Assembly (NCBI RefSeq): GCF_008039615.1
Contig: NZ_VDUZ01000051.1
Location: 1 to 60,716, forward strand
DNA from: Vineibacter terrae
GTDB taxonomy: Bacteria > Pseudomonadota > Alphaproteobacteria > Reyranellales > Reyranellaceae
Length of the DNA: 60,716 nt
Direction: 5' to 3'
Shown here in pieces: positions 1 to 60,716 of this stretch (its first letter is position 1; every line of letters starts with the position of its first letter). Below the pieces are notes generated by a model. The model was not told the DNA's origin. It saw nothing but the letters and a program-made list of their open reading frames with translations, and searched no databases. The translations under genes and the position numbers were made by a program.

Positions 1-532
1 AATTCACCTGCGTCCTCGCTCGCGACAGCATCCACCACCAAGCACCAGGCATCTCTGCCCAACACCCGGCAGCTTACACCGCCGCCAGCGTTTCCCTTCC
101 TTCAGACCTGTCCATAAAGCGCGGGCTGAAGCCCGAACCGCCACCGGCCAGAGCGCACTTCGCGTCACCGCGCTACTCAGCGGTTTGAAGAACGCCCCGT
201 CGTTTGCGGGAGGCGGGCTTGTACGCGCCCCCCCGGGATCTGTCAACGGCCTTTTTGACAAATTGTTGACCGGGCCGTCGACAACCGGCGAAACGGATCG
301 AACCTATTGTTGTTATTGCGAGATTCGATGATTTTCGTAACAATAGATAGAGGTCGGCAGGTTTGTGGGCTTTCGGTGCATGACAGCTGCCTGCGACGCC
401 AACCGACCCCACGGCGACTGCTCGCACCCGCCCTCTGAACCCGTCGGGTGAACCATTGCCCGGCGGCGCCATAGGCCCGCGACAGGATAAGAACCGCCAC
501 CTTGTCCCCTCCTGCCCCCCAGGGATGCGTGG
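1..532. other. Intergenic region upstream of the M23 peptidase gene
   Basis: I see no supported gene here; the short open frames look random. The second half is less GC-rich and holds several TTGAC/GTCAA words around 240-290. An 8-bp inverted repeat, CTATTGTT at 304-311 and AACAATAG at 339-346, is separated by 27 bases. It may contain the promoter of the downstream peptidase gene, but no convincing -35/-10 pair was identified. Confidence 0.5.
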
Positions 533-2140
533 ATGCTCGATCAGCCGGACCGTTCCGAAAACCCCTCGATTCCCCCCATATCATCTGCCCCTGACGCTGC
601 TTCTGCGGCGGCACCCGACGCGGCTGCCGCCGCCGCCCCGGCGGAAACGGCGCCACCGCCGACATTGGTGCCCATCGCGCCGCCAGCACGCGCCATTCCG
701 GCCTGGATGAAGCTGGGTGCCGGCCTGGCGGGCGCCGGATTGCTGGCCGCCATCGGCTGGATCATCGTCGGGCAAGACCCGGCAGCGCCCACCCGGTCGC
801 CCGACGACGCGCCACCCACGCAGGCGGCCGGCACGCAGGCCGCCACGCCACGGGCCCCGGCACCGACCGAAGCTCCCGACATCGCCGGCATGCCACAACC
901 GGAAACTGTTGATTTGCCGCCCATCGTCCACGCCGATGCCGCCCCCTCCGCGGGCACGCCGCAGGCCGCCGATGCGGCGCCGCCACGCGATGACGACGGC
1001 GACAAGCCCGAGCCCATGGACCGCTACGAGGCAACCGTCCGCGTCGAAAAGGGCGACACGCTGGAGAGCATCCTGCGCGACATGGACTTCGCGCCCGAGG
1101 AGATCCGCAAGGCGGTGGCGGCGCTCAAGCCGGTGCTGAAGGGCGCGCGCCTGCCCGTCGGCGAGACGCTCACGCTGCAGGTGCAGGCGCCGCAGGACAA
1201 CGACGGCAAGCCGACGCTGCAGGCGCTCGTCATCCGGCCCGAGGCGCGCCGCGAGATCACGCTCGAGCGCGATGCGGACGGCGCCTACAGCGCCACGCAG
1301 CGCACCTTCGAGGTCGTGGCCAAGCTGGTGCGCGCCACGGGCGTGGTGAAGGGCTCGCTGCGCGGCAGCGCCGACGCCGCCCGCATTCCACCGTCGGTGC
1401 GGGCCGAGATGCTGCGCGCCTTTTCGTGGGACGTGAACTTCCAGTACGACGTCAAGGGCGGCGACCGCTTCGCGGTGCTGATCGAGCAGTCGTACACAAC
1501 CGACGGCCGGCTGGTGGGCCCCGGCCGCGTCCTGTGGGCCCAGATCACAACCGGCGGCGGCAAGAACACGTTCAATATCTACCGCTTCAAGCCCGGGCGT
1601 GGCGCCGAGTTCTTCTACTACGGCAACGGTCAGAGCGTGGTGAAGTCGCTGCTGCGCACCCCGATGGGCCTGAACCGCCTGTCCTCCGGCTTCGGCATGC
1701 GCAGCCATCCCATCCTCGGCTTCACCGCCATGCATTCCGGCGTCGACTTCGCCGCCCCCTACGGCACGCCGATCCTCGCCGCCGGCGCCGGCACGGTGGC
1801 CCAGGCCGGCCCCTATGCCGGCTACGGCAACTACGTGAAGATCGACCACGGCGGCGGCATCGCCACCGCTTATGGGCACATGGCCCGCTACGCGCCCGGC
1901 ATCCGCCCCGGCGCGCGCGTCCACCAGGGACAGGTGGTCGGCTTCGTGGGCAGCACCGGCATGTCGACCGGGCCGCATCTGCACTACGAGCTGCACCAGA
2001 AGGGCCGGCCGGTGAACCCGCTCACGGCGCGCGCCTCGCAGCGCACCGGCCTCGCCGGCAAGAATCTCGAGCGCTTTCGTGCTCTCGTGGCCAGGACCGA
2101 CCGCGCCCGCGATGGCGCCGAGCTGATCGCGACGCGATAG
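533..2140 (+). CDS. M23 family metallopeptidase (membrane-anchored murein endopeptidase)
   Basis: A 535-residue cell-wall hydrolase predicted to cut peptidoglycan cross-links in the periplasm. Residues 1-57 are Ala/Pro-rich and cytoplasmic. A single membrane segment lies at about 58-80 and is followed by a low-complexity linker. Residues about 163-220 resemble the LysM/OapA-like domain that precedes M23 domains (VEKGDTLESILRDMD). The LytM/M23 catalytic domain spans about 385-497. Its zinc and catalytic residues are intact: H401 and D405 in HSGVDF, and H482/H484 in PHLHYEL. This is the MepM/NlpD-like layout, and nothing suggests loss of activity. The ATG at 533 is the first start in frame; its ribosome site is weak. 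It converges with the minus-strand ATPase gene, with only 10 bases between them. Confidence 0.93.
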   Translation: MLDQPDRSENPSIPPISSAPDAASAAAPDAAAAAAPAETAPPPTLVPIAPPARAIPAWMKLGAGLAGAGLLAAIGWIIVGQDPAAPTRSPDDAPPTQAAGTQAATPRAPAPTEAPDIAGMPQPETVDLPPIVHADAAPSAGTPQAADAAPPRDDDGDKPEPMDRYEATVRVEKGDTLESILRDMDFAPEEIRKAVAALKPVLKGARLPVGETLTLQVQAPQDNDGKPTLQALVIRPEARREITLERDADGAYSATQRTFEVVAKLVRATGVVKGSLRGSADAARIPPSVRAEMLRAFSWDVNFQYDVKGGDRFAVLIEQSYTTDGRLVGPGRVLWAQITTGGGKNTFNIYRFKPGRGAEFFYYGNGQSVVKSLLRTPMGLNRLSSGFGMRSHPILGFTAMHSGVDFAAPYGTPILAAGAGTVAQAGPYAGYGNYVKIDHGGGIATAYGHMARYAPGIRPGARVHQGQVVGFVGSTGMSTGPHLHYELHQKGRPVNPLTARASQRTGLAGKNLERFRALVARTDRARDGAELIATR

Positions 2141-2150
2141 CGTCGGCCGA

Positions 2151-4061
2151 TCAGAGGACGTCGCGCAGCGCCTTCTCGAGCCCGGCGCGCCCGACGCGCG
2201 GCAGGAAGCCGGGCTGCACGCCGGTGGCGACGAAGCGGCCGGCGTCCTTGTCGAAGGTGAACAGATCGCGGCTCGCCACGGCGTCGTCCGCGACCGTCAC
2301 GTCAGCCAGATGCGCCACCCGCCGCATGCCGTCGCGCTGCCGCTCGAGATACACCACCACCTCGAAGGCGCGCGCCAGGCGCCGGCGCGCCTCCGGCGGC
2401 GGTGTTCCCGCATCCGCCGCACGCAGCAGCGCATACAGCCGGTCAAGCGCGTCCTGCGGCGTCACAGCCCCGACGCTGGCCATGATGCCGTCGGTGCCGG
2501 CGGCGACGGCGCCGACGATCCCCGACGTCACCGCTTCCGTGACATCGTCGATCAGCAGACGGTCGGGACGCAGCGCCAGCGCCGCGGTCAGCACCTCGGT
2601 CGGCGCGACGCGGATGTCGCCGGGCACGATCAGCGGCACGTGGTGCACCACATCCGGCCGCAGCTCGGCGCTGCGCTCGATCGTGATGACCCGGTCCTCG
2701 GTGCCTGCCGCCCGCGCCAGGGCCGCCAGCAATGCCGTCTTGCCGCAATCGGGGCCGCCACAGATCAGCAGGTTGAGCCGGCTGCGCACCGCCACGCGCA
2801 GGAAGCCTGCCATCTGCGGCGATAGCACGCCCTCGGCGACCATCGAATCGAGTGTCACTGCGCGCGTCACCGGCCGTCTAATCACCAGGTAGGGTCCCCC
2901 CGACGCCAGCGGCGGGGTCACGACGGTCACGCGCGTGCCGTCATCCAGGCGCCGGTCGACCACGGGCCCGCGCTCGGCGTCGACCGCGCCGCCGACGCGC
3001 TGCGTCAGCCGCTCGGCCACACGCTCGAGCTGGCCTGCGTCGCGGAACGCCACACGCACCGGCTCGAGCCGGCCGCGGCGATCGACGAAGACGGCGCCCG
3101 GCCCGTTGACGAGCACGGCGCGCACGGTGTCGTCGCGCATCACCGCGTCCAGCGGGCCCAGGCCGAACAGCTCGTCGTATGCCTGTCGTTCCAGAAGGTC
3201 GCGCTCGGCTTCGGAGACGGTGATCGCGGCCGTCACCAGCGCGGCGGCAACGGCGCCGCGCACCCGGTCCTGCCGCTCGCGGCGCGAGGCCGGCGCGCTG
3301 CTGCGCTGCTGCAGCAGGATTGGCATGATGGCCGCGAGCGCGGCATCGACGCTGACCACGGGCGTCGATACGACCGGGGGCGCCGGCGCATCGGATACCG
3401 GCCCGGCCGGCGGCGGGACAGGCGCCGGCGACGCTTCCAGCACGGCGGACGCGGCCCGCGCCGCCATCGGGACAGGCGGCCCCACCGGCGGCAGCGTCGC
3501 CTCGGCGCGTGGCGCCAGCGATACCAGCGATGAAGGCAGATCGGGGGTGACGACAGACGGTGCTGCCGCAGGCGGAGCTTCCCCGCCCCATCCTTCGGCG
3601 GGCGGGTACCGCCGCGATCCGTTGCGCTCGTCGAAAACCACCAGCGTGTCCGTTTGTCGCGCGGCTGGGGCATCACCGGCAAAGACGGCCGCCATATCCG
3701 TCGATGGGTCGGCAAGTGACGGCCAGCCCCGCCGATAGTTGTCAAGCAGGGCCACCACGATGCGACGCAACTCGAAGCTGGTCAACGTCGCGCCGCGGGA
3801 ACGGAAGTAGTTGTGGACCAATTCGCCCAGCCGATAAGCGATATCGCCCGCCGACATGCCGCCGCGCAGGGTGGTATCGACAGGCTCGCGCAGTTGCGAG
3901 ACCAGGGAGGTCCAGGTGTCCTCGAGCTGCCGGCCGCGCCCCTCGGCGCCGGCCGGCTCAGGGAAGACGGCGCTGTAGGCGCTACCCCACATGCCGTCCA
4001 CAGGGGCAGCGACCGGGCGATCGAGGATCGCCCGAAGTTCCGAAACTCGGTGAGGACGCAT
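2151..4061 (-). CDS. Divergent CpaF/TadA-like type II/IV secretion ATPase
   Basis: A 636-residue protein with a long Pro/Ala-rich spacer at about 150-260. Its C-terminal half aligns by eye with CpaF/TadA secretion ATPases, which power assembly of tight-adherence (Flp) pili. The N-terminal helper domain of CpaF is recognisable (LLERQAYDELFGLGPLDAVM, about 289-308). The P-loop is unusual, GGPDCGKT at about 435-442, where GGTGSGKT is normal. The Walker B/Glu region normally reads RPDRIIVGEVRG, but here it reads RPDRLLIDDVTE. The histidine box (GxMxTxHA) has become GIMASVGA. No pilus, RcpA/CpaC, TadB or TadC gene is nearby, so it is an orphan. Either it is a divergent family with another role, or it has lost efficient ATP hydrolysis. 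Confidence 0.8.
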   Translation of the reverse strand: MRPHRVSELRAILDRPVAAPVDGMWGSAYSAVFPEPAGAEGRGRQLEDTWTSLVSQLREPVDTTLRGGMSAGDIAYRLGELVHNYFRSRGATLTSFELRRIVVALLDNYRRGWPSLADPSTDMAAVFAGDAPAARQTDTLVVFDERNGSRRYPPAEGWGGEAPPAAAPSVVTPDLPSSLVSLAPRAEATLPPVGPPVPMAARAASAVLEASPAPVPPPAGPVSDAPAPPVVSTPVVSVDAALAAIMPILLQQRSSAPASRRERQDRVRGAVAAALVTAAITVSEAERDLLERQAYDELFGLGPLDAVMRDDTVRAVLVNGPGAVFVDRRGRLEPVRVAFRDAGQLERVAERLTQRVGGAVDAERGPVVDRRLDDGTRVTVVTPPLASGGPYLVIRRPVTRAVTLDSMVAEGVLSPQMAGFLRVAVRSRLNLLICGGPDCGKTALLAALARAAGTEDRVITIERSAELRPDVVHHVPLIVPGDIRVAPTEVLTAALALRPDRLLIDDVTEAVTSGIVGAVAAGTDGIMASVGAVTPQDALDRLYALLRAADAGTPPPEARRRLARAFEVVVYLERQRDGMRRVAHLADVTVADDAVASRDLFTFDKDAGRFVATGVQPGFLPRVGRAGLEKALRDVL

Positions 4062-4319
4062 CGTGAATTCCGGCGACGACTATTGGGACAGCATCAGACT
4101 GATTTTGGCCGGAGGATATCTTGTATTCGCCACAATTGACACGAAAAAGATAAGCCATTACTGTAGCTTAGTGAATTTCTGGCAAAAGTGGCGCGCATGG
4201 AGTCGGTTAGGCCCGCTCGTTGAGGTGAAACGTTAAATTATCGCGAATCTCATGAACGCGCCATTCCACAGATGGTTGCGCCAGCGTATTGAGCCTCGGT
4301 CCGACTGAGGGTCCGGGGG
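4062..4319. other. AT-richer divergent intergenic region
   Basis: This gap separates the divergently oriented ATPase and TonB-like genes. It is clearly less GC-rich than its surroundings, as expected of a promoter region. One promoter-like element is listed separately. I see no small gene or RNA. Confidence 0.5.
4136..4164 (+). promoter_or_regulatory. Candidate sigma-70-type promoter for the TonB-like gene
   Basis: A perfect -35 hexamer TTGACA (4136-4141) is followed after 17 bases by TACTGT (4159-4164), a partial -10 match. It lies in AT-richer DNA about 155 bases upstream of the TonB-like start and points toward it. Identified by eye only. Confidence 0.4.
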
Positions 4320-5207
4320 ATGGTCGCGCACGCCGAGCCGCAGCAATTGCGCCAACCAGTCTTCGGTTTTGTCGGCAAATCGAGCCCGACCCTGCAGGAG
4401 CGGTTGCGCTGGGGCAGCAGCCTGGTGGCCGCCCTGGCGATTCATGCCCTGGCCGTCGTGGCGCTGCTGGCGGTGGTCCGGCCGACACCGCAGCCGCCGC
4501 CCAATGTCATCGAGGTCGAGGTCGTCGAACCGCCGCCGGCCGCACCGGCGGCGGATCCACCACCAGCGGCAGACCTACCTCCGCCACCCGACAAGCCGGC
4601 CGACCTGCGGCCGGTGATGCCGGCGCCACCACCGGCACAGCCGGAGCCGGTGCCACAACAGCAGCCTCAGACAGACCCGGCGCCACCGCCGCCGCAAGCC
4701 GAGCCCCCTCCCCAGCCCGAGGCAGCCGACGCCGCATCCCCGGCGCCGCCGCTGCCCTTCCATGACGGGGGGTTCGCCATCCCGCCCGGGCCGATGGCCT
4801 CCACCGAGCCGCCCGCCATGCCCTCGCCTCCGACACCACCGCTGGCGGATCCGCTGCGGCCAGCGCCGCCCCCAGCACCGCAGGCGGAGGCCACACCCGA
4901 ACCGGCGGCGCGGCTGGCGCCCCTGGTGATCACCGCCGACCCGCGGCGCGACCCGCGACTGCCGTCCTATCCCGCCGATGCGCGCTCCAAGGGTGAGCAG
5001 GGCGATGTGCTGGTCGAGGTCGTGCTGGATCCCACCGGCGCGTTGCGCGATGCCCGCGTCAAGACGTCGAGCGGCCACGCCCGCCTCGACACGGCGGCAC
5101 TGCACTCGGCGCGTGCCTTGCGTTTCCGTCCGCCGCGCCCGCCGCCAGGCGTGGTGCTGCGCAATGCCATCCTGGTCGAGATCCCGTTCAGCTATCGCCT
5201 GCAGTGA
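4320..5207 (+). CDS. TonB family protein (energy transducer TonB)
   Basis: A 295-residue protein with classic TonB architecture. It has a short cytoplasmic N-terminus, one membrane anchor at about 32-53, a long Pro/Glu/Ala-rich periplasmic spacer (about 54-190), and a C-terminal TonB domain from about residue 205. That domain carries the typical SYPADARSKGEQGDVLVEV opening and ends near ILVEIPFSYRLQ. TonB couples proton-motive force, through ExbB/ExbD, to outer-membrane receptors. No exbB, exbD or receptor gene is in the window, so its partner is unknown. The ATG at 4320 is chosen because it gives the shortest normal cytoplasmic tail before the anchor. The stop codon lies in a 24-bp tandem duplication. 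Confidence 0.88.
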   Translation: MVAHAEPQQLRQPVFGFVGKSSPTLQERLRWGSSLVAALAIHALAVVALLAVVRPTPQPPPNVIEVEVVEPPPAAPAADPPPAADLPPPPDKPADLRPVMPAPPPAQPEPVPQQQPQTDPAPPPPQAEPPPQPEAADAASPAPPLPFHDGGFAIPPGPMASTEPPAMPSPPTPPLADPLRPAPPPAPQAEATPEPAARLAPLVITADPRRDPRLPSYPADARSKGEQGDVLVEVVLDPTGALRDARVKTSSGHARLDTAALHSARALRFRPPRPPPGVVLRNAILVEIPFSYRLQ

Positions 5208-5243
5208 GACGGCGGCGCGCGCCTGCAGTGAGACGGCGGCGCG
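5197..5243. repeat. 24-bp tandem duplication across the TonB-like stop codon
   Basis: The segment at 5197-5220 (gcctgcagtgagacggcg...) is repeated almost exactly at 5221-5243. The first copy contains the stop codon TGA of the TonB-like gene. Because the unit is 24 bases long, the second copy preserves the frame after the stop. It looks like a recent slippage duplication with no evident function. Confidence 0.85.
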
Positions 5244-5332
5244 ATATGTCGCGGCGAAGTGCCTGCACCCTTGCACCGTCAGGCCGCTTCCGCCATGGTC
5301 CGCCGCGTTCGATCATTGCCTGGGGAAAACGC

Positions 5333-5884
5333 ATGCGCTGGACCACAATGCTGACGGCCCTCGTGGCGCTCCTCGCCGTGAGCGCGAACGGATTCGCCCA
5401 AAGCAAGACGGTGGCCCCGATGGACAAGGAAAACACGCTCTATATCGATCTCAAGGACGGCCGAGTCGTCATCCAGTTGCGGCCCGACCTGGCGCCCAAG
5501 CACGTCGCCCAGATCAAGAAGCTGGCGCGCGAGGGAAAGTATGACGGCGTCGTGTTCCACCGCGTCATCGCCGGCTTCATGGCGCAGACGGGCGATCCGG
5601 AGGGCACCGGCCGCGGCGGCATGGGTGATCGCCTGCCGGCTGAATTCTCCAAGGAGCCGCATGTGCGCGGCACCGTGTCGATGGCGCGCACCAGCGATCC
5701 CAACAGCGCCCGCAGCCAGTTCTTCATCTGCTTCGAGAAGGCTGATTTCCTCGACGGCCAGTATACCGTCTGGGGCAAGGTCGTGTCGGGCATGGAATTC
5801 GTCGACAAGATCAAGAAGGGCGAGCCGCCGCAGAATCCAGACAAGATGCTGAAGGTGCGGGTCGCAGCCGACGTGAAGGACTGA
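5333..5884 (+). CDS. Peptidyl-prolyl cis-trans isomerase, cyclophilin type, exported
   Basis: A 183-residue cyclophilin that isomerises proline peptide bonds during folding. The start at ATG 5333 gives a clean Sec signal peptide of about 23 residues ending at Ala-Gln (ANGFAQ), so the protein should be periplasmic. The cyclophilin core is complete: FHRVIAGFMAQTGDPEGTG with the catalytic Arg, then RGTVSMARTSDPNSARSQFF, then FLDGQYTVWGKV. It resembles the short PpiA/PpiB class and lacks the long insert of eukaryotic cyclophilins. An upstream in-frame extension has no good start and would destroy the signal peptide. It is followed at 13 bases by a DUF3429 gene, probably in the same transcript. 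Confidence 0.92.
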   Translation: MRWTTMLTALVALLAVSANGFAQSKTVAPMDKENTLYIDLKDGRVVIQLRPDLAPKHVAQIKKLAREGKYDGVVFHRVIAGFMAQTGDPEGTGRGGMGDRLPAEFSKEPHVRGTVSMARTSDPNSARSQFFICFEKADFLDGQYTVWGKVVSGMEFVDKIKKGEPPQNPDKMLKVRVAADVKD

Positions 5885-5897
5885 TCGCACGGCGCCA

Positions 5898-6341
5898 TTG
5901 GCCGACCAGCGCATGCCGGCAATGGCACTGATCCTCGGGATCGCAAGCGCGATCCCGTTCGCCGCGGCGACGGCCGGCGCGCTGTTCGGCCATAGCCCGG
6001 CGCTGCGCCTCTACGGCTATGTGGCGCTGATCAGCTATGGCGCCTGCGTGCTTTCGTTCCTGGGCGCCGTGCACGCCGGCGCGGCGCTGCGCGAAACGCC
6101 GGTCCCGGCGGCACGGCTGGCCACTGCCGCCGCCGCGCCGCTGCTGGCCTGGCTGGCGCTGGCCCTGGGCGAGGGCAACGGCCTGCTCCTGATGGCCGCA
6201 GGCTTTCTTGCCGTGCTGGCCTACGACATCGTCGCCACCCGCCGCGGCTGGCTGCCGGCATGGTACCCACGCCTGCGCTGGCCGCTCACGGGTGTGACGC
6301 TCGTTTGCCTGCTGGCGGTGCGCCAGCTGGGACCGGTCTGA
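5898..6341 (+). CDS. DUF3429 family integral membrane protein
   Basis: A 147-residue, very hydrophobic protein with about four to five membrane helices. It includes the DUF3429 hallmark YGACVLSFLGAVHAG (about residues 49-63), which usually reads YGAxILSFLGGIHWG. The function of the family is unknown; members are small inner-membrane proteins scattered through proteobacteria. The start is uncertain: TTG at 5898 is used here, but ATG at 5913 is in frame and gives a nearly identical product. It follows the peptidyl-prolyl isomerase gene closely and converges with the minus-strand gene at 6350. Confidence 0.75.
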   Translation: MADQRMPAMALILGIASAIPFAAATAGALFGHSPALRLYGYVALISYGACVLSFLGAVHAGAALRETPVPAARLATAAAAPLLAWLALALGEGNGLLLMAAGFLAVLAYDIVATRRGWLPAWYPRLRWPLTGVTLVCLLAVRQLGPV

Positions 6342-6349
6342 CGATCGCG

Positions 6350-6724
6350 CTACTTCGTCACCGTATGGAACGCCTTGGCGATCACCTGCCAGCGGCCGTC
6401 GATCTTCAGCAGCGTGAGATAATCCGTGAAGTAGCGCGGCGGGAGCTGGCATTCGACCTTGGCGAAGGCCGTGGTCGGCCCGCTGAAGTCGATCGATACG
6501 ATCCGGTCACGCCGCTCGTCACCCTTCGACCTGGCCGAGGGCCGGCTTTCCACCGCCTTCAGCCAGTCGGCCCGCGGCAGGTCGGCGGCGGTGCCATCGG
6601 CGCCAACGCTGTACAGATGCGACAGCGGGTGGAACGCCTCGCCCAGCTTCTTGGCGTCACCTTCGTACAGGCCATCGAAATACGTACGTAGAGTCTTTTC
6701 GACTTCAGCGATTTCCGATTGCAT
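6350..6724 (-). CDS. NTF2-like / putative lumazine-binding-type protein
   Basis: A 124-residue cytosolic protein with an NTF2-like cone fold. It shows the N-terminal helix EVEKTLRTYFDGLYEGDAKK, an acidic AFHPLSHLYSV strand region and a C-terminal YFTDYLTLLKIDGRWQVIAK strand. These match the Lumazine_bd_2/SnoaL-like group, whose members are small binding proteins or isomerases of unknown substrate. The start at 6724 (MQSEIAEVEK) is preferred, because the upstream in-frame extension is basic and low-complexity and runs into the divergent gene at 6834. The gene is divergent from the transglutaminase operon with about 110 bases between starts. Confidence 0.72.
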   Translation of the reverse strand: MQSEIAEVEKTLRTYFDGLYEGDAKKLGEAFHPLSHLYSVGADGTAADLPRADWLKAVESRPSARSKGDERRDRIVSIDFSGPTTAFAKVECQLPPRYFTDYLTLLKIDGRWQVIAKAFHTVTK

Positions 6725-6833
6725 GGTTCCCTCCAGTCGATGCCCGCGGACAATAGCGGTGGCCTGAAACTTGCTGCAAGAAGCGCGACAGGGCGTACCA
6801 GGACGCAACGGGTGAGGAGGGTTCCGGCAGGTC

Positions 6834-9800
6834 ATGAGCATCCACGTCGCGCTTCATCACCGCACCACCTATGCCTATGACAGGCTGGTGACGCTGGGGC
6901 CGCAGATCGTGCGGCTGCGTCCGGCACCGCACTGCCGCACGCCGGTGCTGTCCTATGCGCTCAACGTCGAGCCCGCCGGCCATTTCATCAACTGGCAGCA
7001 GGACCCCCAGGGCAACTACCTGGCGCGGCTGGTGTTCCCCGAGCCGGCGCAGCGCTTCGAGGTGACGGTCGACCTGGTCGCCGACATGGCGGTGATCAAT
7101 CCGTTCGACTTCTTCCTCGACCCCGAAGCGGAGTCGTTTCCGTTCCAGTACGATCCGGCGCTGTCGGAAGACCTGGCGCCGTTCCGCAAGACGACCGCGC
7201 CCGGTCCCCTGCTCGCCGGATGGCTGCGGCGCATCGAGCGCCGGACGCCGCGGCGCACCGTCGATTTCCTCGTCGATCTGAACCGCCGCCTGCAGCAGGA
7301 CATCGGCTATGTGATCCGCATGGAGCCGGGCGTGCAGAGCTTCGAGGAGACTCTGGCGCGGCGCAAAGGATCGTGCCGCGACACCGGCTGGCTGCTGGTC
7401 AACATCCTGCGGCATCTCGGCTTCGCCACCCGCTTCGTGTCCGGCTACCTGGTCCAGCTCAAGGCGGACGAGAAGCCGCTCGACGGGCCCGAGGGGCCGG
7501 CGCAGGACTTCACCGACCTGCACGCCTGGTGCGAGGTGTACCTGCCGGGCGCCGGCTGGATCGGGCTGGACCCGACCTCGGGCCTGATGGCCGGCGAAGG
7601 CCACATCCCGCTGGCGGCGACAGCGGAACCGCAAGGCGCCGCGCCGGTTGAAGGCCTGGTTGGCACGGCCAAGGTCGATTTCTCGTTCGCCATGTCGGTG
7701 GCGCGGATCCGCGAGACACCGCGCACCACCAAGCCGTATGCCGATGAGACCTGGCAGCGCATCGTCGCACTGGGCGACACGATCGACCGCGACCTGGCCA
7801 GCGACCGCATGGACCTGACCATGGGCGGCGAGCCGACCTTCGTGTCGGTCGACGACATGGATGGCCCCGAGTGGAACACCGAGGCGCTGGGCGCCAACAA
7901 GCGGCGCATCGCCGGCAACCTGTTCCGCGCGCTGGCTCGACGGTTCGGCAACGGATCGCTGCTGCACTACGGCCAGGGCAAATGGTACCCGGGCGAGCAG
8001 CTGCCGCGCTGGGCGCTGACCTGCCTCTGGCGCAAGGACGGCGAGGCGATCTGGCGCAACCCGCGCCTGATCGCGCACGAGGAGAAGCCCAACGGCGCCA
8101 CGCCCGAGCTGGCGGGCCGCTTCGCGCAGGTGCTGGCCGAACGCCTGCAGATCGATCCGGGCTTCGCGCTGCCGGCGTTCGAGGACACCTGGTACTATCT
8201 CTGGCGCGAGCGGCGCCTGCCGGTGAACGTCGATCCCGCCGAGTCGAACCTCAAGGATCCGCTCGAGCGGGCGCGGCTGGCGCGCGTCTTCGAGCAGGGC
8301 CTGGAAAGCGTCGTTGGCCATGTGCTGCCGATCCAGCGCGACCACGGCCGCGGGCGGCGCTGGCGCAGCGGGCCGTGGTTCGTGCGGCCGCAGCGGCTTT
8401 ATCTCATCCCCGGTGACTCGCCGGTCGGCTATCGCCTGCCGCTCGACTCGCTGCCCTGGGCCGCGCCGGAGGACCAAGCCTATTTCTACGATCCCGACCC
8501 CTTGATGGCGCGCGTGCCGTTGCCGCCGCTGGATACGCTGCGGCAGGCCGCGGTCACGCGGCTGCAGTCACCGGCCGCCGAGCCGGGCGAGGCCCGCGGC
8601 CGCGATGCGGCACCCGTCAACGGCATGCCTGCCAAGGGACAGTCGGCAGCCTGGATCGCACGCACGGCCATGGTGTTCGAGCCGCGGCAGGGCCACCTGC
8701 ACGTGTTCATGCCGCCGACCGAAGATGCCGAGGATTATCTGCATCTGATCACCGCCGTGGAGGACACGGCGGAAGAGCTCGGCTGTCCGGTCTTCGTCGA
8801 AGGCTACGAGCCGCCGTTCGATCCACGCCTGTCGCAGTTCTCGGTGACACCCGATCCGGGCGTGATCGAGGTCAACATCCATCCCTCGGCGTCATGGCGC
8901 GAGGTCGTGGACAAGACCGAGGTCGTCTACGACGAAGCGCGCCAGGTGCGGCTGGGGGCGCAGAAATTCATGCTCGACGGCCGCCACACCGGCACCGGCG
9001 GCGGCAATCACGTGACCCTGGGCGGCGCCACGCCGGCAGGCTCGCCACTGCTGCGCCGGCCCGACGTGCTGAAGAGCCTGCTCGGCTACTGGCACAACCA
9101 TCCATCGCTCAGCTACCTGTTCTCGGGCCTGTTCATCGGGCCGACCAGCCAGCACCCGCGGGTCGATGAGGCCCGCAACGACGCGCTGTTCGAGCTCGAG
9201 ATCGCCTTTCGCCAGATCGAGAGCGGCAAGGACGCGCCACCCTGGCTGGTCGACCGCCTGTTCCGCAATCTGCTGGTGGACGTCACCGGCAACACGCATC
9301 GGGCCGAGTTCTGCATCGACAAGCTCTACACGCCGGACAGCGCCGCCGGCCGGCGCGGCCTGCTCGAGCTTCGCGCCTTCGAGATGCCGCCGCATCCGCG
9401 TATGAGCGTGGCACAGCTTCTGCTGCTGCGCGGCCTGCTGGCCAGCTTCTGGCGCCAGCCCTACGACAGGAAGCTCACACGATGGGGCACGCGCCTGCAT
9501 GACGATTTCATGCTGCCGCACTTCGTCTGGCAGGATTTCAACGAGGTCATCGACGACCTCCGCCGCGCCGGCTACGACGTGGAGGCGGGCTGGTTCCTGC
9601 CGCATCTCGAGTTCCGCTTCCCCGAGATCGGCGTCATCGCCCAGCGCGGCATCGAGCTCGAGCTGCGCCACGCGCTGGAGCCCTGGCATGTGCTGGGCGA
9701 GGAGGCCGCCACCGGCGGCACGGCACGCTTCGTCGATTCCTCGCTGGAGCGCCTGCAGGTGAAGGTCCGCGGCCTCAACGACACGCGCCACGCCGTGGCG

Positions 9801-10157
9801 TGCGGCGGCTATGCCGTGCCGCTGCGCGCCACCGGGGTGCCGGGCGAATACGTCGCAGGCGTGCGCTATCGGGCATGGCAGCCGCCCAGCGCGCTGCATC
9901 CCACGATCGGCGTCCATGCACCCCTCATCTTCGACCTCTACGATTCCTGGACCGGCCGGTCGATCGGCGGCTGCACCTACCACGTGGCGCACCCCGGCGG
10001 CCGCAACTACGACCGGTTCCCGGTGAACGCCAACGAGGCCGAAGCACGGCGCCGGGTACGCTTCGCGCCGATCGGCCACACCCAGGGGCCGATGGCGGCG
10101 CCCCGGCCGCTCGACAACCCTGACCACCCGTTGACGCTCGACCTGCGGCGCGCCTGA
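6834..10157 (+). CDS. Transglutaminase-like / DUF2126 putative amidoligase fusion protein
   Basis: A 1107-residue two-part enzyme. The N-terminal bacterial transglutaminase domain starts at residue 2 (HVALHHRTTYAYDR). Its cysteine-protease-like core has an intact triad: C181 (KGSCRD), H230 (DLHAWCEV) and D246 (GLDPTSG). The remaining roughly 800 residues are DUF2126, a family described as a putative amidoligase (carboxylate-amine ligase) and carrying GGEPTF and HTGTGGGNH motifs. The reaction and substrate are unknown; peptide-bond making and breaking on a small peptide or conjugate is a reasonable inference. It is the first gene of an operon with an ATP-grasp/alpha-E protein (97 bases on), another transglutaminase, DUF488 and a uracil-DNA-glycosylase-like gene. 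The length is normal for the family. Confidence 0.9.
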   Translation: MSIHVALHHRTTYAYDRLVTLGPQIVRLRPAPHCRTPVLSYALNVEPAGHFINWQQDPQGNYLARLVFPEPAQRFEVTVDLVADMAVINPFDFFLDPEAESFPFQYDPALSEDLAPFRKTTAPGPLLAGWLRRIERRTPRRTVDFLVDLNRRLQQDIGYVIRMEPGVQSFEETLARRKGSCRDTGWLLVNILRHLGFATRFVSGYLVQLKADEKPLDGPEGPAQDFTDLHAWCEVYLPGAGWIGLDPTSGLMAGEGHIPLAATAEPQGAAPVEGLVGTAKVDFSFAMSVARIRETPRTTKPYADETWQRIVALGDTIDRDLASDRMDLTMGGEPTFVSVDDMDGPEWNTEALGANKRRIAGNLFRALARRFGNGSLLHYGQGKWYPGEQLPRWALTCLWRKDGEAIWRNPRLIAHEEKPNGATPELAGRFAQVLAERLQIDPGFALPAFEDTWYYLWRERRLPVNVDPAESNLKDPLERARLARVFEQGLESVVGHVLPIQRDHGRGRRWRSGPWFVRPQRLYLIPGDSPVGYRLPLDSLPWAAPEDQAYFYDPDPLMARVPLPPLDTLRQAAVTRLQSPAAEPGEARGRDAAPVNGMPAKGQSAAWIARTAMVFEPRQGHLHVFMPPTEDAEDYLHLITAVEDTAEELGCPVFVEGYEPPFDPRLSQFSVTPDPGVIEVNIHPSASWREVVDKTEVVYDEARQVRLGAQKFMLDGRHTGTGGGNHVTLGGATPAGSPLLRRPDVLKSLLGYWHNHPSLSYLFSGLFIGPTSQHPRVDEARNDALFELEIAFRQIESGKDAPPWLVDRLFRNLLVDVTGNTHRAEFCIDKLYTPDSAAGRRGLLELRAFEMPPHPRMSVAQLLLLRGLLASFWRQPYDRKLTRWGTRLHDDFMLPHFVWQDFNEVIDDLRRAGYDVEAGWFLPHLEFRFPEIGVIAQRGIELELRHALEPWHVLGEEAATGGTARFVDSSLERLQVKVRGLNDTRHAVACGGYAVPLRATGVPGEYVAGVRYRAWQPPSALHPTIGVHAPLIFDLYDSWTGRSIGGCTYHVAHPGGRNYDRFPVNANEAEARRRVRFAPIGHTQGPMAAPRPLDNPDHPLTLDLRRA

Positions 10158-10163
10158 AGGTTT

Positions 10164-10189
10164 CACCTCTCGCGCAAGCGGGAGAGGAG
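10164..10189. repeat. Short GGGAGAGG-type palindromic intergenic repeat (copy 1)
   Basis: A small hairpin, CACCTCTCGCG...AAGCGGGAGAGGAG, lies in the gap between the DUF2126 and ATP-grasp genes. The same CCTCTCCCG/CGGGAGAGG arms recur at 30423-30566, 36364-36538 and 42141-42318. This copy is only a single hairpin, so it may be a truncated member. Confidence 0.6.
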
Positions 10190-10254
10190 CATGAGGTGGA
10201 CCCCACCGCCGGGCTGTGCGATTCTGGACCTCCGTCCACGACCGTCCCGGCAAT

Positions 10255-12759
10255 ATGAAGGCCCTGCGCATTCCCGAGGCGTCCCCCGGCAAGGCCGCCT
10301 ATGACGAGCTGGTCACCGGCCAGGGGACGATCCGCTATCACTGGCAAGGCCTGCTGAGTGTCGTGCGGTCGTTGCCCGACGGCGGCTTCGCCGGACGTGT
10401 CGAGCGCGCCCGCCAGCAGCTCATCGAAGGCGGCGCCACGGGTGCCGCCACGCCGGACGGCGCCGCGCCGGTCGAGGCCTGGGCGCTGGAAGGCCTGCCC
10501 CTGATCGTGTCGCCGTCGGACTGGCGGGTGCTCGAGGACGGGCTGGCGCAGCGCGCGCGCCTGCTGGACGCGCTGCTTGCCGATGTCTACGGACCGCAGC
10601 GCCTGCTGGCCGAACGCGTGCTGCCGCCGGCGCTGCTGCAGGCCAACCCGCACTTCCTGCGGCCCTGCCACAGCCCCGGCACCCCGCCACCCAAGCGGCA
10701 CCTGGTGACCTACGCCGCCGACGTCGTGCACATGCCCGACGGGTCGTGGGCGGTGCTGGCCGACTACACCCAGGCGCCGGCCGGCGCCGGCTACGCCCTG
10801 CATATCCGCCGCACGCTGGCGCGGGCGCTGCCGGAAGCGTTCCGCGCCGTCGCGGTGCGCGAGATCGGTCCCTTCTACGAGCAGTGGCGGGAGACGCTGG
10901 CCGAGCTGGCTCCCGCCGGCGGCGGCAATCCGCTGGTGGCGCTGCTCACGGCGGGCCCCTATGCGCAGACCTATGTCGAGCAGGTGTTCCTCGCCCGCGC
11001 GCTGGGCATGACGCTGGTCGAAGGCGCTGATCTCACGGTGCGGACCGAGGGGGTTGCGCTGAAGACCCTCGAAGGATTGAAGCATGTCGACGTGCTGCTG
11101 CGCCGGCTCGACAGCGCCTATTGTGACCCGCTGGAGCTGCGCGCCGACTCGAGCCTGGGTGTCACCGGACTGCTGGGCGCGGCGCGCTGCGGCAGCGTGA
11201 GCGTGGCCAACGCCCTGGGCAGCGGCGCCATCGAGACGCCGGCGCTGGCGCCGTTCCTGCCCGGCCTGGCGCGAAGGCTGCTGGGCGAGGAGCTGCAGTT
11301 GCCGGCGGTCGACGTCTGGTGGCTCGGCGAGAAGCCGGCGCTGGATCATGCACTGGCGCAGTTCGATTCGCTGATCTTCCGGCCGGCCTTCGATACCGCA
11401 CACAAGACGCACGCAGTCCCCGCCGCCGGCGGCAGCGACCCGCGCGCCCTCTACGACCGCGTGCGCGCCCGGCCAGCGGATTGGGTGGCGCAACATCGGC
11501 TGGCGCCGTCGATGGCGCCAGCCTGGACGGCCGATGGCCTGCGGCCGGAGCCGCTGGTGCTGCGCCTCTTCGCCATCGCGCGGGACGACGGCTACATGGT
11601 CATGCCCGGCGGCGTCGCGCGCACGCCGGCCGCCGATCCGCTGACCCAGCCCGGACGGCTTGACGGCCAGCTGCGCGACATCTGGGTGCTGGCGGAAGAC
11701 GATGCCGATGTGGTGATCCCCTCGACGGCACGCTTCCAGCGGCTGGCCATCCAGCGCGGTGTCGACCTGCAGAGCCGCATCGCCGACAACCTGTTCTGGC
11801 TCGGCCGCTACACCGAGCGCCTCGATAACACCGCACGGCTCATCCGGGCGGCGCTGTCGCGCCTCGCGCTGGGGCCGATGGGGCCGCGCGACCAGGCTGA
11901 GCTGCGCCAGCTCACGCGCGCGCTCGCCGACATGGGCCTGATCAGCGCGTCCGAGGCGATGGCGCCGCCCGACAGCGTGCTGCTGATCCAGACCCTGACG
12001 CGATTCACCGGCGATGGGCGGCCGATCGCCGAGATCCTGCGCGCCATCAAGCGCCTGGCGGCGTCGACCCGCGATCGGCTGTCGGCCGACATGATCGCCA
12101 CCCTCGATGCGCTGCTGGGCGCCGTCACGCGGCGCCTGGCCCAGGCGCGCGGCGACGTCGACCGGCTGCTGGCCGCGCTCGGCGACCTGATCCGCTTCGT
12201 CGCCACCTTCGCCGGCCTGTCGCAGGAGAACGTCACGCGCGGCAGCGGCTGGCGCTTCCTCGATATCGGCCGCCGCCTGGAGCGCGCCTACTTCACCTGC
12301 CGCGGCGTGCTGTCGCCCTTCACCCAGACCCCGATGGTCTGGGAATCGGCGATGCGGCTGGCGCTCGAGCTGTGCGACAGCACCATCACCTACCGCACGC
12401 GCTATCTGGGCGCGCTCGAGCCGGCGCCCACGCTCGATCTGGTGCTGCTCGACGACAGCAACCCGCGTGCGGTCGCGTTCCAGCTCCACGCCATCCATCA
12501 TCATCTCGACGAGCTGGGCCGGGCCACGGGCAGCGCGGTCGCCTTTCCCGCCACGCAGCATGTCGGCGCGCTGCACGATGCGGTGATGCTCTTTGCGCGC
12601 GACGAGCGTGCCTGGCGGCACGAGGGCCTGGCGCTGGCGCAGCTGCGCCATGCGCTGGACCGCCTGGAGAACGGCCTGGGCCAGCTCTCCGACGAGCTCA
12701 CGCGCCACTACTTCTCGCTGGTGCCGGCGGCGCACGCGCTTGGCCAGCCCACGGCGTGA
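10255..12759 (+). CDS. Circularly permuted ATP-grasp / alpha-E domain fusion protein
   Basis: An 834-residue protein joining two families usually encoded as neighbours. Residues 1 to about 500 are circularly permuted ATP-grasp (COG2308-like), with ADVVHMPDGSWAVLADYTQA in the region that reads LEDNxRxPSGxSYVLENR in standard members. From about residue 503 (GVDLQSRIADNLFWLGRYTE) it is a helical alpha-E domain (COG2307/DUF403). ATP-grasp enzymes activate carboxylates as acyl phosphates for ligation to amines; alpha-E has no known activity. Both are predicted cytosolic. ATG 10255 was chosen over an upstream in-frame GTG at 10216. The downstream transglutaminase begins 7 bases after the stop, so the two are surely co-transcribed. 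Compare the unfused pair at 25330-27723. Confidence 0.9.
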   Translation: MKALRIPEASPGKAAYDELVTGQGTIRYHWQGLLSVVRSLPDGGFAGRVERARQQLIEGGATGAATPDGAAPVEAWALEGLPLIVSPSDWRVLEDGLAQRARLLDALLADVYGPQRLLAERVLPPALLQANPHFLRPCHSPGTPPPKRHLVTYAADVVHMPDGSWAVLADYTQAPAGAGYALHIRRTLARALPEAFRAVAVREIGPFYEQWRETLAELAPAGGGNPLVALLTAGPYAQTYVEQVFLARALGMTLVEGADLTVRTEGVALKTLEGLKHVDVLLRRLDSAYCDPLELRADSSLGVTGLLGAARCGSVSVANALGSGAIETPALAPFLPGLARRLLGEELQLPAVDVWWLGEKPALDHALAQFDSLIFRPAFDTAHKTHAVPAAGGSDPRALYDRVRARPADWVAQHRLAPSMAPAWTADGLRPEPLVLRLFAIARDDGYMVMPGGVARTPAADPLTQPGRLDGQLRDIWVLAEDDADVVIPSTARFQRLAIQRGVDLQSRIADNLFWLGRYTERLDNTARLIRAALSRLALGPMGPRDQAELRQLTRALADMGLISASEAMAPPDSVLLIQTLTRFTGDGRPIAEILRAIKRLAASTRDRLSADMIATLDALLGAVTRRLAQARGDVDRLLAALGDLIRFVATFAGLSQENVTRGSGWRFLDIGRRLERAYFTCRGVLSPFTQTPMVWESAMRLALELCDSTITYRTRYLGALEPAPTLDLVLLDDSNPRAVAFQLHAIHHHLDELGRATGSAVAFPATQHVGALHDAVMLFARDERAWRHEGLALAQLRHALDRLENGLGQLSDELTRHYFSLVPAAHALGQPTA

Positions 12760-12766
12760 GAACGCA

Positions 12767-13642
12767 ATGCGCTACGCCCTCTCCCACCGCACCTCGTACC
12801 GCTATGCCGCGACGGTCGACCTGGCGCAGCATATCGCCCATCTGCGGCCACGTCGCTTTCCGGGACAGTCGGTCGCCGATTGCCGGCTGCTGGTCGACCC
12901 AGCGCCGCAGGTCGCGACGCTGCATGTCGACCATTTCGGCAACCAGGTCGACTCCTTCCGGGTCGAGCAGGCGCACACCGAACTCATCATCGAGATGCGT
13001 TCGGAGGTGGAGGTGCTGCTGCCGGTTCCGACAGACCCGGCGCTGACGCCGCCCTGGGAAAGCGTGAGCGCCTCGCTGGCCGCCGCCTTTCCCGCCGTGC
13101 CCGCCGCCGCCGAGTTCACCTATGCTTCGCCGCTGGTCGCGATCGGCCCCGAGGCCGCCGCCTATGCCCTGCCCTCGTTCCCGGCCGGCCGGCCGGTGCT
13201 GGCCGGCGCGCTCGACCTGATCCGCCGCATCCGCGCCGACTTCACCTACACGCCCGGCGCGACCGACATATCGACGCCGCTCGACGAGGTCTTCGCGCGC
13301 CGGCTGGGGGTCTGCCAGGACTTCGCGCATGTCGGCATCGCCGTGCTGCGCGCCCTGGGACTCGCCGCCGGCTACGTCTCCGGGTATATCCGCACCTATC
13401 CTCGTCCCGGCGGCGCCGAGCTGCGCGGTGCCGACGCGAGCCATGCCTGGATCGCCGTGTGGTGCGGGCCGGAGGCGGGCTGGGTCCATCTCGACCCGAC
13501 AAACGACCTGATCGCGCGTGATGAGCACGTGATCGTGGCCTGGGGGCGAGACTTCTCGGACGTGAGCCCGGTGCGTGGCATGATTCTCGGCGGCGGCGCA
13601 CACCACTACGGCGTCAGCGTCGAATTGCGGCCTGTGGAGTAG
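12767..13642 (+). CDS. Transglutaminase-like protein (cassette 1)
   Basis: A 291-residue COG1305 protein with the bacterial transglutaminase N-terminal strand domain (YALSHRTSYRYAATVDLAQH) and a complete papain-like core. The triad is C183 (GVCQDFAH), H226 (ASHAWIAV) and D243 (HLDPTND). Such proteins cleave or transfer amides, and in this gene neighbourhood the substrate is unknown. ATG 12767 is chosen because it lies 7 bases after the ATP-grasp/alpha-E stop; the longer open frame upstream only shadows that gene. No signal peptide is visible, so action is cytosolic. Confidence 0.9.
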   Translation: MRYALSHRTSYRYAATVDLAQHIAHLRPRRFPGQSVADCRLLVDPAPQVATLHVDHFGNQVDSFRVEQAHTELIIEMRSEVEVLLPVPTDPALTPPWESVSASLAAAFPAVPAAAEFTYASPLVAIGPEAAAYALPSFPAGRPVLAGALDLIRRIRADFTYTPGATDISTPLDEVFARRLGVCQDFAHVGIAVLRALGLAAGYVSGYIRTYPRPGGAELRGADASHAWIAVWCGPEAGWVHLDPTNDLIARDEHVIVAWGRDFSDVSPVRGMILGGGAHHYGVSVELRPVE

Positions 13643-13655
13643 AAGAGGGAATGGC

Positions 13656-14042
13656 ATGACCAAGCGCCAGCCCGATTTGCGGATCAAGCGGGCTTATGAT
13701 CCGCCGGATACGGAGGACGGTGCGCGTGTGCTGGTGGATCGGCTCTGGCCGCGCGGCCTCAGCAAGGAGCACGCGGCGCTGACGCTGTGGCTCAAGGAGA
13801 TCGCCCCCAGCACTGCCCTGCGGCAATGGTTCGGTCATGACCCCGCGCGCTGGATGGAGTTCCGCCGCCGCTATAGCGCCGAGCTCATGGACAACCAGGA
13901 CGCGGTCGCCCGTCTCGGCGACCTCCTGAAGGCGGGACGGGTGACCCTGGTCTACGGCGCACATGACGCCCAGCACAACCAGGCCGTCGCGCTTGCCGAG
14001 CACATGCGCGAGCAGGTCCACCCCGGCCGGCGCGCCACGTGA
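13656..14042 (+). CDS. DUF488 domain-containing protein
   Basis: A 128-residue DUF488 protein with the family pattern RAYDPPDTEDGARVLVDRLW (about 12-31), PRGLSKE, WFGHDPARWMEFRRRY and a C-terminal VTLVYGAHDAQHNQAVAL. The family is widespread and functionally uncharacterised; conserved Arg, Trp, Asp and His residues suggest a nucleotide- or nucleic-acid-related role, but this is not established. It starts 13 bases after the transglutaminase stop and its own stop overlaps the next start by four bases, so it belongs to the same operon. It is intact and of normal length. Confidence 0.88.
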   Translation: MTKRQPDLRIKRAYDPPDTEDGARVLVDRLWPRGLSKEHAALTLWLKEIAPSTALRQWFGHDPARWMEFRRRYSAELMDNQDAVARLGDLLKAGRVTLVYGAHDAQHNQAVALAEHMREQVHPGRRAT

Positions 14043-14641
14043 CCCGCCGGGACGACCGGACGGCGTTGTCCCGCGAGCTCGCCAAGCTGCGCGCGTGCCG
14101 GCACTGCGTCGCCATGCTGCCCTTTCCGCCGCGTCCCGTCGTTCAGATCGCGACGACCGCGCGATTGCTGATCGTCGGACAGGCGCCCGGTCGCAAGGTG
14201 CACGAAACGGGAGTCCCCTGGAACGATGACAGCGGCAGCCGCCTTCGCGCCTGGACGCTGCTGGAGCCAGCCGATTTCTATGACGAGTCAAAGGTCGCCA
14301 TCGTTCCGATGGGCTTCTGCTACCCCGGCGTTGCCGAGGCCGGCGGGGACAATCCGCCGCCACCCGAATGCGCGACGCTCTGGCACGAACGTCTGCTTGC
14401 CCGGCTTCCCGAGCGGCGGCTGACCCTGCTGGTCGGCCAATACGCCCAGCGCTTCTATCTGGGGCCGAGGCGAAAGCGCAACCTGACGGAGACGGTGAGG
14501 GCCTTCGCCGAATACGGACCGCAGTATTTTCCCCTGCCGCACCCGAGCTGGCGCAGCCAGATCTGGTCGCGCAGGAATCCATGGTTTGCGGACCTGGTGC
14601 TGCCCGCCTGCCGCGAGGCCGTCCGCAACGCCCTTGCGTGA
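14039..14641 (+). CDS. Uracil-DNA glycosylase family protein
   Basis: A 200-residue member of the uracil-DNA glycosylase superfamily. The first motif is ARLLIVGQAPGRKVHETGVP (from about residue 42), in the place of the water-activating loop. The second, PHPSWRS (about 168-174), corresponds to the HPS-containing DNA-intercalating loop. An N-terminal CRHC pair (about 20-23) recalls the Cys pairs of iron-sulfur UDGs, but only these two N-terminal Cys are evident, so a cluster is uncertain. This subfamily is often annotated by domain only, and its lesion preference is unknown. GTG 14039 overlaps the DUF488 stop by four bases, indicating translational coupling. The next gene converges from the minus strand. 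Confidence 0.82.
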   Translation: MTRRDDRTALSRELAKLRACRHCVAMLPFPPRPVVQIATTARLLIVGQAPGRKVHETGVPWNDDSGSRLRAWTLLEPADFYDESKVAIVPMGFCYPGVAEAGGDNPPPPECATLWHERLLARLPERRLTLLVGQYAQRFYLGPRRKRNLTETVRAFAEYGPQYFPLPHPSWRSQIWSRRNPWFADLVLPACREAVRNALA

Positions 14642-14673
14642 AAAGCCGCTTTCGCGAGCGACGATGACGGTCG

Positions 14674-15570
14674 CTATGGCCTGCGGGCCTGGCGCCGCGC
14701 CGACACTGCCGGCGGCTTGCCAGCCGGGCTCACGGTGCCGAAGATGGTACGGGCGACGTCTTCGCCGCCCAGCGCCGCGGTCATGGCGCGCGCGGCGGCG
14801 CGGACATCCATGGCCACCTTGGCGATGTGCTGGGGCGCCTCGATGGCGATGGGCTTGACCATGGAAACGCCAATCGCCCCGATCGCATCGCCGTCGCGGC
14901 CGATGACGGGCGACGCCACGCAGTAGAGCACGCCGTTGTATTCGCCATTGTCATACGCCACGCCGTCCAGACGAACGCGGTCCAGCGACTTCTCGAGCGC
15001 GGCACGATCCGCGAGGGTGGCGTCGGTGTAGCGCTCGAAGCGCATGTCCGCGAGCAGGCGCTCGCGGCGTGCCTCGGGCTGGAAGGCCAGCAGCGCCTTG
15101 CCCAGCGCAGTGCAATACAGCGGCTCGAACACGCCAACCCGATTCTGCACGACGATCATGCCGCTGGAGCCGATGTAGTCCAGAAGCAGCGCCCGGTCCT
15201 GGCTCAGGATGCCGAAATGGCCGCTCTCGTTGGTGCGCGACACGAGCTGCTCGAGATAGGGACGCGCGGTCGCCACCAGGCTGACGTCGTGACCGATCGT
15301 CGATGCCCACTGCAGCAGCCGCCCCCCGACCGTGTAATTCTTCCGCAGTGGATCCTTGGCGACAAGCCCGTTGCGCTCGAGCGTCTGCAGCAGGCGGAAC
15401 GCCGAGGCGCGGTCCATCTCCAGCGCCCGCGCGATATCGGCCAGCCGCAACGGCTCCTGCGCCTGCACGACCATGTCCAGTATCTGCAGGCCGCGCTGCA
15501 GGGACTGCACGGTCCCGGCAGCGGATCCCAATTCCGCTTCGGCGGTCTTGCCCTCCACAGAAGAGGTCAT
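14674..15570 (-). CDS. IclR family transcriptional regulator
   Basis: A 298-residue regulator. The winged helix-turn-helix is at about 23-85 (SLQRGLQILDMVVQAQEPLR..., then DRASAFRLLQTLERNGLVAK). It is followed by the IclR effector-binding GAF-like domain, including the GVFEPLYCTALGKALLAFQP segment. The regulator lies at the 3' end of the minus-strand operon, starting 2 bases after the IolD-like stop, so it probably autoregulates and controls the sugar/polyol operon in response to a pathway intermediate. The effector is unknown. Confidence 0.9.
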   Translation of the reverse strand: MTSSVEGKTAEAELGSAAGTVQSLQRGLQILDMVVQAQEPLRLADIARALEMDRASAFRLLQTLERNGLVAKDPLRKNYTVGGRLLQWASTIGHDVSLVATARPYLEQLVSRTNESGHFGILSQDRALLLDYIGSSGMIVVQNRVGVFEPLYCTALGKALLAFQPEARRERLLADMRFERYTDATLADRAALEKSLDRVRLDGVAYDNGEYNGVLYCVASPVIGRDGDAIGAIGVSMVKPIAIEAPQHIAKVAMDVRAAARAMTAALGGEDVARTIFGTVSPAGKPPAVSARRQARRP

Positions 15571-15572
15571 GC

Positions 15573-17462
15573 TCAGAGGTTCTGCACGCGATACATGTCC
15601 TGGACCTCGTCCACCCAGTTGCCGACGTTCCAGCGCCCGTAAGTGCCCAGCCCGGCACGCGGGTCGGGACCGAAATACACCGGGACATGCACGAAGGACA
15701 GGCCGTCATAGGCGAAGGCCTCGGCCAGGGCCGCACGCAGCGCCGCTTCCGTATGGCCCCCGTGCAGCGCCCGCACCGCCTTGACCGCGCCGGCGAGCGC
15801 GACGTAGTCGACCTCCACCCCGTCGCTTGTCGCGAAGGCGGCTCCATACTGCGCGACCTGCAGCGCCGAGATCGCGGCCATGCGCCGGTTGTCGAGCATC
15901 ACGACCGTGCCGCGAACGCCGTGCTCGACACCGTCGATCAACACCTGCGGATTCATCATGAACGAGCCGTCGCCCGTGACCGCCACGACACGCTGCGGCC
16001 GGTCGGCCATGCCCGACGCGACCAGCGCGCTGGCGGCGAAGCCCATGTACGAGGCGCCGGCCTCGGTGATGGTCTGAAGCGGCGCAGTGTCCCGGGCAAG
16101 CTGGAATCCGTTGGCCTGCACGTCGCCGGCGTCGAAGAGGCAGGTTGCGCCCGCCGCACGCGCCATCGCCTGCACCACGCCGATCGCCGCCGGCTGGGTG
16201 AGCACGGGCCGCTGCCAGACGTCGTCAAGCAACGGCGGACAGGTGGCGGCCTGCACGCAGATCTCCTGCCAGCGCCGCTTGCGCTCGGCGCACGCCGCGC
16301 GCCACGCATCGGCCGCCGAAGGCGGCCGCGCCGAGAGCGCCGCGACGAGCCGGCCCACGACCTCGCCGATATCGCCGGGCAGCATGACCGTGCGGTTGTA
16401 GTGCGCGGCATCGGCGAGATCGCCGTTGATGTTGATGACGGCCTGCGCCGCGGGATAGCCGACGCCGGAGCAGTCCGACTGGCACACGGCGCGCGTGCCC
16501 ACGGCGATCAGCAGATCGGCCTCCGCCATCGCGGCGTTGCCCGACAACGATCCCTTGCTGCCACCAACATGCATGTTGCGTGGATCATCGTCCGCCAGCA
16601 CCCCGAGCGATCCCGGCGACAGCACGACCACACCGTCCACGGCCCCGGCCAGGGCGCGGATCTGCTTGGCGAAGCGCCGGGTGCCGCCGCCGGCCTTGAT
16701 CACGATGCGCCGGTGCCGATGGACCAGGTCGACCGCGGCGGCGAGCGGCGCATCGCCGGCGACGACGGTCGGCGGTGCCGCAAACGTATCGGGCAGGCTC
16801 GCCAGGCGCAGCCCCTGCACGCCCTGCGGCTGAACGTTGATCGGCAGCAGCAGATAGAACGGCCCGGCGCCATAGGGGTGGTTGACCCGGATGCTGCCGC
16901 GCCGCAGGGCGGCGCGCAGGGCCTGCGGCGTATGCAGCACATAGCTCTCGCCCATCACGGCCGTGAGCTGCCCGTAGAGCCCCTGCTGGTGCTTGGGGAT
17001 CTGCTGCATGTTGAAGCCTTCGTCGTGGGTCGTCTCGTCGCCGTAGATGTGCCAGACTCCGACACCGTTCGACGCCGCGGCGAGCGACGCGGCCATGGCC
17101 TGCAGCGCCCCCGGCCCGATCGACGTCACGACCGCGGCCTGCTCGCCATACTGCCAGCGCAGCGCGGTCGCCGCATGCGCCATCGCCACCTCGTTGCGGA
17201 AGGCGTGGACGCGTACGACGCCGGCCGCCGCGTAGAGGCGCAGCACCTCGGCGAGATCGGTCGAGCCGTGACCAAAAATCGCGAGGTACTTGCGCACGCC
17301 CTGCTTCAGAAGGCCGATGACCAGGGCCTCGGAGACGGTGCAGTCCACGGTGTCGGCCAGCAGACCCGCCTCTATCGCCGCGGCGACGCCACCCGCCTGC
17401 GCGATCGCGCGCGCCCGGCGTGCCGCAGCGTCGCGGTGCGCGGGAACCGAGGGAACGTCCAT
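15573..17462 (-). CDS. IolD-like thiamine-diphosphate-dependent enzyme
   Basis: A 629-residue ThDP enzyme whose closest match by eye is 3D-(3,5/4)-trihydroxycyclohexane-1,2-dione hydrolase (IolD, inositol catabolism) within the acetolactate synthase superfamily. The N-terminal pyrimidine-binding domain has the activating Glu (FRNEVAMAHAATA). The C-terminal diphosphate domain has GDGSFMMNPQ...DNR, the Mg/ThDP motif. Features such as GHGSTDLAEVLRLY and HDEGFNMQQIPKH are typical of IolD. Its neighbours, a Gfo/Idh/MocA dehydrogenase and a sugar ABC transporter, support carbocycle or polyol catabolism. No iolB, iolC, iolE or iolG set is present, so myo-inositol itself is not proven. The start is 4 bases after the preceding gene's stop. 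Confidence 0.85.
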   Translation of the reverse strand: MDVPSVPAHRDAAARRARAIAQAGGVAAAIEAGLLADTVDCTVSEALVIGLLKQGVRKYLAIFGHGSTDLAEVLRLYAAAGVVRVHAFRNEVAMAHAATALRWQYGEQAAVVTSIGPGALQAMAASLAAASNGVGVWHIYGDETTHDEGFNMQQIPKHQQGLYGQLTAVMGESYVLHTPQALRAALRRGSIRVNHPYGAGPFYLLLPINVQPQGVQGLRLASLPDTFAAPPTVVAGDAPLAAAVDLVHRHRRIVIKAGGGTRRFAKQIRALAGAVDGVVVLSPGSLGVLADDDPRNMHVGGSKGSLSGNAAMAEADLLIAVGTRAVCQSDCSGVGYPAAQAVININGDLADAAHYNRTVMLPGDIGEVVGRLVAALSARPPSAADAWRAACAERKRRWQEICVQAATCPPLLDDVWQRPVLTQPAAIGVVQAMARAAGATCLFDAGDVQANGFQLARDTAPLQTITEAGASYMGFAASALVASGMADRPQRVVAVTGDGSFMMNPQVLIDGVEHGVRGTVVMLDNRRMAAISALQVAQYGAAFATSDGVEVDYVALAGAVKAVRALHGGHTEAALRAALAEAFAYDGLSFVHVPVYFGPDPRAGLGTYGRWNVGNWVDEVQDMYRVQNL

Positions 17463-17466
17463 GTCG

Positions 17467-18546
17467 TCAACGCTCCAGATCCGGATGCGTCACGCGACGT
17501 GCCTCGCGCGACGAGCGGTCGAACATGTCGAACAGCTCGACGACGCGCCGGCCCTCCTCCCCGGTCAGGATCTGCTGGTCGGCGCGGCCCTTCAGCACGT
17601 CGATGAAGTGCAGCGTCGAGCGCCGGAAGCTCTCGCCCCAGTCGTCCTCGATATTGTGCCAGGCACGCACCTCGCCGTCGCAGTACAGCGTCAGCACGGG
17701 CTCGTCGAGCAGGCGGTCCGAGCAGCGGTTGACGGTGATCAGCCCGCGCTCGCCCTGGATCTCGAACTGCTCGTGGCTGGCATAGTAGTCGGTGCGCACC
17801 TTCATCTGCAGCGCCAGGCTGACGTCCCACATCCCGTGGATGGCCGGCTCGCGGTGCCGCCAGACCAGGGTGGAGGGCGCGTCCGTGGCGTAGCCGGCCG
17901 GCATCGGCGTCTCCTCGATCTGGGCAAAGCAGTCGCGGACATCGCCGAACAGCCACAGCGCCACGGCCATCATGTGATGACCATGGTCGAACACCAGGGG
18001 GCCGCCGCGCCCCTTGGCGGCGATGTCGTGACGCCAGGCGTTGGTCTCGGGCGGCACGTGCCATGCTCCCGATCGGTCGCCGATCACGACCTTCATGCGA
18101 AAGTGCCTGGGCGCACCGATGGCGCCGGACAGCAGCAGCTCCCGCGCCTTCACCAGCGGCGGATAGAAGACGAAGTTCTCGAATACCTTCAGCCGCTTTC
18201 CCGTCCGCGTCGCGGCCGCGATCATGGCATCGCATTCGCCGGTGGTCATCGCCATCGGCTTCTGGACGCTGACATGAGCGCCTGCCTCGAGGGCAGCGAC
18301 GGCCATCTGCTCGTGCAAGGGATGTGGCGACAGGATATCGACAAGGTCGAGATCGAGACCCAGCAGATCCTCGTAGCGGGTCACGCCTCTCGCACCTGGG
18401 AACAAGGCTTGGCGGCTGGCGACAGTGTCCTCGCGCACATCGCACAGGCCGACAACCTCGACTTCGGGATGGCCGATGTAGCCCAGGCCGTTGAGGTCGA
18501 AGATGCGGCCGAGGCCGACAATGCCCACACGTAATGGCTTGCTCAT
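17467..18546 (-). CDS. Gfo/Idh/MocA family NAD(P)-dependent oxidoreductase
   Basis: A 359-residue dehydrogenase with an N-terminal Rossmann fold (VGIVGLGRIFDLNGLGYIGH from about residue 7). The catalytic Lys motif is VQKPMAMT, in place of the usual EKP. The C-terminal substrate domain contains the metal/substrate-side FDHGHHMMAVA signature. Family members oxidise or reduce sugars, inositols and their keto derivatives. Here it probably feeds the IolD-like enzyme encoded 4 bases downstream. The ABC permease gene lies 27 bases upstream, so all belong to one transcript. No anomaly was seen. Confidence 0.9.
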   Translation of the reverse strand: MSKPLRVGIVGLGRIFDLNGLGYIGHPEVEVVGLCDVREDTVASRQALFPGARGVTRYEDLLGLDLDLVDILSPHPLHEQMAVAALEAGAHVSVQKPMAMTTGECDAMIAAATRTGKRLKVFENFVFYPPLVKARELLLSGAIGAPRHFRMKVVIGDRSGAWHVPPETNAWRHDIAAKGRGGPLVFDHGHHMMAVALWLFGDVRDCFAQIEETPMPAGYATDAPSTLVWRHREPAIHGMWDVSLALQMKVRTDYYASHEQFEIQGERGLITVNRCSDRLLDEPVLTLYCDGEVRAWHNIEDDWGESFRRSTLHFIDVLKGRADQQILTGEEGRRVVELFDMFDRSSREARRVTHPDLER

Positions 18547-18573
18547 GGACGGGTTCCGGGTTGGTGGCTCACG

Positions 18574-19419
18574 TCACTTCACGGCGCCCATGGTCAGGCC
18601 CCTGACCATGTATCGGCCGGCGACGTAGAAGAAGGCGAACAGCGGGATCATCGACATGAACGAGGCCGCCGCCATCTCGTTGTAGAAGGTCTGGTGTTCC
18701 GAGTTGTAGCCGGCGATGGCGATGGGCAGGGTGTCGGCGGTGCCGCGCGACAGGATCGAGGCGAACATGAACTCGACATAGCTCGCCAGGAACACGAAGC
18801 ATGCCGACACGGCGATGCCCGGCGCCGCCAGCGGGATGATGATGTAGCGCAGCGTCTGCGGCACGCTGGCGCCGTCGATCAGCGCTGCCTCCTCGATCTC
18901 GGTCGGGATGCCGTCGATGAAGCCCTTGAGCAGCCAGATCGCCAGCGGCAGCGACAGCATCGTGTGCACGAGGGACAGGCCCAGATGCGTGTCGGCCAGG
19001 CCGTAGCTGTTGATCATCAGGTATATCGGCACCGCCAGCGACACCGCCGGCGTCATGCGGATGACCAGCAGGCCGTTGAACAGGACGCTCAGCACTGTCG
19101 AGCGGCCACGCGAGAAGACATAGGCGGCGCCGAATCCCAGCACCGTGCAGCCGGCGACCGTGAGGCCGGCGACGATGAACGAATTGATGAGGTTCGGCAG
19201 GATCGAGACGTTGGCCGTCGTCCCTTCGGTGCCGCCGCCCAGCAGCGCTGCGACATAAGACTGGAATGTGATGACGTCGGGAAAGCTGAACCGCCGGGGG
19301 ATGTGCCCCGGCGTCGTCAGAGAGACCAGGAAATACCAGGCGAAAGGAAACAGCGTCCACAGCGCGGCCAGGATCGCCATGAGCACGAGGCTGGCGCGGT
19401 ACGCGAACGAGCGGTTCAT
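18574..19419 (-). CDS. Carbohydrate ABC transporter permease (MalG type)
   Basis: A 281-residue inner-membrane permease with six predicted helices. The binding-protein-dependent transport signature EEAALIDGASVPQTLRYIII (about 180-200) contains the EAA loop that docks the ATPase. ATG 19419 overlaps the stop of the MalF-type permease by four bases, and this fixes the start; a longer upstream frame is only antisense overlap of that gene. It works with the permease at 19416-20324 and the receptor at 20321-21706 to import a sugar or polyol. Confidence 0.92.
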   Translation of the reverse strand: MNRSFAYRASLVLMAILAALWTLFPFAWYFLVSLTTPGHIPRRFSFPDVITFQSYVAALLGGGTEGTTANVSILPNLINSFIVAGLTVAGCTVLGFGAAYVFSRGRSTVLSVLFNGLLVIRMTPAVSLAVPIYLMINSYGLADTHLGLSLVHTMLSLPLAIWLLKGFIDGIPTEIEEAALIDGASVPQTLRYIIIPLAAPGIAVSACFVFLASYVEFMFASILSRGTADTLPIAIAGYNSEHQTFYNEMAAASFMSMIPLFAFFYVAGRYMVRGLTMGAVK

Positions 19420-20324
19420 GGCGTCTGCCGCCGGCGCAGCACGAGAAGAAGGATCATCACCGCCAGCGGGAAGATCATCGTGATCACGGCCAGCGCGCTG
19501 GCGTTGCCGAAAGTGAGGCTCTGGAATGCCGTTTTGTACGTGGCGAGGTTCAGCGTGGTCGACGACGTGCCCGGACCGCCCTTGGTCATGATCCAGAGGT
19601 AGTCGAACGCGCGATAGGTATCGAGGGTCTTGATGGTGAGCGCGATGACGATGACCGGCTTCAGAAGCGGCAGCGTCACGTAGCGGAACACTTGCCAGGC
19701 GTTGGCGCCGTCGACGCGCGCCGCCTCGATCGGCTCCTGGGGCAGCGATTGCAAGGCGGCGAGCAGGATCAGGTAGATGAAAGGCGTCCAGCCCCAGATG
19801 TCGGTCACCATGACCAGAAAGAATGCCGCGTCCGACACCAGCCAGGGATAGGCAGGCAGGCCCAGCGCCAACAGGATGTGGTTCACCCAGCCGTAGTGCT
19901 CGGTGTAGGCGAAGGCCCACATGACGCCGGCGGCGGCAGGCACGAAGATCATCGGCGCGATGACGATGTGCCGGAAGATCCGGCCGTAGCGTTCCGCGAA
20001 CGCATCGGCCAGGGCCACGGTCAATAGCGCCATCCCCAGCCCGAGGCCGAAGGACACCGACACGCAGATCGCCGTGTAGAGCAGCGTCCTGGCGATGGTG
20101 AGCCAGGTCTCGGCGTCGGACAGCAGCGTGGCGTAGTTGTCGAGGCCGACCCAGTCGTCGATGCCGTAGGCGATCTGATAGTCGCGCAGGCTGAGCGCCA
20201 CCACCTTGTAGATCGGATAGGCGTAGAAGACCGCGACATAGATGAACGGGAGCGCCAGCAGCGCCCCCAGCAGGTAGCGGCCGGACCGGTCGGGACGGGC
20301 AATGCTGGCCGCCCGGCTGCTCAC
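19416..20324 (-). CDS. Carbohydrate ABC transporter permease (MalF/UgpA type)
   Basis: A 302-residue permease with six membrane helices; the first is at about 16-38. The EAA loop reads PIEAARVDGANAWQVFRYVT. It is the partner of the MalG-type permease. Starts and stops overlap by four bases on both sides, so expression is translationally coupled. No ATP-binding subunit is encoded in this operon; in many alphaproteobacteria, CUT1 systems share an MsmK/UgpC-like ATPase encoded elsewhere. Confidence 0.92.
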   Translation of the reverse strand: MSSRAASIARPDRSGRYLLGALLALPFIYVAVFYAYPIYKVVALSLRDYQIAYGIDDWVGLDNYATLLSDAETWLTIARTLLYTAICVSVSFGLGLGMALLTVALADAFAERYGRIFRHIVIAPMIFVPAAAGVMWAFAYTEHYGWVNHILLALGLPAYPWLVSDAAFFLVMVTDIWGWTPFIYLILLAALQSLPQEPIEAARVDGANAWQVFRYVTLPLLKPVIVIALTIKTLDTYRAFDYLWIMTKGGPGTSSTTLNLATYKTAFQSLTFGNASALAVITMIFPLAVMILLLVLRRRQTP

Positions 20325-21706
20325 TTGATGTACCCGGCTGCCTTGAGGGTCTTCTCCACCTCGGCGACGTAGTCGTCGACGAACTTCTCCGGTGTGATCT
20401 TGTTGGCGATCAGCTGGGTGTAGAGCTCGATGCCCTTGCGGTTCGGCTGCTGCGACATCTCCGGCACCTGGATGGCGATGCGCGCCTCGACGAAGGCGTC
20501 ATAGAGCGCCCGCGGATTGACGCCGCCCGGCTCGACCGCGGTGCGGTAGGCCAGCGTCTTGATCGGCGGCAGCTGGCCGGCGGCCATCTCGATCTGCGGG
20601 CTCTCGTTGAGCAGCCATTTGATGTATTCCCAGGCGGCATCGGGGTGCTTGGAGTCCTTCGGGATGCCCATGACCCACCACGAGCTGAAGCCACCCGCCG
20701 GCTTGCCGCCGAATGACGGGAAGCGGAAGGCGCCGACCGGGCCCACCTGCCTGGTGTTCTCCGGCTTCTGCATGAAGGTCCAGTAGTCGGACAGCCAGCC
20801 ATAGGCCATGGCCGAGGCGCCGGAGAGGAAGAAGTCGGACACCTGACCGGTCTGGAAGTTCGCCGAATCAGGGTTGACGATCTTCGCCTTGTGGATGCTG
20901 TCCTGCATGAAGCGCAGGATCTCGATCGCCTTGGCGCGCCCCTCCGGTGTCTTCATTGTCGGCTGGAAGTTTGCGTCCAGCAGGTCGCGCCCAGTGTCGC
21001 TGTAGTAGCCGATGAAGGCGACGTAGCCCTGGCCGGCACCCCAGTTGGCGGTAAGGCCATAAAGGTTCTTGTCGGGACGGGTGAAGAACGTGGCGATGTC
21101 GCGGACCTGCTCGATCGTGGTCGGCGGCGCAAGGTCGTAGCCGTATTTCGCCTTGAAGGCCGCCCGCTCCTGCGCATCCTCGAACAGCGCCTTGCGGTAG
21201 TAGCCGATCTGCGCGTTGGCGTGGAACGGCACGAAGTAGTGCTTGCCGTCGCGCCCCTTGACGCCCTTCTGCGCCGGGAAGAACCAGCTCTCGAACTTCT
21301 CGACGCTGCCCCAGGTCGCCGCGATGCGGTCATCGACCGGCTGCAGGAAGCGGAAGAAGCTGCCGAAGGTCGCAGCGTGCTGGGTCACGACGTCGTAGGT
21401 GCCGCTGCTCTGCGACACGGCGAGCAATTGCTTCGGGCCGATCTCGCTGCCCGGGATCATGTCGTACTGGACCTTGATCCCCGTCAGGTCCTCGAAATTC
21501 TTCGTCAGCTCGACGGCCGGCGCGAAGCTCGCCCAGCCCTTCTGCGTCGGCACCTTGATGGTGGTGCCGGCATAGGGCTTGCCCGCCTTCAGAGGCGGCA
21601 ACGTGCCGGGGATGAAGCCCTGCGCCGCGGCGGCGGCCGGCCACAGGGCCGGCAGGCCGAGCATGGCGACCGCGGCCCGCCGGGTCAGTCCAGGGTGGTG
21701 GGACAT
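20321..21706 (-). CDS. Sugar ABC transporter extracellular substrate-binding protein
   Basis: A 461-residue periplasmic receptor of the large CUT1 (MalE/UgpB-like) class. The start at 21706 has a strong ribosome site (GAGGAG just upstream). It gives a Tat-like signal, LTRRAAVAMLGLPALWPAAAAAQ (first about 35 residues, split here from the mature chain). The mature part has the usual receptor segments: FEDLTGIKVQYDMIPGSE, VPFHANAQIGYYRK and AWEYIKWLLNES near the C-terminus. It heads the operon that continues into two permeases, a dehydrogenase, the IolD-like enzyme and the IclR regulator. Confidence 0.9.
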   Translation of the reverse strand: MSHHPGLTRRAAVAMLGLPALWPAAAAAQGFIPGTLPPLKAGKPYAGTTIKVPTQKGWASFAPAVELTKNFEDLTGIKVQYDMIPGSEIGPKQLLAVSQSSGTYDVVTQHAATFGSFFRFLQPVDDRIAATWGSVEKFESWFFPAQKGVKGRDGKHYFVPFHANAQIGYYRKALFEDAQERAAFKAKYGYDLAPPTTIEQVRDIATFFTRPDKNLYGLTANWGAGQGYVAFIGYYSDTGRDLLDANFQPTMKTPEGRAKAIEILRFMQDSIHKAKIVNPDSANFQTGQVSDFFLSGASAMAYGWLSDYWTFMQKPENTRQVGPVGAFRFPSFGGKPAGGFSSWWVMGIPKDSKHPDAAWEYIKWLLNESPQIEMAAGQLPPIKTLAYRTAVEPGGVNPRALYDAFVEARIAIQVPEMSQQPNRKGIELYTQLIANKITPEKFVDDYVAEVEKTLKAAGYIK

Positions 21707-21749
21707 CTCCTCGTCTCCTCTCGTTCTTGGGCGTGATGATGTTGTTTCA

Positions 21750-21759
21750 TTGTCGACAA
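21750..21759. promoter_or_regulatory. Candidate operator palindrome TTGTCGACAA
   Basis: A perfect 10-bp palindrome lies 44 bases upstream of the ABC receptor start, in AT-rich DNA with additional TTGTT/AACAA words on both sides. Its position in the promoter region of an operon that ends in an IclR gene makes it a plausible regulator site. A GntR-type regulator encoded elsewhere could also use it. Confidence 0.4.
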
Positions 21760-21906
21760 CAGTCATTGTTTTGTTAGAAATAGGCGTAACGTGGCGCCCT
21801 GCGGTTGTCAACGTGCCGCCGGAGAGGATGGAGGGTTTGCGCTCGCGATGGTCCCGAAGGCGCGACCTGACCTCACCCGATCGGGTGAGGTGCCGCCAAG
21901 CTGGCT

Positions 21907-22896
21907 TCAGATCATGCCGTTGGGCGCCACCAGGATCTTGCCGGAGCGCTCGCCTTCCTGCGCCCGCACGAGCGCCTCCTTGATGTCGTCGATGGCGTAG
22001 ATCTTCTCGACCGGCGCCGACAGCCGGCCATCCAGGAGCTGCCGCCCGAGATCGGCGTAGATGTCGCGGATCTGCGCCAGGCTGCGCCTGGCCATGAACC
22101 GGCCGAGCATGAAGCCGGTGAGATTGAGCCCGCGATAGATCAGGTCGCTGCGGCTGACTGTCGGATCCTCGCCGCTCATGGCGCCGTAGTTGCAGACCAC
22201 GCCACCATCGGCGACACAGGCCGCGAGCCGCGCTGTTGCGGCGCCCGAGACCGCGTCGAGCCCGAGCCGGACCGGCGCGCCGCCGGTGGCAGCCGCCACC
22301 CGATCGGCCAGATCCGGCCCGTCGACCACGCAGGCATCGGCGCCCAGCGCCTTGAGGTCGGCGAACAGCGAAGCGCGGCGCACCACGTTCACCGTCTTCA
22401 GGCCACGCGCCTTGGCCAGCGGAATGACCAGGCGCCCCACCGCCGAGTTGGCGACGTTCTGGACCACCCAGTCGCCGGGCTTCAGGTCCGTCATGTCAGT
22501 CAGCATCAGCAGCGCCGTCGGCGGGTTGATGCGCAGCATCGCCGCCTGCTTCAGGTCGAGCCCGGGCGGCACGGCGATGACATCGTCACCTTTCACGCGG
22601 CGCTTCTGGGCCCAGTTCTCACGCTGCAGGTTGATCACCAGGTCGCCTGCCTTGACATGCGACACGCCTGAGCCGACCGCCGTCACCCGGCCGATGCATT
22701 CGGCGCCCGGCGTCGACGGCAGCGGCGGCTTGAGCCGGTAGCTGCCCCGGCAGAACCAGACGTCGGCCGGGTTGATCGGAAACAGCAGCACGTCGAACAC
22801 CACCTCGCCCGGACCCGGCGCCCCCACATCCGGCACTTCGGCGCAGCGCGCCACGCCCTGCGGCACGCCGTAGCTGTCGAGCAACACCTGCTTCAT
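21907..22896 (-). CDS. Zinc-independent MDR oxidoreductase, 2-enoyl thioester reductase-like
   Basis: A 329-residue medium-chain dehydrogenase/reductase. The pattern NPPTALLMLTDMTDLKPGDW followed by VVQNVANSAVGRLVIPLAKA closely follows mitochondrial-type 2-enoyl thioester reductases (Etr1/MECR), as does NPADVWFCRGSYRLKPPLPS near the N-terminus. Zinc-binding cysteines are absent. It would reduce trans-2-enoyl thioesters or related enones with NADPH, although quinone-oxidoreductase activity cannot be excluded. ATG 22896 is used; a longer in-frame extension has no good ribosome site. It lies upstream of the sugar ABC operon on the same strand, but a 200-base gap with its own promoter-like region separates them. 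Confidence 0.82.
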   Translation of the reverse strand: MKQVLLDSYGVPQGVARCAEVPDVGAPGPGEVVFDVLLFPINPADVWFCRGSYRLKPPLPSTPGAECIGRVTAVGSGVSHVKAGDLVINLQRENWAQKRRVKGDDVIAVPPGLDLKQAAMLRINPPTALLMLTDMTDLKPGDWVVQNVANSAVGRLVIPLAKARGLKTVNVVRRASLFADLKALGADACVVDGPDLADRVAAATGGAPVRLGLDAVSGAATARLAACVADGGVVCNYGAMSGEDPTVSRSDLIYRGLNLTGFMLGRFMARRSLAQIRDIYADLGRQLLDGRLSAPVEKIYAIDDIKEALVRAQEGERSGKILVAPNGMI

Positions 22897-23118
22897 GACG
22901 TCATCTCCCTCGTCCACCTCGAATGCGGCCCGTGGATGCTCCTTGGGCCGCACGCATCGTCGAAATGTCACGGACAGGTTATTCGATTGTCATGCCCGGT
23001 CCATAGACATGCATGCATCCTACCCACGTCGGAAGCTGCGGCGGCCCATGCACCGAGTCATCGCGATCGGCCGGCCGGCCAGCGGCATCGAGACGGGATT
23101 GCCCCAAGGGATACGCAC

Positions 23119-23967
23119 ATGACCCGAGTCCTGGTTCTGTCGGATCTGCACCTGTCGCCAACCCATGGCTTCTTCTGGAACAACTGGACCCTGGCGCGGG
23201 ACGCGGCCAACGCGATGGCGCCGGCCGCCGTGATCGTCACCGGCGATCTCTGCATCAACGGGCCGGACAGCGACGCCGAGGTCGCGTTCGCCGCCGCGGC
23301 GCTGCGTCGGCTGGCGCCGCGCGTGCTGGCCCTGCCGGGCAACCACGACGTGGGCGACGAGCCGCCCGGCCAGGATGCCGAGCAGCTCGTGGATGACGGC
23401 CGGCTGTCGCGCTGGAACACTGCTTTCGGCGCGGATCGCTGGTCCTTCGACCTGGCCGGCTGGCGGCTGATCGGCGTGAATGCGCAGCTCTTCGGCTCGA
23501 GCCTGCCGGCGGAAGAGACACAGCAGGCGTGGCTGGACACGGCGCTGGCGGCGGCGGCCGGACGGCAGATCGCGCTTTTTCTTCACAAGCCCCTGTTCCT
23601 CGAGGCGGCCGGTGAGCCGGAAGCGACCACCAGCAGCCTCAACCTGGCGCCGCGCCAGACGCTGCTGGCGACGCTGCGCGACGCCGGGGGCGCGCTGGTC
23701 GTCAGCGGCCATCTGCATCAATACCGCGACCGCACGGTCCAGGGCCTGCGCCACGTCTGGGCCCCCTCGACAGCCTTCATGCCGAGCCAGTCGCTGGGCG
23801 GCGACCCGCGTCCGGGGATGCTCGCCATCGATTTCGCCGGCACCACGCCGGTGATCGAGCTGCTGCGTCCCACCGGCATGGCCGAGCTGGACCTCGCCAC
23901 GATCAAGGGCCACGGGCGCTACAAATTCCTGCGCGACATGCCGCCCTGCCCGCCGCAGGCGGCTTAG
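23119..23967 (+). CDS. Metallophosphoesterase (calcineurin-like)
   Basis: A 282-residue calcineurin-like phosphoesterase with all metal motifs: LSDLHLSP (D-x-H, about 7-14), VTGDLCING (GD), ALPGNHDVGD (GNHD) and VSGHLHQYRD (GHxH). This is the CpdA/Icc-like cytosolic type that hydrolyses phosphomono- or diesters such as cyclic nucleotides or phosphodiester headgroups; the substrate is not predictable. ATG 23119 starts immediately at the first beta-strand (TRVLVLSDLH), typical of the family. The gene converges with the Bug receptor gene, and a palindromic repeat sits between them. Confidence 0.9.
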   Translation: MTRVLVLSDLHLSPTHGFFWNNWTLARDAANAMAPAAVIVTGDLCINGPDSDAEVAFAAAALRRLAPRVLALPGNHDVGDEPPGQDAEQLVDDGRLSRWNTAFGADRWSFDLAGWRLIGVNAQLFGSSLPAEETQQAWLDTALAAAAGRQIALFLHKPLFLEAAGEPEATTSSLNLAPRQTLLATLRDAGGALVVSGHLHQYRDRTVQGLRHVWAPSTAFMPSQSLGGDPRPGMLAIDFAGTTPVIELLRPTGMAELDLATIKGHGRYKFLRDMPPCPPQAA

Positions 23968-23972
23968 CGAAC

Positions 23973-24062
23973 CTGTCATCCCGAGCGTAGCGAGGGATCT
24001 CCTGCGAATAGCGCACGGTGCGCCTTGCCGCGGGAGATCCCTCGCTGCGCTCGGGATGACAG
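23973..24062. repeat. TCATCCCGAGCG palindromic repeat, intact copy (likely bidirectional terminator)
   Basis: A near-perfect 90-bp inverted repeat. The left arm, CTGTCATCCCGAGCG(T)AGCG, continues as AGGGATCTCC. It is mirrored by GGAGATCCCT and CGCTGCGCTCGGGATGACAG. It lies exactly between two convergent genes, where a long hairpin could end transcription from both sides. Diverged copies are at 57792-57897 and 60531-60600. Confidence 0.9.
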
Positions 24063-24074
24063 CCGTGACCTTGC

Positions 24075-25070
24075 TCACTCCAGCTTCACGCCCAGCTCGC
24101 GCACCAGGGGAAGCATGCGGGCCTTGAGCCGCTCGTAGTCGGCCGCCATCTCCTCGTGGGTCAGCGGCTTCTCGTGCAGGCCGAAGGTATCGTACATCTT
24201 GCGGCCGCCCTCGGAGTCGGCGGCCTCGACCCACAGCGCCGACATGCGCCTGACGACATCGGGCGGCGTGCCGGCCGGCGCAAACAGGCCGAGCCACCCG
24301 AACTGGCTGAATGCAGCATGCGTATAGCCCTGCTCGGTCATGGTCGGCAGGTCCGCGAATTTGGCATTGCGCCGCCGCGCCGGCAGCGCGATCAGCCGGA
24401 TGGTGCCGTTCACGAGCAGCGGCCGCAGGGCCTGGTAGCTGCCCATCGCGGCCTGCAGCGAGCCCGACCCCATGTCCTGCCACATCGGGCCCTCGCCGCG
24501 GTAGTGCACGACCTCCATCTGCAGCCCATAGAGCTCGTTGAGCTTGGCGCAGACGATATGGGCGGCCGATCCGGGCGCCCAGGACCCGAAGCTGACCTTG
24601 TTCCTGCGCGCGTAGTCGATCAGCTCGGCAATGCTGCTGACCGGCACCGACTTGTGCACCGCCACCGGCAGCTCGCCCGACGAGGTTGCCGAGACCGGCA
24701 CGAAATCCTTGTCGGGATCGAAGCCCAGCGTGCTGTAGAGAACGCGGTTCTGCACCATCGTGCCGGAGACGGTATGCAGGAACGTGTAGCCGTCGGGCGC
24801 GGCGCGCGCCACCAGGGCGGCGCCGATATTGCCGCCGGCACCGGGCTTGTTGTCGATCACGATCTGCTGGCCCAGCTTCTTCGAAGCATATTCGCCAAAG
24901 ACGCGGGCAATACCGTCGGTCAGGCCGCCGGGCGCGAAGTTCACGATGATCGTGATCGTCCTGGTCGGCCACGCGGCCTGCGCGCGGACAGCCGCGGGCA
25001 TCGAAAGAAGGCCGGCACCCGCCAGCAGCGACGCACCCTGGACCAAGGAACGGCGACGAATCCGGCGCAT
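24075..25070 (-). CDS. Bug family tripartite tricarboxylate transporter receptor
   Basis: A 331-residue periplasmic binding protein of the Bug (TctC-like) family. The Tat-type leader is MRRIRRRSLVQGASLLAGAG (first 20 residues), and cleavage is expected near AVRAQA. The mature chain begins with WPTRTITIIVNFAPGGLTDG and has the family's NKPGAGGNIGAALVARAAPD loop. These proteins bind small carboxylates. No TctA or TctB membrane gene is adjacent, so it is an orphan, as is common in bacteria with expanded Bug families. It is divergent from the ATP-grasp gene at 25330. Confidence 0.9.
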   Translation of the reverse strand: MRRIRRRSLVQGASLLAGAGLLSMPAAVRAQAAWPTRTITIIVNFAPGGLTDGIARVFGEYASKKLGQQIVIDNKPGAGGNIGAALVARAAPDGYTFLHTVSGTMVQNRVLYSTLGFDPDKDFVPVSATSSGELPVAVHKSVPVSSIAELIDYARRNKVSFGSWAPGSAAHIVCAKLNELYGLQMEVVHYRGEGPMWQDMGSGSLQAAMGSYQALRPLLVNGTIRLIALPARRRNAKFADLPTMTEQGYTHAAFSQFGWLGLFAPAGTPPDVVRRMSALWVEAADSEGGRKMYDTFGLHEKPLTHEEMAADYERLKARMLPLVRELGVKLE

Positions 25071-25329
25071 CTCTTACCCCCCTCGCAAGCGGCGTCCGGT
25101 CTATCGCCGGCGCCTTGAGGGCCTCGACCACAGGCGGCGCACCGAAGGCATCGGCGCAACGGCCGGCCGGAGGCCCGGAACCATACAGTCGCCCATGGCC
25201 GCCCACCCGGCAAGCCGGCGCCGAAGCAGCGGAAGCTTTGCAGCACGACGATAGCGCCTTCCGTCGGCAAGGAATTTGCTTGTAAGCTGGGTAGGTGGAC
25301 CGAGCGAACGCATGGAGGTCGGGTCCGGC

Positions 25330-26772
25330 ATGGGGGGAACAGCGGCGTTCGACGAGATGCGCAGCGCGCCCGATGGGGTGCGCGCGCCGTACCGGGCCAT
25401 CGCCGGCTGGCTGCAGCACACCCCCATGACGGCGATCGAAGCCAAGCGGCGAGAGGTCGACGCTTTCTATCGCCGGGCCGGCATCACCTTCGGCGCCTAC
25501 GGCGCCGTCGACGGCCACGAGACCACGATCCCGTTCGACATCATCCCGCGGGTGATCGCGGCCGACGAATGGGCCTTCCTCGAGCGCGGCCTGTCGCAGC
25601 GCGTGCGGGCGCTCAATGCTTTCCTCGCCGATGCCTACGGCCAGCGCGAGATCTGCCGCGCCGGCATCATCCCGGAGGCGCAGCTGCTGCTCAACGGCGA
25701 GTTCGCGCCGCTGGCCCAGGACCTGAAGCTGCCCGGCGACATCCATGTGCATATCGCCGGCATCGACCTGGTGCGGGTCGGCGAGAAGGAATTCTATGTC
25801 CTGGAGGACAATGTCCGCACGCCGTCGGGCATCTCCTACGTGCTGGAGAACCGCGAGGTGATGATGCGGCTGGCGCCGGAGCTGTTCGCGCGCATGGCGG
25901 TGCGGCCGGTCGCCAGCTACACCGAGGAGCTGCTGAACACCCTGCGCTCGGTGTCGTTCAGCGACGACGGCGAGCCCAATGTCGTGCTGCTGACGCCGGG
26001 GCACTACAACAGCGCCTATTTCGAGCATGCGTTCCTGGCCGACGAGATGGGCATCGAGCTGGTCGAGGGCACCGATCTGTTCGTCGACGAAGGCCGCGTC
26101 TACATGCGCACGCCGCGCGGACCGCAGCGCGTCGACGTGATCTACCGGCGCATCGACGATTCGTTCCTCGATCCGCTGGCCTTCCGGCCCGACTCCTATC
26201 TCGGCGTGCCGGGCCTGATCGGCGCGCTGCGCATGGGCCGGGTCAATGTCGTGAACGCCATCGGCAACGGCGTGGCCGATGACAAGTCGACGTATCTCTA
26301 CGTGCCCGACATGATCCGCTTCTACCTCGGCGAGGAGCCGATCCTCAGCAACGTGCCGACCTGGCGCGGCGACAGGGCCGACGACTTCAAGTACATGCTC
26401 GAGCACCTGCCCGAGATCGTCGTCAAGGAAGTGCACGGATCGGGCGGCAAGGGCATGCTGGTCGGCCCGACCTCGACCAAGGCCGAGATCGAGGAGTTCC
26501 GCGGCCTGCTCAAGGCGCGGCCCGATGCCTATATCGCGCAGCCGACCCTGGCGCTCAGCACCTGCCCCACTTTCGTCGACGCCGGCGTGGCGCCACGCCA
26601 TGTCGACCTGCGCCCGTTCATTTTGTCGCGCCGCACCGGCGAGGTGTTCATCACGCCGGGTGGCCTCACGCGCGTGGCCCTCAAGGAAGGCTCGCTGGTC
26701 GTGAACTCGAGCCAGGGCGGCGGCACCAAGGACACCTGGGTGCTGGGCGGCCGCGGCGGCGACACACAATGA
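25330..26772 (+). CDS. Circularly permuted ATP-grasp type 2 protein (cassette 2)
   Basis: A 480-residue COG2308-type ATP-grasp protein. The central FYVLEDNVRTPSGISYVLEN and EVHGSGGKGMLVGP loops are the expected nucleotide/carboxylate elements of this family. The start is set by GGAGGT at 25314-25319, ten bases before ATG 25330; ATG 25312 is in frame but overlaps that ribosome site. It is predicted to form an acyl-phosphate intermediate for amide ligation on an unknown substrate. It is followed after 21 bases by alpha-E and then transglutaminase genes. It is the unfused counterpart of residues 1-500 of the protein at 10255-12759. Confidence 0.92.
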   Translation: MGGTAAFDEMRSAPDGVRAPYRAIAGWLQHTPMTAIEAKRREVDAFYRRAGITFGAYGAVDGHETTIPFDIIPRVIAADEWAFLERGLSQRVRALNAFLADAYGQREICRAGIIPEAQLLLNGEFAPLAQDLKLPGDIHVHIAGIDLVRVGEKEFYVLEDNVRTPSGISYVLENREVMMRLAPELFARMAVRPVASYTEELLNTLRSVSFSDDGEPNVVLLTPGHYNSAYFEHAFLADEMGIELVEGTDLFVDEGRVYMRTPRGPQRVDVIYRRIDDSFLDPLAFRPDSYLGVPGLIGALRMGRVNVVNAIGNGVADDKSTYLYVPDMIRFYLGEEPILSNVPTWRGDRADDFKYMLEHLPEIVVKEVHGSGGKGMLVGPTSTKAEIEEFRGLLKARPDAYIAQPTLALSTCPTFVDAGVAPRHVDLRPFILSRRTGEVFITPGGLTRVALKEGSLVVNSSQGGGTKDTWVLGGRGGDTQ

Positions 26773-26793
26773 AGGGGGCGGGATAAGCCAGCC

Positions 26794-27723
26794 ATGCTCA
26801 GCAGCACGGCCAAGAACCTCTACTGGATGGGCCGCTATCTGCACCGGGCCAAGAACACGGCGCGGGTGCTGGAGTCGACGCAGCGCATGGCGCTGCAGTC
26901 CGGCGCATCGGAAGCCGGCACGGTCGCCGACATCTACGCGCTGCGCACCGAGTTCTTCGCCCGCCATCCGCAGGGCACGCTCGACGACCTGGTCGATTTC
27001 ATGACGCTCGACGACACCAACCCGTCGAGCCTGGTCAGCACCGTGCGCGCGGCGCGCAACAACGCCCGCGCCGAGCGCAACAACCTCACGGTCGATGTCT
27101 GGGAGAGCCTCAACGCGCTGTGGCTGGACGTGGCCACGCAGACCCGCCTGCCGCGTGCCGCCGTCGACCGCGGCGCGCTGCTGGAGATGGTCACGAAGCA
27201 GACCACGATGATCGCCGGGGCCACCCAGTCGACCCTGCTGCGTGACGACGCCTACTGCTTCCTGCAGATCGGCAGCTACCTGGAACGCGCCGACAACACC
27301 ACCCGCGTGCTCGACGTGAAGTTCCACCGCCTGTGCCCGGATGGCGACCCGCAGCATGGCAGCGCCGACTACTATGAATGGTCGGAGATCCTGGCCTGCG
27401 TCGGCGCGGTGCGCACCTATCGGCGCATCTATCGCAGCCGGATCGAGCCGACGCGGGTCGCCGAGCTGATGGTGCTGCGCCGCGACCTGCCGCGCTCGGT
27501 GCATCATTGCCTGTGGCAGGTCGATCTCAGCATGCGCGAGCTGGCCGAGACCTACGGCACCCGCGGCGAAGCCGACCGCCAGGCCGGCGCCCTGCATGCC
27601 CATGTCCGCTACGCCCGCATCGAGGACGTCTTCGAGGCCGGCCTGCGTCCGTACCTGGAAGATCTCGGCCTGCGCATGGCGCAGCTCAGCGACGAGATCG
27701 GCCGCCAGTTCCTCTTCGAGTGA
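26794..27723 (+). CDS. Alpha-E domain-containing protein (cassette 2)
   Basis: A 309-residue all-helical protein of the alpha-E (DUF403/COG2307) family. It opens with the conserved MLSSTAKNLYWMGRYLHRAK segment and contains NPSSLVSTVRAARNNARAER and DNTTRVLDVKFHRL. Its activity is unknown; it nearly always accompanies circularly permuted ATP-grasp proteins and is thought to form part of the same predicted peptide-ligase system. Here it stands alone, whereas in cassette 1 the equivalent region is fused to ATP-grasp. The transglutaminase gene begins 17 bases after the stop. Confidence 0.92.
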   Translation: MLSSTAKNLYWMGRYLHRAKNTARVLESTQRMALQSGASEAGTVADIYALRTEFFARHPQGTLDDLVDFMTLDDTNPSSLVSTVRAARNNARAERNNLTVDVWESLNALWLDVATQTRLPRAAVDRGALLEMVTKQTTMIAGATQSTLLRDDAYCFLQIGSYLERADNTTRVLDVKFHRLCPDGDPQHGSADYYEWSEILACVGAVRTYRRIYRSRIEPTRVAELMVLRRDLPRSVHHCLWQVDLSMRELAETYGTRGEADRQAGALHAHVRYARIEDVFEAGLRPYLEDLGLRMAQLSDEIGRQFLFE

Positions 27724-27740
27724 GGTGACGGAGCCTGCGC

Positions 27741-28559
27741 ATGCGCGTCGCGGTCAACCATGTCACACGCTTCCGGTTCGCCGAGCCGGCCAGCCATTCG
27801 ATCCACGATGCGCGGCTGGTGCCGCGGCCGGCGGCCGGGCAGCGGCTGGTCTCGTGGTCGGTGCGCGGGCCAGGCCGGCGCGCCGAGTGGCGCGACGGGC
27901 ACGGCAATTCGATCACGACATTCTCGGTGGCGCAGCGCCACAGCCATGTCGAGATCGCGGTCGAAGGCATCTACGAGTGGGTTGGCGACGACAGCTGGCT
28001 GCAATACGCCGAACGCGAGCCGCTGCCGGCCACGTTCTGGCTGCGCAACCACGGGCTGGCGCGCCACGATGCACGTCTCGACCCGCTCATCGCCGGCCTG
28101 GCGCCGCGTGTCGCGGACAGCCGCGATCACGTGCCGCTGCTGCATGAGCTGATGCAGCGGGTGCACGAGCGCATCACCTATCGGGTCGGCGTCTCGGACG
28201 TGAAGACCGATGCGCTGCATGCCTTCGACCGCGGCGAGGGCGTGTGCCAGGACCTGGCGCAGGTCTTCGTGGCCTGCTGCCGCCGCCTGGGGGTGCCGGC
28301 GCGCTATGTCAGCGGCTACATGCGCACCGACAACGGCCACAAGATCGGGTCGCCCTGCCCGGCCTGGGGCGAGGCGCTGGTGCCGGGGCTGGGCTGGGTC
28401 GGCTTCGATCCCGCCAACAACGCCTCGCCGACACACGACTACCTGAAGCTGGCCGTCGGGCTCGACTACACCGAGGCCGCGCCGGTGACCGGCCGCCGCA
28501 TCGGCCCCGGCGGCGACGCCGAGATGACCGTCGAGGCCATGGTGCGCCAGATCGATTGA
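27741..28559 (+). CDS. Transglutaminase-like protein lacking the catalytic His (cassette 2)
   Basis: A 272-residue COG1305 protein with the N-terminal strand domain (VNHVTRFRFAEPASHSIHDA) and a papain-like core. The nucleophile C169 (GVCQDLAQ) and D223 (GFDPANN) are present. The motif that normally reads SHAW reads CPAW (residues 206-209), so Pro207 sits where the catalytic His should be. The only nearby His is H200, seven residues earlier. Either the protein has lost amide-cleaving activity or another residue has taken over. The frame is intact and the coding style is normal, arguing for a selected function rather than decay. Confidence 0.88.
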   Translation: MRVAVNHVTRFRFAEPASHSIHDARLVPRPAAGQRLVSWSVRGPGRRAEWRDGHGNSITTFSVAQRHSHVEIAVEGIYEWVGDDSWLQYAEREPLPATFWLRNHGLARHDARLDPLIAGLAPRVADSRDHVPLLHELMQRVHERITYRVGVSDVKTDALHAFDRGEGVCQDLAQVFVACCRRLGVPARYVSGYMRTDNGHKIGSPCPAWGEALVPGLGWVGFDPANNASPTHDYLKLAVGLDYTEAAPVTGRRIGPGGDAEMTVEAMVRQID

Positions 28560-28579
28560 CCGGCAGCGCAGGGACCGCG

Positions 28580-28990
28580 TTACGGACCGGCGGCGCAGCG
28601 GCTCGCGGCAGCCTTGGCGCTGGCATCCCAGCGGGCGCCGGCCGGGGCGTTGGCCAGGCGGTGCCAGCCGATGCGCATCAGGCCGTCCTGCTGCGGCTCG
28701 ATCTGGAACGTCGCCACCGGATCGACCGGCTGCGAGGCGCGCGGCCATAGATTGACGTAGGCGGCCCGCCGGGGCGGCGCGAACACCACCGGCGCGGTGA
28801 CGAACTCGTTCCACATCGCCTTGGCCAGGCAATTGGCCAGCACGTCGTGCGCCGCCGTCGAGGTCGCCAGCCAGACCGTGGCGCCCATCTGCGCCCGCGC
28901 CGCCGCCGGTGGCCACAAAGCGCCCGTCGCCGCCACCAGCACGAGCGCCGAGCGCCGCGCCCAGCCGCCGATCCGCCCGTCGCCACGCAT
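28580..28990 (-). CDS. Small exported protein of unknown function
   Basis: A 136-residue protein I do not recognise. The start at 28990 gives MRGDGRIGGWARRSALVLVA, a basic segment plus hydrophobic core, with a likely cleavage near AAARAQ, so it is probably periplasmic. The mature part holds a repeated Ala/Trp-rich core with Cys residues at NCLAKAMW and near the C-terminus (SRCAAGP), which could pair as a disulfide. It is convergent with the cassette 2 transglutaminase (20 bases apart) and divergent from the aminotransferase gene. GAGGGCAG before the ATG is a fair ribosome site. Confidence 0.6.
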   Translation of the reverse strand: MRGDGRIGGWARRSALVLVAATGALWPPAAARAQMGATVWLATSTAAHDVLANCLAKAMWNEFVTAPVVFAPPRRAAYVNLWPRASQPVDPVATFQIEPQQDGLMRIGWHRLANAPAGARWDASAKAAASRCAAGP

Positions 28991-29141
28991 AGCTGCCCTC
29001 GCTTCGTCGACCACCCGGCAGCCATGCTCGGATAAGCGCAGAGACGATGCAAGCCACGCCGCAACCGGCCTGCCGAAGCGCATTGTGCCCATACAATTTT
29101 GCACTGCAGGCTGCCTTGCATCGCGCCGGAGGCATCGTTAG

Positions 29142-30413
<1,272 letters not shown>

Positions 30414-30422
30414 GCGGGTCTT

Positions 30423-30566
30423 CACCTCTCCCGCAAGCGGGAGAGGTCGGCGCGCGCAGCGCGACGGGTGAGGGCCTGCATGCTCGGCACCTCGTCCGTA
30501 TCCCCTCACCTTCCCATCGTGCTGCGCACGATGGGCCCCTTCCTCTCCCGCACGGCGGGAGAGGAG
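30423..30566. repeat. GGGAGAGG palindromic intergenic repeat (copy 2)
   Basis: The element begins with the hairpin CACCTCTCCCGCAAGCGGGA and ends with TCCTCTCCCGCACGGCGGGA. Between them are CCCTCACCTTCCCAT and a CGTGCTGCGCACGATGGG hairpin. It fills the gap between the convergent aminotransferase and SUMF1-like genes. Related copies are at 36364-36538 and 42141-42318. Confidence 0.85.
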
Positions 30567-30573
30567 CCTTGTC

Positions 30574-31509
30574 CTACGGGTCGCGGGCCAGGCGGAAGCC
30601 GAGCATGTTGCCGTTATGGCCGTTGGAGTCGCGGAAACGGAACGCCGAGCGGGCGCGCCACGGCTCGTTGAACCAGCCGCCGCCGCGCACGACGCGCTTG
30701 TCGCACTCGCCCGAATAGCGCGGCTTGTCGTCCGGCGGCGCCCCGTCATAGGTCGGATTCCAGCAATCCTCGGTCCACTCCCAGGCGTTGCCCAGCATGT
30801 CGTAGAGGCCGAAGGGGTTGGGCGGGAAGGCGCCGACCGGCGACGTGAACGGATAGCCGTCCGAGCATATGCCGTAGCGCGCCGCGTCCTTGCGGTGCTT
30901 GTAGGCCTCGGCCAGCGCCAGATCGCCGACATTGGCGTGCTTGCAGAAGCTTGCGGCGTCGGCCGTGAACGGCCGCGGGCCGGTGCTGCCGGCACGCGCG
31001 GCATACTCCCACTCCGCCTCGCTGGGCAGGCGGTAGCGCTTGCCGGTGCGCTGCGATAGCCAGCCGGCGTATCCCCGCGCCTCGAACCAGTTCACACACA
31101 CCACCGGGTCGCGTCCGGTCTGCGGGAAGCCGGGCTGCTGCCAGCTGAAGCCCTTGTAGTCGCGGCGCTTGCCGTCGTTGCCCTCGGTCCAGCAGGCGCC
31201 GTCCATGACATGGCGGGTGGCCTTGATGTATTGCGCGAAGTCGTCGCGGGTCACCTCGAAGCGGCCCAGCAGGAAGGGCCGCACGACGACCTGATGCTGC
31301 GGCTGCGACCGGCCGCGCGACTGGGGCGGCACGCCTTCGCGGTCCTCCTCGCCCGGCGCCGCCCCCATGACGAAGGTCCCACCGGGGATCAGCACCATCT
31401 CGGGGCAGTCCGGGCAGTCGCGGACGGTCGATGAGCTGCGTGGTTGCGCCCAGGCCGCAGCCGCGGCGGTCAGCGACAGGACGAACACCAGCACACGCAA
31501 CCCCATCAT
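30574..31509 (-). CDS. SUMF1/formylglycine-generating-enzyme-like exported protein
   Basis: A 311-residue FGE-sulfatase-domain protein with a Sec signal (MMGLRVLVFVLSLTAAAAAW, cleavage near AQ). The domain begins with MVLIPGGTFVMGAAPGEEDR and has the family's RLPSEAEWEYAARAG and NPFGLYDMLGNAWEWTED segments, ending RGGGWFNEPWRARSAFRFRD. True formylglycine-generating enzymes use two cysteines near this last motif; here that stretch has none, so sulfatase activation is unlikely. Members without the Cys pair serve other roles or none known. It is divergent from the EF-G-like gene. Confidence 0.88.
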   Translation of the reverse strand: MMGLRVLVFVLSLTAAAAAWAQPRSSSTVRDCPDCPEMVLIPGGTFVMGAAPGEEDREGVPPQSRGRSQPQHQVVVRPFLLGRFEVTRDDFAQYIKATRHVMDGACWTEGNDGKRRDYKGFSWQQPGFPQTGRDPVVCVNWFEARGYAGWLSQRTGKRYRLPSEAEWEYAARAGSTGPRPFTADAASFCKHANVGDLALAEAYKHRKDAARYGICSDGYPFTSPVGAFPPNPFGLYDMLGNAWEWTEDCWNPTYDGAPPDDKPRYSGECDKRVVRGGGWFNEPWRARSAFRFRDSNGHNGNMLGFRLARDP

Positions 31510-31766
31510 GTCGCCTCCCCCGGACGGTCATCGCGATGACGCATGCTACCTGCCGCAGGCGGGCCGCTCCAGCGGCGCGCCCGGGCGCTCGTTTCGCTGC
31601 CATTTTTCCCAGATGCCATTGACTCGGCCGGGTGGACGGGTGGACGCTTGGCCCGTTGGTCGCCCTGTCGTCGCGGTTGCGGGGGTGCCACGGCTGCTCC
31701 CGCCCGGTCGACGACCGGGAGACACGCGGACCAAAAAAGGGTTCGGGCGCGCGGGAAGGATTTATC

Positions 31767-33845
31767 ATGGCCGAAAACACCATCATCTCAACGGGCTCGG
31801 AACGTGCGGGCGGCGGCGCCAACCGCGTCGTCGCCCTGTGCGGACCTTATCTCTCGGGCAAGACGACGCTGCTGGAGACGCTGCTCTACGCTACCGGCGC
31901 GATCAATCGTCGTGGCCGGCCGCGCGACGGCTCGTCCATCGGCGACGGCGCGCCCGAGGCGCGCAAGCTCGGCATGGGCACCGAGATCAACGTCGCATCC
32001 TGCACCTATCTCGGCGATTCCTGGACCTTCATCGACTGCCCCGGCTCGATCGAGTTCCAGCACGACACGCAGGCCGCCCTGGCGGTGTGCGACGTCGCCG
32101 TGATCGTGTGCGAGCCGGTGCCGGACCGCGTCGCGGTGCTGGCGCCGCTGCTGCGGGCGCTGGAGGCGCGGCGCATCCCGCACCTGTTCTTCGTCAACAA
32201 GATGGACGCCGCGCATGCGCGCGTGCGCGACCTGCTGGCCGCCCTGCAGTCGGTGTCGGAGCGCAAGCTGGTGCTGCGTCAGGTGCCGATCCGCAAGGTC
32301 AACCCCGACGGCAGCGAAGAGATCCAGGGCTATGTCGACCTGGTGAGCGAGCGCGCCTACCGCTACAAGCAGGGTGCCGCCTCGGACCTGATCGAGATGC
32401 CGGCCGAGCTGCTGCCGCGCGAGAGCGATGCGCGGCGCGAGATGCTGGAGACGCTGGCGGAGTTCGACGACACGCTGCTGGAGCAGCTGATCGAGGACGT
32501 GGCGCCCGAAAAATCCCTGATCTACCGCGATCTGCATGACGAGTTCGGCGCCGACCTGATCGCGCCGGTGCTGCTGGGCGCCGGCGAGCACGAGAGCGGC
32601 GTGCGCCGCCTGCTCAAGGCGCTGCGCCATGACGCGCCCTTCGCACCCGAGACCGCCAAGCGGCGCGGCGTCGAGGTCAACGGCGCGACGGTGGCGGAAT
32701 GCTTCAAGGTCTCGCACCAGGCGCATGCCGGCAAGCTGTCGCTGTGCCGGGTCTGGGCAGGCGCCGTCGCCGAAGGCCAGATGCTGGGATCGACCCGGGT
32801 CGGCGGCGTCTTCCGCCTGTTCGGCCAGCGGCTGGACAAGGTGGCAGCCAAGGCCGGCGACCTGGTGGCCCTGGCCAAGGTCGAGGCCTTGTCGAGCGGC
32901 CAGATCCTGTCGGCCAACGGTCTCGCCGATGCGCCCGGCCATGCCGCTGCCGAGCCGCCGGTCTATGGCCTGGCGATCATGCCCAAGAACCGCAGTGACG
33001 AGGTGAAACTGTCCTCGGCCCTGCACAAGATCATCGAGGAGGATTCGTCGCTGTCGGCCGGGCATCGCGACGATACCGGCGAGTTTCTGATCCGCGGCCA
33101 GGGCGAGATGCACCTGCGCGTGGCGCTCGAGAAGCTGGCGTCGCGCTATAACGTGCCGGTCGACAGCAGCCCGCCGCGCGTCGCCTACAAGGAGACCATC
33201 CGCAAGGGCACGCAGCAGCATGGCCGCTACAAGCGCCAGACCGGCGGCCATGGCCAGTTCGGCGACGTCAAGATCGAGATCCAGCCGCTGGGCCGCGGTG
33301 AGGGCTTCAGGTTCATCGACAAGATCGTGGGCGGCGTGGTGCCGCGCAACTTCATCCCGGCTGTCGAGATGGGTGTGGTCGACTACCTCAAGCAGGGGCC
33401 GCTGGGCCAGCCGGTGGTCGACATCTCGGTCATGCTGTTCGACGGGCAGTATCACACCGTCGACAGCTCGGAGATGTCGTTCAAGCAGGCGGCGCGCGTG
33501 GCCATGACCGAGGCCATGCCGAAATGCGACCCGGTGCTGCTGGAGCCGATCCTGAAGGTGACCATCGCGGCGCCCAGCGATGCCACGTCGCGCATCCAGC
33601 GCCTGGTGTCGGGCCGCCGCGGCCAGCTGCTGGGCTTCGACGGGCGGCCGGGCTGGCCGGGCTGGGACGAGGTCACGGCCCTGATGCCCGAATCGGAGAT
33701 CGGCGACCTGATCATCGAGATCCGCTCGGCGACCCAGGGCGTGGGCACGTACAATGCCGAGTTTGACCACCTGCAGGAGATGGCCGGCCGCGCCGCCGAG
33801 AAGGTGGCCGAGGAAGGCAAGCGCCGCGCCGCCGCGGGACGGTAG
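31767..33845 (+). CDS. Elongation factor G-like GTPase (non-canonical paralogue)
   Basis: A 692-residue, five-domain EF-G-like translational GTPase. The start (31767) is preceded by GGAAGGA. The P-loop reads GPYLSGKTT (about 26-34), unlike AHIDAGKTT of canonical FusA. G3 is DCPGS (90-94), where DTPGH with the catalytic His is normal. G4, NKMD (144-147), is intact. Domain IV and V segments (YKRQTGGHGQFGDVKIEIQP; RIQRLVSGRRGQLLGFDGRP) are well conserved. It is not surrounded by rpsL, rpsG or tuf, so it is a secondary paralogue. Loss of the G3 His suggests slow or altered GTP hydrolysis. It is a single-gene unit followed by repeats. Confidence 0.9.
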   Translation: MAENTIISTGSERAGGGANRVVALCGPYLSGKTTLLETLLYATGAINRRGRPRDGSSIGDGAPEARKLGMGTEINVASCTYLGDSWTFIDCPGSIEFQHDTQAALAVCDVAVIVCEPVPDRVAVLAPLLRALEARRIPHLFFVNKMDAAHARVRDLLAALQSVSERKLVLRQVPIRKVNPDGSEEIQGYVDLVSERAYRYKQGAASDLIEMPAELLPRESDARREMLETLAEFDDTLLEQLIEDVAPEKSLIYRDLHDEFGADLIAPVLLGAGEHESGVRRLLKALRHDAPFAPETAKRRGVEVNGATVAECFKVSHQAHAGKLSLCRVWAGAVAEGQMLGSTRVGGVFRLFGQRLDKVAAKAGDLVALAKVEALSSGQILSANGLADAPGHAAAEPPVYGLAIMPKNRSDEVKLSSALHKIIEEDSSLSAGHRDDTGEFLIRGQGEMHLRVALEKLASRYNVPVDSSPPRVAYKETIRKGTQQHGRYKRQTGGHGQFGDVKIEIQPLGRGEGFRFIDKIVGGVVPRNFIPAVEMGVVDYLKQGPLGQPVVDISVMLFDGQYHTVDSSEMSFKQAARVAMTEAMPKCDPVLLEPILKVTIAAPSDATSRIQRLVSGRRGQLLGFDGRPGWPGWDEVTALMPESEIGDLIIEIRSATQGVGTYNAEFDHLQEMAGRAAEKVAEEGKRRAAAGR

Positions 33846-34214
33846 CCCTTCACCCCTCGCCCCGCGAGAGCGCAGGCCGATCGCATCTGGGCTTTCGACT
33901 ACCTTCCCCCGCTTGCGGGGGAAGGTGCCCGAAGGGCGGATGGGGGGTGCCGCAACGGCGCGGGGGCTCGATGGGATGTACCATTTGCGTTGAAGCATCC
34001 CCCATCCGGCGCTTCGCGCCACCTTCCCCCGCGAGCGGGGGAAGGTAATCAAAAGGCCGACGCGATGACCCATGTGCGATAGCCCTACCCGCACGCGGCA
34101 GGGCTGTCCGCGAAGAGGAAATAGTGCAGCAAAATCGCGCGCGCGTGACTTCTGATCCGCGGCTGCCTGTGCGACATCAGCGGGGTGAGATCGTGCATCG
34201 CGTGAGGAGGTCGC
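33846..34214. other. Repeat-rich intergenic region
   Basis: Most of this gap is the palindromic repeat listed at 33849-34046. The rest holds a hairpin (AGCCCT...AGGGCT around 34081-34110) and the leader of the thioredoxin-like gene. Its ribosome site, GAGGAGG, is at 34204-34210. No gene was recognised in the gap. Confidence 0.6.
33849..34046. repeat. CCTTCCCCCGC palindromic intergenic repeat (copy 3)
   Basis: The element has two outward hairpins, ACCTTCCCCCGCTTGCGGGG at 33901 and ACCTTCCCCCGCGAGCGGGG at 34021. Between them are GGCGGATGGGGG and its inverse CCCCCATCCGGCG. A degenerate CTCGCCCCGCGAG hairpin and the word CGATCGCATCTGG precede it. It has the same overall design as copies 4, 6 and 7 with different sequence in the arms. 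Confidence 0.85.
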
Positions 34215-34640
34215 ATGCTGCGCAGACGTTCGCTCATGGCCGGCGGCCTGGGGTTGGCCATGGCGCCGGCCCTGGCCCGGGCCCAGGCATCCAGGATCAC
34301 CGTCGTCTTTGTCGGCCACGAGCTTTGAGGCGGTTGCAAGATCTGGCGTGCCCAGTCCGAACCGGCGTTCAAGGCCTCTGAGGCGTTCAAGAAGCTCGAC
34401 TACGTCGTGGTCCACCCGGCCAACGGGTCGCTGATCCTCAAGGAGGAGTCCTGGCCCCAGGAGGCGATGTGGATCCTCACCGAGTTCCTGATGAGTGATG
34501 AAGGGGCGCAGCGCGGCAATGTCACGCCGCGGTTCATCATCGCCCAGGACCAGAAGATCCTGCTCACCGCCACCGGCAACAGCGGCTGGAAGGAGCAGGT
34601 CTGGCCCCGGATCCAGACACTGACCGGCACGGCGGCATGA
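34215..34640 (+). CDS. Exported thioredoxin-like protein with in-frame TGA (candidate selenoprotein or fresh nonsense allele)
   Basis: The reading frame from ATG 34215 (strong GAGGAGG at 34204-34210) encodes a leader MLRRRSLMAGGLGLAMAPAL with cleavage near ARAQA. It then reads ITVVFVGHEL, a TGA at codon 38 (34326-34328), GGCKIW, and runs on uninterrupted to a TGA at 34638. With TGA read as Sec or Cys the product has 141 residues. The TGA falls exactly at the first position of a CxxCK motif (U38-G-G-C41-K42) on the first strand/helix of a thioredoxin fold. A matching cis-Pro element, VTPRFIIAQDQKIL, lies downstream. Just 3' of the TGA a stem-loop can form (see findings). Alternatively a TGC or TGT codon mutated to TGA very recently. 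No selA, selB or selC is in the window. Confidence 0.55.
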
Positions 34641-34641
34641 G

Positions 34642-34769
34642 TCCTCCCCAACGAAGTTGGGGAGGTGCCCCGAAGGGGCGGAGGGGAGCCATCGTGGTCT
34701 CCGCAACAAGACCACGTCGGCTCCCCATCCGGCCTTCGGCCACCTTCCCCACGCTACGCGTGGGGAAGG
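34642..34769. repeat. CCTCCCCAACG palindromic intergenic repeat (copy 4)
   Basis: Begins TCCTCCCCAACGAAGTTGGG and ends CCTTCCCCACGCTACGCGTG. In the middle, GGAGGGGAGCC and GGCTCCCC flank a GTGGTCTC...GACCACGT hairpin. Closely related to the copies at 38954-39080 and 40625-40785. It lies directly after the thioredoxin-like gene. Confidence 0.88.
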
Positions 34770-34818
34770 AAAGAAGGGGAGGTATGGCGGGGTCCCCCCG
34801 AACGCGCTACCGTGGGGC

Positions 34819-35325
34819 ATGGGTTCGTTCTTCGTGCGCCAGCTGGCGAGCTATGCCGCGGTCCATCGCGACCCGCGCAACAAGCTGACGCATTTCATCG
34901 GCATCCCCACCATCGTGTTCTCCCTGCTGCTGGTGCTGGCGCTGTGGCACATCCCGGCCGGCGGCATGGTGATTACCGGCGCGCTCCTGGTGGGTGCGCT
35001 GGCGGTGCTGGGCTGGATGGCGCTCGACCTTGGTGTCGGCCTGGCCATGGCCATCGTCATGGCGGTATTGTGGCTGGCGGCGGAAGGACTGGCGGCGGCG
35101 CTGGGGCCGGCCGGGACGTGGATCGCCTCCGGGGCGCTGTTCGTCGGCGGCTGGATACTGCAATTCCTCGGCCACCACTACGAGGGGCGCCGCCCGGCGC
35201 TGCTCGACAACCTGTTCCAGGCCTTCATAGGACCGATGTTCCTGGTCGCCGAGGCCATGGTCGTGCTGGGCTGGCGCCGCGACCTGCAGGCCGCCATGAC
35301 GCACACGGCCGTCACGCCGAGGTGA
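34819..35325 (+). CDS. Mpo1-like (DUF962) integral membrane protein
   Basis: A 168-residue protein with about four membrane helices. It carries the DUF962 signatures YAAVHRDPRNKLTHFIGIP at the N-terminus and LGHHYEGRRPALLDNLFQAF near the C-terminus. In yeast the family member Mpo1 is an iron-dependent dioxygenase in 2-hydroxy fatty acid alpha-oxidation, and the His residues (H16, H24 and the HH pair) are retained here. A bacterial role in fatty-acid breakdown is therefore an inference from family. ATG 34819 starts directly at the conserved N-terminus; upstream in-frame sequence is repeat DNA. A methionine-sulfoxide reductase gene follows on the same strand. Confidence 0.85.
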   Translation: MGSFFVRQLASYAAVHRDPRNKLTHFIGIPTIVFSLLLVLALWHIPAGGMVITGALLVGALAVLGWMALDLGVGLAMAIVMAVLWLAAEGLAAALGPAGTWIASGALFVGGWILQFLGHHYEGRRPALLDNLFQAFIGPMFLVAEAMVVLGWRRDLQAAMTHTAVTPR

Positions 35326-35397
35326 GTTGAAGAGAGCACGTTTCCCCCGCAGGTAGGAGCAGCGGGAACGCCGCCAGGCAAGACGAGGTTTTGGGCC

Positions 35398-36360
35398 ATG
35401 CTGATCAAGCGCAAACGCGGCTGGGAGCTGCCGGAGAGCGCCGCGACGCCGGAAGCGCTTTACATGAACCGTCGCACCGTGCTGCAGGGCATGGGCCTTG
35501 GCGCCATCGGCGCCGCATTGCCGCTGGCAGCCGCGTTCGGCCAGGAAGCCGACCCGTCGGCCAAGCTGTACCCCGTGGCCCGGAGCCCGAAATACACGCT
35601 CGACCGGCCCGTGACGGCGGAGAAGCTGGCCACCACCTACAACAATTTCTACGAGTTCGGCTCGCACAAGACGATCTGGCGCGACGCCCAGAAGCGCATG
35701 AAGCTGCGGCCCTGGATGGTGAAGATCGACGGGCTGGTCGACAAGCCGATGGAGCTCGGCTTCGACGACCTGCTGGCCAAGATGCCGCTCGAGGAACGGC
35801 TCTACCGCCACCGCTGCGTCGAGGCCTGGTCGATGGCGGTGCCCTACAGCGGCTTCCCGCTCAAGGCGCTGGTCGACCTGGCGCAGCCCAAGGCGGGCGC
35901 CAAGTACCTGGTGATGCAGACCCTGTCGAACCCGTCGGTGTTCCCCGGGCAGCGCGAGTTCTACTATCCCTGGCCCTACACCGACGGCCTCACCATGGCC
36001 GAGGCGACCAACGAGCTGGCGTTCATCGCCACCGGGCTGTACGGCAAGCCGATCGTGCCCCAGAACGGCGCGCCGCTGCGGCTGGCGGCGCCGTGGAAGT
36101 ACGGCTTCAAGCACGTGAAGTCGATCGTGAGCTTCACCTTCTCCGACAAGCGGCCGGTCTCGTTCTGGGAGAAGCTGATCGCCGACGAATACGGTTTCTG
36201 GGCCAACATCAACCCGCAGGTGCCGCATCCGCGCTGGAGCCAGGCGACGGAAAAGCTGCTGGGCTCCGACGAGCGCATCCCCACCCTGCTCTACAACGGC
36301 TACGGCGAATTCGTCGCCGACCTCTACAAGGACATGAAAGGCGAGAAGCTGTTCATGTAG
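35398..36360 (+). CDS. msrP: Protein-methionine-sulfoxide reductase, molybdopterin subunit MsrP
   Basis: A 320-residue periplasmic molybdoenzyme that repairs oxidised methionines in envelope proteins. The Tat signal is at residues 23-47 (NRRTVLQGMGLGAIGAAL). The molybdopterin-binding core shows YNNFYEFG, YRHRCVEAWSMAVPYSGFPL with Mo-ligand C140, and SDKRPVSFWEKL near the C-terminus. Length and motifs match YedY/MsrP. The usual heme membrane partner msrQ (yedZ) is not next to it; the following gene is an unrelated Bug receptor. The start at 35398 places the twin Arg at a normal distance for this family. Confidence 0.95.
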   Translation: MLIKRKRGWELPESAATPEALYMNRRTVLQGMGLGAIGAALPLAAAFGQEADPSAKLYPVARSPKYTLDRPVTAEKLATTYNNFYEFGSHKTIWRDAQKRMKLRPWMVKIDGLVDKPMELGFDDLLAKMPLEERLYRHRCVEAWSMAVPYSGFPLKALVDLAQPKAGAKYLVMQTLSNPSVFPGQREFYYPWPYTDGLTMAEATNELAFIATGLYGKPIVPQNGAPLRLAAPWKYGFKHVKSIVSFTFSDKRPVSFWEKLIADEYGFWANINPQVPHPRWSQATEKLLGSDERIPTLLYNGYGEFVADLYKDMKGEKLFM

Positions 36361-36363
36361 TAT

Positions 36364-36538
36364 CACCTCTCCCGCATGCGGGAGAGGTCGACGCGCGCGC
36401 CGCGCGCGGACAGGCATATCGGCCATCGGCCGATATGCCGAGGTCAGGGCTTCACGTGCAGGACCACGTCCTTGGGCCCTCACCTTCCCATTGCGCTTCG
36501 CGCAACGGGCCCCTTCCTCTCCCGCTCGCGGGAGAGGA
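36364..36538. repeat. GGGAGAGG palindromic intergenic repeat (copy 5)
   Basis: Starts CACCTCTCCCGCATGCGGGA and ends TCCTCTCCCGCTCGCGGGAG, enclosing GCGCGCCGCGCGCG, CATATCGGCC/GGCCGATATG and CGCTTCGCGCAACGGG hairpins. It lies between msrP and the Bug receptor gene. Same type as copies 2 and 8. Confidence 0.85.
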
Positions 36539-36564
36539 AATGAACGAAGGGGAGACGTTGCATC

Positions 36565-37536
36565 ATGATCACACGCCGCGCCGCTTTGCTCGGCAGCCTT
36601 GCCGTGCCTGCCCTGCCCACATCGCTGCGCGCGCAGGCGGCGTGGGCGCCGAGCAAGCCGATGCGCCTGGTGGTGCCGTTCGCGGCCGGCAGCGCCACTG
36701 ACATCCTGGCCCGTGCGCTTGCCGCCAAGCTGCAGGAAGCGTGGAACCAGCCGGTGATGGTCGACAACAAGCCCGGCGCCGGCGGCATGCTGGCGGCCGG
36801 CGACGCCGCCCGCGCCGCGCCCGACGGCCACACCCTGCTGGTGGCCACCAACACCACGCACGCCGCCAACCCGTGGCTGATCAAGAATCTCAGCTACGAC
36901 CCGGTCAAGGATTTCGCGCCGGTCACCACCGTGGTGGTCGGGCCCAACATCGTGCTGGTGCATCCCGACCTGCCGGTGAAGTCGATCGCGGAGCTGACGG
37001 CCTACGCCAAGGCCAATCCGGGCAAGCTGAACTTCGGCGAGGGCAGCTCCTCGCAGCGCATGTCGGCCGAGCTCTACAGGCAGCTGACCGGCGTCGACAT
37101 CGTGCATGTGCCCTACAAGAGCAGCCCGCCCGCCATGCAGGACCTGATCGGCGGGCGCGTGCAGCTGATGTTCTCCGACCCGCAGAATGCGCTGCCGCAG
37201 ATGCGGGCCGGCAAGGTGCGGCCACTGGCGGTGACCAGCCGCCAGCGCAGCAAGGCCGCGCCCGACCTGCCGACCATGATCGAGGCCGGCGTGGCCGACT
37301 ACGAGCTCACCTGGTGGCAGGCGATCTATGCGCCGGCCAAGACGCCCGCGCCGGTGATCGCCGCGATCAACGCCAAGCTGCGCGAGATCGCCGCCGACGC
37401 CGCGACACGCGACCTGATGACGGCCGGGGCCGCCGACGTGGTGCTGATGTCGCCCGAAGAATTCGCCGCCTTCACCCAGCGCGAGCTCGAGCACTGGCGC
37501 AAGATGGTCCAGGCCGCCGGCATTCAGCCGGAGTAG
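36565..37536 (+). CDS. Bug family tripartite tricarboxylate transporter receptor
   Basis: A 323-residue periplasmic receptor. The twin-Arg leader is MITRRAALLGSLAVPALPTS (first 20 residues), and cleavage is expected near LRAQA. Family motifs are MRLVVPFAAGSATDILARAL, NKPGAGGMLAAGDAARAAPD, and NFGEGSSSQRMSAELYRQ followed by VPYKSSPPAMQDLIGGRVQL. It should bind a small carboxylate or related ligand. Like the gene at 24075-25070 it lacks TctA/TctB partners, and the two are clearly paralogous but distant. A 26-bp perfect hairpin 24 bases after the stop may act as its terminator. Confidence 0.9.
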   Translation: MITRRAALLGSLAVPALPTSLRAQAAWAPSKPMRLVVPFAAGSATDILARALAAKLQEAWNQPVMVDNKPGAGGMLAAGDAARAAPDGHTLLVATNTTHAANPWLIKNLSYDPVKDFAPVTTVVVGPNIVLVHPDLPVKSIAELTAYAKANPGKLNFGEGSSSQRMSAELYRQLTGVDIVHVPYKSSPPAMQDLIGGRVQLMFSDPQNALPQMRAGKVRPLAVTSRQRSKAAPDLPTMIEAGVADYELTWWQAIYAPAKTPAPVIAAINAKLREIAADAATRDLMTAGAADVVLMSPEEFAAFTQRELEHWRKMVQAAGIQPE

Positions 37537-37550
37537 CGGCGGACAGCTGC

Positions 37551-37598
37551 GGCGCAACGCCGAACCGATTGTCAACAATCGGTTCGATGTTGTGCGCC
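37551..37598. terminator. Long perfect hairpin after the Bug receptor gene
   Basis: CGAACCGATTG-TCAA-CAATCGGTTCG (37561-37586) is a perfect 11-bp stem with a tetraloop, extended by outer GGCGCAAC and GTTGTGCGCC arms. No strong T-run follows, so it is a weak intrinsic terminator or an mRNA 3'-end stabiliser. Confidence 0.6.
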
Positions 37599-38081
37599 AA
37601 AAATACCAACATCTCCTTTTGCTCGCCGTTTCAATGCCTTGGCGTGGCGGCGCGGTTAATTCGAAAGTGCCAGAAACACCCTGAATCCGCGGCAAGCGCC
37701 GGGATGCGCACGGCTCGCCGCGGCAGCACAAAGGCCTCGCGGCGGGGACACGGGTCAGGCTCGTGACATCACGCATTCTCATGGGCGCCACGCGATGGTG
37801 GTGGATGGGGCGTCGCTTGACGTCAGCGACCGGCGTTCCTGCCGTCACCGTCGAAGCGATGGCGGCACGCGCCCGTATGAAGCCCGGCGGCGGCTTGCCC
37901 TTTGACTGCTGGGCAGCGTAGCGCCCGTCAACCCCGGCGGCGGGTATGCCTACTGATCTCAACCAATATATGTCCGCGGCGATCATCCTTCAACCGGTAC
38001 GAAACCAGACGAGCGCAAGCAGCCGCGTCTCTTCATGTCGGCGTTGCGCGAAGCCGGCTCGACGCTTGGTATGGGGTGTGC

Positions 38082-38166
38082 CTTCATGGTGAGCCTGTCG
38101 AACCATGAAGGCTCCGCACGATCCGCGGTGCGTCAAGCTTCATGGTTCGACAGGCTCACCATGAAG
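38082..38166. repeat. TTCATGG...CCATGAA dispersed inverted repeat
   Basis: Two 28-base arms, TTCATGGTGAGCCTGTCGAA... at 38083-38110 and its inverse ...TTCGACAGGCTCACCATGAA at 38139-38166, flank a short GC-rich loop. Each arm is itself bounded by TTCATGG and CCATGAA. A fragment of the same unit (CCTGAGCCTGTCGAAG) is embedded in the repeat at 57792-57897. The element abuts the ribosome site of the following enoyl-CoA hydratase gene. Confidence 0.9.
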
Positions 38167-38180
38167 CTCGGAGGACGCCG

Positions 38181-38945
38181 GTGAGCGGCAAGGTCATCAT
38201 CGAGAAGAGCGGCCCGGTCACGACCGTGTGGCTGAACCGGCCGGACAAGCGCAACGCGCTCGACAGCGAGCTGCTGGGCGACCTGAAGGCGGCGTTCACG
38301 GCACCGGTCGCCGCCGACGACCGCGTCATCGTCATCCGCGCCAAGGGCCGCGTGTTCTGCGCCGGCCTCGACATGTCCGAGCGCCGCGAGACCATCGGCA
38401 GCGGCGAGGCCAGCGGCATCGAGGCCATGCTGCATGCGATCGAGACCAACCCGCTGCCGGTGGTTGCCGTCGTGCAGGGCGACGCCATCGCCGGCGGCAA
38501 CGAGCTGGCGCTGCACTGTGACCTGGTGGTCGCCAGCGCAGAGGCGCGCTTCGGCATGTCCCTGGCCCAGGTCGGGCTGGCGCCCAACTGGTTCCTGGCC
38601 AAGAAGCTGATGGAAGTGCTGGGTCCCGTGACGACGCGCGAGATGCTGCTGCTGGGCGATCCGCTGCCGGCGCCCCGCCTGCACGCGCTGGGGCTGATCG
38701 CGCGCTGCGTGCCGGCCGCCGAGCTCGAGGCGGCGGCGCAGAAGGTCGTCGACCGGCTGGCTGCCAACGCGCCGCTGTCGCTGCGTGCCATGAAGGGGCT
38801 GACCGTGCGCCAGCTGCAGTTCCGCGACGGCATCGGGCATGACGACGTCGACGCGCTGGTGCGCGCCGCGATGCAGAGCCAGGACGCGCAGGAGGGCATG
38901 AAGGCCCGCCTGGAGAAGCGCACCGCCGCGTTCAAGGGGCGGTGA
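38181..38945 (+). CDS. Enoyl-CoA hydratase/isomerase family protein
   Basis: A 254-residue crotonase-fold protein. Signatures are VWLNRPDKRNALDSELLGDL near residue 14, the oxyanion-hole segment RVFCAGLDMSER, and VQGDAIAGGNELALHCDLVV. Likely a beta-oxidation-type hydratase or isomerase acting on an acyl-CoA; one catalytic Glu of true hydratases is not obvious, so the exact reaction is open. GTG 38181 is chosen because GGAGG lies at 38170-38174. An in-frame ATG at 38142 would add MVRQAHHEA, which is encoded by the dispersed repeat and is an artefact. It begins a run of acyl-CoA genes ending at 42098. Confidence 0.9.
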   Translation: MSGKVIIEKSGPVTTVWLNRPDKRNALDSELLGDLKAAFTAPVAADDRVIVIRAKGRVFCAGLDMSERRETIGSGEASGIEAMLHAIETNPLPVVAVVQGDAIAGGNELALHCDLVVASAEARFGMSLAQVGLAPNWFLAKKLMEVLGPVTTREMLLLGDPLPAPRLHALGLIARCVPAAELEAAAQKVVDRLAANAPLSLRAMKGLTVRQLQFRDGIGHDDVDALVRAAMQSQDAQEGMKARLEKRTAAFKGR

Positions 38946-38953
38946 ACCATTGT

Positions 38954-39080
38954 CTCCTCCCCACGCAGTGGGGAGGTGGCCCGAAGGGCCGGAGGGGAGG
39001 CGACGTGGTCTCAGTAACGAAAACCACGTGGGCTCCCCCTCCGGCCTTCGGCCACCTCCCCCAGCGAAGCTGGGGGAGGG
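38954..39080. repeat. CCTCCCCACGC palindromic intergenic repeat (copy 6)
   Basis: Begins TCTCCTCCCCACGCAGTGGG and ends CCTCCCCCAGCGAAGCTGGG, with the same GGAGGGGAG...GTGGTCTC...CCACGTGGGCTCCC centre as copies 4 and 7. It lies between the enoyl-CoA hydratase gene and a small hypothetical gene. Confidence 0.88.
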
Positions 39081-39101
39081 TTTTATCCCACAGGAAACCC
39101 C

Positions 39102-39437
39102 ATGCAGCTGCGTCCTGACAAACCGTGGACCCCGTTGACGGCCGAGGCCGTGGCGCGCCTGCCGGGGCAGCTCGGCGTCTACCAGATCGCCGACGCCGAC
39201 GGCGCTGTCGTGCATATCAACTACGCCGGCGGCCGCTCGCGGTTCGGGCTGCGCAGCGCGCTCGAGGACGAGCTCGCGGCACGACCGGCCGGACACAGGT
39301 TCCGGGTCGAGATCAACATGCAGTACATGACCCGCTACCAGGAGCTGCTGATGCTGCACCAGGCCGACACCGGCAGCCTGCCGCGCGACAACGCCGCCAA
39401 CCCGCCGCCGCGGCTGGGCCGCCTGAGCCCGCGCTGA
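39102..39437 (+). CDS. Small protein, possibly GIY-YIG-like, function unknown
   Basis: A 111-residue protein. The segment LPGQLGVYQIADADGAVVHI followed by NYAGGRSRFGLRSALEDEL resembles the GVYxI...YIG...RL opening of GIY-YIG-type folds, but the catalytic Tyr/Arg/Glu set of nucleases is not convincingly present. The C-terminal RVEINMQYMTRYQELLMLHQ replaces the usual ending. It sits between enoyl-CoA hydratase and acyl-CoA dehydrogenase genes, 15 bases before the latter, and so may be co-transcribed. No function is assigned. Confidence 0.6.
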   Translation: MQLRPDKPWTPLTAEAVARLPGQLGVYQIADADGAVVHINYAGGRSRFGLRSALEDELAARPAGHRFRVEINMQYMTRYQELLMLHQADTGSLPRDNAANPPPRLGRLSPR

Positions 39438-39452
39438 AGATCGGAGGACACC

Positions 39453-40619
39453 ATGGATTTCGACCCCTCCGACGAACAGCAGATGCTGATCGACAATGTG
39501 CGCCGCTTCGTGCGCGAGGAGATCCTGCCGCTGGAGGCCAAGCTCGATCCCGACGCCTCCGAGCTCGATCCCAAGGACCACGCGCGCCTGGTCGAGAAGA
39601 CCAAGGCGATGGGGCTCTACGGCATCGACATCCCGCACGAGTTCGGCGGCCCCGACATCGACATCGTGACCCGCACCTTGCTGGCGATCGAGATGGCGCA
39701 GCACCGCGCCGGCCTCTACGCGCCCTGCTACGGCACGTTCGGCGGCGCCGGCCTGGCGCAGCTGTTCGAGGCCAACGAGGACCAGAAGGAACGCTACCTC
39801 TTCCCCACCCTGCGCGGCGAGAAGAAGGCGTTCTTCGGGCTCACCGAGCCGTCCGGCGGCAGCGACCCGGCGCGCGCCATCCGCACCCGGGCCGAGCGCA
39901 AGGACAATGGCTGGGTGATCAACGGCAGCAAGATCTTCATCTCCGGCGCCGACCGGGCGCAATACGGCATCGTGTTCGCGCGCACCGACGCCAGCAAGGG
40001 CCGCGGCGGCATCACCTGCTTCATCGTCGATCACGACACGCCCGGCTTCCATGTGCGGCGCGTGGTGCACACCCTGCGCTCGTCGAGCTACGCCACGGAG
40101 CTGGAGTTCAAGGACTGCTGGGTGTCGGACCATCAGGTGCTGGGCGAGGTCAACAAGGGCTTCGCGGTGGCCAACGACCGCCTCACGCGCCAGCGTATCC
40201 CCTACGCCGCCGGCTGCATCGGCGTCGCCATCGCCGCGCACGAGATGGCGATCGAATGGTCCAAGATGCGCGAGACCTTCGGCGCCCGGCTGTCGGACCG
40301 CCAGGCGATCCAGTGGATGCTGGTCGACAACGAGCTCGACATCCGCACGGCGCGCCTGTTCACCCTGCAGGCCGCCGAGAAGGCGCGCCGCGGCGTTCCC
40401 TTCCGCACCGAGGCGGCGATCGCCAAGCTCACCGCGTCGGAAGGCGGCTGGCGCGTGGTCGACCGCTCGATGCAGATCCACGGCGGCATGGGCATGACCA
40501 AGGACCTGCCGCTGGAGCGCTGGTACCGCGAGATGCGCATCCGCCGCGTCGGCGAAGGCCCCAGCGAGGTGCAGCGCATGCTGATCGCGCGCGAGGTCCT
40601 GGGCACGAGCGTGCGGTAG
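39453..40619 (+). CDS. Acyl-CoA dehydrogenase
   Basis: A 388-residue FAD enzyme catalysing alpha,beta-dehydrogenation of an acyl-CoA. The start has GGAGG eight bases upstream. It shows the ACAD N-terminal helix domain (VRRFVREEILPLEAKLDPDA), the FAD/substrate segment FFGLTEPSGGSDPARAIRTR, GSKIFISGADRAQYGIVFAR, and the C-terminal IHGGMGMTKDLPLERWYREM. The usual catalytic Glu region near the end reads VGEGPSEVQR. It is of normal length. Together with the hydratase and the CoA-transferase it suggests degradation of a branched or carnitine-like acyl substrate. Confidence 0.94.
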   Translation: MDFDPSDEQQMLIDNVRRFVREEILPLEAKLDPDASELDPKDHARLVEKTKAMGLYGIDIPHEFGGPDIDIVTRTLLAIEMAQHRAGLYAPCYGTFGGAGLAQLFEANEDQKERYLFPTLRGEKKAFFGLTEPSGGSDPARAIRTRAERKDNGWVINGSKIFISGADRAQYGIVFARTDASKGRGGITCFIVDHDTPGFHVRRVVHTLRSSSYATELEFKDCWVSDHQVLGEVNKGFAVANDRLTRQRIPYAAGCIGVAIAAHEMAIEWSKMRETFGARLSDRQAIQWMLVDNELDIRTARLFTLQAAEKARRGVPFRTEAAIAKLTASEGGWRVVDRSMQIHGGMGMTKDLPLERWYREMRIRRVGEGPSEVQRMLIAREVLGTSVR

Positions 40620-40624
40620 CTTTT

Positions 40625-40785
40625 CTCTCCCCCAACGCAGTTGGGGGAGGTGGCCGAAGGCCGGAGGGGGAGCCCACGGGGTGTTCGTTACTGAGACCAC
40701 GTCGGCTCCCCTCCGCCCCTTCGGGGCACCTCCCCAACTTCGTTGGGGAGGAATTGACCTTCTCGCTCCCCCAACTGTGGGGGAA
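40625..40785. repeat. CTCCCCCAACG palindromic intergenic repeat (copy 7)
   Basis: Begins CTCTCCCCCAACGCAGTTGG, continues with GGCCGGAGGGGGAGCCCACG and its mirrored GGCTCCCCTCCGCCCC, and closes with CCTCCCCAACTTCGTTGGGG. An extra CTCCCCCAACTGTGGGGG hairpin follows. Its orientation is inverted relative to copy 4. Confidence 0.88.
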
Positions 40786-40816
40786 TCTATTCAATCGTAA
40801 CTGACCACCGCATCGC

Positions 40817-40946
40817 AGGAAGAGTTCACCACAGAGGCACAGAGAACACAGAGGATCACAGAGAATGATTTTGCGCGCCGACGGCGCGCGACACTTTCCT
40901 CTCTGTGACCTCTGTGCTCTCTGTGCCTCTGTGGTGAAGTCTTCCT
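40817..40946. repeat. ACCACAGAGGCACAGAGA long inverted repeat
   Basis: A 130-bp imperfect palindrome. AGGAAGAGTTCACCACAGAG pairs with CTCTGTGGTGAAGTCTTCCT, one mismatch. The inner arms GGCACAGAGA and TCTCTGTGCC surround a second pair, CACAGAG/CTCTGTG. GCGCGCCGACGGCGCGC is at the centre. Transcribed RNA would form a very long hairpin directly before the CoA-transferase gene. Repeats with this CACAGAG wording are scattered through many bacterial genomes. Confidence 0.92.
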
Positions 40947-40976
40947 GTCGCCCCAAGCACCAAAGGAAAAGTGACC

Positions 40977-42098
40977 ATGATCCCCGGCATTCTGAGCGGC
41001 GTGAAGGCGGTCGAGTTCGGGCAGAACCTGGCCGGGCCCTATTGCGGGCAGATCCTGGCCTTCCTGGGCGCCGACGTGGTGAAGGTCGAGCGGCCCGAAG
41101 GCGATGACGCACGCAAATGGGGACCGCCGTTCATCGAAGGCGACTCCACCGGCTTCATCGCGCTGAACCGCGCCAAGCGGTCCATCACCGTCGATCTCGC
41201 CGATCCGGCACAGCGCAAGGCGCTGGTCGAGCGCATCGGGCAGGCCGACGTCTTCGTGCACAATCTGCGGGCCGACGTGCCGGCCAAGTTCGGCATCGAC
41301 GGCGCGACGCTGGCGCAGCGCTTCCCGCACCTGATCTACGCCGATCTCGGCGCCTTCGGCCATGCCGGGCCGTGGGCGCAGCGGCCGGGCTACGAGCCGA
41401 TCATCCAGGCCGTCGCCGGCCTGATCTCGCTGAACGGCGATCCCGGCGGGCCGCCGGCGCGCGTCGGCGTGTCGATCATCGACCTCAGCACCGGCATGTG
41501 GACGGCGATCGGCATCCTGGCGGCGCTGTGGCGCAAGGCGCAGACCGGACAGGGCTGCGTCGTCAACACCTCGCTGTTCGAGACCGGGCTGATGTGGGCC
41601 TCCAACCACATCGCCGGCTACACCACGACCGGCAAGGTGGCGCCGCGCCAGGGCACCGGCCATCCGTCGCTGACGCCCTACCAGGCGTTCGAGTGCAGCG
41701 ACGGGCCGCTGATGGTGTGCCCCGGCAACGACCGGCTGTGGCGCAAGTTCGCCGAGGCGCTGGGCCATCCCGAGTGGCCCGACGATCCGCGGTTCCTCAC
41801 CAACCCGGTGCGCATGCAGCACCGCGAGACGCTGCTGGGCATGATCGGCGACATCATGAAACGCGAGGCGCGAGCCGCGTGGAGCGCGCGGCTGGACAAG
41901 CTCGGCGTGCCCAACGGCCCGCTCAATTCAGTGCCAGACGTGATGGCGCTGGCGCAGGTGGCGGCGCTGGCGATGTTCAGCAAGCCCTTCGCCGACTCGC
42001 CGGCCCTGTTCCACGGCCTGCCCGTCTCGTTCGACGGCCAGCGCGCCGGTGACGATTCACGCGCGCCCAGGATCGGCGAGCACGACGGCGCTGCGTGA
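40977..42098 (+). CDS. Family III CoA-transferase (CaiB/BaiF)
   Basis: A 373-residue CaiB/BaiF-type enzyme that moves CoA between carboxylic acids. It opens with the family's LSGVKAVEFGQNLAGPYCGQ and GADVVKVERPEGDDAR. GFIALNRAKRSITVDLADPA and YADLGAFGHAGP are family landmarks. The catalytic Asp is D169 in SIIDLSTGMWTAIG. ATG 40977 with AAAGGA upstream is preferred to GTG 40971. It is the last gene of the acyl-CoA stretch and suggests that the pathway acts on an exogenous acid activated by CoA transfer. No anomaly. Confidence 0.93.
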   Translation: MIPGILSGVKAVEFGQNLAGPYCGQILAFLGADVVKVERPEGDDARKWGPPFIEGDSTGFIALNRAKRSITVDLADPAQRKALVERIGQADVFVHNLRADVPAKFGIDGATLAQRFPHLIYADLGAFGHAGPWAQRPGYEPIIQAVAGLISLNGDPGGPPARVGVSIIDLSTGMWTAIGILAALWRKAQTGQGCVVNTSLFETGLMWASNHIAGYTTTGKVAPRQGTGHPSLTPYQAFECSDGPLMVCPGNDRLWRKFAEALGHPEWPDDPRFLTNPVRMQHRETLLGMIGDIMKREARAAWSARLDKLGVPNGPLNSVPDVMALAQVAALAMFSKPFADSPALFHGLPVSFDGQRAGDDSRAPRIGEHDGAA

Positions 42099-42140
42099 TC
42101 CCGCCTGCGTCCCGGCGCAGGGCGATCGCATATGACACCG

Positions 42141-42318
42141 TTCCCCCTCGCCCTGCGGCAGCGGGGAGAGGGAGGGGCCCATCGCGAAGCGATGGGAAGG
42201 TGAGGGGTACGAGCGGTCAGTCCCTATTTTTGCCGCATGGCTTGATCGTTCCTACCCCTCACCTTCCCATGCTTTCGGCATGGGCCCCTTCCTCTCCCCG
42301 CTGCCGCGGGGCGAGGAG
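42141..42318. repeat. Palindromic intergenic repeat (copy 8)
   Basis: Begins TTCCCCCTCGCCCTGCGGCA...GCGGGGAG and ends CCTCTCCCCGCTGCCGCGGG. In between are CATCGCGAAGCGATGGG, GGTGAGGGGTACGA and TACCCCTCACC, and CATGCTTTCGGCATGGG hairpins. The word GCGATCGCATATG stands just upstream, as it does before the repeat at 57792. Same design as copies 2 and 5. Confidence 0.85.
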
Positions 42319-42349
42319 ATAGCACCGATGCTCCCCGCCGAGACACGCT

Positions 42350-43438
42350 TCAGTACTTGCATGCGATATAGCCGTAGTACATATCCAGAAAATCACCGAG
42401 ATTCAGGGTTCCATTTCGAGGAATCGTGATCCTTTTCCCCCAAGTGAAAACTGGAAATGAAACTGGATCTTGCTTGCTCAAGATCACAAAGCTCTTCGAG
42501 TCCAGGACAACCCAATGATTGGGCTTGCTTATGAGGGTCTTCAGCTTTCCGTCGATCATGTCGGCATCGATCAGCAAGGCGACCTGATAGTTGGCCGCGC
42601 ACCAGTGCCTGGCCATGACGAGGTTGCCCACATCCTTGCTGAAGAAGTAGTTCCAATCCTCCTTGATGTCCGTGAAGCCGGCCTTCTTCATCCATGCAGC
42701 GACCTCGTTTCCCCAGGCGCCGCCGCGGTCGGTCTCGCTCTCGTAGTCGATGAACCAGTTTTCAGAGTCCCGGATGCTCGCCATGATGATCCAGTCAGCC
42801 TCCGCTATGCTGGCCGGAACGCGGTGGTCCTTCAGGTCCTGGCAAGGGGCCAGGCTCCACTTCCCGATCTTCGCCTTGCCGGTGTCGAAGAGATCCGTGA
42901 CGGCCTGGGCGTACGCCTCCGGCTTGGTGCGCGCGATCTGAAAGACCACTGCGGCGCTGGGACACAAGCCTGACTGTCCTTGATTGATGAGATAGGGATT
43001 GTTGAGCCGGGCCCGGAGCCCGCTCGCGATGGTGGATCGGTCCAGCCATTTGAATGCGCCGGCGTCGGTCTTGACGGCAAAGTCGTTGACGATCTGTTGC
43101 GCCGGATCAATCACAGGCGCGCTCGCCGTCGGTGTGGGACGTCCCGGGCCCCACGCGCCGCTCGTGCCTTCAAGGTACTTGAGTGTCCTGCCACCTGGAT
43201 CGACCCGCCCATCAGGCTTCGTGATCCCCAGAATCTCGCGCTGAATGATGATGATGGCCGTCACCGTCGGATCCGCGTCGCTCGAGCCGTTGATCCTCCC
43301 GCTGAAGGAGAAGGGCTTGAGCCATTTGTGGAGCCGAATGTCACCTCCGATGTGAAGGTTGAGCAGCGTCTGCACGAGCATGACGTCGGCGTGGTGGTTC
43401 TTGCCCCATTTGCCTACCGAATGTGCAATCGTTGCCAT
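42350..43438 (-). CDS. Papain-like (C-H-D) protein with peptidoglycan-binding-like N-terminus
   Basis: A 362-residue protein. Residues 1-92 read SVGKWGKNHHADVMLVQTLL...TVTAIIIIQREILG...DPGGRTLKYL, the pattern of peptidoglycan-binding-like modules found at the start of many secreted or injected enzymes. The C-terminal domain has QGQSGLCPSAAVVFQIARTK, where C159 would be the nucleophile with Q153/Q155 nearby. H308 and D313 lie in NHWVVLDS, together making a papain/C39-like triad. No signal peptide is visible. It could be an amidase/protease effector or a house-keeping hydrolase. No immunity-like gene is adjacent. Codon style is a little less GC-rich than its neighbours, hinting at acquisition. 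Start ATG 43438 follows GGAGAGG. Confidence 0.7.
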   Translation of the reverse strand: MATIAHSVGKWGKNHHADVMLVQTLLNLHIGGDIRLHKWLKPFSFSGRINGSSDADPTVTAIIIIQREILGITKPDGRVDPGGRTLKYLEGTSGAWGPGRPTPTASAPVIDPAQQIVNDFAVKTDAGAFKWLDRSTIASGLRARLNNPYLINQGQSGLCPSAAVVFQIARTKPEAYAQAVTDLFDTGKAKIGKWSLAPCQDLKDHRVPASIAEADWIIMASIRDSENWFIDYESETDRGGAWGNEVAAWMKKAGFTDIKEDWNYFFSKDVGNLVMARHWCAANYQVALLIDADMIDGKLKTLISKPNHWVVLDSKSFVILSKQDPVSFPVFTWGKRITIPRNGTLNLGDFLDMYYGYIACKY

Positions 43439-43800
43439 GGCCCCCTCTCCAGAGGCGTGACCCGCAGGGTCGATCGCGGGATGAGCTCACAGGAGAACCA
43501 CCGTGGCTTTCCGCGTCAGAAGCACGCCTTCCGCGCGCAAGCAGAAACGACAGGTGCCGGGCGCGTCGACATTGGTCGGGCACGCTCTGCGTGCGGGGCG
43601 CACCGCAGAGGCTACACGTGGTGATCCCAGCGTCTATCCGATGCCGGCAGGCTCTATCCGCCGTCCGCAGCTTTCTGATAGGATCACTCACATTTTTCTG
43701 GTACTGTGACGCCGTGGTGTCCGGATGCCGGAACATTGGGCGGGCATCCGGCTGATCCACTGCTCGCCGGCAATTGCCGCATTCCAGGCCGGAGCAACCG
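43439..43800. other. Intergenic region, 362 bases
   Basis: Divergent promoter region between the papain-like gene and the AraC regulator. A GTG at 43503 after CAGGAG opens a 68-codon frame, but its product (basic, low complexity) resembles no family, so I do not call it. No repeat of the families above is present. Confidence 0.5.
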
Positions 43801-44778
43801 ATGCACGCGCCTGTCGACCGCAGCCCGCTGCACCGTCATCCAGAGTTGTGCTGCAGCGATGCCGCTGGTGTCGCCGATCTGCTGGCCAGCAAGGGCTTCA
43901 ACCTGACCTTGCCGCGCCGCCGTGAAGGCGATGGCGGCATGCAGATCAATGCGACCGACCTGCCCAGCATCCACCTTTGCTACGTCAGCTATGGCACCGA
44001 AGCGATCGCCACGACAACGCCGGCGCGCACCGACTACCGCGTCCAGTTCCCCCTGGCGGGCCGGTCGGTCTCGGTGATGGGCCGGACCGAGGTCGTCTGC
44101 GCCGACATGCAAGGCGTCATCGGCTCGCCGGTTTGCGACCAGACGATCCGTTCGGCGGCCAACTCACGGCGCCTGATGATGTACTTCGCCGGCGACGCGC
44201 TCATCCGGCATCTCAACGCGATGATGGATGAGGCGATTGTCGAGAAGGTGCGGTTCGATCCGGCATTGGATCTCACCCGCGGCGCCGGGCGCAGCCTGCA
44301 GCGCTGGGTGATGCTCGCCGTCGAGGAGCTCGATGACAGCAACGCCCTGCTGGCCAATCCGCTGGCGGTGACACAGCTCGAGCAGCTGCTGCTGACCGGG
44401 CTGGTCTGCGGCCAGTCGCACAACTACAGCGACCAGCTGCACCGGCGCATCGCGATATCGCCGCGCAGCGTGCGGCGCGCCATCGACTATATTCACGCCA
44501 ACCTGCATTTGCCGATCACGGCCGAGCAGCTCGCGGCGGCCGCCGCCGTGCCGGGACGCACGCTCTATGCCCACTTCCGGCAGGCGACCGGGCTGGCGCC
44601 GCTCGCCTATGTGCGCAAGGCGCGCTACGAACGGGTGCGCCGGGAGCTGCTCGCCGGCACAGACGAGCACCTCACCGTCATCGCGGCCCGCTGGGGCTTC
44701 GAGCACATGGGCCGCTTCGCTTCAGGCTACCGCGCGCTGTTCGGCGAGCGCCCATCGCAAACACTGCGGCGGCGGTAA
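43801..44778 (+). CDS. AraC family transcriptional regulator
   Basis: A 325-residue regulator. The N-terminal 200 residues match the AraC-binding-like (cupin) effector domain seen in AraC regulators of aromatic or amine catabolism (IHLCYVSYGTEAIATTTPAR, MGRTEVVCADMQG). The C-terminal double helix-turn-helix spans about 218-325: RAIDYIHANLHLPITAEQLA, GRTLYAHFRQATGLAPLAYV, then FEHMGRFASGYRALFGERPS. ATG 43801 has GGAG eight bases upstream; an in-frame TTG at 43774 is less likely. Its target is unknown: argC lies downstream but is separated by 337 bases with its own leader. Confidence 0.9.
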   Translation: MHAPVDRSPLHRHPELCCSDAAGVADLLASKGFNLTLPRRREGDGGMQINATDLPSIHLCYVSYGTEAIATTTPARTDYRVQFPLAGRSVSVMGRTEVVCADMQGVIGSPVCDQTIRSAANSRRLMMYFAGDALIRHLNAMMDEAIVEKVRFDPALDLTRGAGRSLQRWVMLAVEELDDSNALLANPLAVTQLEQLLLTGLVCGQSHNYSDQLHRRIAISPRSVRRAIDYIHANLHLPITAEQLAAAAAVPGRTLYAHFRQATGLAPLAYVRKARYERVRRELLAGTDEHLTVIAARWGFEHMGRFASGYRALFGERPSQTLRRR

Positions 44779-44902
44779 GAGATCCCGGGCCGCGGCGCGC
44801 CTCATCGAGGTCGTGAACCCATAAACCGGAAACGTCCGCGATGGGCGGTCAGCAGACATTCCCCCTTGACGATCAATGTGGGTAGCGACAGTGTCGAAGG
44901 AC

Positions 44903-45016
44903 ATGCTCAGGAACCAGAACCTTTGTGATCGACGCCGACGCCGCTGCACCCAAGCGGCGGCTCTTCGGGCTGCGCGTCGATCAGCGTCCGTCCGGGTGGT
45001 GACTGCCTCACCGTAG
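44903..45016 (+). CDS. Candidate arginine-rich leader peptide upstream of argC
   Basis: The frame from ATG 44903 to TAG 45014-45016 encodes 37 residues, ten of them Arg. Five consecutive codons (CGA CGC CGA CGC CGC, codons 10-14) read Arg in a row. GAAGG lies just before the ATG, with short spacing. The stop falls inside the first hairpin of the leader. Arg-rich frames arise easily in GC-rich DNA, so this is a candidate only. Confidence 0.4.
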   Translation: MLRNQNLCDRRRRRCTQAAALRAARRSASVRVVTASP

Positions 45017-45053
45017 GTCCCACCCGCCGGAACGGCCCCGGCCCGCGTTCCTG

Positions 45054-45091
45054 AACCCCCGCAGCCCTCGGCTCCGGGGGTTTTTCTTTTT
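45054..45091 (+). terminator. Strong intrinsic terminator just upstream of argC
   Basis: AACCCCCG-C-AGCC pairs with GGCT-C-CGGGGGTT around a CTC loop, giving a 12-bp stem with one C-C mismatch, followed by TTTTTCTTTTT (the first T's belong to the stem). It ends 24 bases before the argC start, so it must be bypassed for argC expression unless a promoter lies between, for which there is little room. Confidence 0.85.
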
Positions 45092-45115
45092 GCCCGAACC
45101 CAGAAGGACACCACC

Positions 45116-46093
45116 ATGAGCATTCGTGTCGGCATTGTCGGGATCAGCGGCTTTGGCGGCGGCGAGGCGATGCGCCTGGTCGCGAGCCACCCTTCTTTCG
45201 AGCTCATCTACGCCGCAGGCGAGGGCAGCGCCGGCAGCCGTTTGGTGGACCGCTTCCCCGGTGTGCCGGCCAAGCTGGCCGAACTGGTGATCGAGAAGTG
45301 GGACCCTGCGACCCTGCCCAAGCTCGACGTGCTGTTCGCGTCGCTGCCCACGGGCGCCTCGGCCGAGGCGCTGGCGCGCATCCCCAAGAACGTGAAGATC
45401 GTCGACATCGGCGGCGACCACCGCTACGTCGAGGGTTGGGCGTACGGCCTGGCCGACGTCTGGCCAGACCAGATCGAGGGTCAGATCCGCGTTGCCAACC
45501 CCGGCTGCTTCCCCGCGGCGACGCTGAACGCGCTGGCACCGCTGCTGGCCAACAAGCTGATCGAGCCTGGCAACATCGTGATCGACGCCAAGACCGGCAT
45601 CTCCGGTGCCGGCCGGGGCGGCGCCGATAGCAAGTTCGGCTACGCCGAGAGCAACGAGAACCTGGTGCCCTACGGTCTGCTCAAACACGTCCACATGCCC
45701 GAGATGGCCAAGACAATCGAGCGGCTGAGCGGCGGCAGCGCGGCCGGGCTGGTGTTCACGCCACACTTGGTGCCGATGACCCGCGGCGTGCTCGCCACCA
45801 TGTACTGCCGCGGCCGCGCCACCACGGAGCAGTGCCTGGAAGCGGCCCGGCGCTTCTACGCCGGACGGGCGTTCGTCCGCGTGACCGACAAGCCGCCGCA
45901 GACCAAGTGGGCGACCGGCTCGAACCTCGCGTTTGTCAGCTATGCGGCCGATCCGGAACGCAACGTGGTGATCGCGATGGGCGTCGTCGACAATCTCGGC
46001 AAGGGCGCCGCCGGCCAGGCGGTGCAGAATGCGAACCTGATCTGCGGCCTGCCAGAAACCGCGGGGCTCGACGGCGTACCTGTCTGGCCATGA
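45116..46093 (+). CDS. argC: N-acetyl-gamma-glutamyl-phosphate reductase
   Basis: A 325-residue enzyme reducing N-acetyl-glutamyl-5-phosphate to the semialdehyde with NADPH (third step of arginine synthesis). It has the N-terminal Rossmann pattern VGIVGISGFGGGEAMRLVAS and the ArgC active-site segment VANPGCFPAATLNALAPL with the catalytic Cys. KTGISGAGRGGADSKFGYAE and HLVPMTRGVLATMYCRG follow, as does the C-terminal ATGSNLAFVSYAADPERNVV. It is full length; ATG 45116 has AGAAGGA upstream. No other arg gene is nearby, and the preceding terminator suggests dedicated control. Confidence 0.96.
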   Translation: MSIRVGIVGISGFGGGEAMRLVASHPSFELIYAAGEGSAGSRLVDRFPGVPAKLAELVIEKWDPATLPKLDVLFASLPTGASAEALARIPKNVKIVDIGGDHRYVEGWAYGLADVWPDQIEGQIRVANPGCFPAATLNALAPLLANKLIEPGNIVIDAKTGISGAGRGGADSKFGYAESNENLVPYGLLKHVHMPEMAKTIERLSGGSAAGLVFTPHLVPMTRGVLATMYCRGRATTEQCLEAARRFYAGRAFVRVTDKPPQTKWATGSNLAFVSYAADPERNVVIAMGVVDNLGKGAAGQAVQNANLICGLPETAGLDGVPVWP

Positions 46094-46163
46094 TGAAGGC
46101 GGGCTTCCAGGCAGCTAATCAATCCGCTTCGTAGGACCGCGAAGGGTCGGGAGCCGTAAGCGG

Positions 46164-46321
46164 CTCTACCGCGAGCGCAATCTGATTGAGCGCTTCTTCT
46201 CCAGCTGAAGCACTTCCATCGCGTTGCCACGCGCTACGACAAGCTCGCCGCCAACTTCCTGGCTATGGTCCAACTCGCCTCAATGCGTCTGTGGCTCCGC
46301 AATTACGAGTCTACGACCTAG
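46164..46321 (+). pseudogene. IS5-family transposase, C-terminal remnant, frameshifted
   Basis: Residues LYRERNLIERFFS (46164-46202), then after a one-base shift LKHFHRVATRYDKLAANFLA followed by MVQLASMRLWLRNYEST up to TAG 46319-46321. This matches the C-terminal catalytic end of IS5/IS1031-type DDE transposases (typically RNLVERFFNKLKHFRRIATR). The N-terminal 80% is absent and the frame is broken, so it is inactive. It marks the left edge of a stretch of foreign fragments. Confidence 0.85.
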
Positions 46322-46953
46322 TTCCCAGCAAAGGGTCTCTGCAGTGACCGCCTCGCTGGCGGCGATCCGCTGCTGCGGATCATATCGAGCAGCGCCCGCG
46401 ACGCGGCCGGGACCTGCCGAGTTTTAACCGAGACCGACAAACGGGACGTTGGCAGGTCGGGATTGGGCTTGTAGCCGGGTTTTCCGGTTCGGTCGATCCA
46501 GTCGAGGACAGTGCCGAGTTCGCCTTGCAGGGTGATGGTGTAGTCGCCCCGGCTCTTGCCGGGCGTGACGACAACGCGGTCAATGACCTCGCGCAGCGAG
46601 TCGGCGGCTTCAATGGCGTCGTCGGGATGGTCGAGCGCGGCGGTCAGGCGCTCGATCCTGCGACGATAGGTTTCCGCGATGTTCGGATGAATATCCGGCG
46701 TGTCGTCCGGCACGTCCGACAGGCGGGCGGTGAGGCCGTCCTGTTTCGTCTCCAATTCGGTCAGGCGCGTGGACAGGGCGCGGGTGATGGCCGCCCTGAC
46801 GCGCACGATCTCGGCAATAGCTTTGGCCGTGTCGGCAAGCTCGCGGCGCGTGGCGTCCTCGCTCTGCCGGCGCTCGGGGTTGTCGTGCTGGCGGAAACGA
46901 CCGATGCCGGAAAGAGGGAGGCATGGGCCAAGCGCGGGGCCGCGTTCTTTCAA
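46318..46953 (-). pseudogene. Serine recombinase, C-terminal fragment
   Basis: An open frame of 211 residues. The last 170 match the tail of large serine recombinases: the coiled-coil helix (IAEIVRVRAAITRALSTRLT), HPNIAETYRRRIERLTAALD, EAADSLREVIDRVVVTPGKS, then YTITLQGELGTVLDWIDRTG. The resolvase catalytic domain with its Ser nucleophile and the zinc-ribbon/recombinase domain are missing, and the first 25 residues are non-homologous. It cannot recombine DNA. Its 3' end abuts the IS5 remnant exactly. Confidence 0.75.
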
Positions 46954-47059
46954 GGTCGGTCGCGGCGATCTGCATCAGCGCCTGAACGCGACACTGGCAG
47001 CGCTCAAACGCAACCGGGCGGCGCGCAACCGGCATCAGGCGGCACGGGCGCGGCATGAC

Positions 47060-47326
47060 ATGCGCTCGTGGCAGGTCGAGCGCCGCAACCGCACCCGCCA
47101 CCTCATCGAGCTCGGCGGCCTCGTCGTCAAGGCGGGCGTCGTGGACCTGACCGGCGATGATCGGACGATGATGTACGGCGCGATGATCTGGATAGCCGAA
47201 AAGCTTAAGAGCGAGGGTCGCGAACACGCACGTGACGTCTGGACAAAGCTCGGGCAGATAGCATTCGAAGCGGATCGCACCCGAAAAATCGGCAACACCG
47301 CGCAGGCGCCGCAGGATCAGGCGTGA
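47060..47326 (+). CDS. traD: TraD-like conjugal transfer protein, possibly 5'-truncated
   Basis: The segment ERRNRTRHLIELGGLVVKAG (about 26 codons from 47060) followed by DDRTMMYGAMIWIAEKLKSE matches the small TraD proteins of Ti/RP4-type conjugation systems (RKxDTRRKIxLGGLVIKAG). Coding similarity appears to extend upstream to about 46950 as a coiled stretch (HQRLNATLAALKRNRAARNR) without a good start codon, so the gene may have lost its true 5' end. The neighbouring traA, traC and traG genes are absent, and it is probably a relic of an integrated conjugative element. Confidence 0.6.
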   Translation: MRSWQVERRNRTRHLIELGGLVVKAGVVDLTGDDRTMMYGAMIWIAEKLKSEGREHARDVWTKLGQIAFEADRTRKIGNTAQAPQDQA

Positions 47327-47731
47327 CCGATAGCGGGCGGCGCGGAGATTTCAGCTATTGCAACGCTGCCCGCCAGCTACAGTTCCCCATTGCCGAATCA
47401 GGTTCCAAATCAACCCAAAATCAATTCTGTCAAAGTAGCGCTAAGCAGGTTCAAGGGGGCATCCCAGAGCGGCTCAAAGCCGCGTCGCCGCCAGAATGCG
47501 GCGGCATCTCCGTCGGCGAGGTTGACCATCAAAGCCTGCCCACCGATCACGAAAGCAACTTGGACGCAACGTTGGAGGGCGTGTTCGCATCGCCATCAGC
47601 AACTCGCCGATCGGCTTGTCGATGGTCGGTATTTCCTGCATTGTCGACTCCTGCAATCGCGACAAAGGTCGATGTGCCTCGCTGGGGACGCGGTGCAACA
47701 TCGTGCGGACGCCAGAGGGGAAGACGAGAGC
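47327..47731. other. Intergenic region with GNAT remnant
   Basis: Besides the acetyltransferase tail at 47410-47595 no intact gene is seen. The composition is more AT-rich than the flanks, as expected of acquired DNA. The leader of the membrane-protein gene at 47732 is at its right end. Confidence 0.5.
47410..47595 (-). pseudogene. GNAT acetyltransferase, C-terminal remnant
   Basis: Sixty-one codons read VQVAFVIGGQALMVNLADGD, AAAFWRRRGFEPLWDAPLNL and end LTELILG. The pattern (ALMV-x-A-x-DxxAxxFWxRxGFxP) is the acetyl-CoA-binding end typical of GNAT proteins, including TacT-like toxins. The frame is closed by TGA immediately upstream (47596-47598), and no N-terminal domain follows in another frame. 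It is a dead fragment. Confidence 0.6.
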
Positions 47732-48568
47732 ATGCGCCATCCGCGACGCAAACTTGTGCTTGCCGTCGTTGGGTTCGGCCTCGCGATCTTCCTCCTCTGG
47801 GCAACGTTTTCGGGCGTGCTCGGCCCGGATGACGGCACGCCCGCGATGGTGGCCAGCGTGGTCGGCCTGCTGATCCTCGGCGTCGCCGGCTATTTCGTGG
47901 TCACCGGAGGAATGACCGCGCGCGCGGCCGCGCAGCTTGAGGCCGGAACCGACGTGATCGCAAGCTGGCGGGTGCCGACCGCGATCTGGCAACGCTTTCG
48001 CAACATCCGACTCGAAGGGACCGGAGTCAGGGTGCCGATGCTCAAGGGCCTTTTGTTCGCTCCACGCGCCGTCGCCGAGGGCGAGACGGTCGAGATCATC
48101 TGTGGGGCGCGGGGTGCGCTGATCGACGGTCGTTATTTCTCGCTCGCGCCCGGACGCGGGGTGGGGATGGAGCAGGCGGGGATGGTGCTGACTGATCCGC
48201 CCTGCGTGGCGATCATTATCGGCCTGCTCGCCGGCGCCCATGGATCACCGCGGACGACGCGCTGGCTGCTGCTCCTGCCGATCCCGCCCGGGGCGCGGAA
48301 CGAAGCAAACAAGGCAATCCGCCATTATGCCGCGGCGGTGGACAGTGTGCGCGACATCGGCGATCTCGCGCGCGCCTATCCCCGCCGGACTCGAATCCTA
48401 TTCTGGGCGATCCTGATCCCTGCGGTCGTTGCGGCCATTACAGGCGTCACACTTGAGGTGAACGACTATCCTGGCGAACTTCCGGCCTGGCTCGGGATCA
48501 CCGGCATCATGACGACCCTCGGCACGCTGCTGGTCGCCGCGAAGGTCCGCTTCTCGGGGCGCCGATGA
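47732..48568 (+). CDS. Membrane protein of unknown function
   Basis: A 278-residue protein with two N-terminal membrane helices (about 8-28 and 36-58), a soluble middle and two C-terminal helices (about 219-243 and 252-270). I do not recognise a family. The middle contains VPTAIWQRFRNIRLEGTGVR and AEGETVEIICGARGALIDGR, which could form a small beta domain. ATG 47732 with GAAGACGAGAG upstream is preferred over longer frames. It lies between a GNAT remnant and a truncated amidohydrolase; its stop coincides with the breakpoint in that gene, so it arrived with, or next to, the foreign stretch. Confidence 0.65.
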   Translation: MRHPRRKLVLAVVGFGLAIFLLWATFSGVLGPDDGTPAMVASVVGLLILGVAGYFVVTGGMTARAAAQLEAGTDVIASWRVPTAIWQRFRNIRLEGTGVRVPMLKGLLFAPRAVAEGETVEIICGARGALIDGRYFSLAPGRGVGMEQAGMVLTDPPCVAIIIGLLAGAHGSPRTTRWLLLLPIPPGARNEANKAIRHYAAAVDSVRDIGDLARAYPRRTRILFWAILIPAVVAAITGVTLEVNDYPGELPAWLGITGIMTTLGTLLVAAKVRFSGRR

Positions 48569-48676
48569 GCCCGCCAGCCGCGCGATGCGGTTGCCTTGCA
48601 CCAGGACCTCGCCGGCATAGGGCATGCTGCCCGAGCCGTCGAGGATGCGGACGTTGGTGAACAGGACGTTGGCCAT
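48569..48676 (-). pseudogene. Amidohydrolase, N-terminal fragment
   Basis: The first 35 codons, MANVLFTNVRILDGSGSMPY then AGEVLVQGNRIARLAGSS, are the typical beginning of a metal-dependent amidohydrolase (imidazolonepropionase-like). Similarity stops abruptly at the end of the membrane-protein gene, so the catalytic barrel is missing. The start lies 8 bases after the fumarylacetoacetase-like stop, showing they once formed an operon. The foreign segment at 46.1-48.6 kb probably caused the loss. Confidence 0.8.
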
Positions 48677-48684
48677 GCCTGCAC

Positions 48685-48930
48685 CTACTGGACCGGGTTG
48701 ACGAGGGTGCCGATGCCGTCGATCTCGATGCGCACGCGATCGCCGCGGTGCAGGAACCGCGGCGGATCGAAGCCGATGCCGACACCCGACGGCGCCATCG
48801 CCTCGACAAGCGCCAGCGCGCCCACGGCGTGGGCGCTCTCACCAAGCGCAAGCGGAATCACGTTGCGTCCATCGGCGCTCAGCTGCCCGACGTGCCGCCG
48901 CCCCGCCCACCAGTAGGTGGCGATCTTCAC
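48685..48930 (-). pseudogene. Fumarylacetoacetate hydrolase family gene with internal deletion
   Basis: An 81-codon frame from GTG 48930. Its first part (VKIATYWWAGRRHVGQLSAD, LALGESAHAVGALALVEAMA) is the N-terminus of an FAH-family hydrolase. It then continues in frame with PSGVGIGFDPPRFLHRGDRV and RIEIDGIGTLVNPVQ, which is the extreme C-terminus. About 190 residues carrying the metal-binding E-E-D and active-site regions are missing. The in-frame fusion shows a clean deletion. It cannot be an active C-C hydrolase. It is divergent from the TetR gene. Confidence 0.8.
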
Positions 48931-49052
48931 GTTTCCACCCGTGCCAGGCCTTGGCGATGGCCAAGGTCGCGTCATGCTGTTATTTGGTGAGACACGCGTC
49001 TCACGGATTGCCGGAAAGCAAGGGCCCGGTGCCGACCCTGTCAAGGAACGCC

Positions 49053-49763
49053 ATGCCGACACGCTCGCGCCGCACGCTCACGTTGCCACCCGCCGGCGAT
49101 GACGGCCCGCGCGCGCGCACGCATCGCCGGCTGCTGGCGGCGGCGATGCAGCTGGTCCGGCGCGGCCGCACGCCGTCCGTGGCCGAGGTCGCGCTCAGCG
49201 CCGGCGTGTCGCGCGCCACCGCTTATCGCTACTTTCCCAACCGCAGCACGGTCATCGCCGCGGTGGTCGCCGAAAGCCTCGGGCCGGTGCGCAGCTACGA
49301 GCCGCGCGCCAGCGACGGACGGCAGCGCCTGCGCGAGCTGTTCCGGCAGACGTTCCCGCGCTTCAAGGAATTCGAGCCGCACATGCGCGCCGCCCTGCAG
49401 CTGTCGCTTGAGCACGAGTCGCTGGAGCGCGTGGGCCTGCTGGAGGAGCCGCGCTACCGCCGCGGCTTCCGGCGGGACCTGCTGCGCCGCGCGGCAGCGC
49501 CGCTGCGCCCGCTGCTGGGCCGGCGTCGCTTCGACCAGCTGGTGAAGGCATTGTCGATCGTCTACGGCATCGAGCCCTATGTCGTGCTCAAGGACATCTG
49601 GGGCGCCGGCGACCGCGAGGTCGAGGACATCGCACGCTGGATGCTCGACGCGCTGATCGACGCCGCCCTGCGCGAGGCCACAGGCAAGGCGACCACCGCC
49701 GCGCGTGCGGCCGCCGCGGGCAACGGCACGGCGCGCCGCGGCAGCATCACGATCCCGGCTTGA
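49053..49763 (+). CDS. TetR family transcriptional regulator
   Basis: A 236-residue repressor. The N-terminal DNA-binding domain (about 18-65) shows RTHRRLLAAAMQLVRRGRTP, SVAEVALSAGVSRATAYRYF and PNRSTVIAAVV. The remaining helical ligand domain is not assignable. ATG 49053 has AAGGA eight bases upstream; a longer in-frame frame reaching back to 48951 overlaps the divergent gene and is not used. It stands divergently to the decayed FAH/amidohydrolase pair, which it probably once controlled, and is followed by a hydrolase gene. Confidence 0.88.
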   Translation: MPTRSRRTLTLPPAGDDGPRARTHRRLLAAAMQLVRRGRTPSVAEVALSAGVSRATAYRYFPNRSTVIAAVVAESLGPVRSYEPRASDGRQRLRELFRQTFPRFKEFEPHMRAALQLSLEHESLERVGLLEEPRYRRGFRRDLLRRAAAPLRPLLGRRRFDQLVKALSIVYGIEPYVVLKDIWGAGDREVEDIARWMLDALIDAALREATGKATTAARAAAAGNGTARRGSITIPA

Positions 49764-49840
49764 ACTTTCGGAAAAATCGCCAACCTATGTCGGACCTTGG
49801 CCGCCCCGTTCGTCCTTCTGACGAACGCAGGAGATCCGAC

Positions 49841-50779
49841 ATGTCGAGAAGGTTTGCAATGGCGCGCGCCGTGGCGGTCGGGCTCGCCCTTGCATCGAGC
49901 CTGGCGCTGCCGTCCCTGGCGCAGTCCGGCACCGACGGCGCAGCGCCGAGCTGGAAGGCGCGCGCCATGACGAGCGTCAGCAAAGCGGGCTACGCTCAGG
50001 TCAACAAGCTCAAGCTCTACTATGAGATCCACGGCGCCGGCGAGCCGCTCGTGCTGCTGCATGGCGGGCTGGGGCTGGGCAGCATGTTCGGCGAGCTGCT
50101 GCCGGCGCTGGCCAGGACGCGACAGGTGATCGTCGTGGACCTGCAGGGCCATGGCCGCACGGCCGACATCGACCGGCCGCTGCGCTACGAGCTGATGGCC
50201 GACGACATCGCCGCCCTGGTCAAGGAGCTGGGCTTCGCGGCGGTCGACATCATGGGCTATTCGATGGGCGGCGGCGTGGCCCTGCGGACGGCGATCCAGC
50301 ACCCCGACATCATACGCCGGCTGGTGGTCGTCTCGGCACCATTCCGGCGCGACGGCTGGTACCCGGAGATCGTGGCCAGCATGCAGCAGCTGAGCAGCGC
50401 CGCGGCCGAGCAGTTGAAGCCGACGCCGATGTACCAGGCCTACGCCGCCGTCGCGCCACGGCCGGAACGCTTCGGCATGCTGCTCGACAAGATCGGCGAC
50501 ATGGCGCGACAGGATTACGACTGGTCCAGGGACGTCACGGCGATCAAGGCGCCGACGCTGCTGGCCTATGGCGATGCCGACGCCGTCTTCTCCAGCCATG
50601 CCGTGGCGTTCTTCGAGCTGCTGGGCGGCGGCAAGAAGGACGCCGGCTGGGACGGCGCCGGGATGTCGAAGGCACGGCTCGCCATCCTGCCCGGGCAGAC
50701 GCACTACAACGTCTTCATGTCGCCCCTGCTGGCGGCCACCGTCTCGCCGTTCCTCGATTCTCCCCTGCCGGCGAAGTGA
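49841..50779 (+). CDS. Alpha/beta hydrolase, exported
   Basis: A 312-residue alpha/beta-hydrolase. The start at 49841 (AGGAG upstream) gives a leader MSRRFAMARAVAVGLALASS with cleavage near SLAQS. The core has the oxyanion LHGGLGLGS, the nucleophile elbow GYSMGGG (Ser), a catalytic Asp near YGDADAVFSS and the His in LPGQTHYNVF. This is the typical esterase/lyase fold with undefined substrate. Its last base is shared with the start of the following MFS gene (TGATG), so the two are coupled and the hydrolase product may be the exported or detoxified compound. Confidence 0.88.
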   Translation: MSRRFAMARAVAVGLALASSLALPSLAQSGTDGAAPSWKARAMTSVSKAGYAQVNKLKLYYEIHGAGEPLVLLHGGLGLGSMFGELLPALARTRQVIVVDLQGHGRTADIDRPLRYELMADDIAALVKELGFAAVDIMGYSMGGGVALRTAIQHPDIIRRLVVVSAPFRRDGWYPEIVASMQQLSSAAAEQLKPTPMYQAYAAVAPRPERFGMLLDKIGDMARQDYDWSRDVTAIKAPTLLAYGDADAVFSSHAVAFFELLGGGKKDAGWDGAGMSKARLAILPGQTHYNVFMSPLLAATVSPFLDSPLPAK

Positions 50780-52317
50780 TGGCGCAGACGACAGCCGCAC
50801 GCGCATCGCGCCGGGACTGGGTCGGGCTTGCGGTGCTGATGCTGCCCTGCCTGCTCGTCTCCATGGACCTCACGGTGCTGAACCTCGCGGTGCCGCACCT
50901 CAGCGCCGACCTCAAGCCCAGCAGTGCCCAGCTGCTGTGGATCGTCGACATCTACGGCTTCCTGATCGCCGGGTGCCTCATCACCATGGGCACGCTGGGC
51001 GACCGTATCGGCCGGCGCCGCCTGCTGCTGGTCGGCGCGGCTGCGTTCGGGGCGGCCTCGGTGCTGGCGGCTTTCTCGACCAGCGCCGACATGCTGGTCG
51101 TCACGCGCGCCGTGCTCGGGATCGCCGGCGCGACGCTGATGCCGTCGACCCTGTCGCTGATCCGCAACATGTTCCATGACCCGGCGCAGCGCACACTGGC
51201 GATCGGGATCTGGACCACCAGCTTCTCGGTCGGAGGCGCGCTCGGCCCCCTGATCGGCGGCATGCTGCTGGAGCATTTCTGGTGGGGCTCCGTGCTTCTG
51301 GTGGCCGTGCCGCCGATGGTGCTGCTGCTGGCGCTGGGGCCATGGCTGCTGCCGGAATTCAGCGATCCCGGCCACCATCGCTACGACATCGCGAGCGCCC
51401 TGCTGTCGCTGGCCGCCGTGCTGGCCGTGGTCTACGGGATCAAGCGCATCGCCGAAGACGGTCCCGACTGGATCGCGGCCCTGTCGATCGCCGTCGGCGC
51501 ATCGATCGGCATCCTCTTCGTGCGCCGGCAGGCGCGCCTGCCCGAGCCGCTGATCGACCTTCGCCTGTTCCGGATACCGGCCTTCAGCGCAGCGCTGGGG
51601 ACGAACATGGCCGGCTTCCTCGCAATGTTCGGAATCTCCTTCCTCCTGGCGCAATACCTGCAGCTTGTCATCGGCCTGACGCCACTCCAGGCCGGCTTGT
51701 GGTCGGTGCCTTCGTCGGTCGGATACACCCTGGGCTCCATGCTGACGCCCTGGCTGGCCCGCCGGTTCAGCGCCGCCACCGTGGTCGGCGGCGGCCTGCT
51801 GGTCGCCGCTGTCGGCTTCGGCGCGCTGGCCGGGCTCGGCCACAGCCCGGGGCTGGCGCTGGTCGTGGCCGGGTCGGTCGTCTTCGCCGTCGGGCTGGCA
51901 CCGGTCTACATCCTGACGACCGACATGATCGTGGCCACCGCGCCGGCGGAGCGGGCCGGCGCGGCGTCGGCAATCTCCGAAACCGGCACGGAGCTGGGTG
52001 GTGCGCTGGGCATCGCTCTGCTCGGCAGCATCGCGACCGCAGCCTATCGCAGCGCAATGAGCCAGGCCGTCGCGACCGGCGGCATCCCGCCAGAGGTGAC
52101 GGAGACCGCACGCGCCACGCTCGGTGGCGCTCTCGCCGCGGCGAGCCGCCTGCCGCTCCCCGCCGGCGCCGACCTGCTGGCAACGGCGCGCGACGCTTTC
52201 ACGCACGCGCTGCAGACGGCATCGCTCATCAGCGCCGCCGTGATGATCGCAACGGCGGTCGTCGCCATGCTGGCGCTGCACCCCCGCCCATCCGCCGTGC
52301 CCGGTCAAGGGCTTTGA
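50779..52317 (+). CDS. MFS transporter, DHA2 family (14 helices)
   Basis: A 512-residue drug:H+ antiporter. Motif A appears in GTLGDRIGRRRLLLVGAAAF (from about residue 73), and the first helices have LLVSMDLTVLNLAVPHLSAD, diagnostic of DHA2 (QacA/SmvA-like) exporters. Fourteen hydrophobic segments are visible. It is coupled to the upstream hydrolase by a one-base overlap; GTG 50776 is an alternative start one codon earlier. The C-terminal periplasmic loop (QAVATGGIPPEVTETARATL) is typical. The substrate is unknown. Confidence 0.93.
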   Translation: MAQTTAARASRRDWVGLAVLMLPCLLVSMDLTVLNLAVPHLSADLKPSSAQLLWIVDIYGFLIAGCLITMGTLGDRIGRRRLLLVGAAAFGAASVLAAFSTSADMLVVTRAVLGIAGATLMPSTLSLIRNMFHDPAQRTLAIGIWTTSFSVGGALGPLIGGMLLEHFWWGSVLLVAVPPMVLLLALGPWLLPEFSDPGHHRYDIASALLSLAAVLAVVYGIKRIAEDGPDWIAALSIAVGASIGILFVRRQARLPEPLIDLRLFRIPAFSAALGTNMAGFLAMFGISFLLAQYLQLVIGLTPLQAGLWSVPSSVGYTLGSMLTPWLARRFSAATVVGGGLLVAAVGFGALAGLGHSPGLALVVAGSVVFAVGLAPVYILTTDMIVATAPAERAGAASAISETGTELGGALGIALLGSIATAAYRSAMSQAVATGGIPPEVTETARATLGGALAAASRLPLPAGADLLATARDAFTHALQTASLISAAVMIATAVVAMLALHPRPSAVPGQGL

Positions 52318-52393
52318 GCCCAAAACGGGTACTTGGACCTTTGACGTTCCAGGCAAAGCCGTACAGTTTGCCCCGATCGCGCTACTCTGACGT

Positions 52394-52630
52394 GTGGCGG
52401 AGGATGGATTGAAGACCTTTTACGTGGAGGCGGGCCACGAGGCCCGACACCGTGGCGTGTGGTACGGTCCCGGCATTCTGGTGATCCTGGAGGACGGCGA
52501 GGGCGTCGAGGTTTTCGCGGCGGCCAATGGCCGGCGTGGCGCCTGCATCGGCAGCTACACCTACATGCAGCTTGACGCAACATCACCGCCGCGCGGCTTG
52601 CGCGCCAACCTCATGCACGCGGCGGCCTGA
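52394..52630 (+). CDS. Small hypothetical protein
   Basis: A 78-residue protein (or 73 if TTG 52409, preceded by GGAGGA, is the start). The sequence YVEAGHEARHRGVWYGPGIL followed by VILEDGEGVEVFAAANGRRG looks like a small beta-barrel or -sandwich protein, but I do not recognise the family. It is transcribed in the same direction as the MFS gene with a 76-base gap. Coding-like base usage supports it being real. Confidence 0.5.
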   Translation: MAEDGLKTFYVEAGHEARHRGVWYGPGILVILEDGEGVEVFAAANGRRGACIGSYTYMQLDATSPPRGLRANLMHAAA

Positions 52631-52690
52631 GACGCACAGCAGCCATCATTTCCGGCAAAACTCCACGGGCGCTTCGGCGCCCTTCTTCTT

Positions 52691-53761
52691 TCAGGCTATC
52701 CCCAGCAGGCGTGCCGCCGTGCCACCCAGGATCGCGGCGCGTTCGGCGTCGCTCAACCCCGGCGTCGCCAGGATGTGGTCCACCGACGTGCTGGTCCAGG
52801 GATAGGGGTAGTCGGTGCCCATCACCACCTGCCCCGGCCCGGTCTCGGCGATGAGGTGCCGCAAGGCCTCGGGCGTGAAGACGATGGAATCGAAGTAGAG
52901 CTGCTTCAGGTACTCAGTGGGCGCCTTGCGGGGCAACGGCCCGCAGCGGTCGGGGAATGTCCGGCAGACCGCATCGGAGCGCGCGGCGTAGGACGGCAGG
53001 TAGCCGCCGCCATGGGCGGCGCAGATCTTGAGGCCGGGAAAACGGTCCAGCGTGCCCTCGAAGATCAGATGCGACAGGGCGATGGTGGTCTCGAGCGGAT
53101 TGCCGATGGTGTTCTCCAGCAGGCCGCTGCCCCTCAGCCGGCCGCTGGGCTCGAGCTCCCTGGTGCCCTGCGGATGGATGAAGACCAGCGCGCCCAGCGC
53201 CTCCGCCTTGGCCCAGAAGGGATGGAACCTCTCCGCCGCCAGCTCTTCGCCGTTGACGCTGCCGCCGATCGCCACGCCACGCAGGCCCAGCTTCCTGACG
53301 GCGGCTTCGAGCTGCTCGACGGCAAGCGCCGGATGCTGCAGCGCCACGCTGGCGAAGGCGACGAACCGGTCGGGCTCGGCGGCGCAGATCTCGGCCAGCT
53401 TCTCGTTCTGGATGGCGATGATGCGGGCGGCGACGTCGTGATCGACCCCGTACCAGTAGGGATTGATGCTCAGCGCCTCGACATCGATGCCCTGCTCGTC
53501 CATCGCCTGCAGGCGGCTGGCGGTGTCGGACATCAGCAGCGCCCGGGGCGCGACCTGCAGGCCCATCAGCGCCATCGCCTCGGGCACGGCGCAATGGGCA
53601 TGTATGTCCACCGTCCTCACCCGCCGGCCGCCGACCACCACCGCCCGGCGGCGCGCCGATGGCCGCCCGGCCGGCGCCGCGGGGACATCGGCCTGCAAGC
53701 TGCATCCGACAAACGCGATCCCGGCGGGTTGGCCGCCGCCAGCCTCTGTGCCGACATGCAT
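52691..53761 (-). CDS. Amidohydrolase family protein (ACMSD-like decarboxylase)
   Basis: A 356-residue amidohydrolase-2 protein. The metal site starts with VDIHAHCAVPEA (H-x-H). Next come VFIHPQGTRELEP (conserved His), CAAHGGGYLPSYAARSD (second His) and MGTDYPYPWTSTS (catalytic Asp). This is the ACMSD/5-carboxyvanillate-decarboxylase/salicylate-decarboxylase-like class. Start ATG 53761 has GGGAGA upstream. It is downstream of an ABC importer on the same strand with a 29-base gap, so the imported compound may be its substrate. A longer upstream open frame is not used. Confidence 0.87.
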   Translation of the reverse strand: MHVGTEAGGGQPAGIAFVGCSLQADVPAAPAGRPSARRRAVVVGGRRVRTVDIHAHCAVPEAMALMGLQVAPRALLMSDTASRLQAMDEQGIDVEALSINPYWYGVDHDVAARIIAIQNEKLAEICAAEPDRFVAFASVALQHPALAVEQLEAAVRKLGLRGVAIGGSVNGEELAAERFHPFWAKAEALGALVFIHPQGTRELEPSGRLRGSGLLENTIGNPLETTIALSHLIFEGTLDRFPGLKICAAHGGGYLPSYAARSDAVCRTFPDRCGPLPRKAPTEYLKQLYFDSIVFTPEALRHLIAETGPGQVVMGTDYPYPWTSTSVDHILATPGLSDAERAAILGGTAARLLGIA

Positions 53762-53790
53762 GGCGATCTCCCATGACGGCCGCGCCGCGC

Positions 53791-54885
53791 TCAGGCGGCC
53801 AGCAGCACGCAATGCTCGGGCGAGAACGACAACGTGGCCTCGGCCCCCTCATCCAGCAGATTGGTGGGCGGCCGCCGCACGATCAGGCTGCCGCAGGGAC
53901 AATCGACAATGTACTGCACGAAATCGCCGTGGAACATCCGCTGGCGCACCGTACCCCTGACATGATTGTCGCCGGGGCGGGCCTGCATGTCGATATAGGC
54001 GGTGCGCACCGCCACCTCGGTTTCGTCGCCGCGCACAGCATGCGGCGCGCTCACGCGCAGCGTGAGGCCGCCCTCGACCTCGAAGGCAAGCAGGCCGCCG
54101 TCCGACGACGCCGGATCCAGGCGGCCCTTGATGATGTTGGCCGAGCCCACGAAGTCGGCCACGAAGCGGCTGCGCGGGCTGTTGTAGATCTGCTCCGGCG
54201 AGCCGATCTGCTCGATCACGCCCTGGTTCATCACGATCACCCTGTCGGAGATCGCCAGCGCCTCCTCCTGATCATGGGTGACGTAGACCGACGTGATGTC
54301 CAGCCGCCGCTGCAGCTCGCGCAGCTCGACCCGCATCTCGGCCCGCAGCTTGGCGTCGAGATTGGATAGCGGCTCGTCGAACAGCACCACGGTCGGCGAG
54401 AAGGCGATGGCGCGCGCCAGCGCCACACGCTGCTGCTGGCCGCCTGAAAGCTTCGAGGCCGGCCGCCCGCCGAGATGGCGCATCTGCACCAGATCGAGCG
54501 CGCGCTCCACCGCGCGCGCGATCTCCTCGCGGCTCTGCTTGCGCACCCGCAGCCCGTAGGCGACGTTGTCGAACACGCTCATGTGCGGCCACACGGCGTA
54601 CGACTGGAACACCATGGAGACGCCGCGCTGCTCGGTCGGCACGTTGCGCCGCTCGCCGGCCGCATACATGGCCTGGCCATCGATGCGGATGCTGCCGGCC
54701 ATGGGCTGCTCCAGCCCGGCGATGGCGCGCAGGGTCGTGGTCTTGCCGCAGCCCGACGGTCCCAGCAAGGTCACGTGCTCGCCGCGGCCGACGGTGAAGC
54801 TCACGCCGTTGACCGCCACCGCCTCGCCGTAGCTCACCACGAGGTCGCTCACCTCGATGCGCGCGTCGCTCCTGCTCGCGTTCAC
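53791..54885 (-). CDS. ABC transporter ATP-binding protein, Fe(III)/polyamine class
   Basis: A 364-residue importer ATPase. Walker A is GPSGCGKTT, the Q-loop region VFQSYAVWPHMSVFDNVAYG, the ABC signature LSGGQQQRVALARA, Walker B VVLFDEPLSNLD and the H-loop VYVTHDQEEA. The C-terminal TOBE-like domain (RSRFVADFVGSANIIKGRLD onward) is of the CysA/PotA/FbpC type. GTG 54885 overlaps the permease stop by four bases (GTGA), fixing the start. It drives the two-in-one permease upstream. Confidence 0.94.
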   Translation of the reverse strand: MNASRSDARIEVSDLVVSYGEAVAVNGVSFTVGRGEHVTLLGPSGCGKTTTLRAIAGLEQPMAGSIRIDGQAMYAAGERRNVPTEQRGVSMVFQSYAVWPHMSVFDNVAYGLRVRKQSREEIARAVERALDLVQMRHLGGRPASKLSGGQQQRVALARAIAFSPTVVLFDEPLSNLDAKLRAEMRVELRELQRRLDITSVYVTHDQEEALAISDRVIVMNQGVIEQIGSPEQIYNSPRSRFVADFVGSANIIKGRLDPASSDGGLLAFEVEGGLTLRVSAPHAVRGDETEVAVRTAYIDMQARPGDNHVRGTVRQRMFHGDFVQYIVDCPCGSLIVRRPPTNLLDEGAEATLSFSPEHCVLLAA

Positions 54886-56579
54886 GTCAGCTCCCGGGTT
54901 ACGCCGCGCGTGAGCCGGAACAGGATGACCAGCGCCACGACCACCGTGAAAGTCTGGATCAGGGCCATCGCGGCCGTGAGCTCCGTGCCGCTGCTGGCCC
55001 AGGCGCTGACGATCGACGGCGCGATCACCTTGGCGTTCGGTCCCATGAGGAACACCGACGCGCCCAGCTCGCGCACGCAGGCCATGAAGATCAGCAGCCA
55101 CGCGGCAAGGATGCCGGGCTTCAGCAGCGGCAGCGTCACCGTGCGCATCTGATAGCCCCAGCCGGCGCCGCAGACCCGGGCGCATTCCTCCAGGCTCTTG
55201 TCGATCTGCAGCACGACACCGGCGAGCGAGCGCACGCCCAGCGGCAGCATCACCGTGAAGTAGGCCAGCGCCAGCAGCCATAGCGTGCCATAGAGCGGCA
55301 CCGGCATGTTCAGCCACGCCCACAACAGCGCGAGTCCGAACACCATGCGCGGCACCGCCTGCGGGAACATCACCAGGTATTCGACGGCGCCGCGCCCGAC
55401 GAGCTGCGAGCGGTAGATGATCCAGACCAGCACGGCCATCACCAGCACGCCCACCGAGGCCACGCCCAGGCCCAGCAGCAGGCTGTTGAACAGCGCCGTG
55501 CGCACCGGCCCCAGCGACAGTGCGGTGGCGTAGTTGGCCAGGGTGAACTGCGCCTGGTCCAGCAGCACGGTGGCGAAGCGCTGCAGGGAGGTCAGGATCA
55601 GGGCCGCCAGCGGCAGCACGACGGCCAGGAAGATGTAGGTGGCGCAGACGCCGAACAGCAGCCATGCCAGCCGCCCCATGTCCATCGGCCGCGGCCGGTA
55701 CGCCTTGCCCGTGATCGTGGCGTAGCTGCCGCGTTGCACGATCCAGCGATAGACACTCACCATGGCGAACATGACGGCGAACAGCGACAGGCCCATGGCC
55801 GCCGCCCGGCCATAGTCCGGCGGATAGCTGAGCGTGGCCTCCCAGATCGAGGTGGTGATCACGTAGATGCGGCCGGGGATGCCGATCACCAGGGCGGCGG
55901 CGAAGGATCCCAGCATCTCGGCGAACACGAACAGCGTCGCGCCGAGCACGCCCGGCAGGACCAGGGGCAACGTCACCGTCAGTGTCGTGCGCAGCTTGCT
56001 GGCACCGATCACGCGTGCCGACTCCTCGAGCGCCGGATCCATCGACTTCATCGAAGCGGCGATCATCACGAACGCCACCGTGCCCTCGAACAGCGCCATC
56101 ACCCAGGCGATGCCGAACATCGAGTAGATGTTGAACGGATCGCCGCGCCCGCCTGCCCATTGCCAGAGCTGATTGAAGAAGCCGCTCTTGGGGCCGGCCA
56201 GCACGCTCCACGCCAGCGCACCCACCAGCGGGGTCATGTAGTACGGCAGCTCCATCAGCCGCTCGAGCTTGTCGCGGCCAGGCACGTTGGTGCGGGTCAG
56301 GATCCAGGCCAGCGTGAAGCCTATGGCGATCGCCATGGCGGTCGCCATGATGGCGATGATCACCGTGTTGGTGAGGATGTGCAGATCCTCATCGAGGATG
56401 GCGAGATAGTTGTCCAGGCCGAGCGTCTCGGCCGGAAACGCCATCGGATCGCCAGTGTTGAACGATTCCTCGACCAGGAACAGCACCGGCAGCAGCACCA
56501 GGAAGCCGACGACCAGCAGGATCGCCGTCGTCACCAGCACCTGCGCGTTGAGGCGCCGGCGCAGCTCACCGATCCACAT
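54882..56579 (-). CDS. ABC transporter permease, FbpB-like double permease
   Basis: A 565-residue permease made of two fused half-permeases, with about 12 membrane helices. Two EAA loops, PALEESARVIGASKLRTTLT and KSLEECARVCGAGWGYQMRT, one per half, each dock an ATPase. This arrangement is typical of iron(III) and phosphonate-type importers (FbpB/ThiP-like). It follows the receptor gene after 12 bases. The substrate is not iron necessarily; many such systems carry organic anions. Confidence 0.93.
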   Translation of the reverse strand: MWIGELRRRLNAQVLVTTAILLVVGFLVLLPVLFLVEESFNTGDPMAFPAETLGLDNYLAILDEDLHILTNTVIIAIMATAMAIAIGFTLAWILTRTNVPGRDKLERLMELPYYMTPLVGALAWSVLAGPKSGFFNQLWQWAGGRGDPFNIYSMFGIAWVMALFEGTVAFVMIAASMKSMDPALEESARVIGASKLRTTLTVTLPLVLPGVLGATLFVFAEMLGSFAAALVIGIPGRIYVITTSIWEATLSYPPDYGRAAAMGLSLFAVMFAMVSVYRWIVQRGSYATITGKAYRPRPMDMGRLAWLLFGVCATYIFLAVVLPLAALILTSLQRFATVLLDQAQFTLANYATALSLGPVRTALFNSLLLGLGVASVGVLVMAVLVWIIYRSQLVGRGAVEYLVMFPQAVPRMVFGLALLWAWLNMPVPLYGTLWLLALAYFTVMLPLGVRSLAGVVLQIDKSLEECARVCGAGWGYQMRTVTLPLLKPGILAAWLLIFMACVRELGASVFLMGPNAKVIAPSIVSAWASSGTELTAAMALIQTFTVVVALVILFRLTRGVTRELT

Positions 56580-56591
56580 CGCCGGCCGGTC

Positions 56592-57665
56592 TCAGCGCCG
56601 GGCGCCGACGATGCGATCCCACTCCTTGGCGAATTGCGGCCGGTCCTTCTCGAAGGCGTTCCAGTCGTCCGGGACCAGCAGCTTCATCTCCTTGAGCGAC
56701 AGGCCGTTGCCCGGTGGCGGCACGTCCTCGCGCGGCGAGTGCAGCAGCAGCGCATCGGCGTAGGCCTTCTGGCCGACCGGCGAGAGGAACCAGTCCATCA
56801 GCAGCTCGGCGGCGTTGGGATGCGGGCCGTCCTTGATGATGCCCCAGGTCTGCGGCACCGTCGGCACGCCGGTCTGCGGAAAGACGAACGCCAGCGGCGC
56901 GCCCTTGGCCTTGAACTCGATATAGCCCGAATACTGGGCCCCCATGATGATCTTGTCCTGGCCGTCGATCAGCCTGCCGTATTGCTGGACATAGGAGTCG
57001 AAGGCGCGCGGCTTGATGGCTGCGAACTTCTTGAAGTAGTCCGCTCCCAGCAGCGGACGCAGCGTGTACCAGACACCGTGCTGCAGGCCCGAGTTGGAGA
57101 CCTTGACGTTGACGGCATCGGTCCATTTCGGGTCCAGCAGGTCTTCCCAGGTCTTGGGGGCCTCCGCGGCCGGCACGTTGTTGGGATTGTAGGCGATGCC
57201 GGCCATGATGATGGCGCCCCAGGTCCAGAACCCTTCCGGCTCGCTCTTGTACTCCTTCTTGAAGGCCGCCATCTCGGGCGACACGTACTGGCGGTAGCCG
57301 CCACGGCGCTGGAAGTCGAGCACCATGCCCATGTCGGAAATCTGCATCACATCGACGAGATAGGACTTGGCCTGGCGTTCCGACAACAGCTTGGCATAGA
57401 GCGCGCCGGCCTGCAGGCGGACATAGCTCGTCTTGATTTTCGGGAAGAGCTGCCGGAAAGCCGCCAGCAGCTTGACCTGCCCCTGCTCGGGGTCGGTGGA
57501 GTAGAGCACCACCTCGCCTTCCGCCTCGGCCTTCTCGACGTCGGCGCACGTCTTGAACCCGTCCATCTGACGCGGCTTGTCGCACAGCCGAGCCTGCGCC
57601 TGCGCGGCCGACCAGCTTGCGCAACCAAACGCAACCAACAGCACTCCCAGGATGCCGACTCTCAT
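56592..57665 (-). CDS. Extracellular solute-binding protein, Fe(III)-type ABC importer
   Basis: A 357-residue receptor. ATG 57665 gives a Sec leader MRVGILGVLLVAFGCASWSA with cleavage near AQAQA. The mature protein begins RLCDKPRQMDGFKTCADVEK, with Cys residues that may pair, followed by GEVVLYSTDPEQGQ typical of FbpA/AfuA-like receptors. PKTWEDLLDPKWTDAVNVKV and a C-terminal NAAELLMDWFLSPVGQKAYA are further family marks. The Tyr pair that coordinates Fe(III) in FbpA is not obvious, so a different ligand is likely. It heads the operon receptor, permease, ATPase, amidohydrolase. Confidence 0.9.
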   Translation of the reverse strand: MRVGILGVLLVAFGCASWSAAQAQARLCDKPRQMDGFKTCADVEKAEAEGEVVLYSTDPEQGQVKLLAAFRQLFPKIKTSYVRLQAGALYAKLLSERQAKSYLVDVMQISDMGMVLDFQRRGGYRQYVSPEMAAFKKEYKSEPEGFWTWGAIIMAGIAYNPNNVPAAEAPKTWEDLLDPKWTDAVNVKVSNSGLQHGVWYTLRPLLGADYFKKFAAIKPRAFDSYVQQYGRLIDGQDKIIMGAQYSGYIEFKAKGAPLAFVFPQTGVPTVPQTWGIIKDGPHPNAAELLMDWFLSPVGQKAYADALLLHSPREDVPPPGNGLSLKEMKLLVPDDWNAFEKDRPQFAKEWDRIVGARR

Positions 57666-57791
57666 GGCGTCTTCCCCAAATGCATGTCGTTGGAACGTGG
57701 ATTGGCGCGAAGCGTAGTCGCTTCCGTGCGGGCCTTCAATCGCCGATCGGCCGGCCCACCTTGAAGACAGAGCGATCGCATATGCCCCTAC

Positions 57792-57897
57792 CGTCATCCC
57801 GAGCGTAGCGAGGGATCTCCCGCGAATTGCGCACCGTGCGCCGTGCCGCAGGAGATCCCTCTCCTGAGCCTGTCGAAGGGGGCGCTCGGGATGACAG
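57792..57897. repeat. TCATCCCGAGCG repeat, copy with inserted TGTCGAAG unit
   Basis: The left arm CGTCATCCCGAGCGTAGCGA and GGGATCTCCCGCG equals copy 1 (23973-24062), and the right end GCTCGGGATGACAG matches its mirror arm. Between them the arm is interrupted by CTCCTGAGCCTGTCGAAGGG, a piece of the TTCATGG/GTCGAA repeat family. Two repeat families are thus nested. The word GCGATCGCATATG precedes it. Confidence 0.85.
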
Positions 57898-57917
57898 CGA
57901 GGTCAGATGCGACCGTC

Positions 57918-58991
57918 CTAGCCCGTCCCCAGCCGGGCGTGAACGAGGGGCATCACATCCCGGGCGACGCGCTCGAGGTTGTCGACGGCCTGGCGCAGCG
58001 TCATGCCCGGCAGCCGCGGCTGGAAGATGAGATGGTCGAGCTTCAGGCGCCGCTGCCAGACGGCGATCTTCTCGGCAACGTCATCGGGTGGCCCGAGGAA
58101 CCAGCGGTCCTGCATGAAGGCTTCCGACATGTAGTACGGGTGGTCGGCGGTGAGCGGCCGACGCTCGCCGGTCTGCGGATCGCGATACGTCTGACCCGTC
58201 CGTTCCGGCGCATATTGCACGCGATAGACGTGATCGAGATAGGGACGCTGCCGCTCGATCGCATCCGCCACCGAGTCGCCGACCAGGATCTCACGGATGA
58301 GCGCATGCGGCAGCTGCGCTCCACCCTGCCGCGTCGTCTCCTCGTCGAACGACTCGACCTGCCGCGCCGTGTGCTCAAGCTCGGTGAGCGGCGCGATCAT
58401 GAGGCCGGCACGATAGCGCACCGCCCGCGCCCGCGACGCCGGCGCGGCCGCCCCGATCCATAGCGGCGGCGTGCCCGGACGCACGGGCGGCGGGCGCAGG
58501 ACACCGACGCTCACGGTGTAGACTTGGCCGCCGTAGTCGAACGGCTCGCCGCGCCAGGCGAGCTGCAGGACGTCGAGCGCCTCCTCGAAGGCGCGCGTGC
58601 GGCGGGCATACGGCAGGCCGAACATCGCGAACTCGGCCGGCCGATAGCCCTGCCCAAGGCCGATCTCGACACGGCCACCGGACAGGTTGTCGAGCACGGC
58701 CAGATCCTCGGCCAGCCGCAGCGGATGACCGTGCAGCGGTGCCAGCGCGACGCTCTGGCCGATCCGGCAGCGGGGCGCTGCGACGGCAAGCGCGGCGCCG
58801 GCGACCACCGGCGACGGGCAATAGCCGTCCGCCTCGCCATGATGCTCGCTGACCCAGATCGTCCGGACACCAAGACGGTCGGCCTCTGCCGCCATCTCGA
58901 TGCCTTCACGGTAGGCCTTGTCCCAGCTTTCGCCCAATGCGCGATGCACCTGGAAGCTCAATGAGATGCCGAGCCTGGGTAGCGGTGTCAT
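57918..58991 (-). CDS. LLM class flavin-dependent oxidoreductase
   Basis: A 357-residue luciferase-like monooxygenase. The N-terminal barrel strand LGISLSFQVHRALG, VSEHHGEADGYCPSPVVAGA, the phosphate/flavin segment LSGGRVEIGLGQGYRPAEFA and the C-terminal LGPPDDVAEKIAVWQRRLKL are family landmarks. It would use FMNH2 (or F420) and O2 on an unknown substrate. The start is ATG 58991; a much longer antisense-type frame upstream overlaps the amidase and is discarded. It is divergent from the amidase with 66 bases between starts, which suggests a shared regulation. Confidence 0.9.
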   Translation of the reverse strand: MTPLPRLGISLSFQVHRALGESWDKAYREGIEMAAEADRLGVRTIWVSEHHGEADGYCPSPVVAGAALAVAAPRCRIGQSVALAPLHGHPLRLAEDLAVLDNLSGGRVEIGLGQGYRPAEFAMFGLPYARRTRAFEEALDVLQLAWRGEPFDYGGQVYTVSVGVLRPPPVRPGTPPLWIGAAAPASRARAVRYRAGLMIAPLTELEHTARQVESFDEETTRQGGAQLPHALIREILVGDSVADAIERQRPYLDHVYRVQYAPERTGQTYRDPQTGERRPLTADHPYYMSEAFMQDRWFLGPPDDVAEKIAVWQRRLKLDHLIFQPRLPGMTLRQAVDNLERVARDVMPLVHARLGTG

Positions 58992-59057
58992 GGATTCTCC
59001 CTGTCGACGCGACGCGATGCGGCTACGATAGCGGCTGCGACAGCCAGGAGTTCTGCC

Positions 59058-60503
59058 ATGGCCACAGAGCTGACCCGCTTGACCGCCCGCGCGGCGGTCG
59101 CGCTGCTGAAGCGGCGCGAGATCTCGCCGCTCGATCTCATCGAGGCCGCTGCCGCCCGCATCGCCGCGGTCGAGCCGCAGGTCAACGCCTTGCCGACGCT
59201 CTGCCTCGACCGGGCCCGCGCGCATGCCCGGCGCCTGATGTCCGGCCACGGCCGCGAGGCCGAGAACGAGCCGGGCTGGCTGGCCGGCCTGCCGGTCGCC
59301 ATCAAGGATCTGACCGATGTCGCGGGCGTGCGCACGACCTACGGCTCGCCGATCTTCAAAAACCATGTTCCCGCACGCTCGCACCCGCTGGTCGAGCGGA
59401 TCGAGCGCAAGGGCGCAATCGTGATCGCCAAGTCGAACACGCCGGAGTTCGGCGCCGGCGGCAACACCTTCAATGCCGTGTTCGGCCGCACGCTCAATCC
59501 CTGGAACACGGCCCTGACCTGCGGCGGATCGACCGGCGGCGGCGCCGTGGCGCTGGCCACCGGCGAGGTCTGGCTGGCGCAGGGCTCGGACCACGGCGGC
59601 TCGCTGCGTGGGCCGGCGACGCTGTGCTCGGTCGTCGGGCTGCGGCCGTCGCCGGGGCGTGTCACGCGCGGCACCAGCAACAACCTGTTCTCGCCGCTGT
59701 CGGTGCAGGGGCCGATGGCGCGCAACGTGCCCGATCTGGCGCTGGCGCTCGATGCCATGGCCGGGTTCTGTCCCCTCGACCCGTTGACATTCGACGCCCC
59801 CGCGATGTCGTTCAGCGACGCCGTGGCACGACCGCCGGCGCGCCTGCGCATCGCGTTCACGGCAAATTTCGGCGGTGCCCTGCCCATCGACCGCGAGACG
59901 CGCGACATCTGCAGCCGGCAGGCGCGCCGCTTCGAGGAAGCGGGTTGCCACGTCGACGAAGCGTTCCCCGATCTGGGACCGGTCGACGAGGTCTTCCTGG
60001 CGCTGCGCTCGCAGCATTTCGTGGTCGACCGCGAGCTGCAGCTGGGCACGCACCGCGATCAGCTCAAGGCGGACATCATCTGGAACACCGAACGCGGCCT
60101 GCAACAGACGCCGAGCCGCCTGGCATGGGCCGATCGCGAGCGGGCCGCGCTCTTCCGCCGCTTTGCCGCGTTCTTCGAAACCTACGATCTGCTGGTCACG
60201 CCCGGCGCGGCGACGCCGGCCTGGGACGTCAATCTGCGCGCTCGCGAGGTCATCGACGGCGTCAAGCTCACCAACTACATCGCCGGCAGCGGGCTGACCT
60301 CGGCCATCACCCTCACGTCATGCCCGGCAGTGTCGGTTCCGTGCGGCTTCGACTCGTACGCCCGCCCGGTCGGCCTGCAGATCGTTGCACCGCCACGCGG
60401 CGAAGCAAGCGCGCTGCATGCCGCGGCAATGTTCGAGCACATCAGCGGGCTCGATCGCCTGCTGCCGATCGACCCCCGTCCCGGCACGGTGCCGCCCGGC
60501 TAG
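59058..60503 (+). CDS. Amidase signature family enzyme
   Basis: A 481-residue amidase that hydrolyses carboxamides. The Ser-cisSer-Lys triad is visible: Lys in LPVAIKDLTDVAGVRTTYGS, cis-Ser in CGGSTGGGAVALATG, and the nucleophile Ser in GSDHGGSLRGPA. Length fits GatA/AmiC-type amidases. The usual GSSGG is GSTGG, and DTGGSIR is DHGGSLR; both are tolerated variations. AGGAG lies before ATG 59058. Its partner on the opposite strand, the LLM oxidoreductase, could process the same nitrogenous compound. Confidence 0.93.
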   Translation: MATELTRLTARAAVALLKRREISPLDLIEAAAARIAAVEPQVNALPTLCLDRARAHARRLMSGHGREAENEPGWLAGLPVAIKDLTDVAGVRTTYGSPIFKNHVPARSHPLVERIERKGAIVIAKSNTPEFGAGGNTFNAVFGRTLNPWNTALTCGGSTGGGAVALATGEVWLAQGSDHGGSLRGPATLCSVVGLRPSPGRVTRGTSNNLFSPLSVQGPMARNVPDLALALDAMAGFCPLDPLTFDAPAMSFSDAVARPPARLRIAFTANFGGALPIDRETRDICSRQARRFEEAGCHVDEAFPDLGPVDEVFLALRSQHFVVDRELQLGTHRDQLKADIIWNTERGLQQTPSRLAWADRERAALFRRFAAFFETYDLLVTPGAATPAWDVNLRAREVIDGVKLTNYIAGSGLTSAITLTSCPAVSVPCGFDSYARPVGLQIVAPPRGEASALHAAAMFEHISGLDRLLPIDPRPGTVPPG

Positions 60504-60716
60504 GCCGCCGCAATCGCACATGGCCCTCCCGTCATCCCGAGCGCAGCGAGGGATCTCCCGCGGCAGGACGCACGGTGCGCCATTCGCGAGAGATCCCTGT
60601 ACCAGTTGAAGCGCAAGAGGCCCGGTCTAGAGTGACCGGGTCGGGCCGCCTGCCGGGAGCCACCCATTGATCCAGTGCCCAGAGCACCAAGCGAGGATCC
60701 GTGCCCCGGCAGAGTG
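60504..60716. other. Terminal intergenic sequence
   Basis: After the amidase stop the window ends in a truncated dispersed repeat (60531-60600) and about 115 bases in which I see no supported gene. A TTG at 60666 opens a frame to the window edge, which is too short to judge. Confidence 0.4.
60531..60600. repeat. TCATCCCGAGCG repeat, truncated copy
   Basis: GTCATCCCGAGCGCAGCGAG and GGATCTCCCGCG repeat the left arm of the family; GCGCACGGTGCG lies at the centre; the mirror arm is cut short after GAGAGATCCCTGTA. Copies 1 and 2 are at 23973-24062 and 57792-57897. CAATCGCACATGG precedes it, similar to the CGATCGCATATG word before copy 2. Confidence 0.85.

What the first reader, a model, noticed from the sequence alone, without database searches (positions are those of the whole stretch)
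34215..34640. In-frame TGA at the first redox position of a CxxC thioredoxin-like protein: candidate selenoprotein
Seen: a 142-codon frame with a strong ribosome site and a leader peptide is interrupted by one TGA at codon 38. The next residues are GGCK, so read as Sec the motif is U-G-G-C-K, the exact place of the nucleophilic Cys in thioredoxin-fold enzymes. The rest of the frame stays open and has a V-T-P-R-F cis-Pro motif. By eye, RNA just after the TGA folds with a lower stem CGGTT/AACCG and an upper stem CTGG/CCAG, with a CGTGC loop starting 19 nt after the TGA and a G at its second position. These features fit the bacterial SECIS model. Known: UxxC thioredoxin-like selenoproteins exist. 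Inference: this is either a new member or a very recent nonsense mutation of a Cys codon.
Basis: partly seen in the sequence, partly recalled or inferred. Interest (0 to 1): 0.8.

Follow-up and report, generated by a model that had tools for sequence, protein, structure and literature searches.

The report
Exported selenocysteine thioredoxin of Reyranella relatives
An apparent stop codon in a small, probably secreted redox protein of a bacterium related to Reyranella is really the signal for the rare amino acid selenocysteine, and the protein belongs to a selenoprotein family that the inventory checked here does not list, usually encoded near a gene that repairs oxidised proteins.

Summary
In detail: frame 34215-34640 has one in-frame TGA (codon 38), and comparison shows it encodes selenocysteine. 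The host genome has selA, selB, tRNA-Sec(TCA), selD and a UGA-containing fdhA. Of 75 genomes of the family, 68 carry an orthologue with TGA at the same codon, and codons after it evolve under purifying selection; two orthologues have Cys there (one intact, one decayed). A SECIS hairpin follows (bulged U17, 4-bp stem, loop with G23-U24) in the register of the host's own fdhA. TGA-N14-CTGGCGTNNCCAG occurs 79 times in the 75 genomes, 77 times in this gene family.

The protein has a leader, a predicted thioredoxin fold, U-G-G-C and a cis-Pro. It matches no Pfam or NCBIfam model above cut-off and no entry of a 119-entry 2026 inventory that I could identify with it. msrP (periplasmic methionine-sulfoxide reductase) lies downstream in 63 of the 68 genomes. 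Likely role, inferred: a periplasmic selenol reductase in oxidant repair. A second Sec clade (UGPC) and a tandem paralogue with Ser in place of Sec exist.

The parts
34204..34210 (+). Shine-Dalgarno-like GAGGAGG, 4 nt before the ATG
   Evidence: sequence
34215..34640 (+). Sec-containing thioredoxin-like protein with a leader, 141 residues
   Evidence: read-through frame; orthologues with TGA in 68 of 75 family genomes; AF2 model pLDDT 81.5
34215..34289 (+). leader peptide MLRRRSLMAGGLGLAMAPALARAQA, Tat-like twin Arg and Ala-rich end
   Evidence: sequence; Pfam TAT_signal weakly matched in 6 of 21 members, best E 0.0063; export is inferred
34326..34328 (+). UGA read as selenocysteine (residue 38)
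34335..34337 (+). Cys41, the second redox residue of U-G-G-C
   Evidence: invariant in the 21-sequence alignment
34340..34357 (+). SECIS core: GA-(bulged U 34342)-CUGG-[CGUGC]-CCAG-UC; loop 34347-34351; G and U of the loop at 34348-34349 (places 23 and 24 counted from the U of UGA)
34527..34529 (+). Pro105 (T-P-R-F), the expected cis-Pro
   Evidence: invariant
31764..33845 (+). upstream neighbour: GTPase of the elongation factor G family (start codon of my choice; whether it is the housekeeping EF-G was not tested)
   Evidence: NF009379 977 bits; lies upstream on the same strand in 28 of 29 loci
34819..35325 (+). downstream neighbour: Mpo1-like protein
   Evidence: PF06127 70 bits; found by tblastn in 14 of 29 loci
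35398..36360 (+). downstream neighbour: msrP, protein-methionine-sulfoxide reductase catalytic subunit
   Evidence: NF003767 402.5 bits, cut-off 207; same strand downstream in 63 of 68 Sec-gene genomes

Best explanation
The TGA at codon 38 is decoded as selenocysteine by the host's SelA/SelB/SelD/tRNA-Sec system, directed by a SECIS hairpin whose apical loop starts 19 nt after the UGA and whose bulged U and loop GU sit at the same places as in the host's own fdhA. The product is a small thioredoxin-fold selenoprotein with a leader, a U-G-G-C-K site and a cis-Pro. Inferred mechanism: in the periplasm Sec38 attacks oxidised thiols or a small oxidised substrate, and Cys41 resolves the mixed selenylsulfide, so that it works as a reductase. 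Because msrP lies close by in almost every genome, it most likely serves periplasmic repair of oxidised proteins together with MsrP (my probability for that link: about 0.45). Sec decoding is shown by comparative evidence (about 0.97); export and reductase direction are inferred.
For: Own genome: selB 431 bits, tRNA-Sec 75 bits with anticodon TCA, selA 575 bits and fdhA 1290 bits with its UHGP site coded by TGA, selD 269 bits. TGA at the same codon in 4 of 4 genus genomes, own included, and 68 of 75 family genomes. After the TGA, dN and dS against the two nearest relatives are 0.07 and 1.12, 0.07 and 0.51. Sec aligns with Cys of the intact CGFC orthologue L091 and of far CGPC, CGGC, CPWC, CPYC homologues. 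RNA: RNAalifold gives the bulged hairpin without being told; 14 cells with changes on both sides against 4.4 in shuffles, 0 of 500 as high; loop GU in 81 of 81 scored genes, bulged U in 73 of 73 scored main-clade genes. Codons +7 to +9 after the TGA are CGT, GCC, CAG in all 68 distinct sequences (72 rows over 140 bits), while the Ser paralogue uses CGC for that Arg in 77% of 31. The motif at this spacing is nearly exclusive to the family. Fold: thioredoxins, including periplasmic SoxS with TMt 0.72. msrP downstream in 63 of 68.
Against: selB was not found at E 1e-60 in 3 of 75 genomes (G019, G035, G045; completeness 89, 60, 96), and all three carry the Sec gene. Single-sequence folds are no better than shuffles (152 of 200 as good; 37 and 91 of 200). 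Two of 82 genes have a mismatch in the upper stem (L101, and L111 at a contig end). Two further pairs vary: 15-32 is unpaired in 4 and 16-31 in 3 of 36 distinct sequences, and in L098, L101 and L102 the bulge sits differently or is absent. msrP is elsewhere in G001, and in G074 it sits by the decayed Cys copy, not by the Sec copy. No direct measurement of selenium. The window protein has no thioredoxin family over cut-off by sequence.
Confidence: 0.93

Rival explanations
1. Nonsense mutation: the gene is a recent pseudogene whose Cys codon became TGA.
For: Cys occurs at this place in some homologues.
Against: TGA in 68 of 75 genomes; purifying selection after it; no other stop before the end in the main-clade Sec genes over 140 bits.
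Confidence: 0.01
2. The UGA is mostly a real stop, giving a 37-residue leader, with read-through (Sec or other) only as a regulated minor product, for example a selenium sensor.
For: UGA decoding by SelB competes with termination (recalled); leader plus stop would be a defined short product.
Against: Strong constraint on protein positions after the UGA shows that the long product matters.
Confidence: 0.05
3. It is a selenoprotein but an oxidase/isomerase, a peroxidase or a metal or metalloid binder rather than a reductase.
For: Fold and motif alone do not set direction; U-G-G-C differs from the WCGPC of common thioredoxin (recalled).
Against: Cys versions have thioredoxin-like CxxC sites (CGFC, CGPC, CPYC), and the CGFC one also sits by msrP (L117); the solved periplasmic match SoxS is a reductant (its role recalled).
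Confidence: 0.3
4. The msrP neighbourhood is inherited gene order without a functional link.
For: EF-G-family, acyl-CoA dehydrogenase and aminotransferase genes are also often kept around it, with no obvious link; msrP is not by the Sec gene in G001 and G074.
Against: msrP is on the same strand within 3.8 kb in 63 of 68 genomes, closer than most of the other kept genes.
Confidence: 0.5

Closest known systems
UxxC thioredoxin-fold selenoproteins of bacteria (Sec-Trx, SaoT, HUIPC-motif Trx-like, DsbA/DsbG-like; Table 1 of PMC13188914)
   Same: Sec at the first redox place, C at the fourth, thioredoxin-like fold
   Different: the window protein matches no NCBIfam model at E 10 and no Pfam model over cut-off; in 20 further members the best E for any model was 0.0063, for any thioredoxin-like one 0.0081; motif UGGC/UGPC; near msrP; seen only in one alphaproteobacterial family in the genomes sampled
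Periplasmic thioredoxin SoxS of Paracoccus (3dml, 3d4t)
   Same: small single-domain periplasmic thioredoxin; TMt 0.72 with the model
   Different: Cys rather than Sec (recalled); 15% identity; works in sulfur oxidation (recalled); no sox gene among the neighbours scanned
FdhA SECIS of the same genome and of E. coli fdhF
   Same: bulged U at 17, stem from 18, G23-U24 in the loop, same distance from the UGA; for E. coli the lowest-energy fold puts the bulge at 18 and the centroid of the 17-nt core at 17, 17 being the published place (recalled)
   Different: stem and loop letters differ; the E. coli loop has four bases, the other two five

Membership tests
Bacterial selenoprotein | in-frame UGA conserved among orthologues, Cys in others | tested here: met
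   68 of 75 genomes with TGA; Cys in L091 and in far homologues
Bacterial selenoprotein | SECIS stem-loop just after the UGA with GU in the loop | tested here: met
Bacterial selenoprotein | selA, selB, selC, selD in the genome | tested here: met
   own genome; selB in 72 of 75 family genomes; selA, selC and selD not searched in the others
Bacterial selenoprotein | selenium in the protein | not testable with these tools
   needs 75Se labelling or mass spectrometry
Thioredoxin superfamily (fold) | beta-alpha-beta fold with redox CxxC/UxxC at a helix start and cis-Pro opposite | tested here: met
   on a predicted model only: residue 38 just before helix 39-53, P105 before strand 106-111; Foldseek thioredoxins, best E 1.9e-4; the cis bond itself was not looked at
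Named Pfam/NCBIfam thioredoxin or selenoprotein families | score over curated cut-off | tested here: not met
   window protein; other members by E-value:
SoxS-type periplasmic thioredoxin | sequence relation and place in a sox cluster | tested here: inconclusive
   fold match only; scanned neighbours hold no sox gene; sox genes not searched genome-wide

The most novel reading that the evidence does not exclude
A family of exported selenocysteine thioredoxins, missing from the inventory checked here, is the dedicated selenol partner of MsrP-based protein repair in the periplasm of Reyranella relatives; its tandem duplicate, in which Sec became Ser while the second redox Cys mostly stayed, acts with it as a pair (substrate holder or regulator).
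Probability: 0.3. Interest if true: 0.7.

Novelty: new member of a known kind. Interest (0 to 1): 0.57.

Why it matters
It adds a well supported selenoprotein family that Pfam and NCBIfam models do not name, so its genes may be recorded as fragments or missed. It puts a Sec enzyme, probably in the cell envelope of alphaproteobacteria, next to a methionine-sulfoxide repair enzyme. It also offers natural Sec, Cys and Ser versions of one enzyme in related genomes, a good test bed for what selenium buys.

Tried and rejected
Lower SECIS stem CGGTT/AACCG: not conserved. Pseudogene: rejected. TAG as an alternative Sec codon in G074: the TAG lies far downstream in a decayed Cys copy (CGQC), not at codon 38. 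Rfam scan of the window at gathering scores: no match. Pfam hit Glyco_trans_4_3 at E 0.1: below its cut-off, taken as chance. Plasmid search: no match. Two-sequence DNA alignment was misaligned and was replaced. MsrQ was not a useful guide: MsrQ-like matches at E 1e-15 lie in 71 of 75 genomes, only 4 of 75 over cut-off. Simple promoter scan 33700-35500: none found.

Full report
What is there. The frame 34215-34640 starts with ATG behind GAGGAGG, reads a leader of about 25 residues with a twin-arginine-like start, and meets a single TGA at codon 38, followed by GGCKIWRAQSEP; the frame then stays open to a second TGA at 34638. This agrees with the coordinates of the finding.

Host machinery. The window is contig 51 of an 8.76-Mb genome. 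That genome holds selB (431 bits), a tRNA-Sec with anticodon TCA directly after selB, selA (575 bits) with one other gene between it and selB, selD (269 bits; behind an oxidoreductase domain) and, upstream in the same cluster, fdhA (1290 bits over its first 870 residues) with a UHGP site coded by TGA. selB reaches E 1e-60 in 72 of 75 genomes of the taxonomic family; the three without it (G019, G035, G045) are drafts of 89, 60 and 96% completeness, and all three hold the Sec gene, a gap I cannot explain beyond draft quality.

Orthologues. Four relatives found in the named genome collection are metagenome genomes labelled Alphaproteobacteria (2), Proteobacteria (1) and Reyranella sp. (1), all with TGA at this codon. 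Their gene stretches equal those of four of the unnamed family genomes (G039, G059, G019, G044), which is why I call the family Reyranella relatives. All 4 genomes of the genus, own included, have the TGA gene. Of 75 genomes of the family, 75 have some match at E 0.001, and 68 hold the main-clade gene with TGA at the place of codon 38; G029 has two. The seven without it are G004, G008, G011, G050, G066, G067 and G073; G011 has an intact Cys orthologue (CGFC) at the same place in the gene order. In G074 a copy with CGQC on the msrP contig is decayed (a TAG downstream and a disturbed start), while a Sec copy lies elsewhere. In an even sample of 385 genomes of the class 5 matched at E 1e-7, all of this family; in the order 74 of 76 at E 1e-10, 75 of the 76 being this family. 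No plasmid match at E 0.001.

Selection. Over 59 codons after the TGA the window differs from L025 with dN 0.07 and dS 1.12 and from L026 with 0.07 and 0.51; against nine others with a finite dS the ratio runs from about 0.14 to 0.68 (highest for L093); the median over 2129 main-clade pairs with moderate divergence is 0.26. No main-clade Sec gene over 140 bits has a further stop before its end (the one flagged in L088 is its terminal TAA).

Recoding signal. 82 Sec genes (36 distinct over 39 nt; 74 main clade, 8 second clade; 4 are repeats of the same genomes) align without gaps. RNAalifold gives, without being told, a hairpin with CUGG/CCAG, a five-base loop, one bulged base and two more pairs, plus a doubtful two-pair stem near the UGA. 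Pair 16-31 is AU in 26, CG in 4, GU in 2, UA in 1 and unpaired in 3 of 36; pair 15-32 is GC in 25, AU in 4, GU in 3, unpaired in 4; a third pair tried, 14-33, is unpaired in 22; the covariation score 0.164 exceeds all 500 shuffles (mean 0.074) and all slid versions. Most of the double changes separate the main clade from the second Sec clade, so they are few independent events. The loop is CGTGC in 75, CGTCG in 3, CGTAG in 2 and CGTGA in 1 of 81 scored genes; the bulged base is U in all 73 scored main-clade genes (L111 was left out because its contig ends at the TGA). The host's own fdhA element folds with a bulged U at place 17, stem from 18 and G23-U24 in the loop. The importance of U17, G23 and U24 for SelB is recalled; a literature search for it found nothing held. 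Folding of the single window sequence is not better than shuffles, so the support is comparative. Codons after the TGA are frozen where the hairpin lies: Arg is CGT in 68 of 68 distinct sequences against CGC in 77% of 31 Ser paralogues. Some other codons farther off also show reduced variation, so codon bias alone would not prove the point. The exact pattern TGA-N14-CTGGCGTNNCCAG gives 79 hits in 75 genomes; 69 are main-clade genes, 8 belong to the second Sec clade (one of them, G071:C63, with a broken frame around it), and 2 (G011:C63, G050:C285) lie in frames unlike this family; the reversed control pattern gives 4.

Protein. An AlphaFold2 model from 7 sequences (pLDDT 81.5, pTM 0.74; Sec modelled as Cys) has the thioredoxin order of strands and helices, residue 38 just before the helix 39-53 and Pro105 before strand 106-111. 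Foldseek lists thioredoxins, best E 1.9e-4, and the periplasmic thioredoxin SoxS with the highest target-normalised score of the 50 rows shown (0.72). The window protein has no Pfam match over cut-off and no NCBIfam match up to E 10. Of 21 diverse members the best thioredoxin-like E was 0.016 in Pfam and 0.0081 in NCBIfam. A profile of them finds an uncharacterised thioredoxin-like chain (2m72) at E 0.0042.

Relatives and history. In a tree of 53 chosen proteins (quick method, SH-aLRT support, midpoint root) the 13 tandem Ser paralogues (typically D-Q-T-S-E-A-C-K: Ser at the Sec place, the second Cys usually kept; L061 is one that lost it) form one branch (99) inside the Sec clade, the two Cys orthologues sit at two separate places within it, and the 8 UGPC Sec genes form one branch (93) next to the main clade, apart from the 8 far Cys homologues (94). 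This suggests an old Sec gene, one duplication with Sec to Ser, and at least two later Sec to Cys changes. Long branches make the deep part unsure.

Neighbourhood. Upstream on the same strand is an EF-G-family gene, downstream an Mpo1-like gene and msrP (402.5 bits, cut-off 207). In 29 loci from 27 genomes (two genomes seen twice) the EF-G-family gene lies upstream in 28, msrP downstream in 27, the Mpo1-like gene in 14 and a second copy of the thioredoxin-like gene in 14. Over the family, msrP is on the same contig and strand, 0.44 to 3.8 kb downstream by listed coordinates, in 63 of 68 genomes with the Sec gene; the other five are G003 (no msrP found), G036 and G057 (different contigs of drafts), G001 (another contig, and none within the 14 kb read) and G074 (msrP on the contig of the Cys copy). 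MsrQ-like proteins, the usual electron donor of MsrP (recalled), match at E 1e-15 in 71 of 75 genomes, 4 over the curated cut-off, in the own genome on another contig, so the Sec protein is not a plain stand-in for MsrQ.

How it most likely works. Shown by comparison: UGA is read as Sec through an fdh-type SECIS. Inferred: the protein is exported and works as a periplasmic selenol-thiol reductase, Sec38 attacking and Cys41 resolving. Inferred more weakly: it supports repair of oxidised envelope proteins with MsrP.

Literature. I read Table 1 of PMC13188914 (section 7, parts 1 and 2 of 3), a 2026 inventory of 119 families, and passages of PMC9312934. No entry names this motif together with this context; entries defined only by broad domains (PF00085, PF13098, PF13192) could not be compared sequence by sequence, but the window protein does not match those Pfam models. 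Searches of the held library, seen as listings only: selenoprotein with Reyranella, 3 papers, none on this by title; selenoprotein, thioredoxin-like and bSECISearch, 3; a broader selenoproteome search, 270 papers with 20 listed; MsrP, MsrQ and thioredoxin terms, 10 with 8 listed; selenoprotein with alphaproteobacteria and periplasmic thioredoxin, none; selenocysteine with MsrP, 8; selenoprotein with Rhodospirillales and SECIS, 3. Most subscription papers and preprints are not held, so it may be in print elsewhere.

Verdict. The finding is right in substance. It is a new selenoprotein family within a known kind (UxxC thioredoxin-fold), with strong comparative support for recoding and a suggestive link to methionine-sulfoxide repair.

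Noticed in passing
L029, L030, L018, L019 and others, mostly about 0.5-0.7 kb after the Sec gene: Tandem paralogue with Ser in place of Sec (TSEACK), a second copy being seen in 14 of 29 loci; one origin inside the Sec clade; no second copy in the window's genome.
   Followed up: partly
L094-L098, L101, L102, L104; L182: Second Sec clade with U-G-P-C (or UDPC, URPC) and the same SECIS layout; L182 looks decayed; gene surroundings not studied.
   Followed up: partly
window 31764-33845: EF-G-family translation GTPase upstream of a recoded gene in 28 of 29 loci; whether it has anything to do with Sec decoding is unknown.
   Followed up: no
window 33889-34058 and 34645-34790: GC-rich palindromic intergenic repeats (ACCTTCCCC...GGGGAAGGT) on both sides of the gene.
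   Followed up: partly
L116 (G000:C5:15000-22600), minus strand: selD (267 bits, cut-off 125) fused behind a pyridine-nucleotide-disulfide oxidoreductase domain (432 bits); the model 'oxidoreductase/SelD-related fusion' scores 450, below its cut-off 700.
   Followed up: partly
main-clade codon before the TGA: CTT in 62 of 73 genes although CTT is an uncommon Leu codon in the same stretches, hinting at selection on the base before the UGA.
   Followed up: no
L078 (G074:C22): Decayed Cys (CGQC) copy about 0.6 kb before msrP in a genome that keeps a Sec copy elsewhere.
   Followed up: partly
G000:C35:31015-31100 (L010): A second tRNA-Sec model match at 47.7 bits, just over the gathering score of 47; probably another tRNA with a long variable arm, not checked.
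   Followed up: no
G066:C3, G073:C5 (L109, L110): The Ser paralogue stands before msrP without a main-clade Sec gene found in those genomes.
   Followed up: no
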